Origin: Halogranum rubrum
Lineage (GTDB): Archaea > Halobacteriota > Halobacteria > Halobacteriales > Haloferacaceae
Direction: 5' to 3'
Length of the DNA: 64,000 nucleotides
NCBI RefSeq assembly: GCF_900114455.1
Contig: NZ_FOTC01000001.1
Location: 186,001-250,000, forward strand
Of the stretch, positions 1-64,000 are shown in pieces; the first letter of the stretch is position 1, and every line of letters begins with the position of its first letter. Both the position numbers and the translations under genes were made by a program. The notes beneath the pieces were generated by a model. That model was not told the DNA's origin. It saw only the letters and a program-made list of their open reading frames with translations, and searched no databases.

Positions 1-1
1 C

Positions 2-664
2 GACGGAGACACCGTGGGCGACGTCCTCCTCCTCGCCCACTACGACGCCCACGACGTGGGTGAAGGCGCACTCGACAACGGCTGTGGCGTCGCAGTCGTC
101 GCCGCGGCGACCCGCCTCCTCGCGGCGATGGAACCGGCTCTCGACTGCGGTGTTCGAGTCGCAGCAGTCGGCTGTGAGGAGACGGGACTCGTCGGTTCAG
201 ACCATCTCGCCGGCGTCGTCGACCACGACGAGGTTTCGGCCGTCGTCAACGTCGACGGCGCAGGTCGGTTCCGTGACCTCGTCGCGATGACGCACACCTC
301 CGAGGCGACGGGAGACGTAGCGCGAGCGGTCGCCGACGACACGGGCCAGCCGATACGCGTCGTCTCGGAGCCACACCCCTTCAGCGACCAGTGGCCGTTC
401 GTCCGCGAGGGCGTCCCCGCACTACAGTTACACAGCGACAGCGGCGAACGCGGTCGCGGGTGGGGACACACGTCGGCCGACACGCGCGACAAAGTCGACC
501 GACGGAACCTCCGCGAACACGCGATGCTGACGGCGTTGCTCGTGCAGGAACTCGCCACCCGCGAGATTCCGCGACTCGACCGAAGTCACGTCGCCGAGGC
601 GTTCAGAGAGGCCGACTTCGAGCGCGGGATGCGTGCGGCAGGGCTGTGGCCGACCGACTGGTGA
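2..664 (+). CDS. M28-family zinc peptidase, C-terminal part (5' truncated by window)
   Basis: The reading frame is open to the first bases of the window, so the gene starts upstream; a GTG at 14 is internal. The visible part has the M28 aminopeptidase active-site series: HYDAH (first zinc ligand), DNGCG (bridging Asp), GCEETG (Glu-Glu pair), NVDGAG and a late GHTSADT containing the last His. Members of this family hydrolyse peptides, often as exported aminopeptidases. Whether this one is exported cannot be seen because the N-terminus is missing. The substrate is unknown. Confidence 0.85.
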   Translation, partial: DGDTVGDVLLLAHYDAHDVGEGALDNGCGVAVVAAATRLLAAMEPALDCGVRVAAVGCEETGLVGSDHLAGVVDHDEVSAVVNVDGAGRFRDLVAMTHTSEATGDVARAVADDTGQPIRVVSEPHPFSDQWPFVREGVPALQLHSDSGERGRGWGHTSADTRDKVDRRNLREHAMLTALLVQELATREIPRLDRSHVAEAFREADFERGMRAAGLWPTDW

Positions 665-765
665 GGAAAAACAAGTACCGTCGCTCGTCGGTCGAGAACT
701 CGAATAAAGAAATCGCGGTGTAGTCGGAAGTCGGTTCGGTCAGCGGGAAGTGAGGTCGCTATCGG

Positions 766-2769
766 TTAGCGTTCCTGTTCCTGCTCGACCGTGGTCGAGA
801 GGTTGCCGTCGTCGCTGGTGACGGTGACGTCCTGGTCCATCTCGTCGTCGCCCGCACCGGAGTCGGTCTCGGAGTCGGCGGCGAAGCTCGCGTCGTCGCT
901 CGAACCCGACATCGAAGCCTGGCTCTCGGCGCATTGGCTGTCCGTGCACATCGCCGATGCGGCGGTGTGTGCACCGTCAGACGAGGAACCGGTCTCGGCG
1001 TCGTGGGTCACGGAGGCGCCCTGCATCCCCATGCCACCGATGCCGTCAAAGCTGACCTGAACCTGCGTCGAGCTCGCGCTCTGTGACTGGCTCTGGTCGT
1101 TGTTCTCGCCGTCTTGGTCGCTCTCGGCGGACTGTTCGATGTTCTGCGTCTGGCTCTGGTCGACGTCGTCACCCTGGGCGTACTGGTGTGCCTCGGCCTC
1201 GGCATCCTGCGTCTGGCTCTGGTCGTTGCCGTAGCCCGATTGGGTCTGTTCGGCGTCTTGGTCGATGTCCTGTTCTTGGTCCTGAGTGATGTCGTCGCCG
1301 TGTGCGGCCTGGCTGGCGTCAGCGTCGGCGTCCTGGCTCTGGCTCTGGTCGTTGTGCACGCCCTCCTGGCTCTGCTCGGCGTCCTGGGTCACACCCTGGG
1401 ACTGCTCCTGGGAGTTGTCGTCGCCGGTGGCGATCTGTTCGGCGGATTCGGTGCTGTCCTGGGACTGGCTCTGGTCGTTGCCGTGGCCGTCCTGGTCCTG
1501 TTCTGCGTTCTGTTTGTTGCTCTGGGTCTGTTCTTGGCTGCTGTCCGTTCCGTCCTGGCTCTGGTAGGCGTCCTGGCTGGAGTCAGCGTCCTGGTCCTGG
1601 TCGTTGTGGACACCGGACTGGGTCTGGTCCTGCTCTTGGACTGCCTGTTCGCGCTGCTTCTGGTCGTTGTCGTCGCCGAACTGCTGCTGGTACTCGGACT
1701 GCTCGGCTTCGGCGCTCTGGTCCTGGCTGCTACCGGCTGCGTGCTGGGACTGGTCCTGCTTCTGTTCGACGGATTCGGTCTGGACCTGGGTGTTGTCCTC
1801 GCCTTCGAGGTACGCCGTCTGGTCCTGGTCGGAGGTTGCGCCCTGAGTCTGCTCGACGTACGCACCGGTCTGCGACTGCGTCTGGTCGGCCTCGGCGCTT
1901 TCCTTCTGGCGCTGTGCGTTGTCTTCGCCCGTCTGGCTGGCGAACTGGTTCTGTTCGGAGGATTCGCCCTGGAACTGCTCACCGGCGAGCGTCGACTGGC
2001 TCTGTTCTTGGTGGGTGTCGACGGTCTGCTGTTGGTTCTGTCGGCTGTCGACGGAGGAGAGCTGACCGCCCGCCTGCGTCTGACTGTCGTCCTGCAGTTG
2101 CACCTGGAGGCTCGTAGCCGATTCCTGGTGCTGACTGGCGCTCTGGTCGACGCCCTGGTTCTGGTGCTGGTCGTTCTTGTAGCCGACCTGGTAGCCTTCG
2201 CTGAACTGCTCGGCGTTCTGGTCTTGGTACTGCTCGCTCAGCACGGAGTGCTGCGACTGCGTACCCGTCTGGTCGACGTCCTGCGTCGACGTCTGGTCGT
2301 TCGCTTTGCCGTCCTGGCCAGCGAGACGCTCCTGGTCGACCGTCTGGTCTTGACCCTGGAAGCTGAAGAGGCTCTGCTGGAGGTTGGTACCGTACTGGTA
2401 GACGTCCTGTGCGACCTGCTGCACGTTGCGGACGCCGTACTGGCCGGTGTTGCCAGCCTGCGAGGACTCCTGAGCCTGTGCCTGGCCGTTGCCAGCGCCA
2501 GCCTGTGCCTGACCTTGCATCTGCGCGATGTCTTGGTCGGAGGTCTTCTCGTTGTTGATGCCGTCCTGGTCGTCTGTGAGCGACTGGACGAACTCCTGTA
2601 CTTGTGATTGGGAGTTGCCGAACGATGCCGAAGTCGCGCCGGCGGCGCCGACGATACTGCCCGAGACGACGAGCATAGTGATCGCGACGACGAACAGTCG
2701 AGAGATGACGCGCATCCCGCGACGTCCGGAAGCGGAGTCGGAATCGGCTGATTGATTGTTGTCTGACAT
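766..2769 (-). CDS. Exported curlin-like 21-residue-repeat protein A
   Basis: About 667 residues from ATG 2769; an in-frame ATG 11 codons upstream (2802) is possible, but MSDNN leads better into the signal segment. Residues about 25-45 are a hydrophobic signal or anchor ending AAGATSA. A degenerate repeat region follows. Residues 152-572 are 20 consecutive repeats of 21 residues (one is 22) with consensus Q1-x-G3-x-x-N6-x-Q8-x-Q10-x-Q12 and Q16/Q18/Q20. The C-terminal 95 residues are Gly/Ser/Asp-rich with a C-x4-C pair. Alternating Gln over two short stretches per repeat predicts a two-strand beta-solenoid rung. The Q-x-G-x-x-N-x5-Q spacing equals the CsgA curlin core. A functional amyloid or biofilm-matrix role is inference. 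The paralogue lies at 3262-5175. Confidence 0.8.
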   Translation of the reverse strand: MSDNNQSADSDSASGRRGMRVISRLFVVAITMLVVSGSIVGAAGATSASFGNSQSQVQEFVQSLTDDQDGINNEKTSDQDIAQMQGQAQAGAGNGQAQAQESSQAGNTGQYGVRNVQQVAQDVYQYGTNLQQSLFSFQGQDQTVDQERLAGQDGKANDQTSTQDVDQTGTQSQHSVLSEQYQDQNAEQFSEGYQVGYKNDQHQNQGVDQSASQHQESATSLQVQLQDDSQTQAGGQLSSVDSRQNQQQTVDTHQEQSQSTLAGEQFQGESSEQNQFASQTGEDNAQRQKESAEADQTQSQTGAYVEQTQGATSDQDQTAYLEGEDNTQVQTESVEQKQDQSQHAAGSSQDQSAEAEQSEYQQQFGDDNDQKQREQAVQEQDQTQSGVHNDQDQDADSSQDAYQSQDGTDSSQEQTQSNKQNAEQDQDGHGNDQSQSQDSTESAEQIATGDDNSQEQSQGVTQDAEQSQEGVHNDQSQSQDADADASQAAHGDDITQDQEQDIDQDAEQTQSGYGNDQSQTQDAEAEAHQYAQGDDVDQSQTQNIEQSAESDQDGENNDQSQSQSASSTQVQVSFDGIGGMGMQGASVTHDAETGSSSDGAHTAASAMCTDSQCAESQASMSGSSDDASFAADSETDSGAGDDEMDQDVTVTSDDGNLSTTVEQEQER
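1054..2316 (-). repeat. 63-bp tandem coding repeats, 20 units (21-residue Gln-ladder)
   Basis: In-frame tandem array inside repeat protein A. Every unit is 21 codons except one of 22. Anchor positions are Gln1 (Ala in three late units), Gly3, Asn6, Gln8, Gln10, Gln12 and Gln20. The last seven to eight units alternate between a Q-x-G-x-(G/H/N)-N type and an A-x-G-D-D-x type, giving a 42-residue super-period. DNA copies have diverged while the protein pattern is kept, which suggests selection on the fold. Confidence 0.85.
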
Positions 2770-3261
2770 TGGTTGGGGACGTTGACTTTCACGTAACGTC
2801 ATCCATCTATCATGGTGGAACGGGTTTGGGTATGACCCCGTTGTCGGTTCGAAAACGGCTATTAACGTCGTTTAACGGTGGATGAAGCCACGGGTACGCT
2901 TCCCGAACCGTCGTCGAGCCTCCCGCTTTTCCCCAGATTGATCGACGCTCGTCTCTTCGGTGACTGTGACTCCTATCGATTCTAACAGTCAGACATCCCG
3001 CCGACTCGACCGACACTGACGAGACGGCGACTCGTCTCCTCTCTACTACAAGCGCGAGCCGAAACAGTGTGTCCGACTCACGTGTGTCGTTCTGTCTCTC
3101 TGGCTGGGATACTACTCGTGTCTCCGACTCGACGGCTGCTGTCGCCGAGACGAGACTGCTCGTCTGTTCGAGAGGCCGCAAAAATGTGTTCGTTCGGTTT
3201 TGGTTCGTCACGTGTGTGACTGATAGTGGTACTCGATCCAGTGACCGATTCGACTACTCGA
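2770..3261. other. Intergenic region between the two repeat proteins
   Basis: About 490 bases without a convincing gene. It should carry the promoter of repeat protein A, on the minus strand, but I see no clear TATA element at the usual distance from 2769. A 133-codon minus-strand frame at 2810-3211 has a basic, Arg/Ser-rich composition unlike haloarchaeal proteins and is not called. Confidence 0.5.
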
Positions 3262-5175
3262 CTACTCTGGCGTCGGCGTGGTAGTCGACTGTGGGGTTGC
3301 CGTGGGTTCGGACGTCGTGGTTGGCTCGGGCGTCGTCGTCGACTCCGAGGTTGTCGACTCGGGCGTCGGCGTCGTGGTTGGCTCGGGCGTCGTCGTCGAC
3401 TCCGAGGTTGTCGACTCGGGCGTCGGCGTCGTAGTTGGCTCGGACGTCGTGGTCGGTTCGGGCGTCGTCGTCGTGGTCGGTTCGGGCGTCGTCGTCGTGG
3501 TCGGTTCGGGCGTCGTCGTCGTGGTCGGTTCGGGCGTCGTAGTCGGTTCTGGCGTCGTCTGCGGTGTCGCCGTCTCGTTCTGTGGCGTCTCGTCCGACTC
3601 GTTCGTTTCGCCCGATTCACTCGATTCACTCGATTCGTCCGATTCGGTCGATTCTAAGGACGCGAGGTAGTCTTCGAGAGAGCCCTGGTTGATGACGACT
3701 TCTCTGACGACGACGATGCTGCCGTCACTCTGGACCTCGATTTGCTGGACTGCCTGTGCTTGTTCCTGACCCGTATCGCCGGTCATGAACTGGTTGATGA
3801 TGATGTTGAGGACGACTGTCACGTCACCGTCGGACTGCACGAGCACCTGCTGGACTGCGAGTGCCTGTTGCTGGTTCTCGCCACCGACCTGCACTTGCGA
3901 TTGGTTCTGGTTCTGACTCTGGTTCTGCGTGTTGCCGTCGCCGGACTGCGATTGGTCCTGCGACTGACTGCTGTTCTGCGTCTGCGTCTGGTTCGCGTCG
4001 TCTGCGGTCTGGTTCTGGTACTGTGACTGCGTCGTGTCTTGCGTCTGCTCTTGGTCGTTACCCGTGCCGCTCTGGGTCTGGTTCTGTTCTTGGTCGACCG
4101 TCTGTTCTTGGTCCTGTGCGCTGTCGTTACCGGACTGGCTCTGTCCCTGGTCCTGGTCGACTGTCTGGTCTTGGTCCTGTTCGTTGTCCGTGCCGGACTG
4201 TGACTGATCCTGCTCTTGATCGTTGACCTGCTCTTGGTCCTGTGCGCTGTTGTTTCCGGACTGGAGTTCCTCTTGCGACTGGTCGCTCGATTGGTCCTGC
4301 GTCTGGTCGTTCGATTCGCCGGACTGGTCTTGGCTCTGGTCCTGACCGTTGGTCTGGTTCTGACCCTGCTCGTTGTCCGCGCCGGTCTGGCCTTCGGTCT
4401 GGTACTGGTCGTTGCTCTGGTTCTGCGTCTGGTTGTTCGCGTCGCCGTCCTGCGTCTGGTTCTGCGTCAGGTCGCTGTCCTGGTTCTGGTCCTGTGCGCT
4501 ATCGTTCGCGTACTGACCCTGCCCCTGCGCCTGGTCCAGTTCTTGGCCCTGGTCCTGGTCGTTGTTCGTGCCGGACTGCGATTGGTTCTGGTCGGTCGAC
4601 TGGTCTTGGCTCTGGTCTTGCGACGACCCGCTCGTGTCACCGGCGTAGTTTCCATCACTGTCGTCGCCGTCGTCGCTGTCGTCAGCGTCGTTCGAGTCGT
4701 CGCTCTTCTCGTCCGAACCGTCGCTCTCGTCACTGTCGTCGGACTTGTCGTCCTTCTCGTCCGCGTCGTCGACGCCGTCGGCGTCGTCGTCGCTGTCTTT
4801 CTTGGACTTCTTGGACTTCTTCGAGTTCTTCGACTCCGCGGATGAGTCGTCACTCCCGTCTGACGAGTCGCCGCTACTCGTCGCTGTCGTCACGTTCTCG
4901 TCGGGGACGGAGTTACTGACGGGGTCCGAGACGACCACGGGTGCGTTCGACGCACCGTCGGGGCCGGCCTGTGACCCGCAGTCACCGACACAGTCCGCGA
5001 CTGCCGGTTGTGAGGGTCCGAGTATGCCACCGCCGAGGACAACCGCAATCATCCCGCTGACGACGAGGACAGCGAGTATGGAGGGGAGGAGGAAACTCTG
5101 CCCCGAGATGTTCAGACTGGTCCCACCGTCGGTTCGAATGGAGGATTTATCGTGTTTACCGCTGGATTTAGACAT
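3262..5175 (-). CDS. Exported curlin-like 21-residue-repeat protein B with Thr/Pro stalk
   Basis: 637 residues. Residues 1-27 are polar; 28-52 form a hydrophobic signal or N-terminal anchor, followed by a C-x3-C pair at 62-66. Residues about 100-180 are extremely acidic Asp/Ser with a Lys-rich patch (SKKSKKSKK). Residues 200-428 are 11 repeats of 21 residues (the last is 19) with consensus Q-S-G-x-x-N-x-Q-x-Q-x-Q-x-x-D-Q-x-Q-x-Q-x. Then comes a duplicated hydrophobic module (AVQQxxVQSDG...INQ) and an Asp/Glu/Ser linker. The last ~100 residues are TTTPEP-type repeats, probably O-glycosylated. No C-terminal anchor motif (PGF-CTERM or LPXTG) is visible. It resembles an extended fibre-forming or matrix protein; function is inferred from the repeat alone. 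Confidence 0.8.
   Translation of the reverse strand: MSKSSGKHDKSSIRTDGGTSLNISGQSFLLPSILAVLVVSGMIAVVLGGGILGPSQPAVADCVGDCGSQAGPDGASNAPVVVSDPVSNSVPDENVTTATSSGDSSDGSDDSSAESKNSKKSKKSKKDSDDDADGVDDADEKDDKSDDSDESDGSDEKSDDSNDADDSDDGDDSDGNYAGDTSGSSQDQSQDQSTDQNQSQSGTNNDQDQGQELDQAQGQGQYANDSAQDQNQDSDLTQNQTQDGDANNQTQNQSNDQYQTEGQTGADNEQGQNQTNGQDQSQDQSGESNDQTQDQSSDQSQEELQSGNNSAQDQEQVNDQEQDQSQSGTDNEQDQDQTVDQDQGQSQSGNDSAQDQEQTVDQEQNQTQSGTGNDQEQTQDTTQSQYQNQTADDANQTQTQNSSQSQDQSQSGDGNTQNQSQNQNQSQVQVGGENQQQALAVQQVLVQSDGDVTVVLNIIINQFMTGDTGQEQAQAVQQIEVQSDGSIVVVREVVINQGSLEDYLASLESTESDESSESSESGETNESDETPQNETATPQTTPEPTTTPEPTTTTTPEPTTTTTPEPTTTTTPEPTTTSEPTTTPTPESTTSESTTTPEPTTTPTPESTTSESTTTPEPTTTSEPTATPQSTTTPTPE
3265..3570 (-). 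repeat. Thr/Pro/Glu-rich tandem coding repeats
   Basis: The C-terminal ~100 codons of repeat protein B consist of TTTPEP, TTSEP and TPESTTSES units. Two near-identical ~55-base blocks (beginning near 3319 and 3375) are recent tandem duplications. Such mucin-like tails are typical of extended cell-surface stalks. Confidence 0.8.
3892..4578 (-). repeat. 63-bp tandem coding repeats, 11 units (21-residue Gln-ladder)
   Basis: In-frame array covering residues 200-428 of repeat protein B. Ten units are exactly 21 codons and the last is 19, then a partial unit begins QVGGEN. Gln occupies positions 1, 8, 10, 12, 16, 18 and 20 almost without exception, with Ser2-Gly3 and Asn6 (Ser, Ala or Gly in some). 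This array is more regular than that of repeat protein A. Confidence 0.88.
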
Positions 5176-5491
5176 GGTTGCTTCCAGAGGAAAACCACGA
5201 GATTCATCTCGTTAGTTAGATGTTGGTTGCCGGATTTCCCGCTCGTGGCAAGGGAAGCCTGTGCTGCGACGGTGTCGTGTCGTGTGTGACCGTACCGGTT
5301 CGAAGACGCCCTCACTCCGCACCCCTCACCAAAACGCGGATTCGGACGCTTCAGGCGCTCCTGTGGCCGTTATCCTGTACTTACTCGGTGTACAGAGTGA
5401 CTCTGGAACTGCCAACTGCTCGAAAACGGACAGTCCCGAATCTCTATCTCTCCCGACACTCGCTCACAGAAGCAACGTGCGAGCGTCGCGG
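5176..5491. other. Intergenic region upstream of repeat protein B, with 14-bp dyad
   Basis: About 315 bases between truA (ends 5492) and the start of repeat protein B. A perfect inverted repeat CGAGAT-TC-ATCTCG lies at 5198-5211, about 22 bases before the ATG. It could be a 5'-UTR hairpin or an operator. No gene was found here. Confidence 0.4.
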
Positions 5492-6334
5492 CTACGTCTC
5501 GTCGGTTCTCGTGCAGATGTCGGCGGCGACCCGATGTCGGACGTGTCCGTCGACGGCGCGTTCACCGAACACCGCTCGCGTCGACTCGGCCGCCATCTCG
5601 TCGCGCTCGAAGGTGACGCCGGGGTAGTCGACACCCGTCAGGACGAGCGGCGTCGGTGGGGCCGAGGGGATACCCTCACGGCCTTCGAGTACTTCGGGAC
5701 CCAACACGTGCCCGACGGTGTCGAGTGGGGCGTCACCGCTTCCGATACTCTGGACCACGGAGACGAGTCGCCGGACGAGTTCCCGTGCGAACCCTCCCGA
5801 CTCGACGTGTATCTCCAGAAAGTCGCCGTCGCGAACGAGTTCGCCCGACACGTCTCGGACGGTTCCCGTCTCGTCGAGCGTGAGGTTGTGAAAGTCGTGT
5901 TCCCCGGAGAGTGCGTCGAGCGCCTCCCGAGCGCGCTGGTCGTCGACCTGCGGTCGTCCATCGAGCGATTCGGTTCCCGCTCTCGGCGCGTAGAGGTGGT
6001 AGGTGTACTGTCGCCGAATCGCATCGTGTGTCGCGTGGAAGTCGTCGTCGACGTCGGCGGCCGCCCACGCGCGGACGTTTCCCGGGAGTTCGCTGTTCAG
6101 CGCCCGCGGCGTACACCACTCCGGACACTCGAACGCGACTGTCTGAGCGACGGCTGAGACGCCTGCGTCCGTTCGTCCGGCGGCGGCGTATCCCGTCGGT
6201 CTGTGGGCGTCCTCGTCGAGAACGTCGAGGCGACGCAGCGCATCGAACAGGGTGTCTTCGACGGTCGAGACCGATGGCTGCCGCTGGAACCCGAAGTACG
6301 GTCGCCCGTCGTAGGCGACACGGAACGCGCGCAT
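5492..6334 (-). CDS. truA: tRNA pseudouridine synthase TruA
   Basis: 280 residues. It starts MRAFRVAYDG, typical of the family, and carries the catalytic AAGRTDAGVSA motif with the nucleophilic Asp near residue 58, plus the ARRQYTYHL-like segment later. TruA isomerises uridines 38-40 in the tRNA anticodon arm. The length is normal for archaeal members. It is followed upstream on the same strand by universal stress protein genes with a gap of about 90 bases, so it may have its own promoter. Confidence 0.93.
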   Translation of the reverse strand: MRAFRVAYDGRPYFGFQRQPSVSTVEDTLFDALRRLDVLDEDAHRPTGYAAAGRTDAGVSAVAQTVAFECPEWCTPRALNSELPGNVRAWAAADVDDDFHATHDAIRRQYTYHLYAPRAGTESLDGRPQVDDQRAREALDALSGEHDFHNLTLDETGTVRDVSGELVRDGDFLEIHVESGGFARELVRRLVSVVQSIGSGDAPLDTVGHVLGPEVLEGREGIPSAPPTPLVLTGVDYPGVTFERDEMAAESTRAVFGERAVDGHVRHRVAADICTRTDET

Positions 6335-6421
6335 GCCGAGAGATGTTCGTCGCGTCGATTAACCGCTTTCGCTCGACGGAGACCCATTCATGTCTCCTCG
6401 CCCTCGCCTCACGTCCGGACG

Positions 6422-6859
6422 CTACTCGTCGGACCGAACGGTCAACACGGGAACGGAGGCGTGACGGACGAGTCGCTCGGCGACGCTCCCGAGGAGGAAC
6501 CGTTCCAGACCGTGGTGTCCGCGTGTGCCGACGACGACGACGTCGATATCGTGGTCGTCGACGAAGTCCAGAATCGTCTCTGCGACGTGTCCGCGGACGA
6601 TGGTCGTCTCCACCGGAACGCCCACTGTCTCGCCCGCGTCGACGGCGCGAGACACCGCCTTCCGTGCGTCCGCTTCGAACCCGTCGACGATGACACTGGT
6701 GTCGGCGTCGATTCCTTTGAAGTGACTCACGTCGACGACTGCAACCGCGTGGAGCGTCGCGTCGTACCGTGAGGCGAGTTCGACTGCGTGGGCGAGCGCT
6801 GCCGCCGCTTCGGGGCTACCGTCGGTGGGAATCAGCACTCGCTCGTACTGCGTGTCCAT
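6422..6859 (-). CDS. Universal stress protein, UspA family
   Basis: 145 residues, one Usp domain. It opens with ERVLIPTDGS and ends with the ATP-binding motif G-T-R-G-H-x-G-L-E-R-F-L-L-G-S followed by VPVLTV. Haloarchaea encode many such cytoplasmic ATP-binding stress proteins and the exact role is unknown. The next gene upstream (6903-7334) is a close paralogue in the same direction, separated by about 43 bases, suggesting tandem duplication. Confidence 0.92.
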   Translation of the reverse strand: MDTQYERVLIPTDGSPEAAAALAHAVELASRYDATLHAVAVVDVSHFKGIDADTSVIVDGFEADARKAVSRAVDAGETVGVPVETTIVRGHVAETILDFVDDHDIDVVVVGTRGHHGLERFLLGSVAERLVRHASVPVLTVRSDE

Positions 6860-6902
6860 ACGCTCTGTACGCCGGAAAACGAGATAAACGCCCGCTCGCC
6901 GC

Positions 6903-7334
6903 TCACTCGTCGTCGAGGCGGACGGTCAAGACGGGGACCGAGGCGGTTCGGACGACGCGCTCGGTCACACTTCCGAGGAGGAAGTGGTCGAGTCCCGTGC
7001 GGCCGTGCGTCCCCATGACGACGAGGTCGATGTCGTTGTCGGTCGCGTACGTCGTAATCGTCTCCGCGGGGCGGCCGCGGACCACGGTCGTCTCGACGCG
7101 GAGACCGGCGGCTTCGGCGTCGGCTTCGACTCGGTCGACGGCCTCGCGCGAACCCTTCTCTACGGCGCTCAAGACGCTACTCGGGTCGACACCGACCGTA
7201 CTGAACCGTGTCGGGTCGACGACCGACAGTACGTGGAGTGTCGCGCCGTACTGCTCGGCGAGGTCGATAGCGTGTTCGACCGCCTTCGCGGCGGTGTCGC
7301 TTCCGTCCGTCGGCACGAGGATGTTGTCGTACAT
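6903..7334 (-). CDS. Universal stress protein, UspA family (paralogue)
   Basis: 143 residues from the ATG at 7334. The start was chosen because MYDNILVPTDGS is the conserved family beginning; the longer frame to 7382 adds an unrelated 16 residues. The nucleotide-binding G-T-H-G-R-T-G-L-D-H-F-L-L-G-S motif and the final VPVLTV are intact. It pairs with the downstream Usp gene; the two may be co-transcribed and form homo- or heterodimers (inference). Confidence 0.92.
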   Translation of the reverse strand: MYDNILVPTDGSDTAAKAVEHAIDLAEQYGATLHVLSVVDPTRFSTVGVDPSSVLSAVEKGSREAVDRVEADAEAAGLRVETTVVRGRPAETITTYATDNDIDLVVMGTHGRTGLDHFLLGSVTERVVRTASVPVLTVRLDDE

Positions 7335-7414
7335 CGTTCTCACTTCGAGTGGACAGACGGTTCGAAGCCCGTTAAGCGCCACCGACGATTCCCACGGCGT
7401 GAGAAGAGGGTCTC

Positions 7415-8713
7415 TTATTCGGCGAAGTCGTCGTACGTCGGCGCGTCGAACTCGCCGGGGAACGCGTCGACCGGAGCGGTGGTCTGCTCGCCGCTCACCA
7501 TGTCTTTGACGGTCACTTCGTCGTTCTCGAGGTCCTGCTCACCGACGATGACAACCGTCTCGGCGTTGACGCTGTCGGCGTAACCCATCTGTGCGCCGAA
7601 ACTCCGCCCCGAGACGTCAGTCTCGACGACGTTGCCGCGCTCGCGGAGGTCGCGAGCGACGCGGGCGGCTGTCTCTCGGGTGTCACCGACCGTGAGCACG
7701 TAGTAGTCGGTCTGAAGTGCTTCGTCGGGCCACGCGTCCGCGCGCTGGAGAAGGAGTTGAAGCGTCGCGTCACCCAGGGCGACACCGACGGCCGGCGTCG
7801 GTTGGCCACCGAAGTCCTCGATGAGGTCGTCGTAGCGTCCGCCCCCGAAGACGGCGCGGGAGACTTCGCCGGTCGTGTCGAAGCACTCGAAGACGACACC
7901 GGTGTAGTAGTCCAGTCCGCGGGCCGTCGTCAGCGAGAGCGTACAGACGTCGCCCGCGCCGAAGTCCTCGGCCGCGCTCAGGACGTTTCGGAGGTTGTCG
8001 ACAGCAGCGGTCAAGTCTTCGTCGCCGAAGTCGGCGATGGCGTCGAGGTCGCCCGTCGTGATGAGGTCGTCGAACTGCTGGGCCTGCAAGTCACTGAGAC
8101 CGGCGTCTTCGAGCAGACCGATGTACTCCATCTCGTCTATCTTCGCCCGTTTGTCGACGGCGCGGATGGCGTTGCGGGTGTCGACGTCGGCGTCGAAGGC
8201 GTCGAGCAAGCCGGAGAGGATGTCGCGGTGACTGACGCGGAACTCGAAGTCGTCGGCGGTCATGCCGAGTCCACGAAGCGTGTCGGCGGCGAACGCGAGA
8301 ATCTCGGCGTCGGCCTCGGGTTCACTGGAGCCGAAGATGTCGACGTTGGTCTGGTAGAACTCGCGGAACCGACCCTGCTGGACCTGCTCGTAGCGCCAGA
8401 ACGGCCGAGTCGAGACCCACTTGACGGGCTTCGACAGCTCCTGCTGTTTGGCGACGAACATCCGGGCGACCGTCGGCGTCAGTTCGGGTGTGAGCGTGAC
8501 CTCACGACCACCCTTGTCTTCGAAGGCGTACAGTTCGTCGACGATTTCCTCGCCCGACTTGTCGACGTACATCTGCGTTCGTTCGAGTGTCGGCGTCGCA
8601 ATCTCGCGGAAGCCGTAGCGGGCGGCCGTATCCTCCATCGCGTCAAAGACCTGTCGACGCGACCCCATCTCCTCGGGGTAGAAGTCGCGGAATCCCTTGA
8701 GTCGGTCGTACAT
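7415..8713 (-). CDS. hisS: Histidine--tRNA ligase
   Basis: 432 residues from ATG 8713 (MYDRLKGFRDFYPEEM); ten extra upstream codons in the frame look non-coding. Class II synthetase motifs are visible: LTPELTPTVARM in motif 1/2, RFREFYQTNVDIFG, the histidine-specific RGLDYYTG and the GGGRYDDLI stretch, then a C-terminal anticodon-binding domain (YYVLTVGDTRETAARVA). It charges tRNA-His in the cytoplasm. It is transcribed in the same direction as the Usp genes. Confidence 0.95.
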   Translation of the reverse strand: MYDRLKGFRDFYPEEMGSRRQVFDAMEDTAARYGFREIATPTLERTQMYVDKSGEEIVDELYAFEDKGGREVTLTPELTPTVARMFVAKQQELSKPVKWVSTRPFWRYEQVQQGRFREFYQTNVDIFGSSEPEADAEILAFAADTLRGLGMTADDFEFRVSHRDILSGLLDAFDADVDTRNAIRAVDKRAKIDEMEYIGLLEDAGLSDLQAQQFDDLITTGDLDAIADFGDEDLTAAVDNLRNVLSAAEDFGAGDVCTLSLTTARGLDYYTGVVFECFDTTGEVSRAVFGGGRYDDLIEDFGGQPTPAVGVALGDATLQLLLQRADAWPDEALQTDYYVLTVGDTRETAARVARDLRERGNVVETDVSGRSFGAQMGYADSVNAETVVIVGEQDLENDEVTVKDMVSGEQTTAPVDAFPGEFDAPTYDDFAE

Positions 8714-8830
8714 GGACGGGGCTTGGACGACGGTGCGCTTCAAGCCTGCCCTTTCTCGGTCGGTGTCTACGGCTGTCTCACTCGCAAGCGACGGCGACGC
8801 CGTCTCTCGGTATGGTGCCCGTACCGCGGC

Positions 8831-9712
8831 TCACAGCGCGATGAGACCCACGCCGACCACGGCGAGCAGTGCGGCGACGAGTCGGATACCGAGATTCTCT
8901 TCGCCGAGGAGGAGGCCGCCGAGGACGACGGCGACGACGGCCTGCGTGTTGATGACCGGCGAGGCGATGCTGGCCGGGATGAGTCCGAACGCGAGCGACG
9001 TCACGTACTCTGCGGTGGCGACGAGTGCGCCGAGTGCGAGGAACTTCCGGAGGTCACCGCGGAGTCGGTCCATGGACGGAAGTGACCGGTACGCCACTGG
9101 AAGCAAAACGAGCGCGACACTGACCTCCAAGAGCGGAACCCAAAGCTGTGGCGGCAGCGAGAGCTCTTGCAACGCGACTCGCTTACCCACGTCGCCGACG
9201 CCCCATCCCGCGGCGCTCAAGAGCGCTAACTGCGCGGGTTTCGAGTACGCGGCCCGTTTGATGGGTTCGACGAGTTCGCCGGGTTCGTAGTTGGCGACGT
9301 AGACGGCGAGCGTCGCGGCGCCGACACCCAACAGTTGGAACGGACCGAGATGCGCACCGAGGAGCGTTATCTCGATGGGGAGGACGAACACCGGGGCGAG
9401 TTTGTTGATGGGGGCGACGTAGGAGACTTCGCCAATCTCCAGCGCTTGCAAGAAGGTGATGAACGCCGCACCGATGGCGACGACGGTGAGGAGAATCGCG
9501 CCGATAGCAATGGGCGTAAAGGTCGACGCCGACGGGAGTTCCCCGGGCGACGTCGTCGCGACGGCGAACGGCGTGAAGACGAGTGCGGCGAACCCGTTGA
9601 TGAGGACGGGCAGCGCAAGCGCCGAGTAGCCGTCGAAGTACCGTTTCAAAGCGACGATTTGGAGGCCCCACAGGAGCGCGGCGACCAGCGAGTAGAGGAT
9701 TCCGGGGTCCAC
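8831..9712 (-). CDS. EamA/DMT-family membrane transporter
   Basis: 293 residues with GTG start, about ten hydrophobic segments and two EamA repeats. The first carries LWGLQIVALKRYF and the second AGWGVGDVGKR, then a GGLLLGEENLGIRL end typical of drug/metabolite transporters. The substrate cannot be read from sequence. It is transcribed with hisS direction but about 118 bases upstream. Confidence 0.85.
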   Translation of the reverse strand: MDPGILYSLVAALLWGLQIVALKRYFDGYSALALPVLINGFAALVFTPFAVATTSPGELPSASTFTPIAIGAILLTVVAIGAAFITFLQALEIGEVSYVAPINKLAPVFVLPIEITLLGAHLGPFQLLGVGAATLAVYVANYEPGELVEPIKRAAYSKPAQLALLSAAGWGVGDVGKRVALQELSLPPQLWVPLLEVSVALVLLPVAYRSLPSMDRLRGDLRKFLALGALVATAEYVTSLAFGLIPASIASPVINTQAVVAVVLGGLLLGEENLGIRLVAALLAVVGVGLIAL

Positions 9713-9893
9713 ACGTGAGCGTGTGATTCGCCGCCCTAAGAGCGGTTCGACTTTCGGGGCCAGTGAACTCCGTGAACGCGTCTCGTGGCGGTTCGTGAGC
9801 GTTGGTGAGAGTTCGTCGAGTTCGTCTGTCGGTCGAGAACGGCCGGAGGCGGCGATTCACTGCCGCCTGCGGACAGCGGTCGAAGCCGACGAG

Positions 9894-10484
9894 TTACTGT
9901 CGGCCTCGTACGTACGTCTGCGTGTGTGGCGGGAACACGTCGCCGACGGCCGCAGAGCCGAACTCCTCGGTCAGGAGGACGCGGAGTTCGCCCTCGTAGT
10001 CGGCGCGCGGAATCTCCTCGCTCGGTCCCGTCTGCACGTCGAGTGCCGTCTCGACGACTCGGTCGACGGCGTGGCGACCGAACCCCGAGAGCGGTGCGAG
10101 GTAGTCGACGTCGTGGCGGTCTTCGAGGCTCTGTGCCTGTGCACGAGAGATGGTCGGAACCCGGTCGTCACGGCGAGTACCGTCGGCGATTGCGTCGACG
10201 TCCCACGCCGCGACGGCCTCCAGTGCGTGTTCGTGAACGGCTTGAATCCCGTTGCGCGGATAGCCGTCGTCGTACATCTCCGCGGCGGCCGACTCGGCGA
10301 CGTCGCGGTCGAGTTCGACCGTCTCGAACGGAAATCCGAGCGTCTCTGCGGCACGTTCTGCGTGTTCCCAATCGTCGGTGATTCCGAAGTGCGCAGTGAC
10401 GAGTCGGACGTCGTAGAACGAGTCAAGCAACAGTGCTGCGAGCGAGGAGTCCTTCCCACCGCTGTAGAGGAGCGCGAGCTCCAT
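9894..10484 (-). CDS. PP-loop ATP pyrophosphatase-like protein (DUF7411-like)
   Basis: 196 residues. The N-terminal LLYSGGKDSSLAALLL is a PP-loop that binds ATP and adenylates a substrate; the rest (GIQAVHEHALEAVAAWDVDAIADGTRRDD) fits the adenine nucleotide alpha-hydrolase fold. The ATG overlaps the TGA of the upstream PDCD5-like gene by one base, so the two are coupled. With rps19e next upstream, the context hints at RNA or ribosome modification. The actual substrate is unknown. Confidence 0.8.
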   Translation of the reverse strand: MELALLYSGGKDSSLAALLLDSFYDVRLVTAHFGITDDWEHAERAAETLGFPFETVELDRDVAESAAAEMYDDGYPRNGIQAVHEHALEAVAAWDVDAIADGTRRDDRVPTISRAQAQSLEDRHDVDYLAPLSGFGRHAVDRVVETALDVQTGPSEEIPRADYEGELRVLLTEEFGSAAVGDVFPPHTQTYVRGRQ

Positions 10485-10837
10485 CACCGGCGACGGATGT
10501 TGAAGCTCTTCGAGTCGGGTTTGAGTTCCTGCAGGATGCTCTTCATCTGGTCTTCGTCGATCTGACCCTGAATCCGGCCGCTCTGGGCGAGTGCGACGAC
10601 CTGTCTCTCGACCTGTTCGGCGAAGTCGGGTTTCGACATCTGGACGGCGTTGAGTCGCTGGCGCGCGCCGTCGGTCAGGAACTTCCGGAGCAGAGCGTCC
10701 TTCTGCGCCTCCTGCTGTTGACGCGCGGCCTCTTCGGCCTCACCGCCACCCTGTTGCTGTTCGGCTTGGTCCTGGAGTTCCTGCATCTTCTTCTGTCGAA
10801 GCTCTTCGATTCGTTCGTCGTCGGAGTTCCCACTCAT
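10484..10837 (-). CDS. PDCD5-family DNA-binding protein
   Basis: 117 residues. It matches archaeal homologues of programmed cell death 5: an N-terminal helix rich in Gln/Glu/Arg ([14 protein letters not shown]), then the conserved core [20 protein letters not shown] and the terminal KSFNIRRR. These small helical proteins bind nucleic acid. It lies between rps19e (upstream) and the PP-loop gene (overlapping), a common archaeal arrangement. Confidence 0.9.
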
Positions 10838-10933
10838 ACGTAGTGGTTTCTGCTTCGGCAGGAAAACGATTACGGACGTGAGAGCCGTCGCTGGCCGAAG
10901 TAGGTCGAAGAAAACGAATCCGAGCGAAAAACT

Positions 10934-11389
10934 CTACGCGTAGCGTTCGAGTTCGGGGCGGTCGAGTCGTTCGAAGACGTCGTTGGCGGCGTCGTCGAGG
11001 AAGCTGCGACCGTCGGCGGTGATGCGTCGACCCTCACCCTGTGCCGTCTCGACGAGGCCTTCCTCTTCGAGCTGCTGCAGGATGACGCGGTTGATCTTCT
11101 TCGCACCGGTCGAGGTCTTGGCCTTGGCGACGCGGTAGCGGTTCGAGCCACGCTTCTTGCTGCCGTACTCGACGGCGAGCGTCTCCAGACCGATTGGGCC
11201 TTTCGTCGCGACCTTACGGAGCAGACTGCCGGCGCGGACGAACCAGAAGTCGTCGTCCTGCGGCGGGAGCTCTTTGGCGGAGCCCGTCTTCGTGAACTGC
11301 GACCATTCGGGTGCCTCGATTCGGTCCTCGAGTCGGTCGGCGAGCTCCTCGATGAGCTCGTCCGCCGGAACGTCGTAGAGGGTTACCAT
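10934..11389 (-). CDS. rps19e: 30S ribosomal protein S19e
   Basis: About 151 residues from ATG 11389 (MVTLYDVPADELIEELA); an ATG three codons upstream at 11398 is also possible. Conserved S19e stretches are present: PEWSQFTKTGSAKELPPQDDDFWFVRAGSLLR spans about residues 31-62, then GSKKRGSNRYRVAK and the winged-helix C-terminus. It is a component of the archaeal small subunit that has no bacterial counterpart. It heads the rps19e-PDCD5-PP-loop group. Confidence 0.93.
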   Translation of the reverse strand: MVTLYDVPADELIEELADRLEDRIEAPEWSQFTKTGSAKELPPQDDDFWFVRAGSLLRKVATKGPIGLETLAVEYGSKKRGSNRYRVAKAKTSTGAKKINRVILQQLEEEGLVETAQGEGRRITADGRSFLDDAANDVFERLDRPELERYA

Positions 11390-11428
11390 GTCCTGCATTT
11401 CATGGTATCGCTGTAAAAACCCATCGTA

Positions 11429-12466
11429 TTAGCCCTGTCCGCGGACGCTGAGAACGCCCATCACGGCGCCGCCGATGAGCGTCGGGACCCAGTAGACCGA
11501 CCCGCGATAGACGATGACCGCCGCCGTCGCCGTCGCGAACCCGATGACCGGTCCCGTCGCGGCAGCCAACAGTGTCGCCAACACCCACTCGATGCCGCCA
11601 GCCCCACCGGGGAGCGGCGTCACACCGGCAATCGCCCCGATGGGAACGACGAACATCGCCAACGAGAGTTTGATGGGGACGCCGATGGCTTGAAACGCCA
11701 GCCAGAGCCCGACCATCTGGAAGAACCAGCCGAGTGCGGACAGACCGAGTGCCAGCGCCAGTCCGCGCTGGTTCGTCGCCACACGCTCGATGGCCTCGAA
11801 GAAGCGACTCACCCGTTGTTCGATGCTCTCGGCGGTCGGTACCGACAGCCGTGGGAGCACTCGGGCGAGCCACTGAATCGTCGGCGTGATTCGCTGGATG
11901 ACTCGGTGTTCGAGTTCGTAGCGCTTCTGCCACCCGAGATAGAGCAGCCCCGGAACGGCGACGGCGAGTGCAGCGATGGCGACGACGGCCATCTCGATTC
12001 GCGAGTTCGTCTGGACGAGCGTCGTCTCCGTGACGAAGTAGCCCGCGCCGAACAGCGCGATGGTGATGGAGGGGACGAAGTTGAGCGTGTCGACGCTCGC
12101 GATAGCGGCGAGACCCGTCTCGTACTCGGCGTCGGCCGTCCGCGAGATGAGAAGCGCCGTCACCGGTTCGCCGCCCGCCTGTCCGAACGGGGTGATGTTG
12201 TTCGAGAACATCGCCCCCGAGAAGACCAAGAACGACTTCACCGGCGAGATGTCGACACCGAGCACGTCGAGGACGGTTCGGAGCGAGAGACTCCACGACG
12301 CCAGCCACAGCAGCGTCACACCGACGACGACGAGGACGATTCGCGTGTCGGCTCGCTCCAACTGTGCGACCAGTTGGTCGCTCCCCGCGAAGTAGAACAG
12401 CGCCGCGAAGACGAGAAGCGTCACTGCGAACCCCAGTACGGTCGTCCGCAGTCGCTCACCTGCCAT
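11429..12466 (-). CDS. YbhN/AglD-type flippase-like integral membrane protein (UPF0104)
   Basis: 345 residues with about eight transmembrane segments. It has the family signature FSNNITPFGQAGGEP near residue 90 and the PLPGGAGGIE motif near residue 285, found in the lysylphosphatidylglycerol-synthase transmembrane region and AglD-like proteins. Members move or handle lipid-linked substrates, and some act in archaeal glycan assembly. The precise substrate is unknown. It is immediately downstream of a weakly coding stretch and transcribed toward rps19e. Confidence 0.8.
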   Translation of the reverse strand: MAGERLRTTVLGFAVTLLVFAALFYFAGSDQLVAQLERADTRIVLVVVGVTLLWLASWSLSLRTVLDVLGVDISPVKSFLVFSGAMFSNNITPFGQAGGEPVTALLISRTADAEYETGLAAIASVDTLNFVPSITIALFGAGYFVTETTLVQTNSRIEMAVVAIAALAVAVPGLLYLGWQKRYELEHRVIQRITPTIQWLARVLPRLSVPTAESIEQRVSRFFEAIERVATNQRGLALALGLSALGWFFQMVGLWLAFQAIGVPIKLSLAMFVVPIGAIAGVTPLPGGAGGIEWVLATLLAAATGPVIGFATATAAVIVYRGSVYWVPTLIGGAVMGVLSVRGQG

Positions 12467-12699
12467 ATCTCCACGGTCGGTGAGTGACGGCTTTAAGCCA
12501 CCGAAACCGTCTCTCTGCCTTCAATTAGCCGTAGACGCCTCGCTCGCGTATTGCCCCTTCGGCCGGTTCTGTTGAAACTCTCGGTCGCTGATAGTTTACC
12601 GAGACCGTGTTGAATAGAGGGCGTTCGTCGGCCAACGATTGGCGGAACGATTATTATTGATGGAGTGACACGTATCAACTACGTTTCGAGACAGTATCT

Positions 12700-12897
12700 A
12701 TGGATTCGTACCTCAAATTCGTTCTCGTCGCCTCGGCCAGCATCCTGGTCGGGATGCCTCTCTGGATAGCCATCATCGCCCCTGATGAGTTCTCTCTCAC
12801 TCTGTTTACAGAGGTCGGATTTTGGGTTGTAGCGGCAGTTGGAATGGCTATGCTGTCGTTTGGATTTTGGCTCGGAGAGCGCACCAACCTCAAATAA
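12700..12897 (+). CDS. Small two-helix membrane protein
   Basis: 65 residues with two hydrophobic helices (about 5-27 and 38-58) joined by APDEFSLTLFTEV, ending GERTNLK. I do not recognise the family. The region from about 12540 to 12900 is less GC-rich than its surroundings and third positions are more A/T, which suggests a recently acquired or weakly adapted gene. It lies divergent from the YbhN-like gene and upstream of thiL. Confidence 0.6.
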   Translation: MDSYLKFVLVASASILVGMPLWIAIIAPDEFSLTLFTEVGFWVVAAVGMAMLSFGFWLGERTNLK

Positions 12898-13007
12898 TTC
12901 GCGCGCTTGTCGACAGGTGATTTCGTGACTCGCGGTGTGAGGAAGACGTCCTCTGTCTGTTGCGAGTCTCTCGGAGGCTTTAGGGAGACGGAGAGACTGT
13001 CCCACGC

Positions 13008-13892
13008 ATGGACGAGCGCACGGCGTTGCAGATGCTCGCTGCGGACCTCTCGGGCGCCGGCGACGACGCCGCCGTCGTCGGCGACACGGTCATCACGACC
13101 GACATGCTCCACGAGACGACGGACTTCCCCGACGGGACGACCCGCTACACCGCCGGGTGGCGTGCGGTCGGCGCGTCGCTCTCGGACGTCGCCGCCATGG
13201 GAGCGACGGCGACGGCCGCCGTCGCTGTCTACGCCGCCCCCGAATTCGACGAGTCGGATTTGCTGGCGTTCGTCAACGGCGCACGCGATGTCTGTGAAGC
13301 CGTCGGTGCCGAGTACGTCGGCGGCGACTTAGACGGACACCAGGAGTTCACCGTCGCCACGACGGCTATCGGCGACACCGACGACCCCGTGCGCCGAACT
13401 GGTGCGAGTCCGGGCGACGCCGTCTGCGTGACCGGTACCCTCGGTCGAAGCGCCGCCGCCCTCCGCTTCTTCGAGAGCGGCGACGTCGAACGCGCCAACG
13501 ACCTCTTTCGGTTCACTCCGCGCGTCGCTGCCGGCGAAGCGCTCCGTGACCACGCGACGGCCATGATGGACTCCAGCGACGGCCTCGCTCGTTCGCTCCA
13601 TCAACTCGCCGAGGCAAGCGACTGCGGGTTCGACGTCGCATTCGACGAGGTTCCGGTCGACCCCAGCGTCGACGACGTCGCTCGCGACGAGGCCGACCGG
13701 CGGGAGTGTGCCCTCCACTTCGGCGAGGACTTCGAACTCGTGTTCACGCTCCCCGAAGCCGAGTTAGAGACGATTCGACCGGCCATCGACGTCGACGTGA
13801 CGCAGGTCGGGACGGTCACCGAGTCCGGTTCCGGCGTCGTCGCCGACGGCGAACCGCTCTCCGACCGAGGCTTCACGCACGGCGGCGAGTAG
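13008..13892 (+). CDS. thiL: Thiamine-monophosphate kinase
   Basis: 294 residues. It has the ThiL/PurM-like fold signatures: GDDAAVV near the N-terminus, TTDMLHETTDF, WRAVGASLSDVAAMGA and MMDSSDGLARSL near residue 186, with HFGEDFELVFT later. ThiL phosphorylates thiamine monophosphate to thiamine diphosphate using ATP. Archaeal members often begin a few residues before the Gly-Asp-Asp motif, as here. It is followed by a small membrane protein gene in the same direction. Confidence 0.93.
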   Translation: MDERTALQMLAADLSGAGDDAAVVGDTVITTDMLHETTDFPDGTTRYTAGWRAVGASLSDVAAMGATATAAVAVYAAPEFDESDLLAFVNGARDVCEAVGAEYVGGDLDGHQEFTVATTAIGDTDDPVRRTGASPGDAVCVTGTLGRSAAALRFFESGDVERANDLFRFTPRVAAGEALRDHATAMMDSSDGLARSLHQLAEASDCGFDVAFDEVPVDPSVDDVARDEADRRECALHFGEDFELVFTLPEAELETIRPAIDVDVTQVGTVTESGSGVVADGEPLSDRGFTHGGE

Positions 13893-13965
13893 ACCGGAGG
13901 GGCCGACCCGACGGCTAAGACTAGACAACGCACTTACGTTTCCGCTCCGACTCTCTCGGCGAGCC

Positions 13966-14358
13966 ATGTCCGACGCCAGCACACCCCGCCTCGCCGGTTT
14001 CATCGCCACTACCCTCGCCGGTGCACTCGCCCTCTCGTTTCCGACCGGTCTCGGATTCGCCGTCGTCTTCGCCGTCACCTACGGCGTCGGCGCGTGGGCG
14101 TTCGCCAACCGGTGGGACCTGTGGCGGAGCGGCAACCGGTGGTCCGGCGTCCTCGGTGGTCTCGTCACCTTCGCGGCGCTCAGCGGTGTCCAACCGCTCG
14201 ACATCGACCCGTCGATTCGGTTTCCCGTTGGACTGCTTGTCATCGGCCTCGGGTTCGCGAGTGCCGGCGTCGCCGCCGAGTACGTCTTCAGGGCGGTGGA
14301 GACGGGACAGATTACGGCCCCGACGGCTCCGGCTTGCTCCGATTCAGATGGTCAGTAA
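13966..14358 (+). CDS. Small integral membrane protein
   Basis: 130 residues with about four hydrophobic segments (9-30, 33-48, 58-75, 85-108) and a short polar tail. No recognised family. The gene follows thiL by 73 bases in the same direction and its 3' end overlaps the 3' end of the convergent site-2 protease gene by 15 bases. Confidence 0.7.
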   Translation: MSDASTPRLAGFIATTLAGALALSFPTGLGFAVVFAVTYGVGAWAFANRWDLWRSGNRWSGVLGGLVTFAALSGVQPLDIDPSIRFPVGLLVIGLGFASAGVAAEYVFRAVETGQITAPTAPACSDSDGQ

Positions 14359-15570
14359 CTGAATCGGCACGAGCATGAAGCACAGCAGGCCGAGGAAGAA
14401 CGTGAACACGCCGACGGCCAGTCGCCGCCGGTCGAGTCCCGCCTCGTCGATAGGGTTGGCCGGGCCGTTGAAGGCGATGAACGTCGAGAACAGCCCCCAG
14501 AACGCCCACAAGCCGACGGACTCGTTGATACTCAAGCCACGACCGTAGTAGAGGTACGCCGAGAGGCCGAAGAGGGCGAACGGCACTAGCGCCGCCACCG
14601 TCTCTTGGCGCTCGCCGATCATCGCTCGGAGCATGTGGCCGCCGTCGAGTTGGCCGACGGGGAGCAGGTTGAGGACGGTGAAGAACATCCCGACCCACCC
14701 GCCGATGATGACGGGGTGAACGGTCACACCGGTCTGTGAACTGACCGCCGGTTCGCCGATGAGGTCGATGATGGCCGCACCGAGCGGGTTGAGCGGTACG
14801 TCGGTCGAGGGCGAGGCGCCAGAGCCGTAGGCGACGGGTTGGTCGATGAGTCGTGCGATGATGTCGAGCAGCGGCGGGTTGTTGAAGATGATGACTTCGC
14901 CACCGCTCGACAGTATGTAGTCGGGAATCGGCATCGGGTCGAGCGAGAGGCCGATTATCGTGACGACGATGGTGGCCGCCAGCCCCGCCAACGGCCCGGC
15001 GACACCGATGTCGAACAGCGCCTTTCGCCCCGGCATCTGTCCGCGCATCCGGATGATTGCTCCCATCGTTCCGAACGGGAAGATGAAGGGAATGACGTAG
15101 GGTAACGAGACGTCGACACCGTGGTAGCGGGCCATGACGTAGTGGCCGAGTTCGTGGACCAGCAAGACGCCGAGGACGGCGGCGGTGAAGGGCCACGCCT
15201 GCAGGACACTGAACGGGTTCGCCACAATCGTGTCCACGGGGACGTAGTACCACGCGTTCGCGCCGACGAACAGCGTCGAACAGACCGTCAGGAGGAGGAG
15301 TAAGAGGTTCTTCCACGGCACGGTGTCCACGCTATTGTCGAGCGGTCGAGCGACGAGCACGTCTTGGGGACCGTTCGTGCGAGCGACCTGCACCTCGTAG
15401 CCCGCCTCGCGGAACGCGGGCCAGACCTCACGGAGGAGCATCCGCTCGGGGACGAGTGCGTCGCCGTAGTAGAGCAACCGGTCACCATCACGGCGGACCT
15501 CGTAGAGGTGAAACACGGCGGATAGCGCGTCCGTCGGCGGCGCGCCGTCCGACGGGTCGACCGAATCCAT
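14344..15570 (-). CDS. Site-2 protease-type M50 intramembrane metalloprotease
   Basis: 408 residues. A soluble N-terminal ~110 residues (VFHLYEVRRDGDRLLYYGDAL...) precede a polytopic core with HELGHY (zinc ligands and catalytic Glu, near residue 142) and NLLPVGQLDGGH (third zinc ligand Asp). M50 proteases cleave transmembrane segments of signalling proteins. The substrate is unknown. It overlaps the convergent small membrane protein gene at the 3' end. Confidence 0.9.
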   Translation of the reverse strand: MDSVDPSDGAPPTDALSAVFHLYEVRRDGDRLLYYGDALVPERMLLREVWPAFREAGYEVQVARTNGPQDVLVARPLDNSVDTVPWKNLLLLLLTVCSTLFVGANAWYYVPVDTIVANPFSVLQAWPFTAAVLGVLLVHELGHYVMARYHGVDVSLPYVIPFIFPFGTMGAIIRMRGQMPGRKALFDIGVAGPLAGLAATIVVTIIGLSLDPMPIPDYILSSGGEVIIFNNPPLLDIIARLIDQPVAYGSGASPSTDVPLNPLGAAIIDLIGEPAVSSQTGVTVHPVIIGGWVGMFFTVLNLLPVGQLDGGHMLRAMIGERQETVAALVPFALFGLSAYLYYGRGLSINESVGLWAFWGLFSTFIAFNGPANPIDEAGLDRRRLAVGVFTFFLGLLCFMLVPIQLLTI

Positions 15571-15792
15571 TGTTCGAGCGGTACGCGTCGCGTCTGTATA
15601 AAGGCCGTGACAGTATCGTTGAGTTCAGAACTGCCTCTCGTCTCCGTTTCTCACTCTCGGCGGGTTCGAAGAAAATGGGGACCGTCCGATGGCTGGAGTG
15701 ACCATCGGGGAGATGCCGCCGAGGGAATCGAGAACCGGCGACGACTGGTGAGCGAGCGGGGACCGATGTCGTCTCTCTACGCGCTCGTTCCC

Positions 15793-16056
15793 TTACGCCA
15801 TCTCGGCGGACTCGATACGCCACGTCGTCGCGCTCGTGTACGACCACTTCTCGACGGTGAGTTCGGTCGCGGAGTCGCGGAGTTTGACCATCAGCGCGCC
15901 GATCTCTTTCGGGGACAGGTCCACTTCGTCGGCGATGAACTTGCTCTTGAAGTAGAGTTCGCCGTCCTGGGCCTTCTGCAAGAGGAACTGCTTCAGGCGC
16001 TCTTCTTTGGACTCGGTGGACGGGCGGTCGGTGGAGGGGTGTGCTGTTGCGCTCAT
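15793..16056 (-). CDS. DUF7123-like small winged-helix protein
   Basis: 87 residues, soluble. The core EERLKQFLLQKAQDGELYF, then IADEVDLSPKEIGALMVKL, reads as a winged helix-turn-helix; it ends with a beta-hairpin TTWRIESA. It matches my recollection of the haloarchaeal family DUF7123, probably a DNA-binding regulator. It has its own promoter (see 16073-16106). Confidence 0.75.
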   Translation of the reverse strand: MSATAHPSTDRPSTESKEERLKQFLLQKAQDGELYFKSKFIADEVDLSPKEIGALMVKLRDSATELTVEKWSYTSATTWRIESAEMA

Positions 16057-16072
16057 TGGGTGTTTCCTCGAT

Positions 16073-16106
16073 TCTTCCTAAGCAGCGTATGGAACATATA
16101 AACGGA
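16073..16106 (-). promoter_or_regulatory. Candidate promoter of the DUF7123-like gene
   Basis: On the minus strand, GTTTATATG at about 16096-16104 is a good haloarchaeal TATA element, about 40-45 bases before the ATG at 16056. The transcript would have a short leader, and CGAGGAAA just before the ATG could serve as a weak ribosome binding site. Confidence 0.5.
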
Positions 16107-16394
16107 GGAACGTTAGTGGTGATTCGCCTTCTTTCAGCCTAAATACAGGGAAACCACACCTTTCATGACGCTTCGAGAGACGCTTAGAAAATTTAGAACG
16201 GCTGCTATGTATTTCTTTCAGAAAGAATAAGACAGATTGATAAACTCAGTTTTGCGGCAATATGTTCTGCAAAATCAGCGCTGATACTGTCGATTCCGCC
16301 CTACCAGCGGGTCTGTCGGACTCGCCCGCGCGATTCGGCCGCCGAGAGCGTCTGACGACTGTCGTGCGCCCGTCGTCTACCGTGGTACCGGCAC
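16107..16394. other. AT-rich intergenic region with palindromes
   Basis: About 290 bases much richer in A/T than the window average, with no gene. It contains a perfect 15-base palindrome TTCTTTC-A-GAAAGAA at 16213-16227 and a TTTTGC...GCAAAA inverted repeat at about 16251-16275. Reading leftward, these lie downstream of the moaE stop and could help terminate that transcript, or bind a regulator. Confidence 0.45.
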
Positions 16395-17198
16395 TCACTG
16401 CCGGTCGTGGACCCAGAACTCTTCGTCGACGGTCGTCTCCTTCTTGAATATCGGCACCTCGTCTTTCAGCCGGTTGATGCCGTCTTCGACCGCCCGGAAC
16501 GACTCGGTGCGGTGGCCCGCCAGCACGACGACGAAGACGATATCCTCGCCGTCTTCGATGACGCCGGTCCGGTGGTGCATGACGACTTCCTCGACGCCTT
16601 CGCGCGTGGTCAGTTCCTCGGAGATAGTCGCCATCCGGTCTTCGGCCACGCCCGCGTACTTCTCGAAGGCGAGATGCGTCGTTCGCGAGTCGTCGTCGCC
16701 GTCTTTCGCCCGCACGCGGCCGGTGAACGTCGCGATGGCTCCCGCGCGCTCGGCCCGGGGTGACTGCTTGACCTGCTCGACGAGCGTGTCGAGCGTGATG
16801 TACGGTTCGCCGTCGTCGGCGTGGCGGGTGAGCGTCTCGAGGCCGTCGGCGTCGATGTCGTCGACGGTTTCGACAGTCTCGACTACTTCGCCACGGACCT
16901 TGGTCGACTGGTCACCGACGACGACGGTCGGCGCGCGCGCCTCGGGGAACCCCGAGAGGAGCGCGTAGTCGTACTCGGGCGCGAGTGCGTCGAGCAGGTC
17001 GGTGAGCGAGCGGTCGTCGCCCGCGCCGACCCACGCGCCGTCGTCTGCGAGACCGAACGCGCCGTCGACGCCGTCGGTGTCGGTTCCACCCTCCCGGTTC
17101 GGGAGTCGTTCGACCGTCGCGACGCGTCCGTCGAGACGGGGGGCCAGTCGCTCGGCGAGACTGTCGGCCGCGGGACCGACGAGCGAGAGCAGTTGCAT
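16395..17198 (-). CDS. MobB-MoaE fusion (molybdopterin synthase catalytic subunit)
   Basis: 267 residues. Residues 1-~125 resemble a degenerate MobB-type domain (LSLVGPAADSLAERLA..., YDYALLSGFPEARAPTVVVGD), although no clear Walker A lysine motif remains. Residues ~130-267 are MoaE: GAIATFTGRVR, MHHRTG, VVLAGHRTESF and the conserved KKETTVDEEFWV with the catalytic Lys. MoaE with MoaD converts cPMP to molybdopterin. Fusion with a MobB-like domain is known in haloarchaea. Confidence 0.85.
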   Translation of the reverse strand: MQLLSLVGPAADSLAERLAPRLDGRVATVERLPNREGGTDTDGVDGAFGLADDGAWVGAGDDRSLTDLLDALAPEYDYALLSGFPEARAPTVVVGDQSTKVRGEVVETVETVDDIDADGLETLTRHADDGEPYITLDTLVEQVKQSPRAERAGAIATFTGRVRAKDGDDDSRTTHLAFEKYAGVAEDRMATISEELTTREGVEEVVMHHRTGVIEDGEDIVFVVVLAGHRTESFRAVEDGINRLKDEVPIFKKETTVDEEFWVHDRQ

Positions 17199-17327
17199 GT
17201 GTCGAACGCGGCGACGGAGAGGCTTTAGTGTTGCTTCGGCCTGTCGCTGCTCGTCGCCTGTGAACTACACACACGGCCGTCTTCGACTTGATAACTCTTA
17301 AGCCCGAAACCGGGCAATTCCGCTGCA

Positions 17328-18047
17328 ATGAGAGTCGTGATTTCTATCGGCGGCAGTGTGCTCGCGCCGGAACTCGACCCGTGTCGTGTCGAAGGGCACG
17401 CGGCCGTCGTCGAGTCGCTCGCGCGAGAAGGATGCGAACTCGGCGTCGTCGTCGGCGGCGGTGGGGTAGCCCGCGAGTACATCGGAGCGGCCCGTGAACT
17501 CGGTGCCAACGAGGTCCAACTGGACCAGATCGGCATCGACGTGACGCGTATCAACGCGCGTCTGCTCATCGCCGCCCTCGGACCGGGTGTCGACCCGAAA
17601 GTCGCAGAGAACTACGAGGCGGCGGGCGACTCCATCCGTCGTGGCGACATCAGCGTGATGGGCGGCGTCATGCCCGGGCAGACGACGGACGCCGTCGCCG
17701 CCGCACTCGCCGAGTACGTCAGCGCCGACCTGCTCGTCTACGCGACGAGCGCCAACGGCGTCTACGACTCTGACCCGAAGACGAACCCCGACGCCGTGAA
17801 GTTCGACGAGATGACGCCCTCCGAACTGGTCGACATCGTCGCGCCGATGAGTCGCGATGCGGGGTCCTCGGCACCGGTCGACCTGCTGGCGACGAAACTC
17901 ATCGAACGCGCGGGGATGCGCACCATCGTCCTCGACGGTAACGACCCCGACCGCGTCGAGGCGGCGGTGCTCCACGGCGACCACGACGGCACCGACGTCA
18001 TCCCCGAAGGAAGCAGCGGCGAACCGAGTTACTGGGCACAACGATGA
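17328..18047 (+). CDS. pyrH: Uridylate kinase (UMP kinase)
   Basis: 239 residues. The archaeal PyrH start MRVVISIGGSVL, the GGGG-VAREYIGAARELG motif and the DPKTNPDAVKF segment identify the amino acid kinase superfamily UMP kinase, which makes UDP from UMP for pyrimidine nucleotide synthesis. Its stop overlaps the lysS ATG (ATGA), so the two are translationally coupled. Confidence 0.95.
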   Translation: MRVVISIGGSVLAPELDPCRVEGHAAVVESLAREGCELGVVVGGGGVAREYIGAARELGANEVQLDQIGIDVTRINARLLIAALGPGVDPKVAENYEAAGDSIRRGDISVMGGVMPGQTTDAVAAALAEYVSADLLVYATSANGVYDSDPKTNPDAVKFDEMTPSELVDIVAPMSRDAGSSAPVDLLATKLIERAGMRTIVLDGNDPDRVEAAVLHGDHDGTDVIPEGSSGEPSYWAQR

Positions 18048-19732
18048 GTGCGGACGACAGTCCGAAGTCGACCGACGTGAACCGTGCACAGACGACCGGT
18101 GCCGACACCGTCGACCCCGACGAGGACGGCGAGAACCACCGCGTCTTCTGGGCCGACGAGATGGCCGACCGTATCGAGGAGCGAGACCCCGACGAACCCA
18201 TCGTCATCAAGGGCGGCGTCTCTCCCTCCGGCATCCCGCACCTCGGCCACTTCAACGAGATTCTCCGCGGCTTCTTCGTCGCCGAAGTGCTGCGCGAGCG
18301 CGGTCACGAGGTCCGACAGGTCTTCACGAGCGACGACAAAGACGCGCTCCGGAAGGTCCCCCGCCAACTCGCCGACTCCGACTGGAACATCGTCGGCCTC
18401 GGCGAGGTGAACGCCGGTGCACTCGGTCGAAATCTGGGCAAGCCCTACACCGACATTCCGGACCCGTTCGACGACCACGACTCCTACGGGGCCCACTTCA
18501 CCGACCTCTTGCACCAGAGCGCCGAGATGCTCGACGTTCCCGTCGACATGCTGTCGAACACCGACCTCTACGCCGACGGCACGTTCGACGACGTCGTGAA
18601 GTACGTCCTCGAACACCGAGACGAGGCGCGGAAGATTCTCTCGCAGTACCAAGACAAGATAGACGACGACTACGTCCCGTTCCAAGCGCAATGTTCGTCG
18701 TGCGGCGTCCTGACGACGAACATCACGGGCGTCGACGTCGAGTCAGAAACCGTCGACTACGTCTGTGAGGGCCTCGAAGCCGGCGGCCAGCAGATAGACG
18801 GCTGTGGCCACGAGGGGACGGCGACGTTCCGCGAGGGGAAACTGCCGTGGCGATTCGAGTGGCCCGGCCAGTGGCAGGCGCTCGGTGTCGACTTCGAACC
18901 GTTCGGTAAGGACCACGCCGAGGGGTCGTGGCCCTCGGGCAAGGACATCGCCGAGAACTTCCTGCACATTCAGCCACCGGTGCCGATGACGTACGAGTGG
19001 TTTACACTCAACGGCGAGGCGCTCTCCTCGTCGTCCGGCAACGTCGTCACCGTCCACGAGGTGCTGGAACTCTTAGAACCCGAAGTCCTCCGCTACTTCT
19101 TCGTCCGTAACCCGATGAAGGCGAAGGACTTCGACATCTCGCGTCTGGACCAACTCGTCGACGAGTTCGACCGCTTCGAGGGTATCTACTTCGACGACGT
19201 CGACGACGAGAGTCTGGCGGCGCTCGCCGACCGAGCCTACCCGTTCACCGTCGACGAGGTTCGCGAGAACCGCGTCCGTCTCCCCTACACCTTCGCGGCC
19301 GTCTTGGGTATGACCGACGACGAGGACCTGCGCGAGCAGATGGCGCGCAACGAGGGTCACATCACCGACGACACGCCCGAGTGGGCCATCGAGGAGGCGA
19401 TGAAGCGCGTCGAGAAGGCCCGTAACTGGGCCGAACGCCTCGACAACGAGTACAACTACCGCCTGCAGGTAGCGATGCCCGAGACCGACTTCGACGACGA
19501 CGTCGAGACGGCGCTCGCGGAACTCGCCGACTTCGTCGAAGAGGGTCACTCTGGCGAGGAGATCCAGGGCGAAATCTACGAGACGGCCAAGCGCAACGAC
19601 GTCGAGACGGGTGACTTCTTCCAAGCCGGTTACCGTCTCTTCTTCGACGCGACGCAGGGCCCTCGCTTGGGAACCTTCCTCGGCGAACTCGACGCCACGT
19701 TCGTGGTGAAGCGACTGCGCCGCGAGGAGTGA
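18044..19732 (+). CDS. lysS: Lysine--tRNA ligase, class I
   Basis: 562 residues. Class I LysRS features: SGIPHLGHFNEILRG (HIGH-like), LSSSSGN (KMSKS-like) near residue 329, and a zinc-binding insertion with CSSCG and CGH. The class I enzyme is found mainly in archaea; it charges tRNA-Lys in the cytoplasm. The start overlaps the pyrH stop by four bases. The ~30-residue acidic N-terminal extension is typical of halophiles. Confidence 0.95.
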   Translation: MSADDSPKSTDVNRAQTTGADTVDPDEDGENHRVFWADEMADRIEERDPDEPIVIKGGVSPSGIPHLGHFNEILRGFFVAEVLRERGHEVRQVFTSDDKDALRKVPRQLADSDWNIVGLGEVNAGALGRNLGKPYTDIPDPFDDHDSYGAHFTDLLHQSAEMLDVPVDMLSNTDLYADGTFDDVVKYVLEHRDEARKILSQYQDKIDDDYVPFQAQCSSCGVLTTNITGVDVESETVDYVCEGLEAGGQQIDGCGHEGTATFREGKLPWRFEWPGQWQALGVDFEPFGKDHAEGSWPSGKDIAENFLHIQPPVPMTYEWFTLNGEALSSSSGNVVTVHEVLELLEPEVLRYFFVRNPMKAKDFDISRLDQLVDEFDRFEGIYFDDVDDESLAALADRAYPFTVDEVRENRVRLPYTFAAVLGMTDDEDLREQMARNEGHITDDTPEWAIEEAMKRVEKARNWAERLDNEYNYRLQVAMPETDFDDDVETALAELADFVEEGHSGEEIQGEIYETAKRNDVETGDFFQAGYRLFFDATQGPRLGTFLGELDATFVVKRLRREE

Positions 19733-19846
19733 CTCGAGAGAGACATCTGAGTACGCGCTCCCGATGCAGACGCGAGTCGAAACCTGCCTTCTGTTCTCGA
19801 AGAGAGAGAAATAATTTCAACCCTGCCTTTCAGAGGAGCGACAGTG

Positions 19847-20479
19847 TCAACGAGACGAGTGCGACTCTGGCGTCTCACTAGTGGAGAGCGACTCTGTCAG
19901 CAGTGTTCCGAGGCCACGTCGGAGTCGCTCTGACATCGCTTGAGACGAAACGCCCGAACGCTGTTCCAACTCTGCTAACGTCGTCTTACGAGGGATGTCG
20001 AAGTAGCCGAGTCTGAAGGCCTCGTACAATGCTTCACGCTGGGCGTCGGTGACCGCTGACTGATCCTCTCCGCTGCACCACGTGGCAGAGTTCTGGACGC
20101 TTCGAACCGAGAGATCGGTTCTGCGGTCGATACGTCGCTGATGAAACGCCGAGAGTTGGCTGTGGCCGGGGAATCGAAGTGTAAGCTGCCACTGGGTTGC
20201 AGTTCCAATCGCTTCGAGTATTGTACTATCGGCGGTCAAGATAGCCTCGGTGAGACCGTCAGCTTCCTCCTTCCAGACGAGGCGAACGAGGGCTTCGGTC
20301 CCGACTGTCGCGAGCAACTCGACTGTTTCGATGCCAGGTTCCGACCGAAGCGTTCGCGCGATGGCGTCGATATCATCGGCCGTAATCCAAATGTATGGAA
20401 ATCTTCCATCGTCAATCGGGACGAGACGCTCTAGTTGAACAGTGGTCTCTGGATGCGCTGAAGGTTTTCCTGAGAACAA
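19847..20479 (-). CDS. Bat-type HTH-10 transcriptional regulator, possible TTG start
   Basis: 210 residues. The C-terminal AVTDAQREALYEAFRLGYFDIPRKTTLAELEQRSGVSSQAMSERLRRG region spans about residues 141-190 and is the haloarchaeal HTH-10 DNA-binding domain; the N-terminal half is a sensor-like region of the bacterio-opsin activator type. No ATG or GTG start fits: the frame opens at a TTG just after an AGAGGAG sequence and an upstream in-frame stop lies nine codons earlier. It lies beside two TrmB genes. Confidence 0.8.
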   Translation of the reverse strand: MFSGKPSAHPETTVQLERLVPIDDGRFPYIWITADDIDAIARTLRSEPGIETVELLATVGTEALVRLVWKEEADGLTEAILTADSTILEAIGTATQWQLTLRFPGHSQLSAFHQRRIDRRTDLSVRSVQNSATWCSGEDQSAVTDAQREALYEAFRLGYFDIPRKTTLAELEQRSGVSSQAMSERLRRGLGTLLTESLSTSETPESHSSR

Positions 20480-20531
20480 ACTCCTCTGTTGGCACCTGAA
20501 CTGTTAGTATTGCAGCCATTGTTCGGTCTGC

Positions 20532-21371
20532 CTACTTCGGCGTTTGCTCGTCGAGTCCAGCCTGCAGCAGTCGTCGAGCGATTACGACTAGCCCGTTCGT
20601 GAGTCCTTCTGCCCAGATTGCAGACTCAGGCTTCGGACTGCCGGAGGGACCGAGCGAACTCACCAACAACACGTTCCGGTCGGCGAGAAGGAAGCGTCCG
20701 ATTCGGGTCTCGCTGTCCCCGTGATTTTGTAACCAACTCAGTCCGGACTTGAACACCTGTGCCTGCGGGACTTGCTCCTCGAACTGTCTCTGAACTGTTT
20801 CGTCTAGTACCCCGACGAACACTTCGACTCCACGTGCCGTTGCCTCAGCCAGGACGTCCATTAGCTCTCTGGTGAGAGTCTCTTCGTCAGCAACCAAGAG
20901 CACGACCTCCTCGTCGGCAGTTCCAACGACAGAGAGCGTTCGGCTCGATACTGCCTCTCGGCCCTCGACTGTCCAGACTTCCTGTGTCGACTGTTCTGCG
21001 GTTTGTGGTATCGTTTTGACGGTACCGAGTGCGTCACCGAGTTTGTCGAACCGTGAGTCGTACTGTTTTCGGAGCGTTTGGATAGCTTCCTCGGCTGCGA
21101 TCGCTCGAAATTTCTGTGGAGAGGTATGCCGCGTTTCGATCAGCCCTCTCGACTCGAGAACGTCCATCGCGTCGTAGACGCGGGGACAGGGTATCTCTCC
21201 CCACTCGCTCACCTCTCGTGCGGTCCCTTCAGGAAGTCTTGTCAGCGCAACGAACGCTCTCGCTTCATACTCTTTGAGACCTAACTGCTTGAGCAACTCG
21301 ACTGCCTCGTCACCGTCGTCGGCACGCTCCTCACCCATGAGATGGTGCTCCGGGACCGAAATCTTCGCCAT
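20532..21371 (-). CDS. TrmB-family transcriptional regulator
   Basis: 279 residues; an internal ATG at 21338 (MGEERADDG) is an alternative start. The N-terminal winged helix (LLKQLGLKEYEARAFVALTRL, then GTAREVSEWGEIPCPRVYDAMDVLESRGLIE over residues ~30-83) is TrmB-type. A central coiled segment and a phospholipase-D-like effector domain (TADEEVVLLVADEETLTRELMD) follow. It is divergent from a paralogue at 21620. TrmB proteins usually sense sugars; the ligand here is unknown. Confidence 0.88.
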   Translation of the reverse strand: MAKISVPEHHLMGEERADDGDEAVELLKQLGLKEYEARAFVALTRLPEGTAREVSEWGEIPCPRVYDAMDVLESRGLIETRHTSPQKFRAIAAEEAIQTLRKQYDSRFDKLGDALGTVKTIPQTAEQSTQEVWTVEGREAVSSRTLSVVGTADEEVVLLVADEETLTRELMDVLAEATARGVEVFVGVLDETVQRQFEEQVPQAQVFKSGLSWLQNHGDSETRIGRFLLADRNVLLVSSLGPSGSPKPESAIWAEGLTNGLVVIARRLLQAGLDEQTPK

Positions 21372-21511
21372 CAGAGAGTATTGACCGCGATAACTCTCTT
21401 TTCTGCGAAGTGTTCATATTCGTCCAATGACGCCCTACGGGTTTAGGCTTTCAGGTTTGTCACGACTCTAGTGACGACGACCTCCACACGAGCAGATACC
21501 TGCCTGTTGTT

Positions 21512-21528
21512 ACTCGAATAATCACAAA
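21512..21528 (+). promoter_or_regulatory. Candidate operator, copy 1 (ACTCGRATARTCACAAA)
   Basis: ACTCGAATAATCACAAA ends 92 bases before the ATG of the plus-strand TrmB gene. A copy with two differences sits at nearly the same distance before the small gene at 22555. The shared spacing suggests a binding site used by a regulator encoded here; this is inference. Confidence 0.4.
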
Positions 21529-21619
21529 TTCCAAATACCGGGCAGCCAAAGGGTACACGTCTTGACTCCGGGAGAAGCACTCCTTCGCCCCGAGACAACT
21601 GCGCAGAGTCACCGAACAC

Positions 21620-22417
21620 ATGACAGACACCGACCCTCACGAGAACGTCACCCCCGCTTCTCTGGATGAAGGAGTTTCCTTGTTGGAAAAGCTCGGATTG
21701 ACCCAGTATGCTGCACGGACGTTCTTGGCACTGCATCAACTCGGTAGCGGAACTGCACGGGAGGTCAGCGAGGCGTCGTCGGTACCGCGGACGAAGGTGT
21801 ACGACGTCATGGAGGAACTACAGCAGTTGGGACTGGTCGAAGTCCGTTATACGAGTCCGCGACAGTACGCTCCCGTCTCGAAAGAGGCAACAAAGCGGAG
21901 ATTTCAGCGAGAGTACGAACAGTCAATCACACGCCTCTCTACGATTCTCTCCGAACTTCCTTCGTTCTCCAGAGACGAGAAAATCGATGCGCTCTCTATC
22001 CTCAACGGTGAGGATGCTGTTCTGGACCGGACGACACAGTTGATTCAGTCCGCGGACAAAGATATCGTCTACGTGAGCGTCAGCGGTAGCCTCCCCGATT
22101 TGGTTCCGAACCACCTTCAAGCGGCGGCCGAACGCGGGGTAGACGTCTTTCTGGGGGGACTCGGTGACGAATCCCGCGAACAAGTCACTAGTACCCTCTC
22201 TTGTGTGGTGTTGAACTCTTCTCCAGGAATTTGGGACGAGTCAGAAATCGACTCGATACTCGTCGTAGACCATACGACCGTACTCGTAACTGTCCCCAAC
22301 GAAACCGACCTAACGAAGAAGTCCGGAATGTGGGGCCGTGGCAAGGGGAACATGTTGGTCGCCACATTCGAACCAGTGGTTCGCTCGTGGTTGGAGTCCG
22401 AGAGCGGGCGTTGGTGA
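21620..22417 (+). CDS. TrmB-family transcriptional regulator (paralogue, divergent)
   Basis: 265 residues. Same layout as the divergent neighbour: winged helix (LLEKLGLTQYAARTFLALHQL; GTAREVSEASSVPRTKVYDVM), coiled linker and PLD-like effector (ADKDIVYVSVSGSLPDLVPNHLQAAAERGVDVFLGGL). The two share about 240 bases of promoter region. A motif at 21512-21528 recurs upstream of the small gene at 22555. Clear third-position GC drop relative to neighbours. Confidence 0.88.
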   Translation: MTDTDPHENVTPASLDEGVSLLEKLGLTQYAARTFLALHQLGSGTAREVSEASSVPRTKVYDVMEELQQLGLVEVRYTSPRQYAPVSKEATKRRFQREYEQSITRLSTILSELPSFSRDEKIDALSILNGEDAVLDRTTQLIQSADKDIVYVSVSGSLPDLVPNHLQAAAERGVDVFLGGLGDESREQVTSTLSCVVLNSSPGIWDESEIDSILVVDHTTVLVTVPNETDLTKKSGMWGRGKGNMLVATFEPVVRSWLESESGRW

Positions 22418-22449
22418 CGGAAGTCTGTCCAGAAACTGACCGAGCTGTC

Positions 22450-22466
22450 ACTCGGATAGTCACAAA
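22450..22466 (+). promoter_or_regulatory. Candidate operator, copy 2 (ACTCGRATARTCACAAA)
   Basis: ACTCGGATAGTCACAAA ends 89 bases before the ATG at 22555. It differs at two positions from the copy upstream of the TrmB gene at 21620. Confidence 0.4.
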
Positions 22467-22554
22467 CGACTATTAGGAGTGAATACCTGTTTGCTCTCAG
22501 ATACCATATGCGAGCAACTGGAATCAGAACACAGAGAACGCTCCTCTGTCACTC

Positions 22555-22770
22555 ATGAACGCTGCACAGATCGACTCCGAAACAGCCTTTCGCACTACCC
22601 TTCGCGAAGTTGTCCGAGAAGCGCAACAGAACGGACTGTCCGTCCAAGGAGGGTGGGTCCTCATGTTTGACGGCGAAATCAACGACGTAGAAGTCGAAAT
22701 CGTCAACATCGATGTCAAACGTGGGCAACAACCCCACTCCGACATAACCGGCTCAGAGACTGAAAGATAG
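22555..22770 (+). CDS. Small hypothetical protein of regulator cluster
   Basis: 71 residues, soluble and acidic. Residues 8-55 read as helix (FRTTLREVVREAQQNGLSV) then beta-strands (GGWVLMFDG, NDVEVEIVNI), a compact alpha/beta output-domain layout seen in several small haloarchaeal families. I do not recognise a named family. It follows the TrmB gene by about 137 bases and shares the upstream 17-base motif, so it is a candidate member of the same regulon. Confidence 0.6.
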   Translation: MNAAQIDSETAFRTTLREVVREAQQNGLSVQGGWVLMFDGEINDVEVEIVNIDVKRGQQPHSDITGSETER

Positions 22771-23002
22771 GCCGGAGAGTGTCATCGGTGTGGAGTCGTC
22801 CGTCATCAGCGACCGGCTCACGATTCCGGCACCCACAGACGGCCCTATTCACCTCCCGACCTCGCTCATTAACTGAGTCCGAACATGTCGTTTCGGGCTG
22901 TGTGTTCCGTCACAGAACTGACCCGTTCGTACGTGACTCCGACAGTCGTTTCAACCCCCAGAGCGAGCGGCTATCTCCTCTTGACGCGTCTAGACGAACG
23001 CG

Positions 23003-23407
23003 ATGGCAGCAACCGCGAAGCGCAACGTCGAGATGGTCGAGGAGATGTACGATGCGTTCAACCGCGGCGACGTCGACGACGTCCTCGCGGGGATGGCCGA
23101 CGACGTCACCTGGGTCGAACCCGAGGGCGACCCGCTCTCGGCCGGGACCTATCGTGGCCCCGCTGCGGTCATGTCGAGGGTGTTTGCGCCGCTCGACGAG
23201 GCGTACGAGACGTTCACGGTGACGCCAGCACGGTACATCGACGCGGGCGACATCGTCGTCGCCGAAGGAACGATGGTGGGGACGACGCTGGACGGCACGT
23301 CGTTCGAAGTGCCGTTCGTGCACCTCTGTGAGTTACACAACGGAAAGCTCCGGAAGTTCACCAACTACATGGACACGGCGCTCTTGCAGCAGGTACTCGA
23401 ACCGTAG
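23003..23407 (+). CDS. SnoaL-like / NTF2-fold protein
   Basis: 134 residues. MVEEMYDAFNRGDVDDVLAGMADDVTWVEP is the standard opening of SnoaL-like NTF2-fold proteins (residues 11-40), followed by strands ending VPFVHLCELHNGKLRKFTNYMD. These small barrels act as ketosteroid isomerase-like enzymes or ligand-binding proteins; the substrate is unknown. It stands alone with no obvious operon partner. Confidence 0.82.
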   Translation: MAATAKRNVEMVEEMYDAFNRGDVDDVLAGMADDVTWVEPEGDPLSAGTYRGPAAVMSRVFAPLDEAYETFTVTPARYIDAGDIVVAEGTMVGTTLDGTSFEVPFVHLCELHNGKLRKFTNYMDTALLQQVLEP

Positions 23408-23469
23408 TCGAGCTTCAATCACGACTCACTCGTTCTCACCGACGCGACAGACGCCGACAGCTTCCGCGC

Positions 23470-24015
23470 TCAGTTCTCCTCGATTGCGTCGATGACGACG
23501 GTTCCGATGACGACCAGTCGGGGGTCCAACTGCCCGTCGCCCGACAGGTCGATGGTGTACTTGTCGCGGACGGGCGTGAACTTCTCGGAGACGTCGCCGA
23601 AGTGCTCGCCGCTCGGCCCCTCGATGTCGTAGGAGAAGGGGATGAGCGTCGTGAGATTTCGGCGGAGAATCGCGCGGAGCCACCCGTCTTCTTTGACCGT
23701 CGCGACGACAGACCCGCTCGCGTCGACGAGTGCGTACTCGTGTTTGAAGAACGACTTGACGCTTCGTTTGACGGAGCCGATTCGGTCGCCGGTTCGACTG
23801 TCGACGATGTCGTAACTGGCGGCGACGTCGAGGACGCTGTCGGCTTTGACGCGGAACCGCTCTTCACCCGTCTCGGGGTCGTTGAAGCGGAAGTCCTCCT
23901 TCAAGCGGAACTTCTTCTGTGCGGATTCGAGGATGTTCTCGTCTCCTTCGTAGACGTTGTACTTGTTGCCGATGCGGAGTTTCTGTCGGACCTCGTACCG
24001 GCTCGCGTCGAACAT
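23470..24015 (-). CDS. LURP-one-related (Tubby/scramblase-like) protein
   Basis: 181 residues. It begins MFDASRYEVRQKLRIGNKYNVY and contains the LURP-one pattern of repeated beta-strands: DPETGEERFRVKA, YDIVDSRTGDRIGSVKRS, YALVDASGSVVATVKED, then a terminal hydrophobic helix-like end DPRLVVIGTVVIDAIEEN. The family has a Tubby/phospholipid-scramblase-like fold; function in archaea is unknown. Intracellular, no signal. Confidence 0.85.
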   Translation of the reverse strand: MFDASRYEVRQKLRIGNKYNVYEGDENILESAQKKFRLKEDFRFNDPETGEERFRVKADSVLDVAASYDIVDSRTGDRIGSVKRSVKSFFKHEYALVDASGSVVATVKEDGWLRAILRRNLTTLIPFSYDIEGPSGEHFGDVSEKFTPVRDKYTIDLSGDGQLDPRLVVIGTVVIDAIEEN

Positions 24016-24224
24016 ACGGTTCTGATTACCAGACAGTCGGACAAAGATGCTTTGGGCACGAGGTCAGTCGCCTCGTTCGAACGGTCGTGCCGAACCTAAC
24101 GAAGAACGTCTATAGTTTTATATCGCCATACTCCTTACTACGCCTGTCTAGGTCGAATCGGGCCAGACAGGGCGGGTCGAACCACGCGCCGCCACGAAGC
24201 GCGAGAACCGACCAGGAGACCTTT

Positions 24225-24434
24225 ATGCAACTCACTCACCACATCGGGCAGCCAGCGGACGAGGAAGTAGACGCCGAGACCACCGGCGGTCGTCGACTCG
24301 GTCGATATCTTCTCGCCGGTGGTGCCGTACTCACGGCTGCTGCAGTCGTCCGCCGTCGTCGCCGCCGTCGACGTGACGACAGAGAGATGGTAACGATCGA
24401 AATCCGAGACGAACCGGCGATGCTCGGTCGATAG
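24225..24434 (+). CDS. Small membrane protein with Arg-rich segment
   Basis: 69 residues. The start ATG at 24225 is preceded by AGGAGA at a suitable distance. A single hydrophobic helix (GRYLLAGGAVLTAAAVV, about 27-43) is followed by a run of eight Arg residues and then an acidic tail. The Arg run fixes a cytoplasmic C-terminus (positive-inside rule). Family unknown. A longer in-frame extension upstream overlaps the LURP gene antisense and is not likely coding. Confidence 0.6.
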   Translation: MQLTHHIGQPADEEVDAETTGGRRLGRYLLAGGAVLTAAAVVRRRRRRRRDDREMVTIEIRDEPAMLGR

Positions 24435-24500
24435 CCACGCTTCGGGGAACCCCCCGCGTAACCCGAATGCCTTTTGCGCGTCGTCCCCTCCACTCGGCCA

Positions 24501-26312
24501 ATGAATCCGCTGCTCTGGGTACTCGCCGGTGTCCTCCTGTACTCAGTCGTCGCAGTCTCGCTGCAGTCTCGTGGCCTGATTCCCGACTCTGTCCGTATTC
24601 AGGGACCGCTCACGACGATCCACACGAAACGCGGCCGCGCCTTCCTCAACTGGCTCGCCCGACCGAAACGCTTCTGGCGCGCGTGGAGTAACGTCGGTGT
24701 CGGCGTCGCGCTCGTCGTCATGGTCGGGTCGTTCTTCCTGTTCCTCCAGGCAGCCATCCAGACCGTCCAGAGCCCACAACCGACCGCCATCAACCAACCC
24801 CGGAACTTCCTCGTCATCCCCGGCGTCAACGATTTCCTCCCGCTGTCGATGGCTCCAGAAATCGTCTTCGGCCTGCTCGTCGGCCTCGTCGTCCACGAGG
24901 GCGGTCACGGCCTGCTCTGTCGTGTCGAAGACATCGACATCGAGTCGATGGGTGTCGTCCTCCTCACGATTCTCCCCATCGGGGCGTTCGTCGAACCGAA
25001 CGAAGAGAGTCAGCGGAAGACGAACCGCGGCGCTCGGACTCGGATGTTTGCGGCCGGCGTGACGAACAACTTCGTCGTCACCATCATCGCCTTCGCACTC
25101 CTGTTCGGTCCGGTCGTCGGCGCAATCGGCGTCGCCCCCGGCGTCGCAGTTGCCGGGTCGTACGACGGGTCGCCAGCGAGCCAAGCCGGAATCGGCGGCG
25201 GTGATCGCATCGTCGGCGTCGCCGGCCAGTCGGTCGAGAACCAGTCGACGTTCGACACGGCGTGGGACACGAGCGAGGGCGAATCGGTCCAACTCTCGGT
25301 CGCTGGCTCCGACGGCGACACCCGCGAGGTGTCCGTCGAACGCTCGCTCGTCGTCGTCGGCACCATTGGCGGCAACCCGGCGAACCTCACACTCCAGCAG
25401 GGCCAAGACCCGATCGAGATTCGCGCCGTCAACGGAACCGCCGTCTCGACGCAGGCCGAGTTCCGCGAGGCAGTCGGTAACGACACGTTCGCACGTCTCG
25501 ACACCTCGCGCGGCGAGCGAGTCGTCCCGGTCGGTGCGTACGTCACCGGAACCCAAGAGGGTCGACCGATGTACGACGCGATGGAACAGAACGGCGACGA
25601 CCCCAACGAGAGTTTCATCATCACCAACATCGGCGGTGAACGCATCACCTCCGCAGACGACCTAAGCCGCGTCCTCGATGGCTACAGCGGCGGTGACACC
25701 GTCGACGTCGACGCCTACGTCGACGGTCAGATGCGGTCGTACACGCTGACGTTCGACTCCGACCTCGACGAGGCGTTCCTCGGTGTGAACCTCTTCTCCG
25801 GGACCAGTGGTCTCTCCGTAACCGACCTCGGTATTCAGAGCTACCCCGCGTCGACGTACCTCGCACTCCTCGGCGGTGACGCCGACGCGAACGCGCTCAG
25901 CGGACCGCTCTCGTCGACGATAGACACCTTCCGCGGTCTCGCGTTCGTCGCGCTCATCCTGCCACTGGCGAGCGTCTTCGGCCTCCCCTACAACTTCCCC
26001 GGCTTCACGCCCGAAGTGATGAACTTCTTCGTCGTCGAGGGGCCGCTCTCGTTCCTCGGCGGCGGCGTGTTCCTCGCCGCGAACCTGCTGTTCTGGACGG
26101 CGTGGATCAACCTCCAACTCGGTCTGTTCAACTGTATCCCCGGCTACCCGCTCGACGGTGGCCGCATCATGCGGACCAGCGTGGAGGCAATCGTCTCTCG
26201 ACTGCCCATCAGTGACCCGTACCCCGTCGTGCGCACCATCACCACCTCCATCGGCGTGACGATGCTCGCGGCGCTCGTCTTGATGGTGTTCGGCCCGCAA
26301 CTGTTGGCCTGA
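24501..26312 (+). CDS. Site-2 protease with PDZ domains (M50)
   Basis: 603 residues from ATG 24501; the frame extends 9 codons upstream but MNPLLWVLAGVLLY fits a membrane start. Polytopic, with VVHEGGHGLL (zinc ligands with Glu) near residue 132 and NCIPGYPLDGGRIMR near 545. Between them are two PDZ-like modules (SPASQAGIGGGDRIVGVAG and a second near residue 375). PDZ-bearing S2P proteases perform regulated intramembrane proteolysis. This is the second S2P in the window, distinct from 14344-15570. Confidence 0.9.
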   Translation: MNPLLWVLAGVLLYSVVAVSLQSRGLIPDSVRIQGPLTTIHTKRGRAFLNWLARPKRFWRAWSNVGVGVALVVMVGSFFLFLQAAIQTVQSPQPTAINQPRNFLVIPGVNDFLPLSMAPEIVFGLLVGLVVHEGGHGLLCRVEDIDIESMGVVLLTILPIGAFVEPNEESQRKTNRGARTRMFAAGVTNNFVVTIIAFALLFGPVVGAIGVAPGVAVAGSYDGSPASQAGIGGGDRIVGVAGQSVENQSTFDTAWDTSEGESVQLSVAGSDGDTREVSVERSLVVVGTIGGNPANLTLQQGQDPIEIRAVNGTAVSTQAEFREAVGNDTFARLDTSRGERVVPVGAYVTGTQEGRPMYDAMEQNGDDPNESFIITNIGGERITSADDLSRVLDGYSGGDTVDVDAYVDGQMRSYTLTFDSDLDEAFLGVNLFSGTSGLSVTDLGIQSYPASTYLALLGGDADANALSGPLSSTIDTFRGLAFVALILPLASVFGLPYNFPGFTPEVMNFFVVEGPLSFLGGGVFLAANLLFWTAWINLQLGLFNCIPGYPLDGGRIMRTSVEAIVSRLPISDPYPVVRTITTSIGVTMLAALVLMVFGPQLLA

Positions 26313-26384
26313 ATCGAGCGAATCGAACGCGTCGAGTGAACTGAATCCGTAACTGCTTCTTTTCCGCATCACGCTTCTTCGGTA

Positions 26385-26891
26385 ATGGGCACCTCTGGAA
26401 CTGCTGGGACTGCTGAAACTGCCGGCACCATCTACGTCGTCACCGGGTCGGCCACCGCACCGACGGCGATGGCCTCCTACGACGCCGCACTCGCCGACGC
26501 CAACATCCACAACTACAACCTCGTCGCCGTCTCCTCGGTGATTCCGGCCGACGCGACGGTCGAACCAGTCGACACCGCCCCGGACCTCGGTCCCGCGGGC
26601 AACCGCTTGACTGTCGTCGAGGCACGAGCGACGACGAGGGAAGAAGAGACCGTCAGCGCGGGTCTCGGCTGGACGACCGGCGAGGGTGCGGGACTGTTCT
26701 ACGAGGCCAGCGGCACCGACCCCGAAGCCGTCGAGGAAACAGTCCGGGCAGGACTCGATGCAGGCCGCGACCTTCGCGAGTGGACGTTCGACGACGAGCA
26801 AGTGGTCGTGACGACGGCGGACTGCGACGGCGACGGCTACACGACGGTGCTCACAATCGCCGCGTACGGCCGTAGCGAACCGATTCTCTGA
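26385..26891 (+). CDS. pdaD: Pyruvoyl-dependent arginine decarboxylase
   Basis: 168 residues. The self-cleavage site VSSVIPADA is present, with Ser50-Ser51; Ser51 becomes the pyruvoyl group. GPAGNRLTVVEARA and GLGWTTGEGAGLFYEASG are conserved. The enzyme makes agmatine from arginine. In archaea agmatine feeds polyamine synthesis and the agmatidine modification of tRNA-Ile. The N-terminal Gly/Thr/Ala-rich ~14 residues are a variable extension. Confidence 0.92.
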   Translation: MGTSGTAGTAETAGTIYVVTGSATAPTAMASYDAALADANIHNYNLVAVSSVIPADATVEPVDTAPDLGPAGNRLTVVEARATTREEETVSAGLGWTTGEGAGLFYEASGTDPEAVEETVRAGLDAGRDLREWTFDDEQVVVTTADCDGDGYTTVLTIAAYGRSEPIL

Positions 26892-26968
26892 GCCGAAAAC
26901 AGCGGCGATTTCCGTATGCTCCGACGGCTTTATACTCCGTGTTCACTTATGGCAGGTAGCATCTCCTT

Positions 26969-27352
26969 ATGAATGGAAACAATCCGTACGCGGGTGCACC
27001 CGGCGTCGTCGATGCCGGTCAGCCGTCGCAAGACGTCGAACTCACACCCGACCAAAAACGGATGCTCCGACGCGCGGTCGCCGGTATCGTCGCGCAAACT
27101 CGTACCTATCTCCCGGATAGCTACGCCATCGGCTCTGAACTCTCCTATGGCTCGAACGGACCGCAGGCCACCGTCGCGGTCCACCCCCCGGCGGGACACC
27201 CCGTCAGCGCCGGGTTCACGCCGGACCTCGAAGACCTCGAATCCGGACTCGACGACGACGACCGACGCGAGGTCGCTCGTGGTCTCGCCGCCAGCGCGGC
27301 ACTGCAGGTCATGAACGCCGTCGGCGACGGCGTCTCTCAGACCGCTCGGTAA
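26969..27352 (+). CDS. DUF5811-family protein
   Basis: 127 residues. MNGNNPYAGAPGVVDAG and TVAVHPPAGHPVSAGFTPDLED match my recollection of the haloarchaeal family DUF5811. Soluble and acidic, with a helix (TPDQKRMLRRAVAGIVAQT) before the conserved strand region. Function unknown. It follows pdaD by 77 bases, possibly in one transcript. Confidence 0.82.
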   Translation: MNGNNPYAGAPGVVDAGQPSQDVELTPDQKRMLRRAVAGIVAQTRTYLPDSYAIGSELSYGSNGPQATVAVHPPAGHPVSAGFTPDLEDLESGLDDDDRREVARGLAASAALQVMNAVGDGVSQTAR

Positions 27353-27448
27353 CGACCCCGTTCTCGTGCGTTCGTTCCGACGCAACATCGATAGACAGCG
27401 CAGTCGCTGTCTCTGGGCGTAGTCCTTCTCCGAAAGGTGCCGTCGTCG

Positions 27449-27712
27449 TTACGTCTCTGTCTCGTCACGCCTCGGAGACTCGACTGTCTCCGGCGCGTCG
27501 ACGAAGAGACCGTACCCGACGACGAGTGCGGACGGGAGTCCACCGGCACCGGCACCGAGGGCTGTCGGCACCGACGTCAGCAGCCCTCCCACAGCGCCGA
27601 GAACGACCGGCACCGGGAGTACCGCCAGCATGAGGTCGTACCGCGAGACGGTTTCTGGGTCTGTGCGACCGGCCGAGAACGCGTCCCGCACGCTCATCTG
27701 TGAGTCCTCCAC
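27449..27712 (-). CDS. Small two-helix membrane protein
   Basis: 87 residues from 27712, or 82 if the ATG at 27697 (MSVRDAFSAG) is used. Two hydrophobic stretches (about 27-48 and 52-72) with Gly-rich packing (GAVGGLLTSVPTALGAGAGG). Family not recognised. It is convergent with the DUF5811 gene and lies between that gene and infB. Confidence 0.6.
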   Translation of the reverse strand: MEDSQMSVRDAFSAGRTDPETVSRYDLMLAVLPVPVVLGAVGGLLTSVPTALGAGAGGLPSALVVGYGLFVDAPETVESPRRDETET

Positions 27713-27805
27713 TCGGAGCGGACTCCCGGACGGTTAAAAGGGGTTATCGCCGTATTTACAAGCAGTGCGTCGCCGTGCCACGCCGACTGTCTCCTGAACG
27801 CTCGC

Positions 27806-29617
27806 TTACTTCCCCCAGAAGGGGTCACGACGCCGATGTTTGTCGAGGTAGCTCTGGAGCGCTTCGAGTTCGTCACCCGGAATCTCGCCCGATAGCTCCT
27901 GTTCGAGAATCTTCGCGTGTTTCTCGGGGAGGTCTATCCAGAGTTCGTCGCCCTCCTCGATTTGGCGACCGACCGTCGGACCGTCGATGGCGACGCTGAC
28001 GCGCTTGCCGGCACGGGCTTCCTTCACGTCGTCGCCCTGCTCTTGAATCCCGTTGAGTTGGCCGACGCGTTTCGGTTCGTTGCCCTCCCACTTGACGACG
28101 TACTGGTTGTTCTTGATGGTGCCTGCGAGCACCTCGACGCCGACGACGGCCGGGTTGTTCTGCCGGAAGACGTGGTCTTCGAGGATGCGGAAGCGACACG
28201 GGCGGACGATTTTGTCGAGCACCGTCTCCTGTTGGGCGCGTTTGCGCTCCGTGACGAACTCGTCGTAGTCGTCGATGAGTTGGTAGATGACGTCGTGTTT
28301 GAACAGGCGGACGTCGGACTCCTCTATGTCCTCTTTGGCGTCCGGAAGCACGTCAACGTTGAAGCCGAGGATGACCTTGTGTTCGTCCTCGCGAGCGGTG
28401 CCCGCGATGGAGACGTCGCGTGGGGCGACGTCGCCGACCTCTGCGCGGAGGATGGGTACTTCGGCCTCCTTCAACGCATTTGCCATCGCCTCCAGCGACC
28501 CGAGGGTGTCGGCTTTGACGACGACGCCCTGTTCTTCCGTCTCGACTTCGATGCCGGCGAGTTCGGCTTCGACCTCCGCGACGACGTCGTCGACGTCTTG
28601 GTCGCGAACGACACGGACCGGCGCGCCGGCCATCGCGTGTTCGAGGTCCGGTGCGGCGATTTTGATACCCGTCGCCGCCGACACCGAGTCGACTCGGTCG
28701 AAGCGCTTCTCGGTTCGAATCTCGGCGTTCGGTCGCGGTTGGAGGAGCGCCCGAACCTCCGTCACGATGGGACCGTTCGCGCCGCCGACGACGATGGTCT
28801 CGTCCTCGCTCACGGTGCCGTCGAAGAGGACGACGTCGAGCGTCGCGCCGAAGCCGCGTTCCTCCTTCACTTCGAGGACCGTCCCCTTCCCGGGACCGGT
28901 CACGTCTATCTCCATCTCCTCTTTCATGTAGCGCTGGGAGAGGCCCATGAGAACTGCGAGAAGGTCCGGAATCCCCTCGCCGGTCATCGCCGAGAGGGGG
29001 ACGACGCCGATGTTCTTCGTGAAGTTCTGGACGCGCCAGTAGAGGTCCGCAGAGAAGCCGTTGTCCGAGAGGTGGCCGATGATCTCGTAGAGGTTCTCGT
29101 CGAGGCGTTGGCGCGCCTGCTTGCTCTGTGCGTCGTAGGTCTGCTGGATGGGCGACCCGTCCTGTGGGTTCCACCCCGGTGTCGTGTCTATCTTGTTGGC
29201 GGCGACGATGAACGGCGTGCCCGTCCGCTTGAGAATATCGATGGCCTCCAGCGTCTGCGGTTGGAAGCCGTCGTTGACGTCGACGACGAGGACGGCGATG
29301 TCCGCGAGTGCGCCGCCGCGCGACCGAAGCGTCGTGAACGAGTGGTGGCCCGGCGTGTCGATGAAGAGCAGTCCCGGTAGGTCGAAGTCGGTGGGGTCGA
29401 CGAGGCTGCCCGCCATCTGCGAGACAGTGTCGAGCGGCACCGCCGTTGCACCGATGTGTTGCGTGATCGCTCCGGCCTCACCGTCGCTCACGGCCGACCC
29501 ACGAATCTTGTCGAGCAGTGTGGTCTTCCCGTGGTCGACGTGTCCGAGGACGGCGACGATCGGCGTCCGTAGCGTTCCCGTCTGGCTGTGTGTATCTGTT
29601 GTGTCTGAGTCCGACAT
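27806..29617 (-). CDS. infB: Translation initiation factor IF-2 (aIF5B type)
   Basis: 603 residues. GTPase motifs GHVDHGKTTLLD (G1), DTPGHHSF (G3) and NKID (G4) lie near the N-terminus. Domains II-IV follow, ending in the helical C-terminus. The length fits archaeal aIF5B, which joins ribosomal subunits. It is transcribed away from the PRC-barrel/nob1 pair. Confidence 0.95.
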   Translation of the reverse strand: MSDSDTTDTHSQTGTLRTPIVAVLGHVDHGKTTLLDKIRGSAVSDGEAGAITQHIGATAVPLDTVSQMAGSLVDPTDFDLPGLLFIDTPGHHSFTTLRSRGGALADIAVLVVDVNDGFQPQTLEAIDILKRTGTPFIVAANKIDTTPGWNPQDGSPIQQTYDAQSKQARQRLDENLYEIIGHLSDNGFSADLYWRVQNFTKNIGVVPLSAMTGEGIPDLLAVLMGLSQRYMKEEMEIDVTGPGKGTVLEVKEERGFGATLDVVLFDGTVSEDETIVVGGANGPIVTEVRALLQPRPNAEIRTEKRFDRVDSVSAATGIKIAAPDLEHAMAGAPVRVVRDQDVDDVVAEVEAELAGIEVETEEQGVVVKADTLGSLEAMANALKEAEVPILRAEVGDVAPRDVSIAGTAREDEHKVILGFNVDVLPDAKEDIEESDVRLFKHDVIYQLIDDYDEFVTERKRAQQETVLDKIVRPCRFRILEDHVFRQNNPAVVGVEVLAGTIKNNQYVVKWEGNEPKRVGQLNGIQEQGDDVKEARAGKRVSVAIDGPTVGRQIEEGDELWIDLPEKHAKILEQELSGEIPGDELEALQSYLDKHRRRDPFWGK

Positions 29618-29811
29618 CCAAAATCACCCGGTAGAAGTGTTCTTGTGTGAGTTGAGCGGTGGATTGTAGTTAAGTCTTTCAACTCGGCGGAGCGTCTCGT
29701 TGGCACGTTCAGTTGCCGCGCACCAAGCACAGTTCTGCACGGGCCGACGGGGTGAGCCACGTGTCAGACGGTCCCCGTGGCGTTTATGTAACGTCACACG
29801 AATACCGATGC

Positions 29812-30060
29812 ATGGCCGACATACTCGCCGAAAACCTCTCCGGCAAGGCCGTCATGGGCTCTGACGGCACGGAACTGGGGATGTTGTACAACATCACGAT
29901 GAACCTCAAGTCGGGCGAACTCCACGACCTCGTGGTCGAACCACACGAGGGCGACCTCGCTCCGAGTCAGTCGTCGTACGATACGGACGAAGACGGACAC
30001 CTCCGCGTGCCCGTCGGTCGCGTCCAGGCAGTCAAAGACTACATTGTCGTTCAGCGCTAG
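29812..30060 (+). CDS. PRC-barrel domain protein
   Basis: 82 residues from ATG 29812 (MADILAENLSGKAVMGSDG). The PRC-barrel pattern G-x-x-L-G-x-L-x-N-I and LVVEP...VPVGRVQAVKDYIVVQR is complete. Upstream frame extension is non-coding. PRC barrels often bind RNA or ribosome-related partners; this one directly precedes nob1 with only a few bases between, which supports a ribosome-biogenesis link. Confidence 0.88.
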   Translation: MADILAENLSGKAVMGSDGTELGMLYNITMNLKSGELHDLVVEPHEGDLAPSQSSYDTDEDGHLRVPVGRVQAVKDYIVVQR

Positions 30061-30064
30061 GTTG

Positions 30065-30523
30065 ATGCACGTTCTCGATTCTTCCGCGTTCATTCACGAG
30101 TACCACACCGACAACCAGACAGCGTCTATTCCGATGGTCCAATCGGAACTCGAAGGCGAACACGCCTTCCGCTTCGACGCGATGGAGGGCGCCGGGATGC
30201 ACATTCACATCCCCGCCGAGGGAACCGTCGAGAAGGTCACCCGCGCCGCCGGCGAGACGGGCGACGCCGACGTCCTCTCGGACACCGACACGCGCCTCAT
30301 CGCCGCCGCCTTCGAACTCTCGGGCACGCTCGTCACCGACGACTACGCGATGCAGAACGTCGCGGACCACCTGGGCGTCACCGTCGAAGCCATCGCACAG
30401 GACGGCATCAGCGAACAGCGCAACTGGACGTTCCAGTGTGCTGGCTGTGGTCGCGAGTTCGACGAACAGAAAGACCGCTGTCCCATCTGCGGGAGCGACC
30501 TCTCGCGGAAGAACCCCGCCTGA
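30065..30523 (+). CDS. nob1: rRNA maturation endonuclease Nob1 (PIN + zinc ribbon)
   Basis: 152 residues from ATG 30065 (MHVLDSSAFIHEYH). PIN-domain acidic residues are visible in LDSSAFI, LSDTDTRLIAAA and TDDYAMQNVA. The C-terminal zinc ribbon is CAGCGREFDEQKDRCPICG. Nob1 cleaves the 3' end of pre-16S rRNA. It starts four bases after the PRC-barrel stop, so they form an operon. Confidence 0.92.
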   Translation: MHVLDSSAFIHEYHTDNQTASIPMVQSELEGEHAFRFDAMEGAGMHIHIPAEGTVEKVTRAAGETGDADVLSDTDTRLIAAAFELSGTLVTDDYAMQNVADHLGVTVEAIAQDGISEQRNWTFQCAGCGREFDEQKDRCPICGSDLSRKNPA

Positions 30524-30532
30524 CAATCCACG

Positions 30533-30763
30533 ATGAGCACTGACGAGGGTCACACACAGACCGACGCCACAGACACCGTCGATACGGCTGACAGCGACGA
30601 CCCCGTACTGGGGTGGCGAGTCGCCGGTGTCGGGATGGTCCTCGTCGGCATCCCGTACGTCGTCTCGCTGCCGGGACTGGTCGACGGCGTGTTCTCCGTC
30701 GTCGGACTAGCGTGTCTCGTGTGGGGCTGGTACCAGATTTATCAGTCGAAACGTCGACAGTAG
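30533..30763 (+). CDS. Small two-helix membrane protein
   Basis: 76 residues: an acidic Thr/Asp-rich N-terminus (~25 residues), then two hydrophobic helices (about 29-46 and 49-67) ending YQSKRRQ. It begins ten bases after the nob1 stop and probably shares its transcript. Family not recognised. Confidence 0.65.
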   Translation: MSTDEGHTQTDATDTVDTADSDDPVLGWRVAGVGMVLVGIPYVVSLPGLVDGVFSVVGLACLVWGWYQIYQSKRRQ

Positions 30764-30782
30764 AGCGGCGCTCGACTCCCTT

Positions 30783-31517
30783 TCAGAGCATCCCGGTCTG
30801 TGTCGCGTACTGCACGACGAACTGCACCGCGTTGAACAGACCGTGGACGACGATGGGGACGAGGATGTTGTCCGTCAGTTCGTAGAGCACGCCGAGCAGT
30901 GCGCCCAGCGTGAAGATGATGGCGAGCGTCGTGAACTGGCCGTCGCCGAGCAGCGAGGGCAGGTGGATAGAGGCGAAGACGAGACTCGCGCCGACGACGC
31001 CGACGACGGGACCGTAGGCGCGTCGAATCGTCCCTTGGACGATGCCGCGGAAGATGAGTTCCTCCGTCGGCCCGACCAGGAAGATGGTCACGGGGACGAG
31101 ATACAGCAGGTAGGCGGGACTCTCGCGACCCGTCGAGACGATCGAACTCTCGGCCGTGCTGACGCCGAGGAGACTGATGAGCGCGCTGAGTCCGAAGAGG
31201 ACGCCGAAGAGGACGACGAGGCCGCCGACCATCCAACCGATATCTCTGAGCGTCGGGAGTCGCCAGCGGATGAGTCCCCAGTCGTCGCTGAGTTGGAGGA
31301 ACGCCGCGATGGCGACGGCGAAGCCGACGAACTGCATCGCGCTGATGAACGCACGAGGTCCGGGGGCGGTCGACGACAGGCCGAGACTGCTGAGTAGACT
31401 CGACCCGAGCGTGATGGCGAGTGAAGCGACGACCAAGGACCCGGCGACGATGCTGACGACTGCACCGGCAGTCTGAAGATGGACCTGGAAGTCGGTCGCG
31501 GAGACGTCAGTTCCCAT
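30783..31517 (-). CDS. CPBP-family intramembrane glutamic protease (CAAX-protease-like)
   Basis: 244 residues, about eight membrane segments. The CPBP/Abi motifs are in order: EELIFRG (motif 1, near residue 151), FASIHLPSL (motif 2) and HGLFNAVQF (motif 3). Bacterial and archaeal relatives cleave within or near membranes and some process peptides or prenylated proteins. The substrate here is unknown. It is convergent with the gene after nob1. Confidence 0.88.
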   Translation of the reverse strand: MGTDVSATDFQVHLQTAGAVVSIVAGSLVVASLAITLGSSLLSSLGLSSTAPGPRAFISAMQFVGFAVAIAAFLQLSDDWGLIRWRLPTLRDIGWMVGGLVVLFGVLFGLSALISLLGVSTAESSIVSTGRESPAYLLYLVPVTIFLVGPTEELIFRGIVQGTIRRAYGPVVGVVGASLVFASIHLPSLLGDGQFTTLAIIFTLGALLGVLYELTDNILVPIVVHGLFNAVQFVVQYATQTGML

Positions 31518-31754
31518 TGATTCGCCGGAGATAGTCGCTCACGGCGAATAGATGCACCGATTACGGCGACTCGCGACACGACGTCGTCACTCGAAGTGGC
31601 TCGACGTGACTCGCGAAGCTTCGACGATTCGACGACTTCGAGACGTTCGACAACGCCGGTTGTGTCCACGCTTCGAGACGCTTTTCTGACCTGTCTTCCG
31701 GCGAGAATACGCGATTATGCAGTTCTCGGGCGTACTCTCTTTCGGTGCCGAACC

Positions 31755-33176
31755 GTGTCTATCGACGAATCCGGAGAGACTGGCGTACCGCGTGGTGAAT
31801 ATCTCCTCGAAACCCTCGACGAGCGAGTCGTCGGCCAGGTCATCCGACCCGGCGACGCCGGCTACGACGAGGCGCGGTCGGTCTGGAACGGCCTCATCGA
31901 CCGCCGACCCGCTGCAATCGTCCGGTGTACCGGAACGGCGGACATCGTCGCCTGCGTCGACACGGCCCGTGAGCAGGACCTCCCCATCTCGATTCGCGGT
32001 GGCGGTCACAACGTGGCGGGGACGGCCGTCTGTGACGACGGTGTCGTCGTCGACTGTTCGGAGATGCGTGGCGTCTGGGTCGATGCGGATGCGCGCCGGG
32101 TCAGAGTCCAAGCGGGAGCGACCATCGGCGACGTGGACCGCGAGACGCAGGTGTTCGGTCTCGCCGTCCCGCTCGGCGTCGTCTCCGCCACTGGTGTCAC
32201 AGGACTGACGCTCGGCGGCGGTTTCGGCCACCTCAGTCGGAGCTTCGGTCTGTCGTGTGACGCGCTTCGTTCCGTCGACATCGTCACCGCCGCAGGCGAT
32301 TCGATTACGGCGAGCGCCGAGGAGCATTCGGACCTGTTCTGGGCGCTCCGCGGCGGCGGCGGCAACTTCGGCGTCGTGACGAGCTTCGAGTACGAAGCCT
32401 ACCCGGTCGGGCCGGAGGTGATGGCGTGCTTCGTCGTTCACCCTGCCGACGACGTCCCCGACCTGCTTCGGCAGTACCGTGCGTTCTGCGAGGACGCGCC
32501 CGACGAAGTCGGTCTCCTCGCCTTCACGATGTGGGTTCCCGACGACGACCTGTTCCCCGAACACGCACGCGACAAGCCCGGTGTTGGCTTCCTCGGGACC
32601 TACATCGGTCCCGTCGACGAGGGTGAGAAGGCGTTCGAACCAGCGCGCTCTTTCGCCACGCCGCTCGTCGACTTCAGTGGCGTGATGCCCTTCGCGGAAC
32701 TCCAGCGGATGCTCGACGAGGACTACCCGGACGGTCGACGCTACTACTGGAAGTCGCTGTACCTCTCGGAACTCTCGGACGACGCCATCGACCGCATCGC
32801 CACCGCAGCGCGAGAGGCCCCATCGAAGCTCTCGACGGTCGACGTCTGGCAACTCGGTGGTGCAATCGCCCGCGTCGACGACGACGAGACGGCTATCGAC
32901 TGGCGTGAGATGCCCCACATGCTCGGCATCGAGGCCAACTGGGAGGACCCGGCCGCCGACGAGGCGAACGTCGCGTGGGCGCGGACGCTCTGGTCCGACA
33001 TGAAGCAGTACTCGCCCGGCGGACTCTACGTCAACTTCCCGGGGTTCGGCGAAGAGGGAGAAGAACTAGTTCGGGCAGTCTACGGCGACAACTACGAGCG
33101 ACTCGCCGAGGTGAAAGCCCGGTACGACCCGGAGAACCTGTTCCAGTCGAACCAGAACATCACGCCAGCGGCCTGA
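31755..33176 (+). CDS. FAD-linked oxidoreductase, berberine-bridge-enzyme type
   Basis: About 473 residues from GTG 31755 (VSIDESGETG); the frame is open further upstream but that part looks non-coding and basic. PCMH-type FAD-binding domain with RGGGHNVAGTA; His85 is the likely 8-alpha attachment site for FAD. The second attachment Cys of classical BBE enzymes is not seen before TGLTLGGGFGH (a Val/Ser occupies it). A substrate-binding domain and the BBE end YDPENLFQSNQNI follow. Substrate unknown. Confidence 0.85.
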   Translation: MSIDESGETGVPRGEYLLETLDERVVGQVIRPGDAGYDEARSVWNGLIDRRPAAIVRCTGTADIVACVDTAREQDLPISIRGGGHNVAGTAVCDDGVVVDCSEMRGVWVDADARRVRVQAGATIGDVDRETQVFGLAVPLGVVSATGVTGLTLGGGFGHLSRSFGLSCDALRSVDIVTAAGDSITASAEEHSDLFWALRGGGGNFGVVTSFEYEAYPVGPEVMACFVVHPADDVPDLLRQYRAFCEDAPDEVGLLAFTMWVPDDDLFPEHARDKPGVGFLGTYIGPVDEGEKAFEPARSFATPLVDFSGVMPFAELQRMLDEDYPDGRRYYWKSLYLSELSDDAIDRIATAAREAPSKLSTVDVWQLGGAIARVDDDETAIDWREMPHMLGIEANWEDPAADEANVAWARTLWSDMKQYSPGGLYVNFPGFGEEGEELVRAVYGDNYERLAEVKARYDPENLFQSNQNITPAA

Positions 33177-33225
33177 GTCCCCCGGCCACAGCGGCTATGT
33201 GCGTCTCCGGTGAACGCGGCACACG

Positions 33226-33516
33226 ATGAAACGACCCGAAACCCCGACACTCGACCGTCGACGACTGCTGACTGTACTCGGAGGAACTGCTCTGACGCTT
33301 CCGCTCGCTGGCTGTGCGTCACCGGGTGAGGGCGGCGAAGGAGAGGAGGGCGGCGAGGATGGAGAGGGAGAAGAGGGAGGGGAAGGTGGCGAAGGCGGCG
33401 AAGAAGACGGTATGGATAGCGAGGGCGGTGAGGGTGGAGAAGGCGGCGAAGACGGCGAAGAAGGAAACGTCGACGCCGACGCTGCCGCGCTCACCGGCCC
33501 GGAACAGTCGTCTTGA
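33226..33516 (+). CDS. Small Gly/Glu-repeat lipoprotein
   Basis: 96 residues. DRRRLLTVLGGTALTLPLAGC contains a Tat-like double Arg and a lipobox (LAGC), so it is a predicted lipid-anchored protein. After the Cys nearly all of the mature part is Gly/Glu/Asp repeats (EGGEGGEGGE). It is isolated, following the flavoprotein by 49 bases. Function unknown; it could be a highly charged extracellular tether or a metal/water-binding segment (inference). Confidence 0.7.
   Translation: MKRPETPTLDRRRLLTVLGGTALTLPLAGCASPGEGGEGEEGGEDGEGEEGGEGGEGGEEDGMDSEGGEGGEGGEDGEEGNVDADAAALTGPEQSS
33320..33480 (+). repeat. Low-complexity Gly/Glu coding repeat
   Basis: Imperfect GGCGARGAR-type tandem repeats encode the Gly-Glu-rich body of the lipoprotein at 33226. 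The unit is 6-12 bases and purine-rich, prone to length change by slippage. Confidence 0.75.
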
Positions 33517-33555
33517 GGCCCGGCGGTGCAGGTCGCTCGCTACTTGTCGCGCTAC

Positions 33556-34842
33556 TCACTCGACTTCGAGTCGGACCTTGTCGCTGACGGCGTCGGCTTC
33601 CTCGAAGTCGCCGCCGCCGAGCAACCCGCGGGCGGCTTTCTTCCCCCATTCGACGGCGGGTTGTGTGAACGTCGAGACGGTGTCGAGTTCGCCGTAGAGC
33701 ACGCAGGCCGCCTCCATCCCGTAAAGAAGTTCGCCGAGACCACGCTCGTCGACACGGTCAATTTCGACGCGGATGTTCGGGCAGTCCGCGGCGGCGAGGG
33801 AGGCTTCCGTCGCTTCAAACTCGGCGTCCAGCAGGTCGCCGAGTGACGACCCGCCGAGGTAGGAGAGACCGTCGAGGTCCGTCTCGGGAATCTGTGTATC
33901 CTGTTTCTCGCGTGGCCGAACGAGCGTGACGAGTTTGTCACGGGGGCCAGCACGGTAGAGTTGCAGTTGCGAGTGCTGGTCGGTCGCGCCGAGTGCGCGG
34001 GCTGGCGTCTGGCCGACGCCGTCCTTGCCGAGGCTCTCGGCCCACAGTTGGGCGAACCACTCGGCGAAGTACTCCAAGGACTCGGCGTAGGGCATCATCG
34101 CGTTGATAGAGGCCCCACGGCGGTCGAGTGCGTAGGTCGTCGCGCCGTAGGCGTATGCGGGTGACTCGAAGAGCGAACCGGAGAGGCGGTCGGCTTCGTC
34201 GGCAGCGCCCGCCAGCAGGGCGTCGAGGTCGTGGCCCTGAATCGCGGCGACGGCCAGCCCGACCGTCGAGAGCGCCGAGAACCGGCCCGGCACGCCGTCC
34301 GGGACCGGAAGCGCCGGGAGGTCGTGTTTGTCCGCGAGGTCTCTCAAATTGCCCTCCTCGCCCGTCGTGACGAACGTTCGCTCGGTCCAGTCGACGCCCG
34401 CCGAGTCCATCGCTTCGCGGACGACGAGGAAGTTCGCGAGCGTCTCGGCCGTCGTACCCGAACGCGAGACGACGTTGACCACGGTGTCGTCGAGCGGGAG
34501 GTCGTCGAGCAGTCCCGAGACCCACTCGGGGTCGACGTTGTCGAGGTAGTAGGCGTCGACGTCGGAGTCGAGCGCCTCCGAAATGGTGGCCGCGCCGAGT
34601 GCGCTGCCGCCGATACCGACCGTCAGGACGGCCTCGGGGTCTTCGAACCGCGAGACGGCGTTCCGAATCTCGTCGGGGTCGGTCGTCTCCGGCAAGTTGA
34701 GCGCGGCGTAGCCGTGTTCACTGTCCGCGCGGCCCTGTTCGATTCGCTCGTGGGCGTCGGCGACGCGCCCGTCCAGTCGCTCCAGCGCCTCCTTCGAGAC
34801 GCCAGGTGTCGTGCCGAGAACGTTACCGAGGTCGACGTACAT
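33556..34842 (-). CDS. pgi: Glucose-6-phosphate isomerase
   Basis: 428 residues from ATG 34842 (MYVDLGNVLGTTPGVS); extra upstream codons are non-coding. PGI signatures: VGIGGSALGAATI, VVSRSGTTAETLANF and NAMMPYAESLEYFAEWFAQLWAESLGKDG near residues 260-290. It interconverts glucose-6-phosphate and fructose-6-phosphate. The fold is of the ordinary PGI superfamily, not the cupin type found in some archaea. Confidence 0.93.
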   Translation of the reverse strand: MYVDLGNVLGTTPGVSKEALERLDGRVADAHERIEQGRADSEHGYAALNLPETTDPDEIRNAVSRFEDPEAVLTVGIGGSALGAATISEALDSDVDAYYLDNVDPEWVSGLLDDLPLDDTVVNVVSRSGTTAETLANFLVVREAMDSAGVDWTERTFVTTGEEGNLRDLADKHDLPALPVPDGVPGRFSALSTVGLAVAAIQGHDLDALLAGAADEADRLSGSLFESPAYAYGATTYALDRRGASINAMMPYAESLEYFAEWFAQLWAESLGKDGVGQTPARALGATDQHSQLQLYRAGPRDKLVTLVRPREKQDTQIPETDLDGLSYLGGSSLGDLLDAEFEATEASLAAADCPNIRVEIDRVDERGLGELLYGMEAACVLYGELDTVSTFTQPAVEWGKKAARGLLGGGDFEEADAVSDKVRLEVE

Positions 34843-35103
34843 GCGTGAACGCGCGTAGGGCGGGAGTAAAGTCGTTGTCCTCACACGTCCTCATCTGTCC
34901 CGAAACGTCCACGAGGTCCGATGGCTGTGTGTCTTCTCCGTTGGCACTGACGACTCTCGAAAGTCCCATTGAGAGAGTAAGTCCTCGCACGCCGACTGTC
35001 GACGTACAGTGGCGTCGCTAGCGTGCGCCACAGTAGTCGTCTCGCCCCGCATCTCGACAGCCGAATCGGGCAGTTTAATCGCCCCAACCCCTAACCTCGA
35101 CCA

Positions 35104-35646
35104 ATGGCAGATGGGTATCGCGGGCTGTTCGGGGCGTTCCCCTACGCGTTCGGGCGGACCGACTCCCGACTGTTCAAGTCCTACGTCGTCGTCGGCGGCC
35201 TCGCCGCGACCGTCCTCTCACTGTTCGTCGCACTCAGTCTCGTCGTCCTGTTCGGGCAGACGGCTAGCGTGCAGGGCGGGTCGCTGACGCTCTCGCGGGC
35301 GTTCTACATCGTCGTCGGTCTGTTTCTCGTCGCGCCCGTCCTCGCACCGGTGCTCCTCGTCGCGCGTCGCCACCGGCGGGGGCTGGCACCCGACGCAGGC
35401 GTGCGCTACGACCAGTTGCTCGCCGTCGCGGGCTACGTATTCATCGCCTCGCTGTACGTCGCGCTCGTCATCTCCATCCCGGAGTGCTTCACACTCGACG
35501 GCGAACAGGTGTGTCAGGGACAACCGACCGGTCTCTTCGCGCCCGTCATCGCCGTCCTGTACGACCTCCCGCAACTCGCCGCGCTCCTCCCACCGGCACT
35601 CGCGGGTGCGCTCATCTGGGTCGTCCACCGCGTCGTCGGCGAGTAG
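35104..35646 (+). CDS. Four-helix integral membrane protein
   Basis: 180 residues with about four hydrophobic segments (22-48, 61-85, 103-126, 139-175). An extracytoplasmic loop holds two Cys (ECFTLDGEQVC) that could form a disulphide. No recognised family. It is followed by a DUF5812 gene in the same direction with an 85-base gap. Confidence 0.7.
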   Translation: MADGYRGLFGAFPYAFGRTDSRLFKSYVVVGGLAATVLSLFVALSLVVLFGQTASVQGGSLTLSRAFYIVVGLFLVAPVLAPVLLVARRHRRGLAPDAGVRYDQLLAVAGYVFIASLYVALVISIPECFTLDGEQVCQGQPTGLFAPVIAVLYDLPQLAALLPPALAGALIWVVHRVVGE

Positions 35647-35731
35647 GGGACGCGAGCCTGTCGTGTGCGAGCGACTCCCGTACCGCCTACGCGACGAAAC
35701 CGGGAAAAGGCCCGACACAGTAGAGAGGCCA

Positions 35732-36211
35732 ATGACCGACGAGCAAGAGCACAAGGAGAGTACGTTCCTCGTCACCGCTGCCGACGAGGAGTCGGCGGTA
35801 CTGAAAGACGTCCACGACGGGCAGGTCCACACGCTGTCGTCGAACCCCGGTGTCGAGGTTCACGACGCCGTCACGGGCACCGTCGCCCCCGACCCACCGA
35901 TGAACGTCTCGTGGCAACTCGTCGAAATCGAGCGTCGCTGGTCGATCTCCATAGAGAAGAACGACGAGTCACCGACAGCCCACGTCACAGACCTCGCCGC
36001 CGAGCAGGAGACAGGAAACGTCCACCGCGAAGAACGCGCAGGGACCGGTGAGATTCACGTCCTCACCGTCCCCGAGGAGTTGACCGAACAGGCCGTCGAC
36101 GACGTCGCCGACGACGTGGAGACGACGCTCAGTCGGGCGGCCCGTCTCGGCGTCAACCGCGTCGAGATTCGCTGGACACCGGGCGTCGTGAGCGTCCGTT
36201 ACATGCCCTAA
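35732..36211 (+). CDS. DUF5812-family protein
   Basis: 159 residues from ATG 35732 (MTDEQEHKESTFLVTAADEES). Soluble, acidic. Core segments LKDVHDGQVHTL, VVAPDPPMNVSWQLVEIE (with T for V in part) and NRVEIRWTPGVVSVRYMP fit the haloarchaeal family DUF5812. Function unknown. Confidence 0.8.
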   Translation: MTDEQEHKESTFLVTAADEESAVLKDVHDGQVHTLSSNPGVEVHDAVTGTVAPDPPMNVSWQLVEIERRWSISIEKNDESPTAHVTDLAAEQETGNVHREERAGTGEIHVLTVPEELTEQAVDDVADDVETTLSRAARLGVNRVEIRWTPGVVSVRYMP

Positions 36212-36227
36212 GCGATTCCGACGAACG

Positions 36228-36602
36228 CTACCGTTCGCACTCGTCCGGTCCTGCCGCACTCTGGACGCGCCATCCGCCCTCCATCGGTGCGTCGCGTTCG
36301 ACGAACTCGACGACGGTGTCGGGACCGACTCTCGCGCCGTCGTCGACGGCTTCGACGCGGAACGGCACGTCGAGCGTGTTGCCGCAACAGCCGACGTCGG
36401 CGAACTCTTCGAACTCGTCGCCGACACGCACCTCACCCAGTGTCTTCCGGAGATAGTTCACGTAGCGGCTACTGGTCACTTGGTCGCGTCCCCACCTGCT
36501 CAGAGCCGTCGGGTAAGAGACGACGACGCGCGTCGCGAGTTTGGCACTCTCGGGACTTTCGGGACTCTCGGAACCGTCTGAACGCTCGTGAGCCGTCTTC
36601 AT
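36228..36602 (-). CDS. Conserved hypothetical haloarchaeal protein
   Basis: 124 residues from ATG 36602 (MKTAHERSDGSESPES). After a Ser/Glu/Pro-rich start the core reads RVVVSYPTALSRWGRDQVTSSRYVNYLRKTLGEVRVGDEFEEF over residues ~25-68, then DVGCCGNTLDVPFRVEAVDDGARVGPDTVVEFVE. The adjacent Cys pair in GCCGN is notable. Family not recognised. It is convergent with DUF5812 by 16 bases. Confidence 0.65.
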   Translation of the reverse strand: MKTAHERSDGSESPESPESAKLATRVVVSYPTALSRWGRDQVTSSRYVNYLRKTLGEVRVGDEFEEFADVGCCGNTLDVPFRVEAVDDGARVGPDTVVEFVERDAPMEGGWRVQSAAGPDECER

Positions 36603-36740
36603 ACTCTCTGTATGCTTTGTGCTCCCAAATGCCTCACGGCAGGAGCCGAACCGCCGCCACCGGCCGTCTCGGCCTGTCTCGGCCCGTCTCGACCCGTCAC
36701 CCGGTGTGATAGTCCGGCGTGCAAGATATCTGTAAAGAAG

Positions 36741-36749
36741 AAGGCTTAT
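36741..36749 (+). promoter_or_regulatory. Candidate TATA element of the secF-secD operon
   Basis: AGGCTTATT lies about 28-30 bases before the ATG of the micro-ORF at 36775, the normal haloarchaeal TATA distance for a leaderless transcript. Confidence 0.4.
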
Positions 36750-36774
36750 TCGGCGTCCAGAACGACCCGAACGC

Positions 36775-36807
36775 ATGATGCAGTTCGCAGTACTGGAGGT
36801 GGCCTGA
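36775..36807 (+). CDS. Possible ten-residue leader micro-ORF before secF
   Basis: ATG ATG CAG ... TGA encodes MMQFAVLEVA. The purine-rich GGAGGT at 36795-36800, a Shine-Dalgarno-like sequence for secF, lies inside it, and its TGA ends five bases before the secF GTG. Ribosomes reading the leader would expose or block the secF site. That this micro-ORF is translated is inference. Confidence 0.35.
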   Translation: MMQFAVLEVA

Positions 36808-36811
36808 CACC

Positions 36812-37720
36812 GTGTCCGGTACGTCGAATCTTCCGTTCGACCTCTTCGAGGTCGACTACACGCGGTATTCGAATCGCCAACTGGCGGCCGTACCGCTCGC
36901 GGTGCTCGCCATCGCGCTCCTCGTCATCGCGGCGACGTTCGCGTTGACGGGTGCGCCGGTCGACCCCGGTGTCGAGTTCACCGGCGGGACGGAACTCCGC
37001 CTCGCCGTCGACGCGCCGAACGACGCGGCGGCCCGTGACCAGATCGGACAGGCGTTCTCGACGACTCCCGAGTCGATACGCTCTGTCGCCGCCGCCGACA
37101 ACACCTACATCGTCACTTTCGAATCACAGGACGGTGGTGGCGCGCCGACCACCACGCAGCTAGAGAATCAGGCCGAACAGGCCGGGTTCGAGATTCGCTC
37201 TATCGACGCCGTCGGCCCGAGTTTCGGTGCCGACACACAGATACTCGCACTCGGCGGCGTCGGTCTCGCCTTCCTCGGCATGAGTATCCTCGTGTTCGCG
37301 ATGTTCCGGACGTTCGTCCCCTCTATCGCCGTCGTCATCTCGGCGTTCTCCGACATCGTCATCCCCGTCGCCTTGATGAATCTCTTGGGTATCGAACTCT
37401 CGCTCGGAACCGTCGCCGCCTTGCTCATGCTCATCGGGTACTCCGTCGACTCGGACATCCTGTTGAACAACCACGTCCTCCGGCGCAGCGGTGACTTCTA
37501 CACCTCTGTGGCCAGCGCGATGCGGACCGGTGTGACGATGACGCTGACGTCGCTCGCGGCGATGGTCGTCATGACCATCACGGCGACGCTGTTCGGGATT
37601 CAACTGCTCGCCTCCATCGGTATCGTGCTCGTCTTCGGTCTCACGGCCGACCTGATGAACACCTACATGCTCAACTTGAGTCTGCTTCGCTGGTGGAAGT
37701 TCGAGGGGGTGGCTCGCTGA
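36812..37720 (+). CDS. secF: Protein translocase subunit SecF
   Basis: 302 residues with GTG start at 36812. An N-terminal helix, the periplasmic-like domain beginning DPGVEFTGGTELR, and the SecF motif region LMLIGYSVDSDILLNNHVLRR (with DSDIL) followed by TLTSLAAMVVM are present; six membrane segments. SecDF uses ion flow to help secretion through SecYEG. Its stop overlaps the secD ATG (TGATG). SD GGAGGT is at 36795. Confidence 0.93.
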   Translation: MSGTSNLPFDLFEVDYTRYSNRQLAAVPLAVLAIALLVIAATFALTGAPVDPGVEFTGGTELRLAVDAPNDAAARDQIGQAFSTTPESIRSVAAADNTYIVTFESQDGGGAPTTTQLENQAEQAGFEIRSIDAVGPSFGADTQILALGGVGLAFLGMSILVFAMFRTFVPSIAVVISAFSDIVIPVALMNLLGIELSLGTVAALLMLIGYSVDSDILLNNHVLRRSGDFYTSVASAMRTGVTMTLTSLAAMVVMTITATLFGIQLLASIGIVLVFGLTADLMNTYMLNLSLLRWWKFEGVAR

Positions 37721-39306
37721 TGGGGTTCCTCCGCGACAACTGGCGCGTCATACTCCTCGTCGTCGTCCTCCTCGGCAGTACGTTCGCGCTGTTCGCACCG
37801 CCGGGGTTGACGTCCGGGTCGTCTCCGCCCGCGGGCGGTGACAACGCCACCCGAGACGGACCGACGAACCTCCAGTTCGGTCTCGAACTCTCCGGTGGGA
37901 CGCGTATCCGCGCACCGCTCGTCGGCGTCACGGCCGAAGAGGTAGAGTTCGGCAACGAGAGTCTCGCCTCAGTCGAGGACAACGTCACCGCCGAACTGGA
38001 CGGCGTGCCAGTCACCGACGTGACTGCCCAACGTGCCGGTCCCGACCAACCGACCAACGCCGTCGAAGTGACCGCCGAGAACGTCTCGACACAGCAACTC
38101 GCGAACGCACTCGACGCGGCGGGCTACCAACACGGCGACGTCCGCGAGGGTGTCACCGAGACGACCCGCCGACAGACCGTCGCGGTCTTGGAGAGCAAGA
38201 TCAACGAGGCCGGACTGAGCGGCGGGACGGTCCAGCAGGTGACCACCTCGACGGGTGAACACTTCATCCTCATCGAGGTGCCCGGACAGGACCGCTCGGA
38301 CGTGCTCGACCTCGTCGACTCCCGCGGGAGCGTCCGCATCGACATCTACTACCAGACCGAGAACGGCACCTACCAGACTCGCGAGGCCGTCCTCGAACAG
38401 GGTGACTTCCGCCGCATCGGTGCGGCAGAGCAAGGTGAGGGTCAGTTCCCGCCGAACGTCCCCGTCGTCGTCGGTGAGGACAAAGCCGAGGAGTTCCGGC
38501 AGGACGTCGTGGAGACCGGTGTCGCTCAGCCCGGTGGGACGACCTGTCGCTACGAGGACTCGCCCAACAACACTGACCCGTGTCTCCTGACGAAGGTGGA
38601 CGGTGAAGTCGTCTACGCGGCCGGCATGTCGCCGTCGCTCGCGTCGAGCATGCTCAGCGGCGAGTGGACGCAGGACCCGCAGTTCATCCTCGCCACGCAG
38701 AACTTCTCGGAGGCACAGACGCTCGCCATCAACCTCCGCGCCGGTGCGCTCCCGGCACAACTCGACATCGGCGAGGGCGGCGAGGGAACTTCCTCATTCA
38801 TCTCGCCCTCGCAGGGTGAGGACTTCAAGCGCGACTCGCTCATCACGGGACTCATCGCCGTCCTCGCGGTCAGCGCGGTCGTCTTCGTCCGCTACGGCGA
38901 GGCGAAAGTCGCGCTGCCGATGATCGTGACGGCGCTCTCGGAGGTGGTCATCCTGCTCGGGTTCGCCGCCGCCATCGGCTACCCAATCGACCTCTCGGTC
39001 ATCGCGGGGTTCATCGCCGTCATCGGGACGGGGGTGGACGACCTCATCATCATCGCCGACGAGGTGATGCAAGAGGGTGAGATTCGCTCGCGGAAGATCT
39101 TCCAGTCGCGCTTCAAGAAGGCGTTCTGGGTCATCGGTGCCGCCGCCGCGACGACCATCATCGCGATGAGTCCGCTCGCCGTGCTCTCGCTCGGCGATTT
39201 GCAGGGCTTCGCCATCTTCACCATCCTCGGCGTCATCGCGGGTGTGTTGCTCACGCGGCCCGCCTACGGTGACATCCTCCGTGCGCTCCTGACGGACGAC
39301 CGGTAG
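37720..39306 (+). CDS. secD: Protein translocase subunit SecD
   Basis: 528 residues from ATG 37720, overlapping the secF stop by one base. N-terminal helix, then a long extracytoplasmic domain (LQFGLELSGGTRI, P1-like; RAGALPAQLDI) and six C-terminal membrane segments with GTGVDDLIIIADEVMQEG as the SecD motif. Archaeal SecD is shorter than the fused bacterial SecDF. It assists protein export together with SecF. Confidence 0.93.
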   Translation: MGFLRDNWRVILLVVVLLGSTFALFAPPGLTSGSSPPAGGDNATRDGPTNLQFGLELSGGTRIRAPLVGVTAEEVEFGNESLASVEDNVTAELDGVPVTDVTAQRAGPDQPTNAVEVTAENVSTQQLANALDAAGYQHGDVREGVTETTRRQTVAVLESKINEAGLSGGTVQQVTTSTGEHFILIEVPGQDRSDVLDLVDSRGSVRIDIYYQTENGTYQTREAVLEQGDFRRIGAAEQGEGQFPPNVPVVVGEDKAEEFRQDVVETGVAQPGGTTCRYEDSPNNTDPCLLTKVDGEVVYAAGMSPSLASSMLSGEWTQDPQFILATQNFSEAQTLAINLRAGALPAQLDIGEGGEGTSSFISPSQGEDFKRDSLITGLIAVLAVSAVVFVRYGEAKVALPMIVTALSEVVILLGFAAAIGYPIDLSVIAGFIAVIGTGVDDLIIIADEVMQEGEIRSRKIFQSRFKKAFWVIGAAAATTIIAMSPLAVLSLGDLQGFAIFTILGVIAGVLLTRPAYGDILRALLTDDR

Positions 39307-39352
39307 TCGAAAACGCAGAACGCTTTTCTTTCGACTCGCTGATTCGGTAGCT
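39300..39352 (+). promoter_or_regulatory. Duplicated promoter block, copy 1
   Basis: The bases before the ATG (GTAGTCGAAAACG, AACGCTTTTCT, then GATTCGGTAGCT) closely match those before the paralogue at 40146. AACGCTTTTCT is a likely TATA/BRE region. Confidence 0.45.
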
Positions 39353-39631
39353 ATGCCCTCCGACGACGAACTCTCTCCAGACGACGTCCGTTCCATCGTC
39401 CGTGAAGAGACGGATGCCGCACTTCGATACCAGCGTACCACGCTCTTCGGCGGTCTCGCCGTGTTCTGCGGCGGGCAACTGCTCTTGATTGCCGTCGTCG
39501 TGGGCGGCTATCCGCTCGTCGCCCTCGCCGCCGGTGGTCTGTTCCTCCTCTTCGGTCTCGTCTCGCTGTCCGGTCAACGGCCGTTCGCAGAGCGTCGAGC
39601 GTCTCGAACCGACGCTTCGTCGACAGAGTGA
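39353..39631 (+). CDS. Small membrane protein, paralogue 1
   Basis: 92 residues. The N-terminus MPSDDELSPDDVRSIVREE and a following TTLFGG lead into two hydrophobic helices (about 32-52 and 55-75). It is paralogous to 40146-40397 and shares its upstream bases, so the pair arose by duplication with promoter. Function unknown. Confidence 0.7.
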   Translation: MPSDDELSPDDVRSIVREETDAALRYQRTTLFGGLAVFCGGQLLLIAVVVGGYPLVALAAGGLFLLFGLVSLSGQRPFAERRASRTDASSTE

Positions 39632-39809
39632 AACGCCGCTTCGTCCCGAAATGACGGGACTTTTCAGGCCAGCACCCCTCTATTTACTCGTCTTATCAGG
39701 TTTCGGAGACCGCCGGCCTGGTGTGTCCTACTCGTCGACTTCGACGAACTGTTTCCTAATCGAGACGATATTCGCCCGTCGGACACCGACGGGACGCGAC
39801 GATACAACC

Positions 39810-40052
39810 ATGGTAACATCTACATCTCCCAGCGCCGACTCGACCGACGCGGATACTGACGGAAGCATGCAGGTGCCACCCTTCTACGGGTCCGACGCCA
39901 CGCAACCGACGTACGACGCCGAGATCGCTCGGTACGAGGACGCGCCGGACGAGTGTACCATCTCTCCGACTGCGACCGAGGGCGAAGAACGGTTGACGAC
40001 GTGGCTCTCCGCACAGGACGGCTCCTACGTCGACCTCGACGGGATGTGCTAG
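39810..40052 (+). CDS. Small DUF7511-like acidic protein
   Basis: 80 residues from ATG 39810 (MVTSTSPSADSTDADTD). The second half, ARYEDAPDECTISPT then EERLTTWLSAQDGSYVDLDGM, fits what I recall of DUF7511, a short haloarchaeal domain with a conserved ECTI...TTWL core. Soluble, probably regulatory or accessory; function unknown. It sits between the two small membrane paralogues. Confidence 0.6.
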   Translation: MVTSTSPSADSTDADTDGSMQVPPFYGSDATQPTYDAEIARYEDAPDECTISPTATEGEERLTTWLSAQDGSYVDLDGMC

Positions 40053-40087
40053 ACCGACCGAACGCTCACGAGGCCGTTTCTCGCTAC

Positions 40088-40145
40088 GAGACGGGACAGT
40101 AGTCGACACGGAACGCTTTTCTCTGAATTTACTGACTCGATAGCT
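40088..40145 (+). promoter_or_regulatory. Duplicated promoter block, copy 2
   Basis: Matches the region before 39353: AGTAGTCGACACG, GAACGCTTTTCT and GACTCGATAGCT precede the ATG, at the same distances. Confidence 0.45.
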
Positions 40146-40397
40146 ATGCCCTCCGACGACAGTCTCTCCGAAGCAGAAGTCCGACAGGTCGTTCGCGACG
40201 AACTCGACGGCGCGGTCCGTCACCTCCAGACGACGATTCTCGGCGGGTTCGCCCTCTTCACCGGCGTCTACGCGCTTCTCGGAGGATTCGACGCCGGCGG
40301 ACTCGGTCTCTTCGTTGGCTTCGTCGGTGCGGTGGTACTCGTCGGCCAGTTCAGATTGCCTCCACCCGGCGAACCCGAAGATGGTCCACGCTGGTAA
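40146..40397 (+). CDS. Small membrane protein, paralogue 2
   Basis: 83 residues. MPSDDSLSEAEVRQVVRDE and TTILGG correspond to MPSDDELSPDDVRSIVREE and TTLFGG of the paralogue at 39353; two hydrophobic helices follow and the tail PPPGEPEDGPRW is different. Its stop lies four bases from the convergent rnhB gene. Confidence 0.7.
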   Translation: MPSDDSLSEAEVRQVVRDELDGAVRHLQTTILGGFALFTGVYALLGGFDAGGLGLFVGFVGAVVLVGQFRLPPPGEPEDGPRW

Positions 40398-40400
40398 CAC

Positions 40401-41060
40401 TCAAAACTCGCCCAGCGACGACTGTTCTCGCGCCGCCAAGAGGTCCGCACAGGTCGACCACGACCGGCGGGCACAGTCCGGCACGTCGCCGTGGTCAGCG
40501 ACGTACGCTTTCAGAAACCTGCGCGTCTTCGGGTCGCTCGGATAGCCGCTGCCGACGTCGCCGTAGGCGTCGTACTCCTCGGCAATCGCCTCCACTCTCG
40601 AATCGCGCTCTACCTTGGCGACGATGCTCGCCGCGCCGACGATACCGTGGGTCTCGTCCGCGCCGTGTTCGGAGACGACGTCGATGTCGACGCCTATCTC
40701 GGCGACGCCGTCGCGGACTCGCCGGCCGAACCGTTCTTCGCTCACGTCGCCTGCGTCGACGACGACGGTGTCGCCGTCGCACGCGATGGCGGCGACGGCT
40801 TCGACCTGTGCGGCGACGGTGAGCGAGTTCATGTCCGTCTCGGGGTCGTCGATACGGTCGGTCGAAATCACGCCGACGCCGACGTCGACGTCGTCGTGTG
40901 CGCGGAGGGCTGTCGCAATTTCCTCGCGGCGTGCCGGGGCGACCTGTTTCGAGTCGTCGATGTCGTCGGGAAGGAGCGTCGGGTCGGCGCGGACCGCTGC
41001 TGCGACCATCGGCCCGAGCACCGGCCCTTTGCCTGCTTCGTCCGCGCCGACGCGAATCAT
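40401..41060 (-). CDS. rnhB: Ribonuclease HII
   Basis: 219 residues. MIRVGADEAGKGPVLGPMV has the first catalytic Asp (DEAGKG); DDSKQVAPARREE, VVDAGDVSEERF and GAASIVAKVERDSRV hold the rest of the DEDD set. The archaeal enzyme removes ribonucleotides from DNA-RNA hybrids during replication and repair. The GSGYPSDPKTRRFLKAYV motif near the C-terminus is family-typical. Confidence 0.94.
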   Translation of the reverse strand: MIRVGADEAGKGPVLGPMVAAAVRADPTLLPDDIDDSKQVAPARREEIATALRAHDDVDVGVGVISTDRIDDPETDMNSLTVAAQVEAVAAIACDGDTVVVDAGDVSEERFGRRVRDGVAEIGVDIDVVSEHGADETHGIVGAASIVAKVERDSRVEAIAEEYDAYGDVGSGYPSDPKTRRFLKAYVADHGDVPDCARRSWSTCADLLAAREQSSLGEF

Positions 41061-41201
41061 TAGGTGGGTTGTCTTCGGGTGACGACTAAGTGTTTGCTTC
41101 TGCGGTCGGTCGACCCAGACAGCACAGCCGCGAAGCCACGCGCCAGAGCGACTGTAGAAGTCAGTGTAGAAGAGAGAGTAATCGACCGTCGCCGGACCCG
41201 C

Positions 41202-42491
41202 CTACTCGCCTTGCTTGAAGAACTCCTCGTCCTCGAACGTCTCCTCCTCGCCCTCGACGGCGACGACGTCGAGTGCCGTCACGACGGCGTCGACGCCGAG
41301 GATGCCCGCCAGACTGGGGTTCGTCCGGCCCTCGTCGCCGGAGACGAGTTCCTTGATGTAGAGGCCGCCCGCGCCGTGGATGTCGACGGTGGCGTGGCGA
41401 GCGTCGTGGAGTTCGCCGGTCGCACTGTAGACGTCACGCGTGCGCGTGAGGCTGGCGCGTCGGTGGTCGACGCGGTGCGGCGTGTACTGTTCGACCGTCG
41501 CGCCGTCGAGTTCGGCGAGTGCTTCTTCGAGTGCTTCTTCGGTCACGTCGTCGCCGAACTCGACCTCCGCACGGTAGGTCTTGTTGGCGTCGAGTTCCTT
41601 CACGCGTTCGACCATGTCGTAGGTGGCGAGGCGGAGTCCCTCGACTTCGACCTTCCCCTCGGCGAAGGCGTTGATGTCGCCCTCCAACTGCTCGACGTCG
41701 ATGCTCCGGCGACGGGGCTCTTTCACCTCGATGACGAACGGGCGACCCGTCCCGAGCATCAGCGCGTCGACGTCCTCGCGGCCCGCACCGTGGAACAGCG
41801 CCTCCACGCCGTCCATCACGTCGAGGACGACGGGGGCGCTGAGTTGCTCGACGCTCTCGTCGTAGAGGTAGCCCGACCCGCCGCAGTAGTCACAGGTCTG
41901 TTTGCCCTGATACCCACTGCCGTCGCACTCGCGGCAAGGCCACTCGGTCTGCGGGATGTCGCGTTCGAGCTTTCGATACCGGCCGTAGACGAACGCCGAG
42001 TGGACGCGCGTCTCCACGTCGTCGTCTTCGAGGTTCAGCGTGAACTGGACATCTGGGCGAGAGAAGTCGACTTCCGTCTCGGTGAGTTGGCCGACGCGTT
42101 TGCCGACTTCGCGGTTGAACTCCGATTTGAACAGTTCACCGGCGTCTTCGTCGAGTCCGGCCCCCTCGCGTAGGAGCAGTTCGTTCTCCTCGATGAGCGG
42201 CGGGGTTCGCGTCCCGACCTGGTACGTCCCGAACTCCACGCCGTCGATGCTTTCGGCACATCGCTCGGCCCACTCGTCGAACTCCGCACAGCGGCCTTCA
42301 CAGACCCAACAGTCCGTCGTCTCTACGGGTTCGAACGGTTCGTCGGCGTCGAGTGCGGCGGCGACGCGGAGACTGCGTCCGCGCTCGGCGTTCGTCAGCC
42401 CGAAACTCTTGTCGGCGAAGACGCGGCCCAAGCAAGCGTCACAGAGCGGGCCGCTCTCGGCGAGTGCACGGGCGTCGTCGAGGATGCTCAT
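41202..42491 (-). CDS. pus10: tRNA pseudouridine synthase Pus10
   Basis: 429 residues from ATG 42491 (MSILDDARALAESGPLCDACLGR); upstream codons look non-coding. The N-terminal zinc-binding CDACLGR and CWVCEGRC, THUMP-like region, and catalytic LGTGRPFVIEVKEPRRR plus GREDVDALM identify Pus10, which makes pseudouridine 54/55 in archaeal tRNA. A CRECDGSGYQG...CDYCGGSGYLY insertion (about residues 208-233) resembles the DnaJ zinc motif. Confidence 0.9.
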   Translation of the reverse strand: MSILDDARALAESGPLCDACLGRVFADKSFGLTNAERGRSLRVAAALDADEPFEPVETTDCWVCEGRCAEFDEWAERCAESIDGVEFGTYQVGTRTPPLIEENELLLREGAGLDEDAGELFKSEFNREVGKRVGQLTETEVDFSRPDVQFTLNLEDDDVETRVHSAFVYGRYRKLERDIPQTEWPCRECDGSGYQGKQTCDYCGGSGYLYDESVEQLSAPVVLDVMDGVEALFHGAGREDVDALMLGTGRPFVIEVKEPRRRSIDVEQLEGDINAFAEGKVEVEGLRLATYDMVERVKELDANKTYRAEVEFGDDVTEEALEEALAELDGATVEQYTPHRVDHRRASLTRTRDVYSATGELHDARHATVDIHGAGGLYIKELVSGDEGRTNPSLAGILGVDAVVTALDVVAVEGEEETFEDEEFFKQGE

Positions 42492-42698
42492 GCTGTATGG
42501 CAGTGAGCGCGGATGTAATTGCCTTGCTATTCGCGCGGTGCCAGTCCCGACGACAACCCGTCTCGGCACGCCCGACCATTATATATTTTTTTGGAGCTGT
42601 GCCCCCAATTCACACCCGTGCTGTGTGTTACCGTGACCTTAAGAATATTCATGTGTACGGGGCTATTACGTCGTTTCACTGACTGAGACACGTAATTC

Positions 42699-43715
42699 AT
42701 GAAAGCTATCTCGAATCTGACCAAACATCGTAACACACTGCTGTTCGTCACACTCGCATTCGTCTGGGGAACTTCCTTCATGGCCATCAAATCCGGCCTG
42801 GCGGAACTCCCACCGGTCCTCTTTGCGGCCCTCCGCTACGACATCGCCGGCGTGCTTCTCCTCGCACTCGCGGTGGTACGGACCGCTCATTGGCGTCCCC
42901 GCGGACGCGACGAGTGGACACTCGTCGGCGTCGGCGGCGTGCTGGTCATCGGTCTTCACTTCGGCCTCCTCTTCACCGGCCAGCAGTACGTGACGAGCGC
43001 CACCGGCGCAATCGTCCTGAGTACGACACCGATGCTGACACCGCTGTTCGCGTGGTTTCTCCTCCCCGACGAGCGAATTGGCCTTCCAGGGATGCTGGGC
43101 GTCTTGCTCGGCCTCGCGGGCGTCGTCGTCGTCGCCAACCCCGACCCGTCGGCGCTCGGCGGCCAGTTCGTCGGCGTCGCGCTGATGTTCCTCTCGGCCG
43201 TGAGTTTCGCCTTCGGCGCGGTGCTCACCGACCGACTTCCCGCCAAACTCCCGCTGGCGACGACCCAAGCGTGGACCATGCTCCTCGGTGCGGGATTGCT
43301 CCACGTCCTCCACGTCGTCCTCGGCGAACCGTCGATTGGTACCGTTCGGTGGTCTCCCGACGTCCTGCTCTCGCTGGCGTACCTCGCCGTCGCCGCCGGC
43401 GCAGGCGGGTTCCTCATCTACTTCCACCTGCTGGACGAACTCGGACCGGTCGAAATCAGCCTCGTCAACTACGCCGTTCCCGTCTTCGCGGCACTCGCGG
43501 GATGGGCACTCCTCAGTGAGTCCATCACCGCCACCACCGTCGGCGGATTCGCGCTCATCTTCGGTGGCTTCTCGCTGATGAAGTGGGACGTCGTCTTCCC
43601 CCGTCTGGTTCGACTCGAAGCACGACTCAGCCGTGGGCGTTCCGCGGAGAACGTCTACGTCCCCGACTCGCCGGCGCAGTCGACGACGACCCACGCCTAC
43701 CCGAGCGACGACTGA
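42699..43715 (+). CDS. DMT/EamA-family transporter
   Basis: 338 residues, ten predicted membrane helices in two EamA repeats (LVFVWGTSFMAIKSGLAELP type start near residue 15: FVWGTSFMAIKSG; second repeat LDELGPVEISLVNYAVPVFAALAGW near 245). A ~50-residue polar C-terminal tail is present. Substrate not predictable. The upstream region 42550-42690 is A/T-rich with TATATTTTTTTGG (42579-42591), likely its promoter. Confidence 0.85.
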   Translation: MKAISNLTKHRNTLLFVTLAFVWGTSFMAIKSGLAELPPVLFAALRYDIAGVLLLALAVVRTAHWRPRGRDEWTLVGVGGVLVIGLHFGLLFTGQQYVTSATGAIVLSTTPMLTPLFAWFLLPDERIGLPGMLGVLLGLAGVVVVANPDPSALGGQFVGVALMFLSAVSFAFGAVLTDRLPAKLPLATTQAWTMLLGAGLLHVLHVVLGEPSIGTVRWSPDVLLSLAYLAVAAGAGGFLIYFHLLDELGPVEISLVNYAVPVFAALAGWALLSESITATTVGGFALIFGGFSLMKWDVVFPRLVRLEARLSRGRSAENVYVPDSPAQSTTTHAYPSDD

Positions 43716-43802
43716 AGTCGAGTTCCAGAGGCTGGCGAAAAGAGTCAGACAATCACTCGGTCTATTCTCCTGAGGTTGTCAGAAGGTGCGTGCTGAATAT
43801 AG

Positions 43803-43827
43803 GGCTCTGTAGCTTCGCTAGACTGCG
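43803..43827 (+). repeat. Inverted repeat, left arm
   Basis: 25 bases beginning GGCTCTGTAGC and ending ACTGCG, exactly complementary to 43996-44020. Similarity continues with small differences on the inner side (CAATTGG versus CAATTTGG). Confidence 0.8.
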
Positions 43828-43995
43828 CTGCAATTGGTGGAAAGTGGGCCCAAAATAGTCAGTAGAGAGACTCGTTCGTCAAATCAACCGGAGTCTCTCG
43901 GTTTGTGCGAAAAACAAAGGAACGAACGGTCGGTACTGGCAAAAGATTCACGAGATTTACTGTGAGAACATCGGCTGAAATATAGCCAAATTGGC

Positions 43996-44020
43996 CGCAG
44001 TCTAGCGAAGCTACAGAGCC
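43996..44020 (-). repeat. Inverted repeat, right arm
   Basis: Reverse complement of 43803-43827, perfect over 25 bases. Confidence 0.8.
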
Positions 44021-44040
44021 GAATATAGAGGGTGAGCCTA

Positions 44041-44262
44041 TCAGGCTTGAATCGCATTCTTCGCAGGACTGCGTCGATACGCAAACACAGCTAAACTGGC
44101 CCCAAGAAGGATAGCAAGAACCCCGGGAAGGAGATACACGATATTCGGAGCGCATTCTCCACCCCCAGAACACATCTGACGCTGGAATGCGTACCAAACC
44201 GAGATACAACCGAGAAAGAGACTGAGACCACCGAATCCCTGAAGAACGCGAGACCGATTCAT
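44041..44262 (-). CDS. Small two-helix membrane protein
   Basis: 73 residues from ATG 44262 (MNRSRVLQGFGG), or 76 from 44271. Two hydrophobic helices (about 9-25 and 43-62) with a loop holding two Cys (QMCSGGGECAPNI). Codons are richer in A/T than neighbours. It abuts the inverted-repeat region. Family unknown; possibly part of a transferred segment. Confidence 0.55.
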   Translation of the reverse strand: MNRSRVLQGFGGLSLFLGCISVWYAFQRQMCSGGGECAPNIVYLLPGVLAILLGASLAVFAYRRSPAKNAIQA

Positions 44263-44418
44263 ACCGTACAATCACTCTGGGATTGGAAAATAGCTACCGC
44301 AGAGACAAAGGGCAGTTTGACCGACTTGCGCCCTCTATTCGGCACGCTCGCTGAAAGCTACCCACTCGCTGTCAGAACTCGTGTGCTGAACTCTCGTTGG
44401 AAGGCTGCTGACGCGGTG

Positions 44419-45012
44419 CTATCGGGTGGCGATGATGACACCGACCGACTCGGTGATGATTTCGATATCGGTGAGCGTGAAGCCTGCATCCATGAGGAGA
44501 TTTGCGACGGTTCCCATCGGTGGGAGCGTCTCGTAATCGCTTGGAGACTGTGCCGGCTCGAAACGCATCTTGTCAGCGACCACTACACACCGCGAATTCA
44601 GCGACGCGAGACTATCGATAGCGGCGCGTAACTCGTCCTCGCCTCCTTCGTCGTAGGCCATGTAGAGGGCATAGCTGGCGACGATGACATTCACCGGCTC
44701 GTCGACGTTCGGTTCACGGAAGGATCCGTGGCCGAACGAGACGTTCTCGATGCTGCGCTGCTCTGCCTTCTTACGGGCGTGTCGGAGCCATTCGTCGTAG
44801 ATGTCTCGTCCTATCACGTGGTCACACTTCGACGCAAGTTCGAAAGCGACGATGCCAGTACCCGTACCGATATCGAGCACGACATCGTCGGGCTCGATGG
44901 GCGCGTGTGTGAGGAGAGACGACAGACACCTCTGGTACACCTCGTCTGTCTCGCTGTCCGCATCGTAGTCCATCGGAGTGTAGCCGTGAGAGTCACGTTC
45001 CGTGTCGGTCAT
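44419..45012 (-). CDS. Class I SAM-dependent methyltransferase
   Basis: 197 residues from ATG 45012 (MTDTERDSHGYTPMDYD). VVLDIGTGTGIVAFELA is the SAM-binding motif I, VIGRDIYDEW the acidic motif II region, and VIVASYALYMAYDEGG the motif IV region. The substrate is unknown. GC content is slightly lower than in core genes. It stands alone. Confidence 0.82.
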   Translation of the reverse strand: MTDTERDSHGYTPMDYDADSETDEVYQRCLSSLLTHAPIEPDDVVLDIGTGTGIVAFELASKCDHVIGRDIYDEWLRHARKKAEQRSIENVSFGHGSFREPNVDEPVNVIVASYALYMAYDEGGEDELRAAIDSLASLNSRCVVVADKMRFEPAQSPSDYETLPPMGTVANLLMDAGFTLTDIEIITESVGVIIATR

Positions 45013-45163
45013 CGATACGGCGAATACGATGCGCTGAAAGATAAGGGTCTCAAGAATCATCGCTGACAGGTACTCGCGACTTGTACCCTCTATCCAGCAC
45101 GCAGATTTCAGAAGGCCGGAAGCGTGTGACGGTAACGAGTACGAAGACGTCCGCTACTCGCTA

Positions 45164-45688
45164 CTAGAACCCGACCCCGAGTTCGCCGAGCACCCACACG
45201 GCCAGCAGTGTCGACGCCGCTCCCAGCGCGAGCAGAACGCCGAGCAAGCAAGCGGTTGCGACGAGGAGGAAGCGTCTATCTTCGGCCCCGCCGTCGGGGT
45301 CCAGTCGCCGGGCTTCCAGTAACTGGACGTTCCGCGCGTTGGCCTTCCAGACGGCGTCGAACACGTCGCCGACGACGGGTATCGACCCGAGCGTCGCGTC
45401 GACGACCAGGTTGAACAGCATCCGTAGCAGCGTCTCTCGTGGCACACCGAGATACGCCGCTTCGACGACGATGTACGCCGCCATCGCCGTCGTCGGTGCG
45501 TCGCCGACGACGGGCAGAAGCCCCAAAAGCGGGTCGAGACCGATTCGGTAGTTCGTTCCGGGAATCCGAATCGCGTTGTCGAGGAGGTGGCTGATGCCGT
45601 GGAGTCGGTCGAGCGTCTCTGTGGTCTCTCTGGCGTCGACGTCCTCGGTAGCCGGATACCACGCCTCGCTCGACTGGGTGTCACTCAC
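45164..45688 (-). CDS. DUF4112-family protein
   Basis: 174 residues. LDRLHGISHLLDNAIRIPGTNYRIGLDPLLGLLPVVGD and LFNLVVDATLGSIPVVGDVFDAVWKANARN are the DUF4112 core, here over residues ~27-122; a single hydrophobic C-terminal helix follows (LLVATACLLGVLLALGAAS). Function unknown; a membrane-associated protein of widespread occurrence. Confidence 0.88.
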   Translation of the reverse strand: MSDTQSSEAWYPATEDVDARETTETLDRLHGISHLLDNAIRIPGTNYRIGLDPLLGLLPVVGDAPTTAMAAYIVVEAAYLGVPRETLLRMLFNLVVDATLGSIPVVGDVFDAVWKANARNVQLLEARRLDPDGGAEDRRFLLVATACLLGVLLALGAASTLLAVWVLGELGVGF

Positions 45689-45750
45689 AGTACACCGAAC
45701 GGCGGCTATCGGCTTGAGTCTCGCGGCAGAAAACGCGGGCGAGAGTCGCG

Positions 45751-45942
45751 CTACTCTCGACGGACGCCGACGACCGCGACGGCGGCGACGACGGCCAAGA
45801 GGACCGAGAGCAGCGGGTAGGCGACCACGAACACCACGGCCGGTGCCACCAGCGTGAGCGCCAGTGAGACGTGGAACGGGGGTGCGGGTCGGGAGTCGTA
45901 GGGCTGTGCAGTGTCGTGTCGGGTGACGCGATGTCGTTTCAT
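45751..45942 (-). CDS. Small membrane protein
   Basis: 63 residues from ATG 45942 (MKRHRVTRHDTAQPYDS). One or two hydrophobic segments (LALTLVAPAVVFVVAYPLL then VLLAVVAAVAVVGVRR) fill residues ~25-60. It follows the DUF4112 gene direction, 63 bases upstream. Family unknown; modest support from codon bias. Confidence 0.5.
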   Translation of the reverse strand: MKRHRVTRHDTAQPYDSRPAPPFHVSLALTLVAPAVVFVVAYPLLSVLLAVVAAVAVVGVRRE

Positions 45943-46058
45943 GGGGACTGGATGGTGTGGGTTCGTCGAGCGATACGAGAGCCGACGAGCGTCGCGAGGT
46001 GGGAGGGCCGAAGGTGGCGTCACCGACAGGGGCAGACAGACGTGCGGATCTGCACCTG

Positions 46059-46370
46059 TCAGCTGATGCCGGTGTCCGAATCGACCGTCGCCACGGCGCG
46101 CTTGATACCGAACCCGTCGGCGAGTTGTGCGGCGATACTGTCGTCGTCGAGCGCGGTCGGTCGGAGGCGAAGCACCGCCTGAACCTCGACCGTGAGGTCG
46201 TTGAGACCGGGGCGGAGCCCGCGGATGTCGGCCGTCTCGACGCGCTGGACGCCGTCTATCTTCTGGAGTCGTTCGTGGACGCCGTCGTGGAGGTCGCCGC
46301 GAGCGTGTCGCGAGACGAGCACGGTCAGTTTCGCGTCGACCGTCACGTCGGGTAATTTTTGGACTGACAT
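46059..46370 (-). CDS. Small hypothetical soluble protein
   Basis: 103 residues from ATG 46370 (MSVQKLPDVTVDAKLTVLVS). The pattern of alternating strand and helix (DAKLTVLVSRHARGDL; ERLQKIDGVQRVETADIRGL; DLTVEVQAVLRL) suggests a ferredoxin-like or ACT-like fold with an extra C-terminal helix. No named family recognised. Confidence 0.55.
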   Translation of the reverse strand: MSVQKLPDVTVDAKLTVLVSRHARGDLHDGVHERLQKIDGVQRVETADIRGLRPGLNDLTVEVQAVLRLRPTALDDDSIAAQLADGFGIKRAVATVDSDTGIS

Positions 46371-46690
46371 GAGGCCCCTGTCGCGGTTCGAACGCGACAC
46401 GCCGAGACGGGTCGGCGCGCACCACGGGCGGTACCCGCAGGGGTAGATGGGTAGTGATGCCTCTCACTGGGAGTGCTGGTGGTCGACTCGACAGACACCG
46501 ACGACGCGGTTCGTGTCGGTCTGTTCCGTGTCGGCCACCGAGACAGTCGGCTGACTCTCGGGTGACTGTCGTCGGCGTGAGGATGCGGCGGAGAAGGCGA
46601 GACCCGCGTCGGGTCGACCGATAGCGTCAGCCCTCTCCTCTCGTCGGATTCAGAGAAGCGGGTCGACGGCCGCCGCGTCCAGTCCGTGGA
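46371..46690. other. Non-coding stretch
   Basis: About 320 bases with scattered frames of poor composition. I see no convincing gene, promoter or RNA here. The promoter of the 46059 gene must lie at its left end, with GGTAATTTTTGG (46351-46362) inside the gene rather than before it. Confidence 0.4.
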
Positions 46691-46831
46691 TTAGGCGACG
46701 ACGAGGTCGAACCGAGTGCGTGGGTGAGAGCCCACCCCGACCGCTCCGTTGCACTTCATGCAACGAATACTCCCGGCGTCGCCACCATAGCGAGCGGACG
46801 GCCGGGAACTGTTGGTCAGAGTGGTCATCAT
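46691..46831 (-). CDS. Possible 46-residue protein with CxxC knuckle
   Basis: Two adjacent ATG codons start the frame MMTTLTNSSRPSARYGG; the middle contains IRCMKCNGAV, a C-x2-C knuckle as in many small haloarchaeal zinc-finger proteins. It ends RFDLVVA. Codon third positions are G/C-rich. Only one CxxC is visible, so zinc binding would need a dimer or partner. Weakly supported. Confidence 0.35.
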   Translation of the reverse strand: MMTTLTNSSRPSARYGGDAGSIRCMKCNGAVGVGSHPRTRFDLVVA

Positions 46832-47126
46832 GTTCACCGTTGCGTACTCTACCCGATTCGGGGCAGGAACTTAAACATTGTTCAGGTGTGACATTTGATG
46901 ACACTGTTTGGGCGAGAGGGTTCGAAAGCTGTTCGACGCATATATTTCTCGATAATTAGCAAAAGAAATAAGTTAAAACGTTCTGGTAGTCTTATCGTCG
47001 AGCGAACCACACGGTCAATAGAGATATATATGCGTCAGTTGCAGCTCTGACGACTACTACCACTCCATTAATCTCCTAACTCCTGTATATAGGTATTAGC
47101 AGCCCTCTTACGTGTGAACTGTCGAT
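46832..47126. other. AT-rich regulatory region before the pst operon
   Basis: About 295 bases, strongly A/T-rich in comparison to the window, without a gene. It holds several TATA-like sequences (GAGATATATATG near 47022-47033 and GTATATAGG near 47085-47093). It is the likely site of phosphate-dependent control. Confidence 0.5.
47085..47093 (+). promoter_or_regulatory. Candidate TATA element of pstS
   Basis: GTATATAGG lies about 43-50 bases before the ATG at 47136; transcription would start near 47115, leaving a leader of roughly 20 bases. Confidence 0.5.
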
Positions 47127-47135
47127 GTGCTGGTG

Positions 47136-48281
47136 ATGGCGCGTGACTCAGAGCGACAAGACGAATCGGCAACACGACGCAAGTTCCTCCTCGCCTCCGG
47201 TGCAGCTGGTGTGACGGCCCTCGCCGGCTGTTCCGGCTCCAGCTCCGAAGACGGCGGTTCCGGCGAGAGCTCGGCAACGTCGAGCGGCGGCGAGTCCACC
47301 GAGGAAGCCGCGAGCGGCGAGACGGAGACGCAGAGCTCCAGTTCGTCCAGCCCGCTGACGGCTGACGGCTCTTCGACCGTCTACCCTATCACGAGCGACG
47401 GTGGGTCCGTCTGGAACTCCAACCCGCCCGCGGACGACGAAGAGTACTGGGGTCCGGGTCAGTACGACATCGACACCGACAAACCGCTCGCCGACTACTG
47501 GGCCGGCCTCTACGGCTTCGAGCCGGGGAGTGAGGGTCAGCCTCCGTTCTTCGTCAACGTCGGTCTCTCGCACTCCGGAACCGGTGTGGAGAAGGTCATG
47601 AACGGACAGGTCGACATCGGTGACTCGTCGGCCCCCGTCGAGGACGAACTCCCCGAGCGAGACTCCTACGAGCAGTTCGTCGACCACGTCGTCGGCGTCG
47701 ACGGCCAGCCTATCGTCGTCAGTAAAGCTATCAAAGACGCTGGCGTCACGAAGCTGACCGGTGACCAACTGCGTCAGATCTACAAGGGCGAGATAACCAA
47801 CTGGAACGAAGTCGGCGGCCCAGACCGCGAGATTCAGGCACTCGGCCGCGCCGAAGGCTCCGGAACCGACACCGCGTTCCGTGCGAACCTCTACGACGAC
47901 CCCGAGGCGTCGATGCCGGGTATCGACGGCCGTTACGGCCAGAACCAGCAGCTCCAGCAGGCCATCGCCAACTCCGACAACGCTATCGGGTACATCGCAC
48001 TGGCGTTCGTTCAACCCGACGGCGCGGTTCCGCCGATTGCACTCGAACTCGAAGGGACGACGTACGAGTACGGGAAGAACCTCGGCGCGAAGGGATACCC
48101 GCTCTCGCGTGACCTCCACTGTTACACGTGGGAAGGAACCTCGAAGAAGGAGTCGGCGTTCCTCGCCATGCTCCTCAGCGAGTTCGGCCAGACGAACTTC
48201 GTCGAGCCGAACAACTACTTCAAGCTCCCGCCGGAGCGACGCGAAGAGGAGATGGCCAAACTCGCCGAGCAGTCGAACTGA
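47136..48281 (+). CDS. pstS: Phosphate ABC transporter substrate-binding lipoprotein PstS
   Basis: 381 residues from ATG 47136; an in-frame GTG three codons upstream is less likely. SATRRKFLLASGAAGVTALAGC is a Tat signal (RRKFLL) with lipobox Cys. The mature start is a Ser/Gly/Glu linker. Then LTADGSSTVYPIT, GDSSAPVEDEL, LGRAEGSGTDTAF and the end KLPPERREEEM fit PstS. It captures extracellular phosphate. First gene of the pst operon; the gap to pstC is 96 bases. Confidence 0.93.
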   Translation: MARDSERQDESATRRKFLLASGAAGVTALAGCSGSSSEDGGSGESSATSSGGESTEEAASGETETQSSSSSSPLTADGSSTVYPITSDGGSVWNSNPPADDEEYWGPGQYDIDTDKPLADYWAGLYGFEPGSEGQPPFFVNVGLSHSGTGVEKVMNGQVDIGDSSAPVEDELPERDSYEQFVDHVVGVDGQPIVVSKAIKDAGVTKLTGDQLRQIYKGEITNWNEVGGPDREIQALGRAEGSGTDTAFRANLYDDPEASMPGIDGRYGQNQQLQQAIANSDNAIGYIALAFVQPDGAVPPIALELEGTTYEYGKNLGAKGYPLSRDLHCYTWEGTSKKESAFLAMLLSEFGQTNFVEPNNYFKLPPERREEEMAKLAEQSN

Positions 48282-48377
48282 GCTCGCGGGTTCCCGTCGT
48301 TACAACCGCTGAGTAGCGTGCAGGGGTACACCACCCCACGAACCTCACATTCATTTCACACTATACGGTCACAACAA

Positions 48378-49448
48378 ATGTCACAACGTACTGGGATTAG
48401 TAACGTCTTCGACGAGCGGCTCGGGGACTCTACGGCGTTCACCGCTGTCGCCGCAGTCGGTGCGCTGTCGCTTCTGGCGACGTTCGTCCTCTTCGTCGTC
48501 GAGTCGGACCTCGCTTCGGTGGCGCTCGTCGTCTTCGTCGCCGCGGCAGCCTACGGCTGGCTGTTCCACCAAGCGGAGACGGCGTGGGGGCTCTCGGTTC
48601 TGACGACGCTCGTCGGCATCGTCGTGCTCGGGCTCATCTTGGTGTTCCTGTTTCTGGAAGCCGAGAAGGCGTTCGAGACTGCAGGACTGAGCCTCCTGCT
48701 CCGGTCGGCCGTCCCCGTCTGGTCTCCCTCACAGGGAATCTACGGACTCCAGGTGGCGATTCACGGCACTATCGTCACGACGGTAATCGCGACCCTCATC
48801 GCCGGACCGCTCGGCGTCGCTGGCGCACTGTTCATCAGCGAAATCGCCCCCGAGCGTGTCGGCGAACTCGTGAAACCGGCCATCGAGATGCTGGCCGGTA
48901 TCCCCTCTATCGTCTACGGGTTCATCGGGTTCGCCATTCTGAATCGATACCTGTTCTACGAACTCCAACTGAACACGCAGGGGTCGCTGTTCCTCGCGGG
49001 CGGGGTAATCGGACTCATGGCGCTTCCCACCGTCGTCTCGGTGGCCGAAGACGCCATCACGTCCGTCCCGGAGTCGATGAAGAGCGGGTCGCTCGCGCTC
49101 GGTGCGACCGACTGGCAGACGATGAAGGGTATCACGCTCCCAGCAGCGTTCTCGGGTGTCTCGGCCGCTATCATCCTCGGTATCGGCCGTGCCGTCGGCG
49201 AGACGATGGCCGCCACGGTCATCCTCGGCAACGTCGCCGGCGAGTTCCCGAACCCTATCTTCGACGTCTTCGCGAGTACCGCGACGCTGACCAGTCTCAT
49301 CGCCAGCCAATACGGCGACGCCGCCGAGACGCAACTCAGCGCACTGTTCGTCGCTGGTGTCGTGCTGTTCGTCATCGTGATGTTCCTCTCACTCGTCTCG
49401 CAACTCATCGAGCGACGGATGCGGCGACAACTGGAGGGTGACTCGTGA
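48378..49448 (+). CDS. pstC: Phosphate ABC transporter permease PstC
   Basis: 356 residues from ATG 48378 (MSQRTGISNVFDERLGD). The first ~80 residues include two helices; permease core LLRSAVPVWSPSQGIYGLQVAIHGTI, IEMLAGIPSIVYGF and the EAA-like loop GATDWQTMKGITLPAAFSGVSAAIILG near residue 240. Six or more helices. Its TGA overlaps the pstA GTG. Confidence 0.93.
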   Translation: MSQRTGISNVFDERLGDSTAFTAVAAVGALSLLATFVLFVVESDLASVALVVFVAAAAYGWLFHQAETAWGLSVLTTLVGIVVLGLILVFLFLEAEKAFETAGLSLLLRSAVPVWSPSQGIYGLQVAIHGTIVTTVIATLIAGPLGVAGALFISEIAPERVGELVKPAIEMLAGIPSIVYGFIGFAILNRYLFYELQLNTQGSLFLAGGVIGLMALPTVVSVAEDAITSVPESMKSGSLALGATDWQTMKGITLPAAFSGVSAAIILGIGRAVGETMAATVILGNVAGEFPNPIFDVFASTATLTSLIASQYGDAAETQLSALFVAGVVLFVIVMFLSLVSQLIERRMRRQLEGDS

Positions 49449-51067
49449 GCAACGCGAGCGAACGGGGCGTCCATCGGGACCACTCACCCCTCCTCCCCAC
49501 CGTGAGCGCCGGTGTCGTCGGCCTGTCGTTTCTCACGTTCGTGCTCGCGTGGCTCGTCCTCTTCCCCATCCTGACGCCGTCGACGCAACTCGTCGGCGGA
49601 GTCACGTTCTACGACGTCTTCGGTCTCGCGATGCTTCTCTGTGGTGTCGCACTCGTCGGTTCGGGTGTGGCCTCACGAACGGGATACGTCCCGGCCACCC
49701 CGAGTGCGACTGCGGGTGTCACGACTGGCGTCGTACTCGGTGTCCTCGGCTTCGTCGTCACGGGACTGTTCGTCTCACAGACGCTCGGCATCGACGGCCC
49801 GATGGGTCTCGGCTGGTTCCTCGCCGCGTTCGTCGGCGGTGCCGCGGTGTTCGTCGCGACGGTCGCTCCTCGTGAAGACGTCGGGTCGACGGTGCCCATC
49901 GGTGCCTTCGCGCTGCTCGCGGGACTCGTCGTCCTCCTCGGCGTCATCGGTGACTCGTGGACGTGGAACCCGTCCGGGCTGGCGGCGACGTTCAGCGGCG
50001 ACATGGCTGTCCCGGTCGTCGCACTCGTCGTGAGTCTGCTCACCGCGTGGGCCGGGGCGAAGGCCTACGAAGGGTTCGGCGCTCGTGGCCGCCAACTCGG
50101 CGCGTACATGTTCGTCAACCTGAACGCGGCGCTGATGCTGTTCGTGCTGTTCGTCCTCATCGCGTTCATCGTCTACCGCGGCCTCCCCGGCGTGCTCCGG
50201 GGAGCGGCCGTCGGCCTCGGAACCGGCCCGGAGGTGGCCTTCGGGCTTCACCTCCCGTTCGACGTCCCGTTCGTGACGAACAGCTACGGACTCCGAAACG
50301 ACGTGAACGGCGTCCTGCCCGCCGTCTTCGGGACGATTTGGCTCGTCGTCGGTGCGGTGGTTCTCGCCGTCCCGACGGGCGTCGGTGCGGCCGTCTTCCT
50401 CACCGAGTACTCGCGTGAAGGTCGGTTCACCCAAGTCGTCGAGATCGCGACGAACGGGCTCTGGTCCACGCCGAGTATCGTCTACGGGCTGTTCGGCCTG
50501 GCGTTTCTCGTGCCGCGGTTCGGCAACAGCGCCTCGCTCTTGGCGGGACAGTTGGTGCTCGGCTTCATGCTCCTCCCACTGGTCGTCATCACGACCCGCG
50601 AGTCCATCAAGGCCGTCCCGGACTCCTACCGTGATGCGAGTGCCGCACTCGGCGTCAACCAGTGGCAGACGATTCGGAGCGTCGTCCTGCCGGCGGCGCT
50701 CCCCGGAACGGTCACCGGAATCATCCTCGGCGTCGGCCGTATCGCCGGTGAGACTGCGCCGATTCTGCTCGTGACGTCCTCGTCGATGTCGCCGTTCCCG
50801 GCTTCGCGGTTCGTCCCCCGAGTACTCTCGGGCTTCCAGTTCACGGCCCAACCACCGTTCGTCACCAACACCGAACTCCTGCAGGCGTCGAGTGCCCTCC
50901 CGTACCAGTTGTACGCGCTCATCACTGCCGGTGTGGGTGCGGGTGCTGGCAGCGACGCTGACATCGACCCGTGGAGTACGGCGCTGGTCCTGCTAATCGT
51001 GGTTCTGACCTTCTACGCGGTCGGTATCGCATCGCGCAGTTACTTCCGACGGAGGCTACAAGAATGA
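49445..51067 (+). CDS. pstA: Phosphate ABC transporter permease PstA, long N-terminal form
   Basis: 540 residues with a GTG start overlapping the pstC stop (GTGA). The typical PstA permease covers only about the last 320 residues ([32 protein letters not shown] and EAA loop [23 protein letters not shown]). The first ~210 residues hold about six extra helices, of unknown purpose. The stop overlaps the pstB ATG by four bases. Confidence 0.9.
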
Positions 51068-51984
51068 GTAAAACCGACACAGATTCTCGAAGCGACACGC
51101 AGACCGAATCGCAACCCCTCGTAGACCACACGGTCGAGGGTGAGACGTCAGAGGAGATTCGCGACGAGTGGACGAACTACGACTTCGACGGTGAGGCGAA
51201 GCTGTCCGTCTCGGAGTTGAACGTCTACTACGGCGACGACCACGCGCTCAAGGACATCGACATGGAGATTCCCGAGCAGAGCGTCACCGCGCTCATCGGC
51301 CCCTCCGGATGTGGGAAGTCGACGTATCTCCGGTGTCTCAACCGGATGAACGACCGTATCAAGGCCGCCCGAATCGAGGGAAACGTCGAGTTCGAGGGCA
51401 AGAACATCTACGACGCAGACGCGAACCTCGTCGAACTCCGCAAGCGCATCGGGATGGTGTTCCAGAGTCCCAACCCGTTCCCGAAGTCGATTCGGGACAA
51501 CATCTCCTACGGCCCGCGCAAACACGGCGACATCGACACCGGCCTACTCGCACGTGTTCTTGGTCGGGACGACGGCGAGAGAGAAGAACGACTCGTCGAG
51601 CGCAGTCTCAAGCAGGCGGCGCTGTGGGACGAGGTCAACGACCGACTCGGCGACAACGCACTCGGTCTCTCCGGCGGGCAGCAGCAACGACTCTGTATCG
51701 CGCGTTGTCTCGCCACCGACCCGGAGGTCATCCTGATGGACGAACCCGCGTCGGCGCTGGACCCGATTGCGACCTCGAAGATAGAGGACCTCATCGAGGA
51801 ACTCTCCGAGGAGTACACCGTCGTCGTCGTCACGCACAACATGCAGCAGGCACAGCGTATCTCCGACCAGACTGCCGTCTTCCTGACCGGTGGTGAACTC
51901 GTCGAGTACGACGACACGGAGAAGATATTCTCCGACCCCGAGAGTCAGCGCGTCGAAGACTACATCACGGGAAAGTTCGGGTGA
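51064..51984 (+). CDS. pstB: Phosphate ABC transporter ATP-binding protein PstB
   Basis: 306 residues from ATG 51064. After an acidic ~45-residue N-terminal extension, Walker [10 protein letters not shown], the signature [16 protein letters not shown] and Walker [14 protein letters not shown] are intact; the family-typical [11 protein letters not shown] is present. It energises phosphate import by PstCA. The start overlaps pstA; the AbrB-PhoU gene follows after six bases. Confidence 0.95.
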
Positions 51985-51990
51985 CTGAAG

Positions 51991-52995
51991 ATGGAGCGCC
52001 GGAAGGTCCAGCAGACCGGCAGTTCGACTTACACCATCTCGCTGCCGAAGCAGTGGGCTAGTCGCCACGGTATCGAACCGGGGATGTCGCTCGCGCTCTG
52101 CCCCGTCGAGGACGGGTCGCTCGTCATCGGCGCGAACCAGACGGCCGACGGTGGCACCCAAACCGTCGACCTGACCGGTAAGTCGGCGGCCGACGTTCGC
52201 CGCACGGTCGAGCGGTGCTACGCGTTCGGGTTCGACCACGTTCGGTTCGTCGCCGACGACCTGACGACGGAGCAACGCCGCGCGATAACCACTGCCGCGA
52301 ACAGCAGAACCGGCCTGCAAGTCGTCGACGAGACGGACTCGGTGGTCACGGTCGACTGTCTGCTCGATGCCACAGAGATGTCTCTCGACCGTTCGGTGGT
52401 GCAGCTGCAGTACGTCGCACTCTCGATGCAAACCGACGCGACAACCGCGCTGACGACGGGCGACGACGAACTCGCCGCGCACGTCATCGACCGCCAGCGC
52501 GACGTGGAGCGTCGGGCGGCCGTCGTCGAACGATACTTCGAGCGGGCGCTCACCGACCACGAGGTGCTGAACGCACTCGGTCTCACCCGTCCGAGACTGT
52601 TCGACTACCGAGTCGCCGCCACTCGACTCGGCCGCGTCGCCACCGAAGCGGCGACTGTCGCCGACGTCGCACGCCGCCTCGACTCGGCACCCAACGAGTG
52701 GCTCGCCTCGACGACGGCGTTGGCGCGACGGACTCGGTCACACGTCGAAGACGCCGTCGCCGTCTTACTCGACGGAGTCGACAGCGGGCAGGCCTCTGTC
52801 CTCGAGGCGACGGGTACCGACCTCCGCGACGAACTCGCCGTCTTCGACCGAACGCTCTACGAACAGGGTGGCTCCGACGCGGCCGAGTTCGGTCGTCTCG
52901 TCGAGAGCCTCCGTCAGATCGTCGACCACGGCGACGCAATCGCTGCTCGGGCGGGTGCCGCGGCGCTCAGACAGCCAACACCGGTGAAGAAATAG
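51991..52995 (+). CDS. AbrB-domain PhoU-like phosphate uptake regulator
   Basis: 334 residues. N-terminal SpoVT/AbrB-type DNA-binding segment MERRKVQQTGSSTYTISLPK, WASRHGIEPG, then PhoU-like helical repeats (ERRAAVVERYFERAL and FGRLVESLRQIVDHGDAIA). The combination is common in haloarchaea next to pst genes; it probably senses the transporter state and controls transcription. Last gene of the operon. Confidence 0.88.
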   Translation: MERRKVQQTGSSTYTISLPKQWASRHGIEPGMSLALCPVEDGSLVIGANQTADGGTQTVDLTGKSAADVRRTVERCYAFGFDHVRFVADDLTTEQRRAITTAANSRTGLQVVDETDSVVTVDCLLDATEMSLDRSVVQLQYVALSMQTDATTALTTGDDELAAHVIDRQRDVERRAAVVERYFERALTDHEVLNALGLTRPRLFDYRVAATRLGRVATEAATVADVARRLDSAPNEWLASTTALARRTRSHVEDAVAVLLDGVDSGQASVLEATGTDLRDELAVFDRTLYEQGGSDAAEFGRLVESLRQIVDHGDAIAARAGAAALRQPTPVKK

Positions 52996-53016
52996 ACCTC
53001 GTTCGGCTCGGTTCGC

Positions 53017-53601
53017 TTAGGCCGACTCGTTGCCGGTCGTCGTCTCGTTACCGGCCATCGTCTCGTTGCCAGTCGTGGTTTCGTTGCCAGTCATCGTCTC
53101 GTTACTCGCCGTCTCGTTACCCGCCGTCTCGTTACCCGCCGACTCGTTGCCCGACGGCGTCTCCGTGGTCTCGGCTTCGACCGTGTGGGTCGCGACCGTG
53201 TTCTCGGTTCCGTCTTGGCTGACCCAGACGACGGCGACTTCGTCGCCGTTGGCCGTCTCGACTTCGACGTAGTTCCCGATGGAGACGGGATAGGAGCCGG
53301 CGGGTTCCTCGGCGTCGTCCGAGACCCAGGTGACGGCGCGCTCGTCGTTGACGGTGACGTACAGTTCACTCGTGCTGTCGTCGGTCACTTCGTCGCCGCC
53401 CATGTGGACGACACGCGTCGTGCCCGGTGCCGTCGACCGGAAGGAGAACTCCGGGGCGGGGCCGTCGCCGGACATCGACTCGTTGCCGGCAGATTCGTTG
53501 CCGGTAGAAGAGTTGTTCGCAGTCGAATCGTTGGAGGGTGCGCCGGCGCAACCGGCGACGAACAGGGTACCGAGGCTTGCGATGAGGGTGCGTCGCTGCA
53601 T
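53017..53601 (-). CDS. Lipoprotein with pilin-like domain and N-glycosylation-sequon arrays
   Basis: 194 residues from ATG 53601 (MQRRTLIASLGTLFVAGC), with a lipobox AGC. A Ser/Asn-rich linker with several N-x-S/T sites precedes a beta-domain (FSFRSTAPGTTRVVHMGGDEV, then AGSYPVSIGNYVEVET) similar to the C-terminal domain of haloarchaeal type IV pilins (DUF1628-like HxGGD motif). The last ~45 residues are eight NET/NES units, each an N-glycosylation sequon. Surface location is likely. It is convergent with the pst operon. Confidence 0.75.
   Translation of the reverse strand: MQRRTLIASLGTLFVAGCAGAPSNDSTANNSSTGNESAGNESMSGDGPAPEFSFRSTAPGTTRVVHMGGDEVTDDSTSELYVTVNDERAVTWVSDDAEEPAGSYPVSIGNYVEVETANGDEVAVVWVSQDGTENTVATHTVEAETTETPSGNESAGNETAGNETASNETMTGNETTTGNETMAGNETTTGNESA
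53020..53160 (-). repeat. Tandem Asn-Glu-Thr/Ser sequon repeat
   Basis: About eight units of 15-18 bases encoding GNETA, SNETM, TGNETT and related. Each unit offers one Asn-x-Ser/Thr acceptor for the archaeal N-glycosylation enzyme AglB. Confidence 0.75.
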
Positions 53602-53793
53602 ATCCCGGACGTTTGGCCGGGGAGTATAAATGTCTTTTATTTTACAACTCTGTGGGGTGGTGGTTCGAGACACGGTGACGAACACCGTGTGACTATCGCG
53701 CCGGTCTCGGCCGTCGTTGCCGGTATGCGTAGTACAGGCAACGTCGCCGTCGTTCACGCCGCTTAATGCGCTGTGTCGTCCACCTTCGAACGA

Positions 53794-54744
53794 ATGACTG
53801 CTGCGATAGAGGTCTCCGACCTCCGCAAACGCTACGGTGACGTGCAAGCGCTCGACGGCGCGTCGCTCACCGTCCCCGAGGGTTCTTTCTTCGGCCTTCT
53901 CGGACCCAACGGGGCGGGCAAGACGACGTTCATCAACATCCTCGTCGGACTGGTGCGGAAATCCGGCGGCGAGGCGCGGGTGTTCGGCCACGACGTCGAA
54001 ACCGACTACCAGGAGGCGCGCGACGCTATCGGACTCGCGCCACAGGAGTTCAACGTCGACCGCTTCTTCCCCATCAAGGAGGTGCTCGAACACAAGGCGG
54101 GCTACCACGGCATCCCGGCCGACGAGGCCCGCGAACGCGCCGACGACGTGCTGCGACGCGTCGGTATCTACGAGAAACGAAACACGCGGTTCGACTGGCT
54201 CTCCGGCGGGATGAAGCGACGGTTCGTCCTCGCGCGTGCACTCATCACCGAACCCGACCTGCTCATCCTCGACGAACCGACCGCCGGTGTCGACGTCCAA
54301 CTCCGACGGGACCTCTGGAACCTCATCACCGAACTCAACGACAACGGGACGACCATCCTGCTCACGACCCACTACATCGAGGAGGCCGAACGCCTCTGTG
54401 ACGAAGTCGCTATCCTCGACTCGGGCAGCGTCGTCGAAGTCGCCAGCCCCGAGGACCTCATGGACCGCGGCGTCGACAAGATAACCATCTCGTTCCGCGA
54501 GTCGCCCACGTCAGCGCCGGCGCTCACCGCCGGCAACGGCCACATCGAGGACGTGGAACTCGTCGACGGCCGCCTCGTCGTCACCGCACGCCAGGGCGGC
54601 GTCGTCGCACCCGACATCGTCCGCGAACTCGACCGCGAGGGCCACGAAATCGTCGACCTCGACATCTCCAGAACCTCGCTCGAAGAGGTGTTTGTCGAGA
54701 TGACGGAGGGCCAATCCTCGAACATCGAGGGGGCTACCCAATGA
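53794..54744 (+). CDS. ABC-2-type exporter ATP-binding protein
   Basis: 316 residues from ATG 53794 (MTAAIEVSDLRKRYG); a GTG seven codons upstream is an alternative. Walker A GPNGAGKTT, signature LSGGMKRRFVLARAL and Walker B LLILDEPTAGVD are intact, and the C-terminal ~70 residues match the DUF4162 type of drug/lipid exporters. It pairs with the permease that overlaps its stop by four bases. Substrate unknown. Confidence 0.92.
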   Translation: MTAAIEVSDLRKRYGDVQALDGASLTVPEGSFFGLLGPNGAGKTTFINILVGLVRKSGGEARVFGHDVETDYQEARDAIGLAPQEFNVDRFFPIKEVLEHKAGYHGIPADEARERADDVLRRVGIYEKRNTRFDWLSGGMKRRFVLARALITEPDLLILDEPTAGVDVQLRRDLWNLITELNDNGTTILLTTHYIEEAERLCDEVAILDSGSVVEVASPEDLMDRGVDKITISFRESPTSAPALTAGNGHIEDVELVDGRLVVTARQGGVVAPDIVRELDREGHEIVDLDISRTSLEEVFVEMTEGQSSNIEGATQ

Positions 54745-55526
54745 GCTATCTCCCCACTGGATTCAAGACGCTCGTCCGACGCGAGATTCTTCGGTTCGTC
54801 CGTCGTCCGCGTAACACCTTCGCGCCACCCTTCATCACGAATATCCTGTACTTCTCGGTGTTCGGCGTCATCCTCGGCGAACGCATCCGCGAGATATCGG
54901 GCGTCCCCTACATCGTCTTCATCCTCCCCGGTCTCGTCGTCCTCGGGGCCGTCTCGAACGCCTTCGAGAACGCCTCGTTCAGCATCTTCCACGGCCGCTG
55001 GAACGAGTACATCCACGAGACACTGACGTCGCCGCTCTCCTACGGGCAGATGGTCTGGGCGTACATCGTCTCCAGTGCGACGCGCGGCGTCATCGTCGGC
55101 GTGCTCATCGCCGTCCTCGGCCTCGCCATCATCAACCCGTTGTACGCCGCCAGCGTCGGCGTCTCTCGACCGTTCTATCTCGTCGCGTTCATGCTCGTCA
55201 TCACGCTGTTGTTCGCGAGTCTCGGCGTCGCAGGCGGTCTCTGGGCGGAAGATTTCGACGACCTGACGATGATGAACCAGTTCATCCTCCGGCCGTTGGT
55301 GTTCTTCGGCGGCGTCTTCTACTCGCTGTCGGACATCCCGCCGCTGCTCCGTGACGTGTCGCTCATGAATCCGATGATCTACATGGTCAACGGCGTCCGC
55401 TACGGGTTCATCGGCCGTGCAGAAGTGAACCCGAACCTGTCGCTTCTCGTCTTGCTCGTGTTGACGGGTCTGGTCGCCGCGCTGGACGTCTACCTGTTCA
55501 AACGCGGTTACGGACTGACAGAATAG
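54741..55526 (+). CDS. ABC-2-type exporter permease
   Basis: 261 residues, six membrane helices. VRREILRFVRRPRNTFAPPFITNILYFSVFG, then LPGLVVLGAVSNAFENASFS and PLVFFGGVFYSLSDIPPLLRDVSLMNPMIYMVNGVR (over residues ~185-220) are typical of NodJ/DrrB-like ABC-2 permeases. It is translationally coupled to the ATPase gene. Probable drug, lipid or polysaccharide export; not determined. Confidence 0.92.
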   Translation: MSYLPTGFKTLVRREILRFVRRPRNTFAPPFITNILYFSVFGVILGERIREISGVPYIVFILPGLVVLGAVSNAFENASFSIFHGRWNEYIHETLTSPLSYGQMVWAYIVSSATRGVIVGVLIAVLGLAIINPLYAASVGVSRPFYLVAFMLVITLLFASLGVAGGLWAEDFDDLTMMNQFILRPLVFFGGVFYSLSDIPPLLRDVSLMNPMIYMVNGVRYGFIGRAEVNPNLSLLVLLVLTGLVAALDVYLFKRGYGLTE

Positions 55527-55601
55527 GGTGCGCCGTTTCGGCCGACGCGGGCCGTGACATCGAGGTTCGCAGGTTGTCCGAAGAACTGGTATTCGTCCCT
55601 A

Positions 55602-55790
55602 TCAGCCACCCCACTCGCCACCGATGTCCGAGGCGACCATCGAGCGCCAGTCGCGGAACTCGTTTTCACACCCGGGATACTCGTCGATGTGAGCGATGAA
55701 TCCCGCACCCGCATCTGTCAACTTCCCACCACAGAACGGGCACGTCTCGGGACTATCCCAGTTTCGTGTGGTTGTCGGTCCTACACTCAT
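55602..55790 (-). CDS. DUF7501-like small CPFCG protein
   Basis: 62 residues from ATG 55790 (MSVGPTTTRNWDSPETC). The conserved haloarchaeal pattern WDSPETCPFCGGKLTDAG, then IDEYPGCENEFRDW and the final GGEWGG fits DUF7501. C-x2-C plus a later Cys and His give a plausible zinc site. Promoter: TTTTATTATC on the minus strand at about 55816-55826, giving a leaderless or nearly leaderless transcript. Confidence 0.75.
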   Translation of the reverse strand: MSVGPTTTRNWDSPETCPFCGGKLTDAGAGFIAHIDEYPGCENEFRDWRSMVASDIGGEWGG

Positions 55791-55794
55791 ACAG

Positions 55795-55860
55795 GTGGCC
55801 AAATGTTCCCCTCGATAATAAAACTTTGGTCAAACGTAGGGACATTGGCCAAATCACTTC
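55795..55860. promoter_or_regulatory. Promoter region with repeated TGGCCAAAT elements
   Basis: TGGCCAAAT occurs near 55796 and near 55848, with TGGTCAAAC between; GGCCAAATGTTCCC and GGGACATTGGCC form an imperfect inverted repeat around the TATA-like AATAAAACT. This could be an operator for the DUF7501-like gene. Confidence 0.4.
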
Positions 55861-56053
55861 CGGTATCGAAACCTAAATACTGGTCGTTTGTCCGTAATCG
55901 TGAACGATGCCGACGAAGAACTGGCCGTTCGTTCGGAACGTCCCGTTCGCTGTCTCGATGGAACGTCGCGACAATCGTCGCGCGCGGTGTGATACCGTTC
56001 ACCGGAACCGAGGCTATTTTGTTCGGCGGTGATATATCCAGTGTATCCGACTG

Positions 56054-58936
56054 ATGCCCGATAGGAGCCCTCCACCCAAGTCGCGTGGCCGTGAGTACGG
56101 GCGCGCACTCCTCGTTCTCTGCTGTGCGGCCGCGCTCGTCCTCGCTGCATCGCTCGTCCCTGCACTGGCCGGCAGCGCCCCCGCCGACGCACTCGTCTTC
56201 GTGGAAGGCGGGTCCGACGGCGACAGTTCCAGTGGGGGTCGCAGTGGACTCGGCGCACTCGACAACGGAAACCGGACGGACGTCGGCGGGTCGCTCGGCA
56301 ACCAGAGCGACAACGCCTTCCAGTCGCTCGGCACCGAGACACACTTCACCGTCCAGAGTACGACAGGCGCGTACTGGCGCACCGGCTCCTACGACCGCTA
56401 CACCGGCAGTGGCTGGACACAGACCGGCGACTCTCGACCCTACGACGGGTCCGTCGACCTCGACGGTCTCCGCGACACCGAGGTCAGCTACGAGGTGACG
56501 CTCGAACGCTCGGCGACGTCGCTCCCGACGGTCTGGATGCCGCAACGTGTCTCACTCGACGAACAGTTACGGGTCACGCCCGGCGGTGCACTCCGTGCGA
56601 CCGAGTCGGTTCCTGCCGAAACGACGTACACCGGACAGAGCGTCACGCCACCCAGCGACCCGGCACTCCTCCGGTCGGCCGGCCGCGACTACCCTCCCGA
56701 TGTCGCAGACCAGTACACTCGCCTCCCCGATTCGACGCCCGACCGCCTGACGGCGTTCACCGACGAGTTGACCGCCGACGCGAACTCGCCCTACGAGAAA
56801 GCCGTCCGAATCGAGCGCTGGTTAGAGGCGAACAAGACGTACTCGCTGGACGCCAGCCACGACACCGGAGCGGACGTGGCCGACCAGTTCGTCTTCGAGA
56901 TGGACGAAGGCTACTGTGAGTACTTCGCGACGACGATGGTCACGATGCTCCGCTCGCAGGACGTCCCCGCCCGCTACGCCGTCGGCTACTCAACCGGCCA
57001 GCAGACCGACGAGAACAGCTACACCGTCCGAGGGATGAACGCCCACGCGTGGGTCGAAGTCTACTTCCCCGACGTCGGGTGGGTCCAGTTCGACCCGACA
57101 CCCGGCGCGGCACGCCTGCAGGAAGAACAAGAAGCGTTCGAGGCGTCGAACGAGAACGGAAGCTACGCGCCGACCGAACAGGGAAGCCCGGGTGAGACGT
57201 CCTCGATAAACGAGAGCAGTTCCGAGACGCCCGGCGAGGGCAACGGACCGAACGCGGCGGAGACACCACCGTCGGAGCCATCGACACCCGCCTCGGGCGA
57301 AGGGACCGCAACCGAGTCGCCGGAGACGACAGACTCGGCCGACCAACCGCAACCGTCGGGGTACGCACTCGACCTCAACACCACGCCCGTTCCCGGTCGC
57401 TCGGTGAACGTCACCGTGACGAACGACGGCGTCCCGGTCTCTGGCGTGACCGTACTCTTCAACGACGAACCGGTGGGGACCACCGATAGACACGGGAGCG
57501 TCGTCGCCACCGTCCCGTACACGACGGAGTTCACCGTCTCTCTCGCCGGACGAGACGTGGAGCGACAGGCCGCTCTCGGCGCGCCGCCGCGTGGTGACCT
57601 CCGATACGCACTCGACGCACCACCGGTGACGCTCCTCGAGAGCGCCCAAAGCAACCAGAGCGCACCCGAGGGAAACACCTCGCAGTCGTATCGACTCGAC
57701 ACGAACGTCTCGCTCTCGCTCACAGGTGAACCCGTCACCGGCAACGAGATTACCCTCGCGGCGACGATTCGCGGCGTTCCCGTCCGCGACGCGGCCGTCG
57801 AACTGGACGGCGAACAGGTCACGACGACAGACGACCGTGGCCGCGCACAGGTGACGCTTCCCGACGAGTCAGGAAACGTCACGCTCGCCGTCAGTCGAGA
57901 CGAGGCCGCCGGTGCGGAGACGCTGACAGTCCGTGGTCTCGGCCTCGCGGTCGAACCGGCGCTCCCACTGTCGCTTCCGCTTCAACCGGTCGTCGTACAG
58001 GCCCGCCTCGGCAACCAGTCACTCGCAGGCGCGACTGTCTCCATCGACGGCGAGTCGGTGGGTGAGACGACTGTGAACGGGACGCTTCGGCCGGACCTCC
58101 CGTTTCGCGACAGCGTCACCGTCTCGGTGAGTAAGTACGGCCAGACGCGTGAACAGCAGGTGACGGGACTCTACACCAACGCGGCGCTCGTCGCGTTCGT
58201 CCCCGGACTTCTCCTCGTCGGCCTCGGAATCAGCGTGGTTCGTCGCGGTGTGACGCCTCGTTCGGCCCTCCGTGTCCTGTCGAGACTCGCCGACCGACTG
58301 CTCCGAACGACGCTCGCGACGCTCGTCGGTTTCGCCGCAGTCGTCGACAGCGCACTCCACCGCGCCGTTGACGCCGCCCGCCACGTCGTCGCCACGCTCC
58401 GAGCGCTGCTCGAACGGCGACGCGCGCTCGACGAGGTACTCGGGAGTCTTCGCGCGTGGCTACTCGCCCTCGTCGCCTCGAACCGAACGCGGATTCGGGA
58501 GGCGAGTCGACGCGTGACGCCGACTTCGGGCGGGCCGTCTACCCCCGCCGAGGAGGACTCCCGGACGATACGCGAGGCGTGGGGGCGGTTCCTCGCCGTC
58601 GTCTCCATTCCGCGTGCACGGACGAAGTCGCCGGGAGAGATTGCGACACACGCGATTACCGTCGACGAACTCCCGAGCGACCCCGTCGAGACACTGCGGG
58701 ACGTCTTCCGCGAAGTCGAGTACGGCGGCCGAGACGCCTCCGAACGGCTTCCCCGGGTCGAAGCGGCGATAACCGCCATCGAAGCGCATCTAGCCGCCCG
58801 TCGCGACGGACCTGACGCGGAGACGGTCGAGCGGAGTGACGAGACGAGTGACACGCCCGAAGCGAGCGGTTCGACCGACGGGACCGATTCGACCGAACCG
58901 GTCGACCCGGCTGGTCCCACGGGAGGCTCTCGATGA
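56054..58936 (+). CDS. Transglutaminase-like membrane protein (TgpA/DUF4129 type)
   Basis: 960 residues. N-terminal hydrophobic segment (about 17-40). Transglutaminase core: Cys288 in DEGYCEYFATTMV, His331 in NAHAWVEVYF and the Asp of FDPTP. A Ser/Pro/Glu linker (360-440) and three beta-sandwich modules follow (around 450, 570 and 660: GVTVLFNDEPVGTT, AAVELDGEQVTTTDD, ATVSIDGESVGETT). One helix near 710-735 leads to a cytoplasmic DUF4129-like tail. First gene of a four-gene operon with DUF58; envelope maturation role is inferred. Confidence 0.85.
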   Translation: MPDRSPPPKSRGREYGRALLVLCCAAALVLAASLVPALAGSAPADALVFVEGGSDGDSSSGGRSGLGALDNGNRTDVGGSLGNQSDNAFQSLGTETHFTVQSTTGAYWRTGSYDRYTGSGWTQTGDSRPYDGSVDLDGLRDTEVSYEVTLERSATSLPTVWMPQRVSLDEQLRVTPGGALRATESVPAETTYTGQSVTPPSDPALLRSAGRDYPPDVADQYTRLPDSTPDRLTAFTDELTADANSPYEKAVRIERWLEANKTYSLDASHDTGADVADQFVFEMDEGYCEYFATTMVTMLRSQDVPARYAVGYSTGQQTDENSYTVRGMNAHAWVEVYFPDVGWVQFDPTPGAARLQEEQEAFEASNENGSYAPTEQGSPGETSSINESSSETPGEGNGPNAAETPPSEPSTPASGEGTATESPETTDSADQPQPSGYALDLNTTPVPGRSVNVTVTNDGVPVSGVTVLFNDEPVGTTDRHGSVVATVPYTTEFTVSLAGRDVERQAALGAPPRGDLRYALDAPPVTLLESAQSNQSAPEGNTSQSYRLDTNVSLSLTGEPVTGNEITLAATIRGVPVRDAAVELDGEQVTTTDDRGRAQVTLPDESGNVTLAVSRDEAAGAETLTVRGLGLAVEPALPLSLPLQPVVVQARLGNQSLAGATVSIDGESVGETTVNGTLRPDLPFRDSVTVSVSKYGQTREQQVTGLYTNAALVAFVPGLLLVGLGISVVRRGVTPRSALRVLSRLADRLLRTTLATLVGFAAVVDSALHRAVDAARHVVATLRALLERRRALDEVLGSLRAWLLALVASNRTRIREASRRVTPTSGGPSTPAEEDSRTIREAWGRFLAVVSIPRARTKSPGEIATHAITVDELPSDPVETLRDVFREVEYGGRDASERLPRVEAAITAIEAHLAARRDGPDAETVERSDETSDTPEASGSTDGTDSTEPVDPAGPTGGSR

Positions 58937-59574
58937 ACGGACGAGTCGGATGGAAAGCGCTCGTCTTCGGCGCACTCGGTGTCTTCGTCACGCTCGTTTC
59001 GGCCGCCTTCGCCGTCGCTCCCGAGGCGGCCGTGGGGTCGCCGCTCGGGTCGGTCGCCGACACGGTGGCCGACGCCGACACCGAACAGCTGTTGTTGGTC
59101 GTCGCCGCCGTCGTCGGTCTCGTCGGTCTCTGGACCGCGCGAAACCACACTCGGACTGACCCCGACGACGCCTTCGACACGTTGACCGAGTCGCCACCGG
59201 AGGCCGTCTCCGTCGACGGCGACGTGGTCGCGGGTCGCCAGCTGGACGAGCAGTTCGCCACCGTCGCCGCGGGGAACGCTTCGATACACGACGCGCGGGT
59301 GCTGTCGACGCTTCGGTCGACGGCCGTCGACGTTCTCTCGCTTCGGTCCGACGTCGACGACGCGACACGGGCCGTCGCCTGCGGGCGGTGGACCGACGAC
59401 ACCGTCGCCGCGGCGATGCTCGCGGGCCCGGACGGTCCGCGGCCGTCGCTCTGGTCACGAGTTCGACTGTGGCTCGACCCGGTCGCCGAACGCGAACGCC
59501 GACTCCGGCGGACGGTCGAAGCCATCGAGACGGCACTGGACGACCGCTCGGAGTCGACGGGTGGTCGGCCGTGA
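58933..59574 (+). CDS. DUF7269-like membrane protein
   Basis: 213 residues; the ATG overlaps the previous stop by four bases. Two hydrophobic helices near the N-terminus (VFGALGVFVTLVSAAFAVA and LLLVVAAVVGLVGLW), then a cytoplasmic helical part (DDAFDTLTESPPEAVSVDGD...). Typically located between the transglutaminase gene and DUF58 in haloarchaea. Function unknown. Confidence 0.78.
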   Translation: MNGRVGWKALVFGALGVFVTLVSAAFAVAPEAAVGSPLGSVADTVADADTEQLLLVVAAVVGLVGLWTARNHTRTDPDDAFDTLTESPPEAVSVDGDVVAGRQLDEQFATVAAGNASIHDARVLSTLRSTAVDVLSLRSDVDDATRAVACGRWTDDTVAAAMLAGPDGPRPSLWSRVRLWLDPVAERERRLRRTVEAIETALDDRSESTGGRP

Positions 59575-60887
59575 CGCTCCACCGGAGCCGTCGCTGGGAC
59601 GTCGGACTCGTGGGGACGCTCACGTTGCTCGTGGTCGGTCTCGTCTACGCCGACCCGTTGCTCCTCGTGGCCACCGTCGTTCCCCTCGCGTACGTCGTGT
59701 TCGGCGCACTCTCGTCTGCGCCGTCTAGCGTCGACCTGTCCGTCGAACGCTCGTTCTCGCCGTCGACACCGGCACCCGGCGAACCGGTCACCGTGTCGCT
59801 CACGGTACAGAACACGAGCGATACGACCGTCTCGGACCTCCGCATCGTCGACGGCGTCCCCGAGGAACTGCCGGTGACGACGGGGTCGCCTCGCGGGGCC
59901 GCCTCGCTCCGTCCCGGCGGGTCGACGACCGTGACGTACGGCGTCGTCGCCGGCCGTGGCGACCACACTTTCGACGACCCGCTCGTCCGTATTCGGCCGC
60001 TGGCCGGGACGAGCGTTCTGACCGACCGACTTCCCGTCGGTGGGTCGGCGACGCTCGCCTGTCACGGCCGAGTCAGCGAGATACCGACGCTACACGCCGT
60101 CTCGCGCGTCGGTGCGTTGCCTCGCTCGACCGGTGGCGAAGGACTAGAGTTTCACTCCACCCGCGAGTACCGCGCGGGCGACCCTATCAACCGCATCGAC
60201 TGGCGACGATACGCCAAGGGCGAGGCGCTCACGACGGTGAACTTCACCGAGGAACAGGTCGCCCGCGTCGCCCTCGTGGTCGACGCTCGCCCCGTCTCAC
60301 GTGTCTCGTCTCGTTCCGGGTTTCCGACGGGAACCGAACTCGGAGCCTACGCCGCAGAACGTGTCTACGATGCGCTGACGGCCGCCGGCCACGTCGCCAG
60401 CGTGTCCGCGCTGGGACTCGACCGAGAAGCGGTCGCGCCGGAGGTACCAGTCGACCCGGACGGGATACCGTGGGTCGACGCGGGGACGGCCAGTGGAACC
60501 CGAGCACAGGCCGCCGCCGTATTCGACGCCGTTCGAACGGCCCCGAGGGCGGCGACCGACCGTGTCGACGAGAGGGACGACGAGTACGTCACTCGACTCG
60601 ACTCACAGCTCCCCCGAGATACGAACGTCGTGCTGTTCTCGCCCGCCCTCGACGATACGCCCGTCTTCGTGGCGCAGCAACTCGCGCTCCGCGGCTACGA
60701 CGTCCTCCTCGTGAGTCCGAACGTCATCGGCGACGACACGCCGGGCCAGTCGCTCGCGGGCGTCCAACGTCGTGTTCGACTCCAGAAGGCGAGTGGTCGA
60801 ACGCTGACCACCGCCGACTGGAATCCGACCGACCCGCTCGAACTCCTCTTGCGACGACACCTTCCACGGGTGCTCTCTTCATCATGA
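59571..60887 (+). CDS. DUF58 domain protein
   Basis: 438 residues with a GTG start overlapping the upstream stop (GTGA). Two N-terminal helices, then a beta-sandwich (PGEPVTVSLTVQNTSDTTVSDL) and the DUF58 motif FHSTREYRAGDPINRIDWRRYA near residue 200. A von Willebrand-like alpha/beta domain follows (VALVVDARPVS...). DUF58 proteins work with MoxR AAA ATPases. It overlaps the next gene. Confidence 0.88.
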   Translation: MTLHRSRRWDVGLVGTLTLLVVGLVYADPLLLVATVVPLAYVVFGALSSAPSSVDLSVERSFSPSTPAPGEPVTVSLTVQNTSDTTVSDLRIVDGVPEELPVTTGSPRGAASLRPGGSTTVTYGVVAGRGDHTFDDPLVRIRPLAGTSVLTDRLPVGGSATLACHGRVSEIPTLHAVSRVGALPRSTGGEGLEFHSTREYRAGDPINRIDWRRYAKGEALTTVNFTEEQVARVALVVDARPVSRVSSRSGFPTGTELGAYAAERVYDALTAAGHVASVSALGLDREAVAPEVPVDPDGIPWVDAGTASGTRAQAAAVFDAVRTAPRAATDRVDERDDEYVTRLDSQLPRDTNVVLFSPALDDTPVFVAQQLALRGYDVLLVSPNVIGDDTPGQSLAGVQRRVRLQKASGRTLTTADWNPTDPLELLLRRHLPRVLSSS

Positions 60888-62509
60888 CCACAGATACCCG
60901 CTCCGCCGCTGACCGGCACGCTCCTTCGACTGACGCGCTCGACGGCGACGTCGACAGCGACGCCGCCGAGTCGAACTGGGCACCAGCGCGTCTGAGCACC
61001 GCACTCGTCCTCCTCGGAACGCTCGGTCTCACTGCCGTGCTCGTGGCCGAGACGGGGCTCGACACGCCCGTCTTCGTCGGCGGCGTCGGTGCTGTCGCAC
61101 TCGCGGCGACACTCTGGTTGGCCGACCGCGACCGGTGGCGACTCCCGGCGACGCTCGGCGCCAGTCTCCTGTTACTCCCGGTCGGTGCCGGTCTCGCTAT
61201 CGGCGTCGGCTACACGCTGTTGAAACAGTTGGCCGGGAGCTACGCCGTCGGCTCCGTCTTCGTCGTCATCGGCCTCGTCGTCGCGGTGTTCGGTGCGGCC
61301 GCCGCCGTCCGCGACGTGCTCACCGTCGCCGCACTCCGCCGGATGGCCACCGTCGCCGTCACGACACTCGCGGTACCGTTGGCGTGGTTCGCCGTCCTCG
61401 CCGCACTCGCGTTGACGCCTGCTGGCGACCTGCTCGACGAGGGCGTTTCGCTCGCCGAGACGGTGCTCTTTGCGCCGACGCCGGTCGGCCAGCCACATCT
61501 CACCACGTTCTGGCTGCTGGTCCTCGGGGTGGCACTCTCGACGCGGACGGTCCTCCGTGCGCTCCCGCTCGTCGAACTCGTCGACGATGACACGACGGCC
61601 TCGGTCGAGTCGACGCTGGCCACCCTCGATACGTTCCTCTCTCGACTCGTCCGCTGGGGTGCGCCACTCGTTTTCGTCTTCCTCGTCGTCGACTACCTCG
61701 CTCCCGACGCGGTGCTCGGCCGACTGCCGGCGGCGGTGGCCGCACTCCTCCTCGTCGTCTCGAACGCGACGGTGCTCCGAGAACTCCTCTTCGCTCTCCT
61801 CGTCGTGAGCGGCCTCCTCGGTGCTGCCCTCTGGGGGCTCAAACGACTCTACCGCGTCTCGACGCACGGAACCGCCGTGGCGTTCACCCCGCTCGTCGGC
61901 GGAAGCCTCGTGACACTCGTCGCGTTCATCGACCCACAGGCTATCCTCGATACGCTGCTCACGACCGTCACTGACCTCCTGCCGACCGCGATGGGTGAGG
62001 AGTTCAGCTACCTCTCGGGAACCGTCGTCGAGTTCTACGGTCCCGAGACGGTCGTTCTCGGTCTCGTCACGGGGACGTTGTTCGCCGCGACGCTCGTCGT
62101 CGGTGGGTTGCTCCTCGGTGCGTGGCTCGGACTCCTCTCGGGTCGTGCGGCCGGTGCCTCGACGGCGAGCAGTGGCCTCCTCGTCGCGGTGGCGCTCTCG
62201 AAGACGGTGGGTGTCGGTGCACCGGTCGTCCTCGCTGGTCTCGTCGTCAGCTTGCTCGTGTGGGACGCGGGCGACTACGCGGTGACGATGGGGCGAGAGG
62301 TTGGCCGCCGCGGGTCGACGAGTCAGACGGAACTCGTCCACTTCGGCGGGTCGCTCCTCGTGGGGGTTGTCGCCGCCGGAACGGCCGCCGTGCTCGCCGG
62401 GCCGATTCGTCGCGGTGTCGTCGACACGAACGTTCCACTCCTCGTCGCACTCGCGGGGGCCGCCGTCGGTGCAGTCTGTTTCGTCGTCGCGCTCCGTGTC
62501 GCCGATTGA
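60884..62509 (+). CDS. DUF7519-like multi-spanning membrane protein
   Basis: 541 residues from ATG 60884 (MTTDTRSAADRHAPSTDAL). After an acidic ~40-residue start, about twelve or more hydrophobic helices follow. No catalytic motif stands out. The start overlaps the DUF58 stop by four bases. It is the last gene of the operon and ends six bases from the convergent moxR. Role unknown. Confidence 0.78.
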   Translation: MTTDTRSAADRHAPSTDALDGDVDSDAAESNWAPARLSTALVLLGTLGLTAVLVAETGLDTPVFVGGVGAVALAATLWLADRDRWRLPATLGASLLLLPVGAGLAIGVGYTLLKQLAGSYAVGSVFVVIGLVVAVFGAAAAVRDVLTVAALRRMATVAVTTLAVPLAWFAVLAALALTPAGDLLDEGVSLAETVLFAPTPVGQPHLTTFWLLVLGVALSTRTVLRALPLVELVDDDTTASVESTLATLDTFLSRLVRWGAPLVFVFLVVDYLAPDAVLGRLPAAVAALLLVVSNATVLRELLFALLVVSGLLGAALWGLKRLYRVSTHGTAVAFTPLVGGSLVTLVAFIDPQAILDTLLTTVTDLLPTAMGEEFSYLSGTVVEFYGPETVVLGLVTGTLFAATLVVGGLLLGAWLGLLSGRAAGASTASSGLLVAVALSKTVGVGAPVVLAGLVVSLLVWDAGDYAVTMGREVGRRGSTSQTELVHFGGSLLVGVVAAGTAAVLAGPIRRGVVDTNVPLLVALAGAAVGAVCFVVALRVAD

Positions 62510-62515
62510 GTCGCG

Positions 62516-63472
62516 TTACGAACTGGCGACGGCGGGCACGTCGACGCTATCGAGCACGTCGCGAGCGACGTCGCGAGGGTCGGTGTCGCGGACGGCCGCC
62601 TCGGTTCGCAAGACGAGTCGGTGTTGGAAGACGGGGACGGCGACTCGCTTCACGTCGTCGGGGACGACGTAGTCACGTCCCTGGAGGACGGCGACGGCAC
62701 GGGCCGCCTCGAACAGTCGTTGAATCCCACGTGGTGAGACGCCGACTTCGACGCGCTCGTCGACACGAGTCGCTCGACCGAGGTCGACGACGTAGTCGCG
62801 GAGTTTGCCGTCGACCCGTACCGTCTCCGGGACGGCCTGCAACTCGGCGACCACGTCGCCGCGGATAACTGCCTCGACGCTCGGCGACTGGGCGGAGCGA
62901 CTCGCCCGTCGGTCGATGAGTTCGCGTTCTCCCGCTCTCGACGGATAGCCCATCTCCGTCTTGACCACGAACCGGTCTCGCTGTGCTTCGGGGAGGGCGA
63001 AGGTACCCTCCTGTTCGACGGGGTTCTGCGTCGCGATGACGAAGAAGGGGTCCGGCAGGAGGTGGGTCTCCCCGTCGACGGTCACCTGCCCTTCGCCCAT
63101 CGCTTCGAGGAGCGCCGCCTGCGTCTTCGGTGGAGCGCGGTTTATCTCGTCGGCGAGGACGATGTTCGCGAACACGGGACCGGGGTTGAACTCGAACGCA
63201 CTCGTCTCTTTGTTGAACACGTTCGACCCCGTGATGTCCGAAGGGAGGAGGTCCGGGGTGAACTGGATGCGTTTGAACGAGAGACCGAGTGCGTCGGCGA
63301 AACTTCGGGCGGTGAGGGTCTTTCCCGTGCCGGGGACGTCTTCGAGGAGGACGTGGCCGCGCGAGAGGACACCAGTCAGGACGGTTTCGAGGAACGCTCG
63401 GTCGGCGATGACCGCGCCACCGACTGCGTCGAGTACGTCGTCACAGGTGGCTGCGGCCTCAGTGACGTTCAT
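62516..63472 (-). CDS. MoxR-family AAA ATPase
   Basis: 318 residues. Walker A EDVPGTGKTLTARSFADAL, Walker B LADEINRAPPKTQAALLEAMGE and sensor motif FFVIATQNPVEQEGTF are complete, then a C-terminal AAA lid. MoxR ATPases act as chaperones for DUF58/VWA proteins. Here the gene is convergent with the DUF58 operon rather than inside it. Confidence 0.92.
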   Translation of the reverse strand: MNVTEAAATCDDVLDAVGGAVIADRAFLETVLTGVLSRGHVLLEDVPGTGKTLTARSFADALGLSFKRIQFTPDLLPSDITGSNVFNKETSAFEFNPGPVFANIVLADEINRAPPKTQAALLEAMGEGQVTVDGETHLLPDPFFVIATQNPVEQEGTFALPEAQRDRFVVKTEMGYPSRAGERELIDRRASRSAQSPSVEAVIRGDVVAELQAVPETVRVDGKLRDYVVDLGRATRVDERVEVGVSPRGIQRLFEAARAVAVLQGRDYVVPDDVKRVAVPVFQHRLVLRTEAAVRDTDPRDVARDVLDSVDVPAVASS

Positions 63473-63697
63473 GCGCGTGGCATCACAGAACGGACAGTTG
63501 AACGTTGCGCCGCCGAGTGGCGAGAACGGTCTCAGATAGCCTGTCCGCTACGAACGCGCCCCGATAAACCACTATTGGCGATACGAAATGTGGCTGTCTG
63601 TCGAATCCATCGAATTCGCGCTCTGTTTCGGACTCTTGCGTGATACGGTGGTAGGGAGGAAACGAGGCTACAACCGCGCTTCAGAACAGAGAGGATG
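63473..63697. other. Intergenic region between moxR and the DUF7504-like gene
   Basis: About 225 bases; no gene or clear RNA seen. The promoter of moxR lies at the left end on the minus strand. Confidence 0.4.
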
Positions 63698-64000
63698 TCA
63701 GCCGTCACTCAGTAGTAGGTCGTCTGCTGTCGTTATCGTGAGGTCGAACTGCGAGTGGACGAGGTTGAGTTCGACCGGCGAGTGCCGTTGTGGGTTGAGA
63801 TGGAAGTGCGCGACGGCGTCGGTCTTTGCGATCTGTCGAGTCAGGATGTTCAGAAAGCGGAAGACGACCTTCAACTCGAACTTCCGGATGACCTCTGAGA
63901 GGATGTCAAACCCGATGGCGACTTTCCGCGTCGAATCGGCGAGCGACTGGAGTGCACGTGCGATCGTCACCGAGAGATAGAGACGCTGGCTCTCGTTCCT
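63698..64000 (-). CDS. DUF7504-like protein, C-terminal part (5' truncated by window)
   Basis: The frame is open to the window end: it reads RNESQRLYLSVTIARALQSL, then VAIGFDILSEVIRKFELKVVFRFLNILTRQIAKTDAVAHFHLNPQRH (about residues 30-77 of the visible part), ending DDLLLSDG. This fits my recollection of haloarchaeal DUF7504/HTR-like proteins, a RecA-like regulatory fold. The start lies outside. Confidence 0.7.
   Translation of the reverse strand, partial: RNESQRLYLSVTIARALQSLADSTRKVAIGFDILSEVIRKFELKVVFRFLNILTRQIAKTDAVAHFHLNPQRHSPVELNLVHSQFDLTITTADDLLLSDG

Follow-up and report, generated by a model that had tools for sequence, protein, structure and literature searches.

Paired haloarchaeal proteins with a glutamine-core repeat at curlin-type spacing, candidates for a surface fibre system

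Protein B, encoded in the 64,000-nucleotide stretch of the Halogranum rubrum genome analysed here (the window), carries a 21-residue repeat whose core places are occupied almost entirely by Gln and whose Q-x-G-x-x-N motifs have curlin-type spacing; the adjacent gene encodes a second protein, A, with the same repeat. Comparison of the sequences established the architecture of B, the register of its repeat, its conservation and its pairing with A, and we consider the chances about even that B and A represent the tethered and the secreted members, respectively, of a haloarchaeal surface fibre system that is beta-rich and resembles curli.

Architecture of protein B

The reading frame of B is complete and comprises the following parts:

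3262..5175, reverse strand: protein B (637 aa), the whole reading frame with its stop codon
5020..5094, reverse strand: membrane segment, aa 28-52 (GRAVY 2.43), preceded by a 27-residue N-tail
4978..4992, reverse strand: Cys pair, aa 62 and 66, immediately outside the membrane segment
4636..4875, reverse strand: Asp/Ser spacer, aa 101-180, charge -24
4798-4830, reverse strand: Lys patch KNSKKSKKSKK, aa 116-126, inside the Asp/Ser spacer
3886..4578, reverse strand: Gln-ladder array of B, aa 200-430, 11 contiguous 21-aa units
3682..3885, reverse strand: duplicated hydrophobic module, aa 431-498
3790-3858, reverse strand: module copy 1, aa 440-462, AVQQVLVQSDGDVTVVLNIIINQ
3685-3753, reverse strand: module copy 2, aa 475-497, AVQQIEVQSDGSIVVVREVVINQ
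3265..3681, reverse strand: C-terminal tail, aa 499-637, an acidic Ser/Glu part followed by Thr/Pro/Glu repeats at aa 541-637

An earlier, sequence-only reading had described this order of parts as an unusual surface-fibre architecture, and the order itself was confirmed: a membrane segment is followed by the Asp/Ser spacer with its Lys patch, the Gln array, the module and the tail, so that a repeat array is set behind a membrane segment and a hydrophobic element, present in two copies, closes it. The importance given to the complete order did not hold up, as the Lys patch, the spacer sequence and the Thr/Pro/Glu tail are all replaceable. The parts are unequal in weight because the ortholog of Halogranum amylolyticum exchanges the spacer and the tail and keeps the array core and the module: identity between the two B proteins was 52/70 in the module and 39/68 at the membrane end, with the membrane segment conserved, compared with 27/80 in the Asp/Ser spacer and 25/102 aligned positions in the unconserved tail (aa 501-637). 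The Lys patch is no conserved block, the spacer holding ten Lys residues in B, six in H. amylolyticum and none in the other three B-like proteins. With conservation missing, neither the Lys patch nor the Thr/Pro/Glu tail is likely to be a functional element. Of the five B-like proteins, the two from Halogranum have the Cys pair and the other three lack it.

Given the membrane segment and the acidic spacer, a cytoplasmic location of B was judged unlikely; the membrane segment is probably an uncleaved anchor, although it could be cleaved. The tail ends without a hydrophobic or PGF C-terminus, in agreement with the proposed lack of a C-terminal anchor. The Thr/Pro/Glu segment (60% Thr/Ser over aa 541-637) had been called a stalk; it is instead a free C-terminal tail, and it is the acidic spacer that separates the membrane from the array. 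At the DNA level, this tail consists partly of near-perfect minisatellites (window 3308-3559) with periods of 24 and 57 (98 and 95% matches, respectively), so that its length may differ among strains.

Register and conservation of the Gln array

Following an imperfect lead-in (aa 181-199), each unit of the array reads, numbered from its first Gln, Q0 x G2 x x N5 x Q7 x Q9 x Q11 xxx Q15 x Q17 x Q19 x. Gln occupies 74 of the 77 core places (0, 7, 9, 11, 15, 17 and 19) over the 11 units, and the self-identity of the array peaks at 42 and 21 residues, a signal that 0 of 1,000 shuffles equalled. The array is strongly hydrophilic and acidic (GRAVY -2.21; charge -48 over 250 residues) and contains 14 N-glycosylation sequons.

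The QxGxxN motif occurs eight times in B, seven times in a single 21-residue register and once shifted by two residues at the module boundary; shuffled B sequences reached at most four occurrences (2,000 shuffles), or three when the Gln positions were kept (2,000 shuffles). Protein A holds 12 such motifs and four paralogs in the same genome between 4 and 13 each, and across B, A and the paralogs the Gln-fixed shuffles reached at most five. The motifs lie at multiples of 21 residues in B, A, the four paralogs and the B protein of H. amylolyticum, with single exceptional steps of 19 (B) and 85 (A and L009, a near copy of A); the B-like protein B271 has a single exact QxGxxN. Segmentation of 18 proteins from five genomes, a set that includes the near copy of A and two near-alike short proteins, yielded 281 units. 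The matrix used for it was seeded with the B arrays of both Halogranum species and, through its fixed units, favours the 21-residue length; the motif positions are independent of this segmentation.

Between B and its H. amylolyticum ortholog, the core positions (0, 2, 5, 7, 9, 11, 15, 17 and 19) were identical at 93 of 99 places (94%) versus 53 of 132 (40%) at the remaining array positions. Each of the seven Gln core places was identical in 11 of 11 units, including those in which both species have Leu or Glu instead, and silent codon changes were found both in the core (23) and in the other array positions (25). We read this alternating conservation as suggestive of strands with one constrained face; judged from the same alignment, it also appears to distinguish the kept parts of B from the replaceable ones.

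The duplicated hydrophobic module

The duplication noted in the earlier reading is genuine. The two copies share 14 of 23 residues, and 0 of 1,000 shuffles of aa 431-500 gave 14 identities anywhere (maximum 10); their DNA identity is 44/69. A V-Q-S-D-G-[DS]-V/I turn is present in each copy, and we read the copies as probable beta-hairpins. With a GRAVY of 0.03 against -2.21 for the array, the module is the most hydrophobic part of B measured outside the membrane segment, and it may take part in nucleation or assembly.

By sequence, the module was found in the window genome, in H. amylolyticum CGMCC 1.10121 (L017, G001:C55) and in G271, which belongs to a different family, and wherever it was found it ends a B-type array. 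The suggested search of other haloarchaea for the module alone returned matches in 2 of 99 and 3 of 392 genomes, with the window genome counted in both, and none outside a B-like protein; the third match of the larger search (G367) was rejected as spurious, since by eye it sits in a subtilase-like frame. In these 99 and 392 genomes, a free-standing or widespread module domain was not found. In two more genera (G236 and G220), the B-like protein carries another hydrophobic segment, weaker than the module, close to where the array ends on its C-terminal side, and further units follow it. Protein A has a weak hydrophobic segment at the end of its array (579-599), and the A-like proteins of G271, G236 and G220 have none there.

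Protein A and the A-B gene pair

Protein A is encoded next downstream of B on the same strand, at a distance of 459 bp in the window:

766..2802, reverse strand: protein A, 678 aa as first listed, the partner array protein
1054..2568, reverse strand: array of A, 23 repeat units of 21 aa spanning aa 79-583
769..1053, reverse strand: C-terminal domain of protein A, aa 584-678, common to paralog L011

Its translation probably starts at Met12 (position 2769), which is the first Met common to the related frames of L009 and L017, these having no earlier Met. An N-terminal hydrophobic segment is present, and 21 of the 22 steps between array units are exactly 21 residues, the remaining one being 43. 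A close paralog of A on another contig (L009:5148-6908, reverse strand) stops directly after the array; the C-terminal domain of A was not found within approximately 400 bases downstream of it in three frames.

Defined by a membrane segment, an Asp/Ser-rich spacer, an array, a hydrophobic segment and a C-terminal part beyond the array, B-like proteins were found in five genomes (the window, L017/L056, L048, L049 and L050). An A-like gene adjoins in five of five, a count that leans towards pairs because three of the five loci were fetched with an array profile that also finds A. Among the matches examined from a search of 392 genomes with the B profile, there was no further B-like gene. The gene order varies, B coming first in Halogranum and G271 and A first in G236 and G220, and, if the B-like frame is taken to begin at its first Met, the gap between the pair is 46 bp in G236 and 64 bp in G220. 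The A-like sequence of H. amylolyticum is truncated by the contig end. By eye, the other neighbours of the pairs look unrelated.

Distribution of array proteins

The Gln-array family is rare. A profile of the short arrays matched 8 of 293 genomes of the order and the B profile 10 of 392 genomes at an E-value of 1e-6, the window genome being included in both counts; the Pfam curlin family was detected in 3 of the 293 genomes. These three Pfam curlin-repeat proteins, L052:7055-7858 (reverse strand), L053:6816-7505 (forward strand) and L054:7423-8562 (reverse strand), belong to G258, G265 and G175, respectively, and have units of exactly 19 residues with an Ala/Val core; L054 in addition has a charged tail resembling a coiled coil. 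A short array protein annotated as hypothetical (WP_254546961.1; L103:6001-6417, forward strand), on plasmid NZ_CP100455 of Halomarina sp. BND7, has four QxGxxN motifs at 21-residue steps and a C-terminal end similar to that of the short Halogranum paralogs. Several further candidates were not counted as B-like or A-like: L080 and L082, matches of the B profile whose nature is doubtful; G299, a match of the short-array profile with a low-Gln frame; and L077, L078, L079 and L081, also matched by the B profile, which are large, Gln-rich proteins with looser GxxNDQ motifs from other haloarchaeal families and perhaps belong to a wider group of such proteins.

Relation to curlin

The curlin kernel is printed as N-$-psi-$-psi-$-Q-X-G-X-X-N-$-psi-$-psi-$-Q, with a repeat length of 23 +/- 5 (PMC10192328), and the minimal repeat as X6QXGX2NX10 (PMC3521004). 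The core places of B coincide with the inward places of the printed kernel (PMC10192328) and with X6QXGX2NX10 (PMC3521004), and two features of curlin given there, regularly spaced QxGxxN and the repeat length (21 residues against 23 +/- 5), are found in B. The array differs from the kernel in having Gln at psi and a second turn of three residues: Ala, Ile, Val, Leu or Phe stood at 0 of the 44 psi positions, the hydrophobic or Ser/Thr character of psi in curlin being absent. Because psi is Gln, B gave no match to the core of the published curlin repeat expression; eight matches were obtained if Gln was permitted at both psi. The sequence-only reading had named the Gln array and overlooked its curlin-type spacing, the recurring partner gene A and the paralogs.

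Searches of A and B against Pfam and NCBIfam returned no family. PF07012 had no match in the window genome (E. coli control positive), nor did the two short Halogranum paralogs match Pfam curlin, and CsgG (PF03783) was found in 0 of 8 genomes with positive controls. The link from B to curlin is stepwise, through the short paralogs, since direct scores are weak and the linked scores strong. With the B-array profile, the short paralogs, two proteins of the pattern QxGxxNDAxQxQ, gave 89.5 and 60.0 bits; Gln-fixed shuffles did not exceed 31.8 and 27.0, respectively. A profile of these paralogs recovered proteins of other haloarchaeal families, L052-L054 among them. Restricted to the array, the short-paralog profile scored L052-L054 at 64.2, 45.3 and 39.5 bits (hhalign E-value 2.4e-11), compared with at most 0.1 bits for 60 column shuffles, -6.4 for 60 Gln-fixed shuffles and -10.5 for the reversed control. 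L052-L054 are themselves assigned to Pfam Curlin_rpt (E-values 1e-43, 6e-35 and 6e-47), and their profile matches the solved curli chains 8c50 (E-value 2.4e-32) and 8enq (E-value 4.8e-6); against the PDB, the short-paralog profile found 8c50 as the only sequence at E<=1, with a non-significant E-value of 0.11. Compared directly with the Pfam-curlin proteins, the B array scored 0.0-9.6 bits (shuffles at most -2.5) with an hhalign probability of 0.8%, and PDB sequence searches with B and with an array-plus-module profile gave nothing. Taken together, B looks like a Gln-core derivative of curlin; failing a Pfam match, it is not filed as curlin.

Fold of the array

Structure prediction was of low confidence for the array plus module (AlphaFold2 with two sequences, pLDDT 60), and Foldseek gave no match for this model at E<=0.001. 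For five units with a 13-row alignment, the best model reached a pLDDT of 79 (five models, 37-79) and had strands of 14-18 residues broken only at GxxN, which we read as a possible antiparallel sheet, unlike the curli solenoid. Foldseek returned one match for it (E-value 5e-4, TM-score 0.30, rmsd 26.9), and a further structure comparison returned antiparallel sheets of pores, barrels and capping proteins (Z at most 9.1); in our reading these matches would reflect the common arrangement of a doubtful model. Among the structure matches listed for the five-unit model there was no curli chain.

The arrays themselves carry a periodic signal. Core residues other than Gln reappear in their own column two units further on (lag 2) in nine of ten columns (Z 1.4-5.2), compared with columns 11 and 13 only at lag 1. 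Within proteins, position 9 is coupled with positions 17 and 19 of the neighbouring unit (lag 1), and position 0 with position 15 at lag 1, a coupling that fits neither fold simply. In 15 of 18 proteins, units at lag 2 were more alike than units at lag 1; one protein showed no difference and two showed the reverse. This comparison mixes between-protein differences with real coupling; we relied instead on the within-protein test, from which the near-duplicate arrays A9 and S2 were excluded. The lag-2 recurrence would fit up-down strands better than in-register stacking, and it is suggestive only, since duplication of two-unit blocks yields the same signal.

A candidate fibre system and its alternatives

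In the system that we propose, the N-terminus of B would hold the protein in the membrane, and the acidic spacer would take the array across the S-layer. At molar salt concentrations, this array could then form a strand-turn sheet in which Gln side chains make hydrogen-bond ladders, while A, exported by the general secretion route, would join the edge of the array. The hydrophobic copies of B may self-associate, unlike the polar array, and so act as a seed or cap, and the tail would be a replaceable hydrophilic free end, perhaps O-glycosylated. Surface location, fold, fibre formation and nucleation are thus all predicted properties of A and B. Haloarchaea are not known to have an outer membrane that such proteins would have to cross. 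The most specific version of the proposal, a two-component archaeal amyloid in which the tethered nucleator B and the secreted protein A share an all-Gln core with curlin spacing, are seeded by the module of B and assemble outside the cell in molar salt without a CsgG-type pore, must be called doubtful.

The fold is where this proposal meets a competing reading, according to which the array is an antiparallel meander, each 21-residue unit being one long strand with GxxN as hairpin turn and a single all-Gln face; the likeness to curlin would then be convergence or a changed fold, and surface fibres would still be conceivable. We regard such a meander as possible, though on the unlikely side. 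It agrees with the strands of the five-unit model, split only at GxxN, and with the antiparallel sheets that this model matched, as well as with the coupling of position 9 with 17 and 19 at lag 1, the recurrence of the same position at lag 2 and the higher unit identity at lag 2 in 15 of the 18 proteins. The same model, however, is one of five whose pLDDT falls to 37, built on 13 rows, and its best Foldseek match has a TM-score of 0.30 and an rmsd of 26.9; the coupling of 0 with 15 is simple for neither fold, duplicated two-unit blocks can produce the lag-2 pattern, and the short paralogs provide sequence continuity with Pfam-curlin proteins.

Two further readings dispense with a co-polymer or with a fold altogether. 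B could act as a monomer, either as an anchored adhesin or as a partner of the S-layer, its array forming a folded rod, with A as a separate matrix protein; B possesses a membrane segment and a free tail, and 459 bp separate the genes in the window, yet A and B have the same repeat and are adjacent in five genomes, with gaps of 46 bp (G236) and 64 bp (G220) when the B-like frame is counted from its first Met, and we hold this reading to be unlikely. Less probable still is a reading of A and B as disordered proteins of the cell surface, strongly acidic and glycosylated, which would retain water or act as surface spacers, their repeat being unfolded low complexity. The GRAVY, charge and sequons of the array, the Thr/Pro/Glu tail and the low-confidence model of the whole array would suit such a brush, but the preferential retention of core positions (93/99 versus 53/132) in the presence of silent changes argues against it, as does the same 21-residue register in other genera, for which a brush has no need.

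Comparison with known systems

The tethered-plus-secreted system that we favour resembles curli by analogy in its design, a tethered repeat protein combined with a secreted one. In curli, CsgB is described as the nucleator at the cell surface and CsgA as the secreted subunit (PMC10192328); B as tethered starter and A as polymer would divide the labour in the manner of CsgB and CsgA, an analogy only. Likeness to CsgA/CsgB (PF07012) extends to the Q-x-G-x-x-N turn, the strand lengths, the in/out alternation and a unit of 21 residues within the printed 23 +/- 5 (PMC10192328). The differences from curli are the Gln at psi and the three-residue second turn of the array, the lack of a Pfam match and of CsgG in the genome, and the membrane segment and hydrophobic module of B. 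The haloarchaeal Pfam-curlin proteins L052-L054 have the same turn and, as read from their sequences, a three-residue second turn (xNx); unlike the Halogranum arrays, they have 19-residue units with an Ala/Val core, and by eye they show neither a spacer nor a module at the array end, nor a second part of membrane type.

A search of the open-licence literature found nothing on curlin in Halobacteriales. The large curli survey is described as a search of bacterial genomes (PMC10192328), and an earlier survey notes just one protein from archaea in which curli-like repeats are regularly spaced (PMC3521004). As described in the large survey, the Sinorhizobium protein A0A249PTX6 is similar in its curlin spacing, polar core and position outside a Csg operon; it differs in being bacterial and in having a core of Ser/Thr rather than Gln (PMC10192328). 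The MspA sheath of Methanosaeta and Methanospirillum is described as an archaeal extracellular amyloid forming a tubular cell sheath (PMC6242892). Biofilms of Haloferax volcanii were reported to contain a putative amyloid that stains with Congo red and thioflavin T, which makes a haloarchaeal matrix amyloid plausible; the accessible part of that report does not identify the protein behind it (PMC4180959), and HVO_1403, a candidate put forward because of its homolog in Sulfolobus, is given as unconfirmed elsewhere (PMC12520557). If A and B form fibres, they would be concrete candidates for the biofilm amyloid of haloarchaea in Halogranum and its relatives, and the curli-type repeat would prove workable with a polar Gln core, at high salt and outside csg export.
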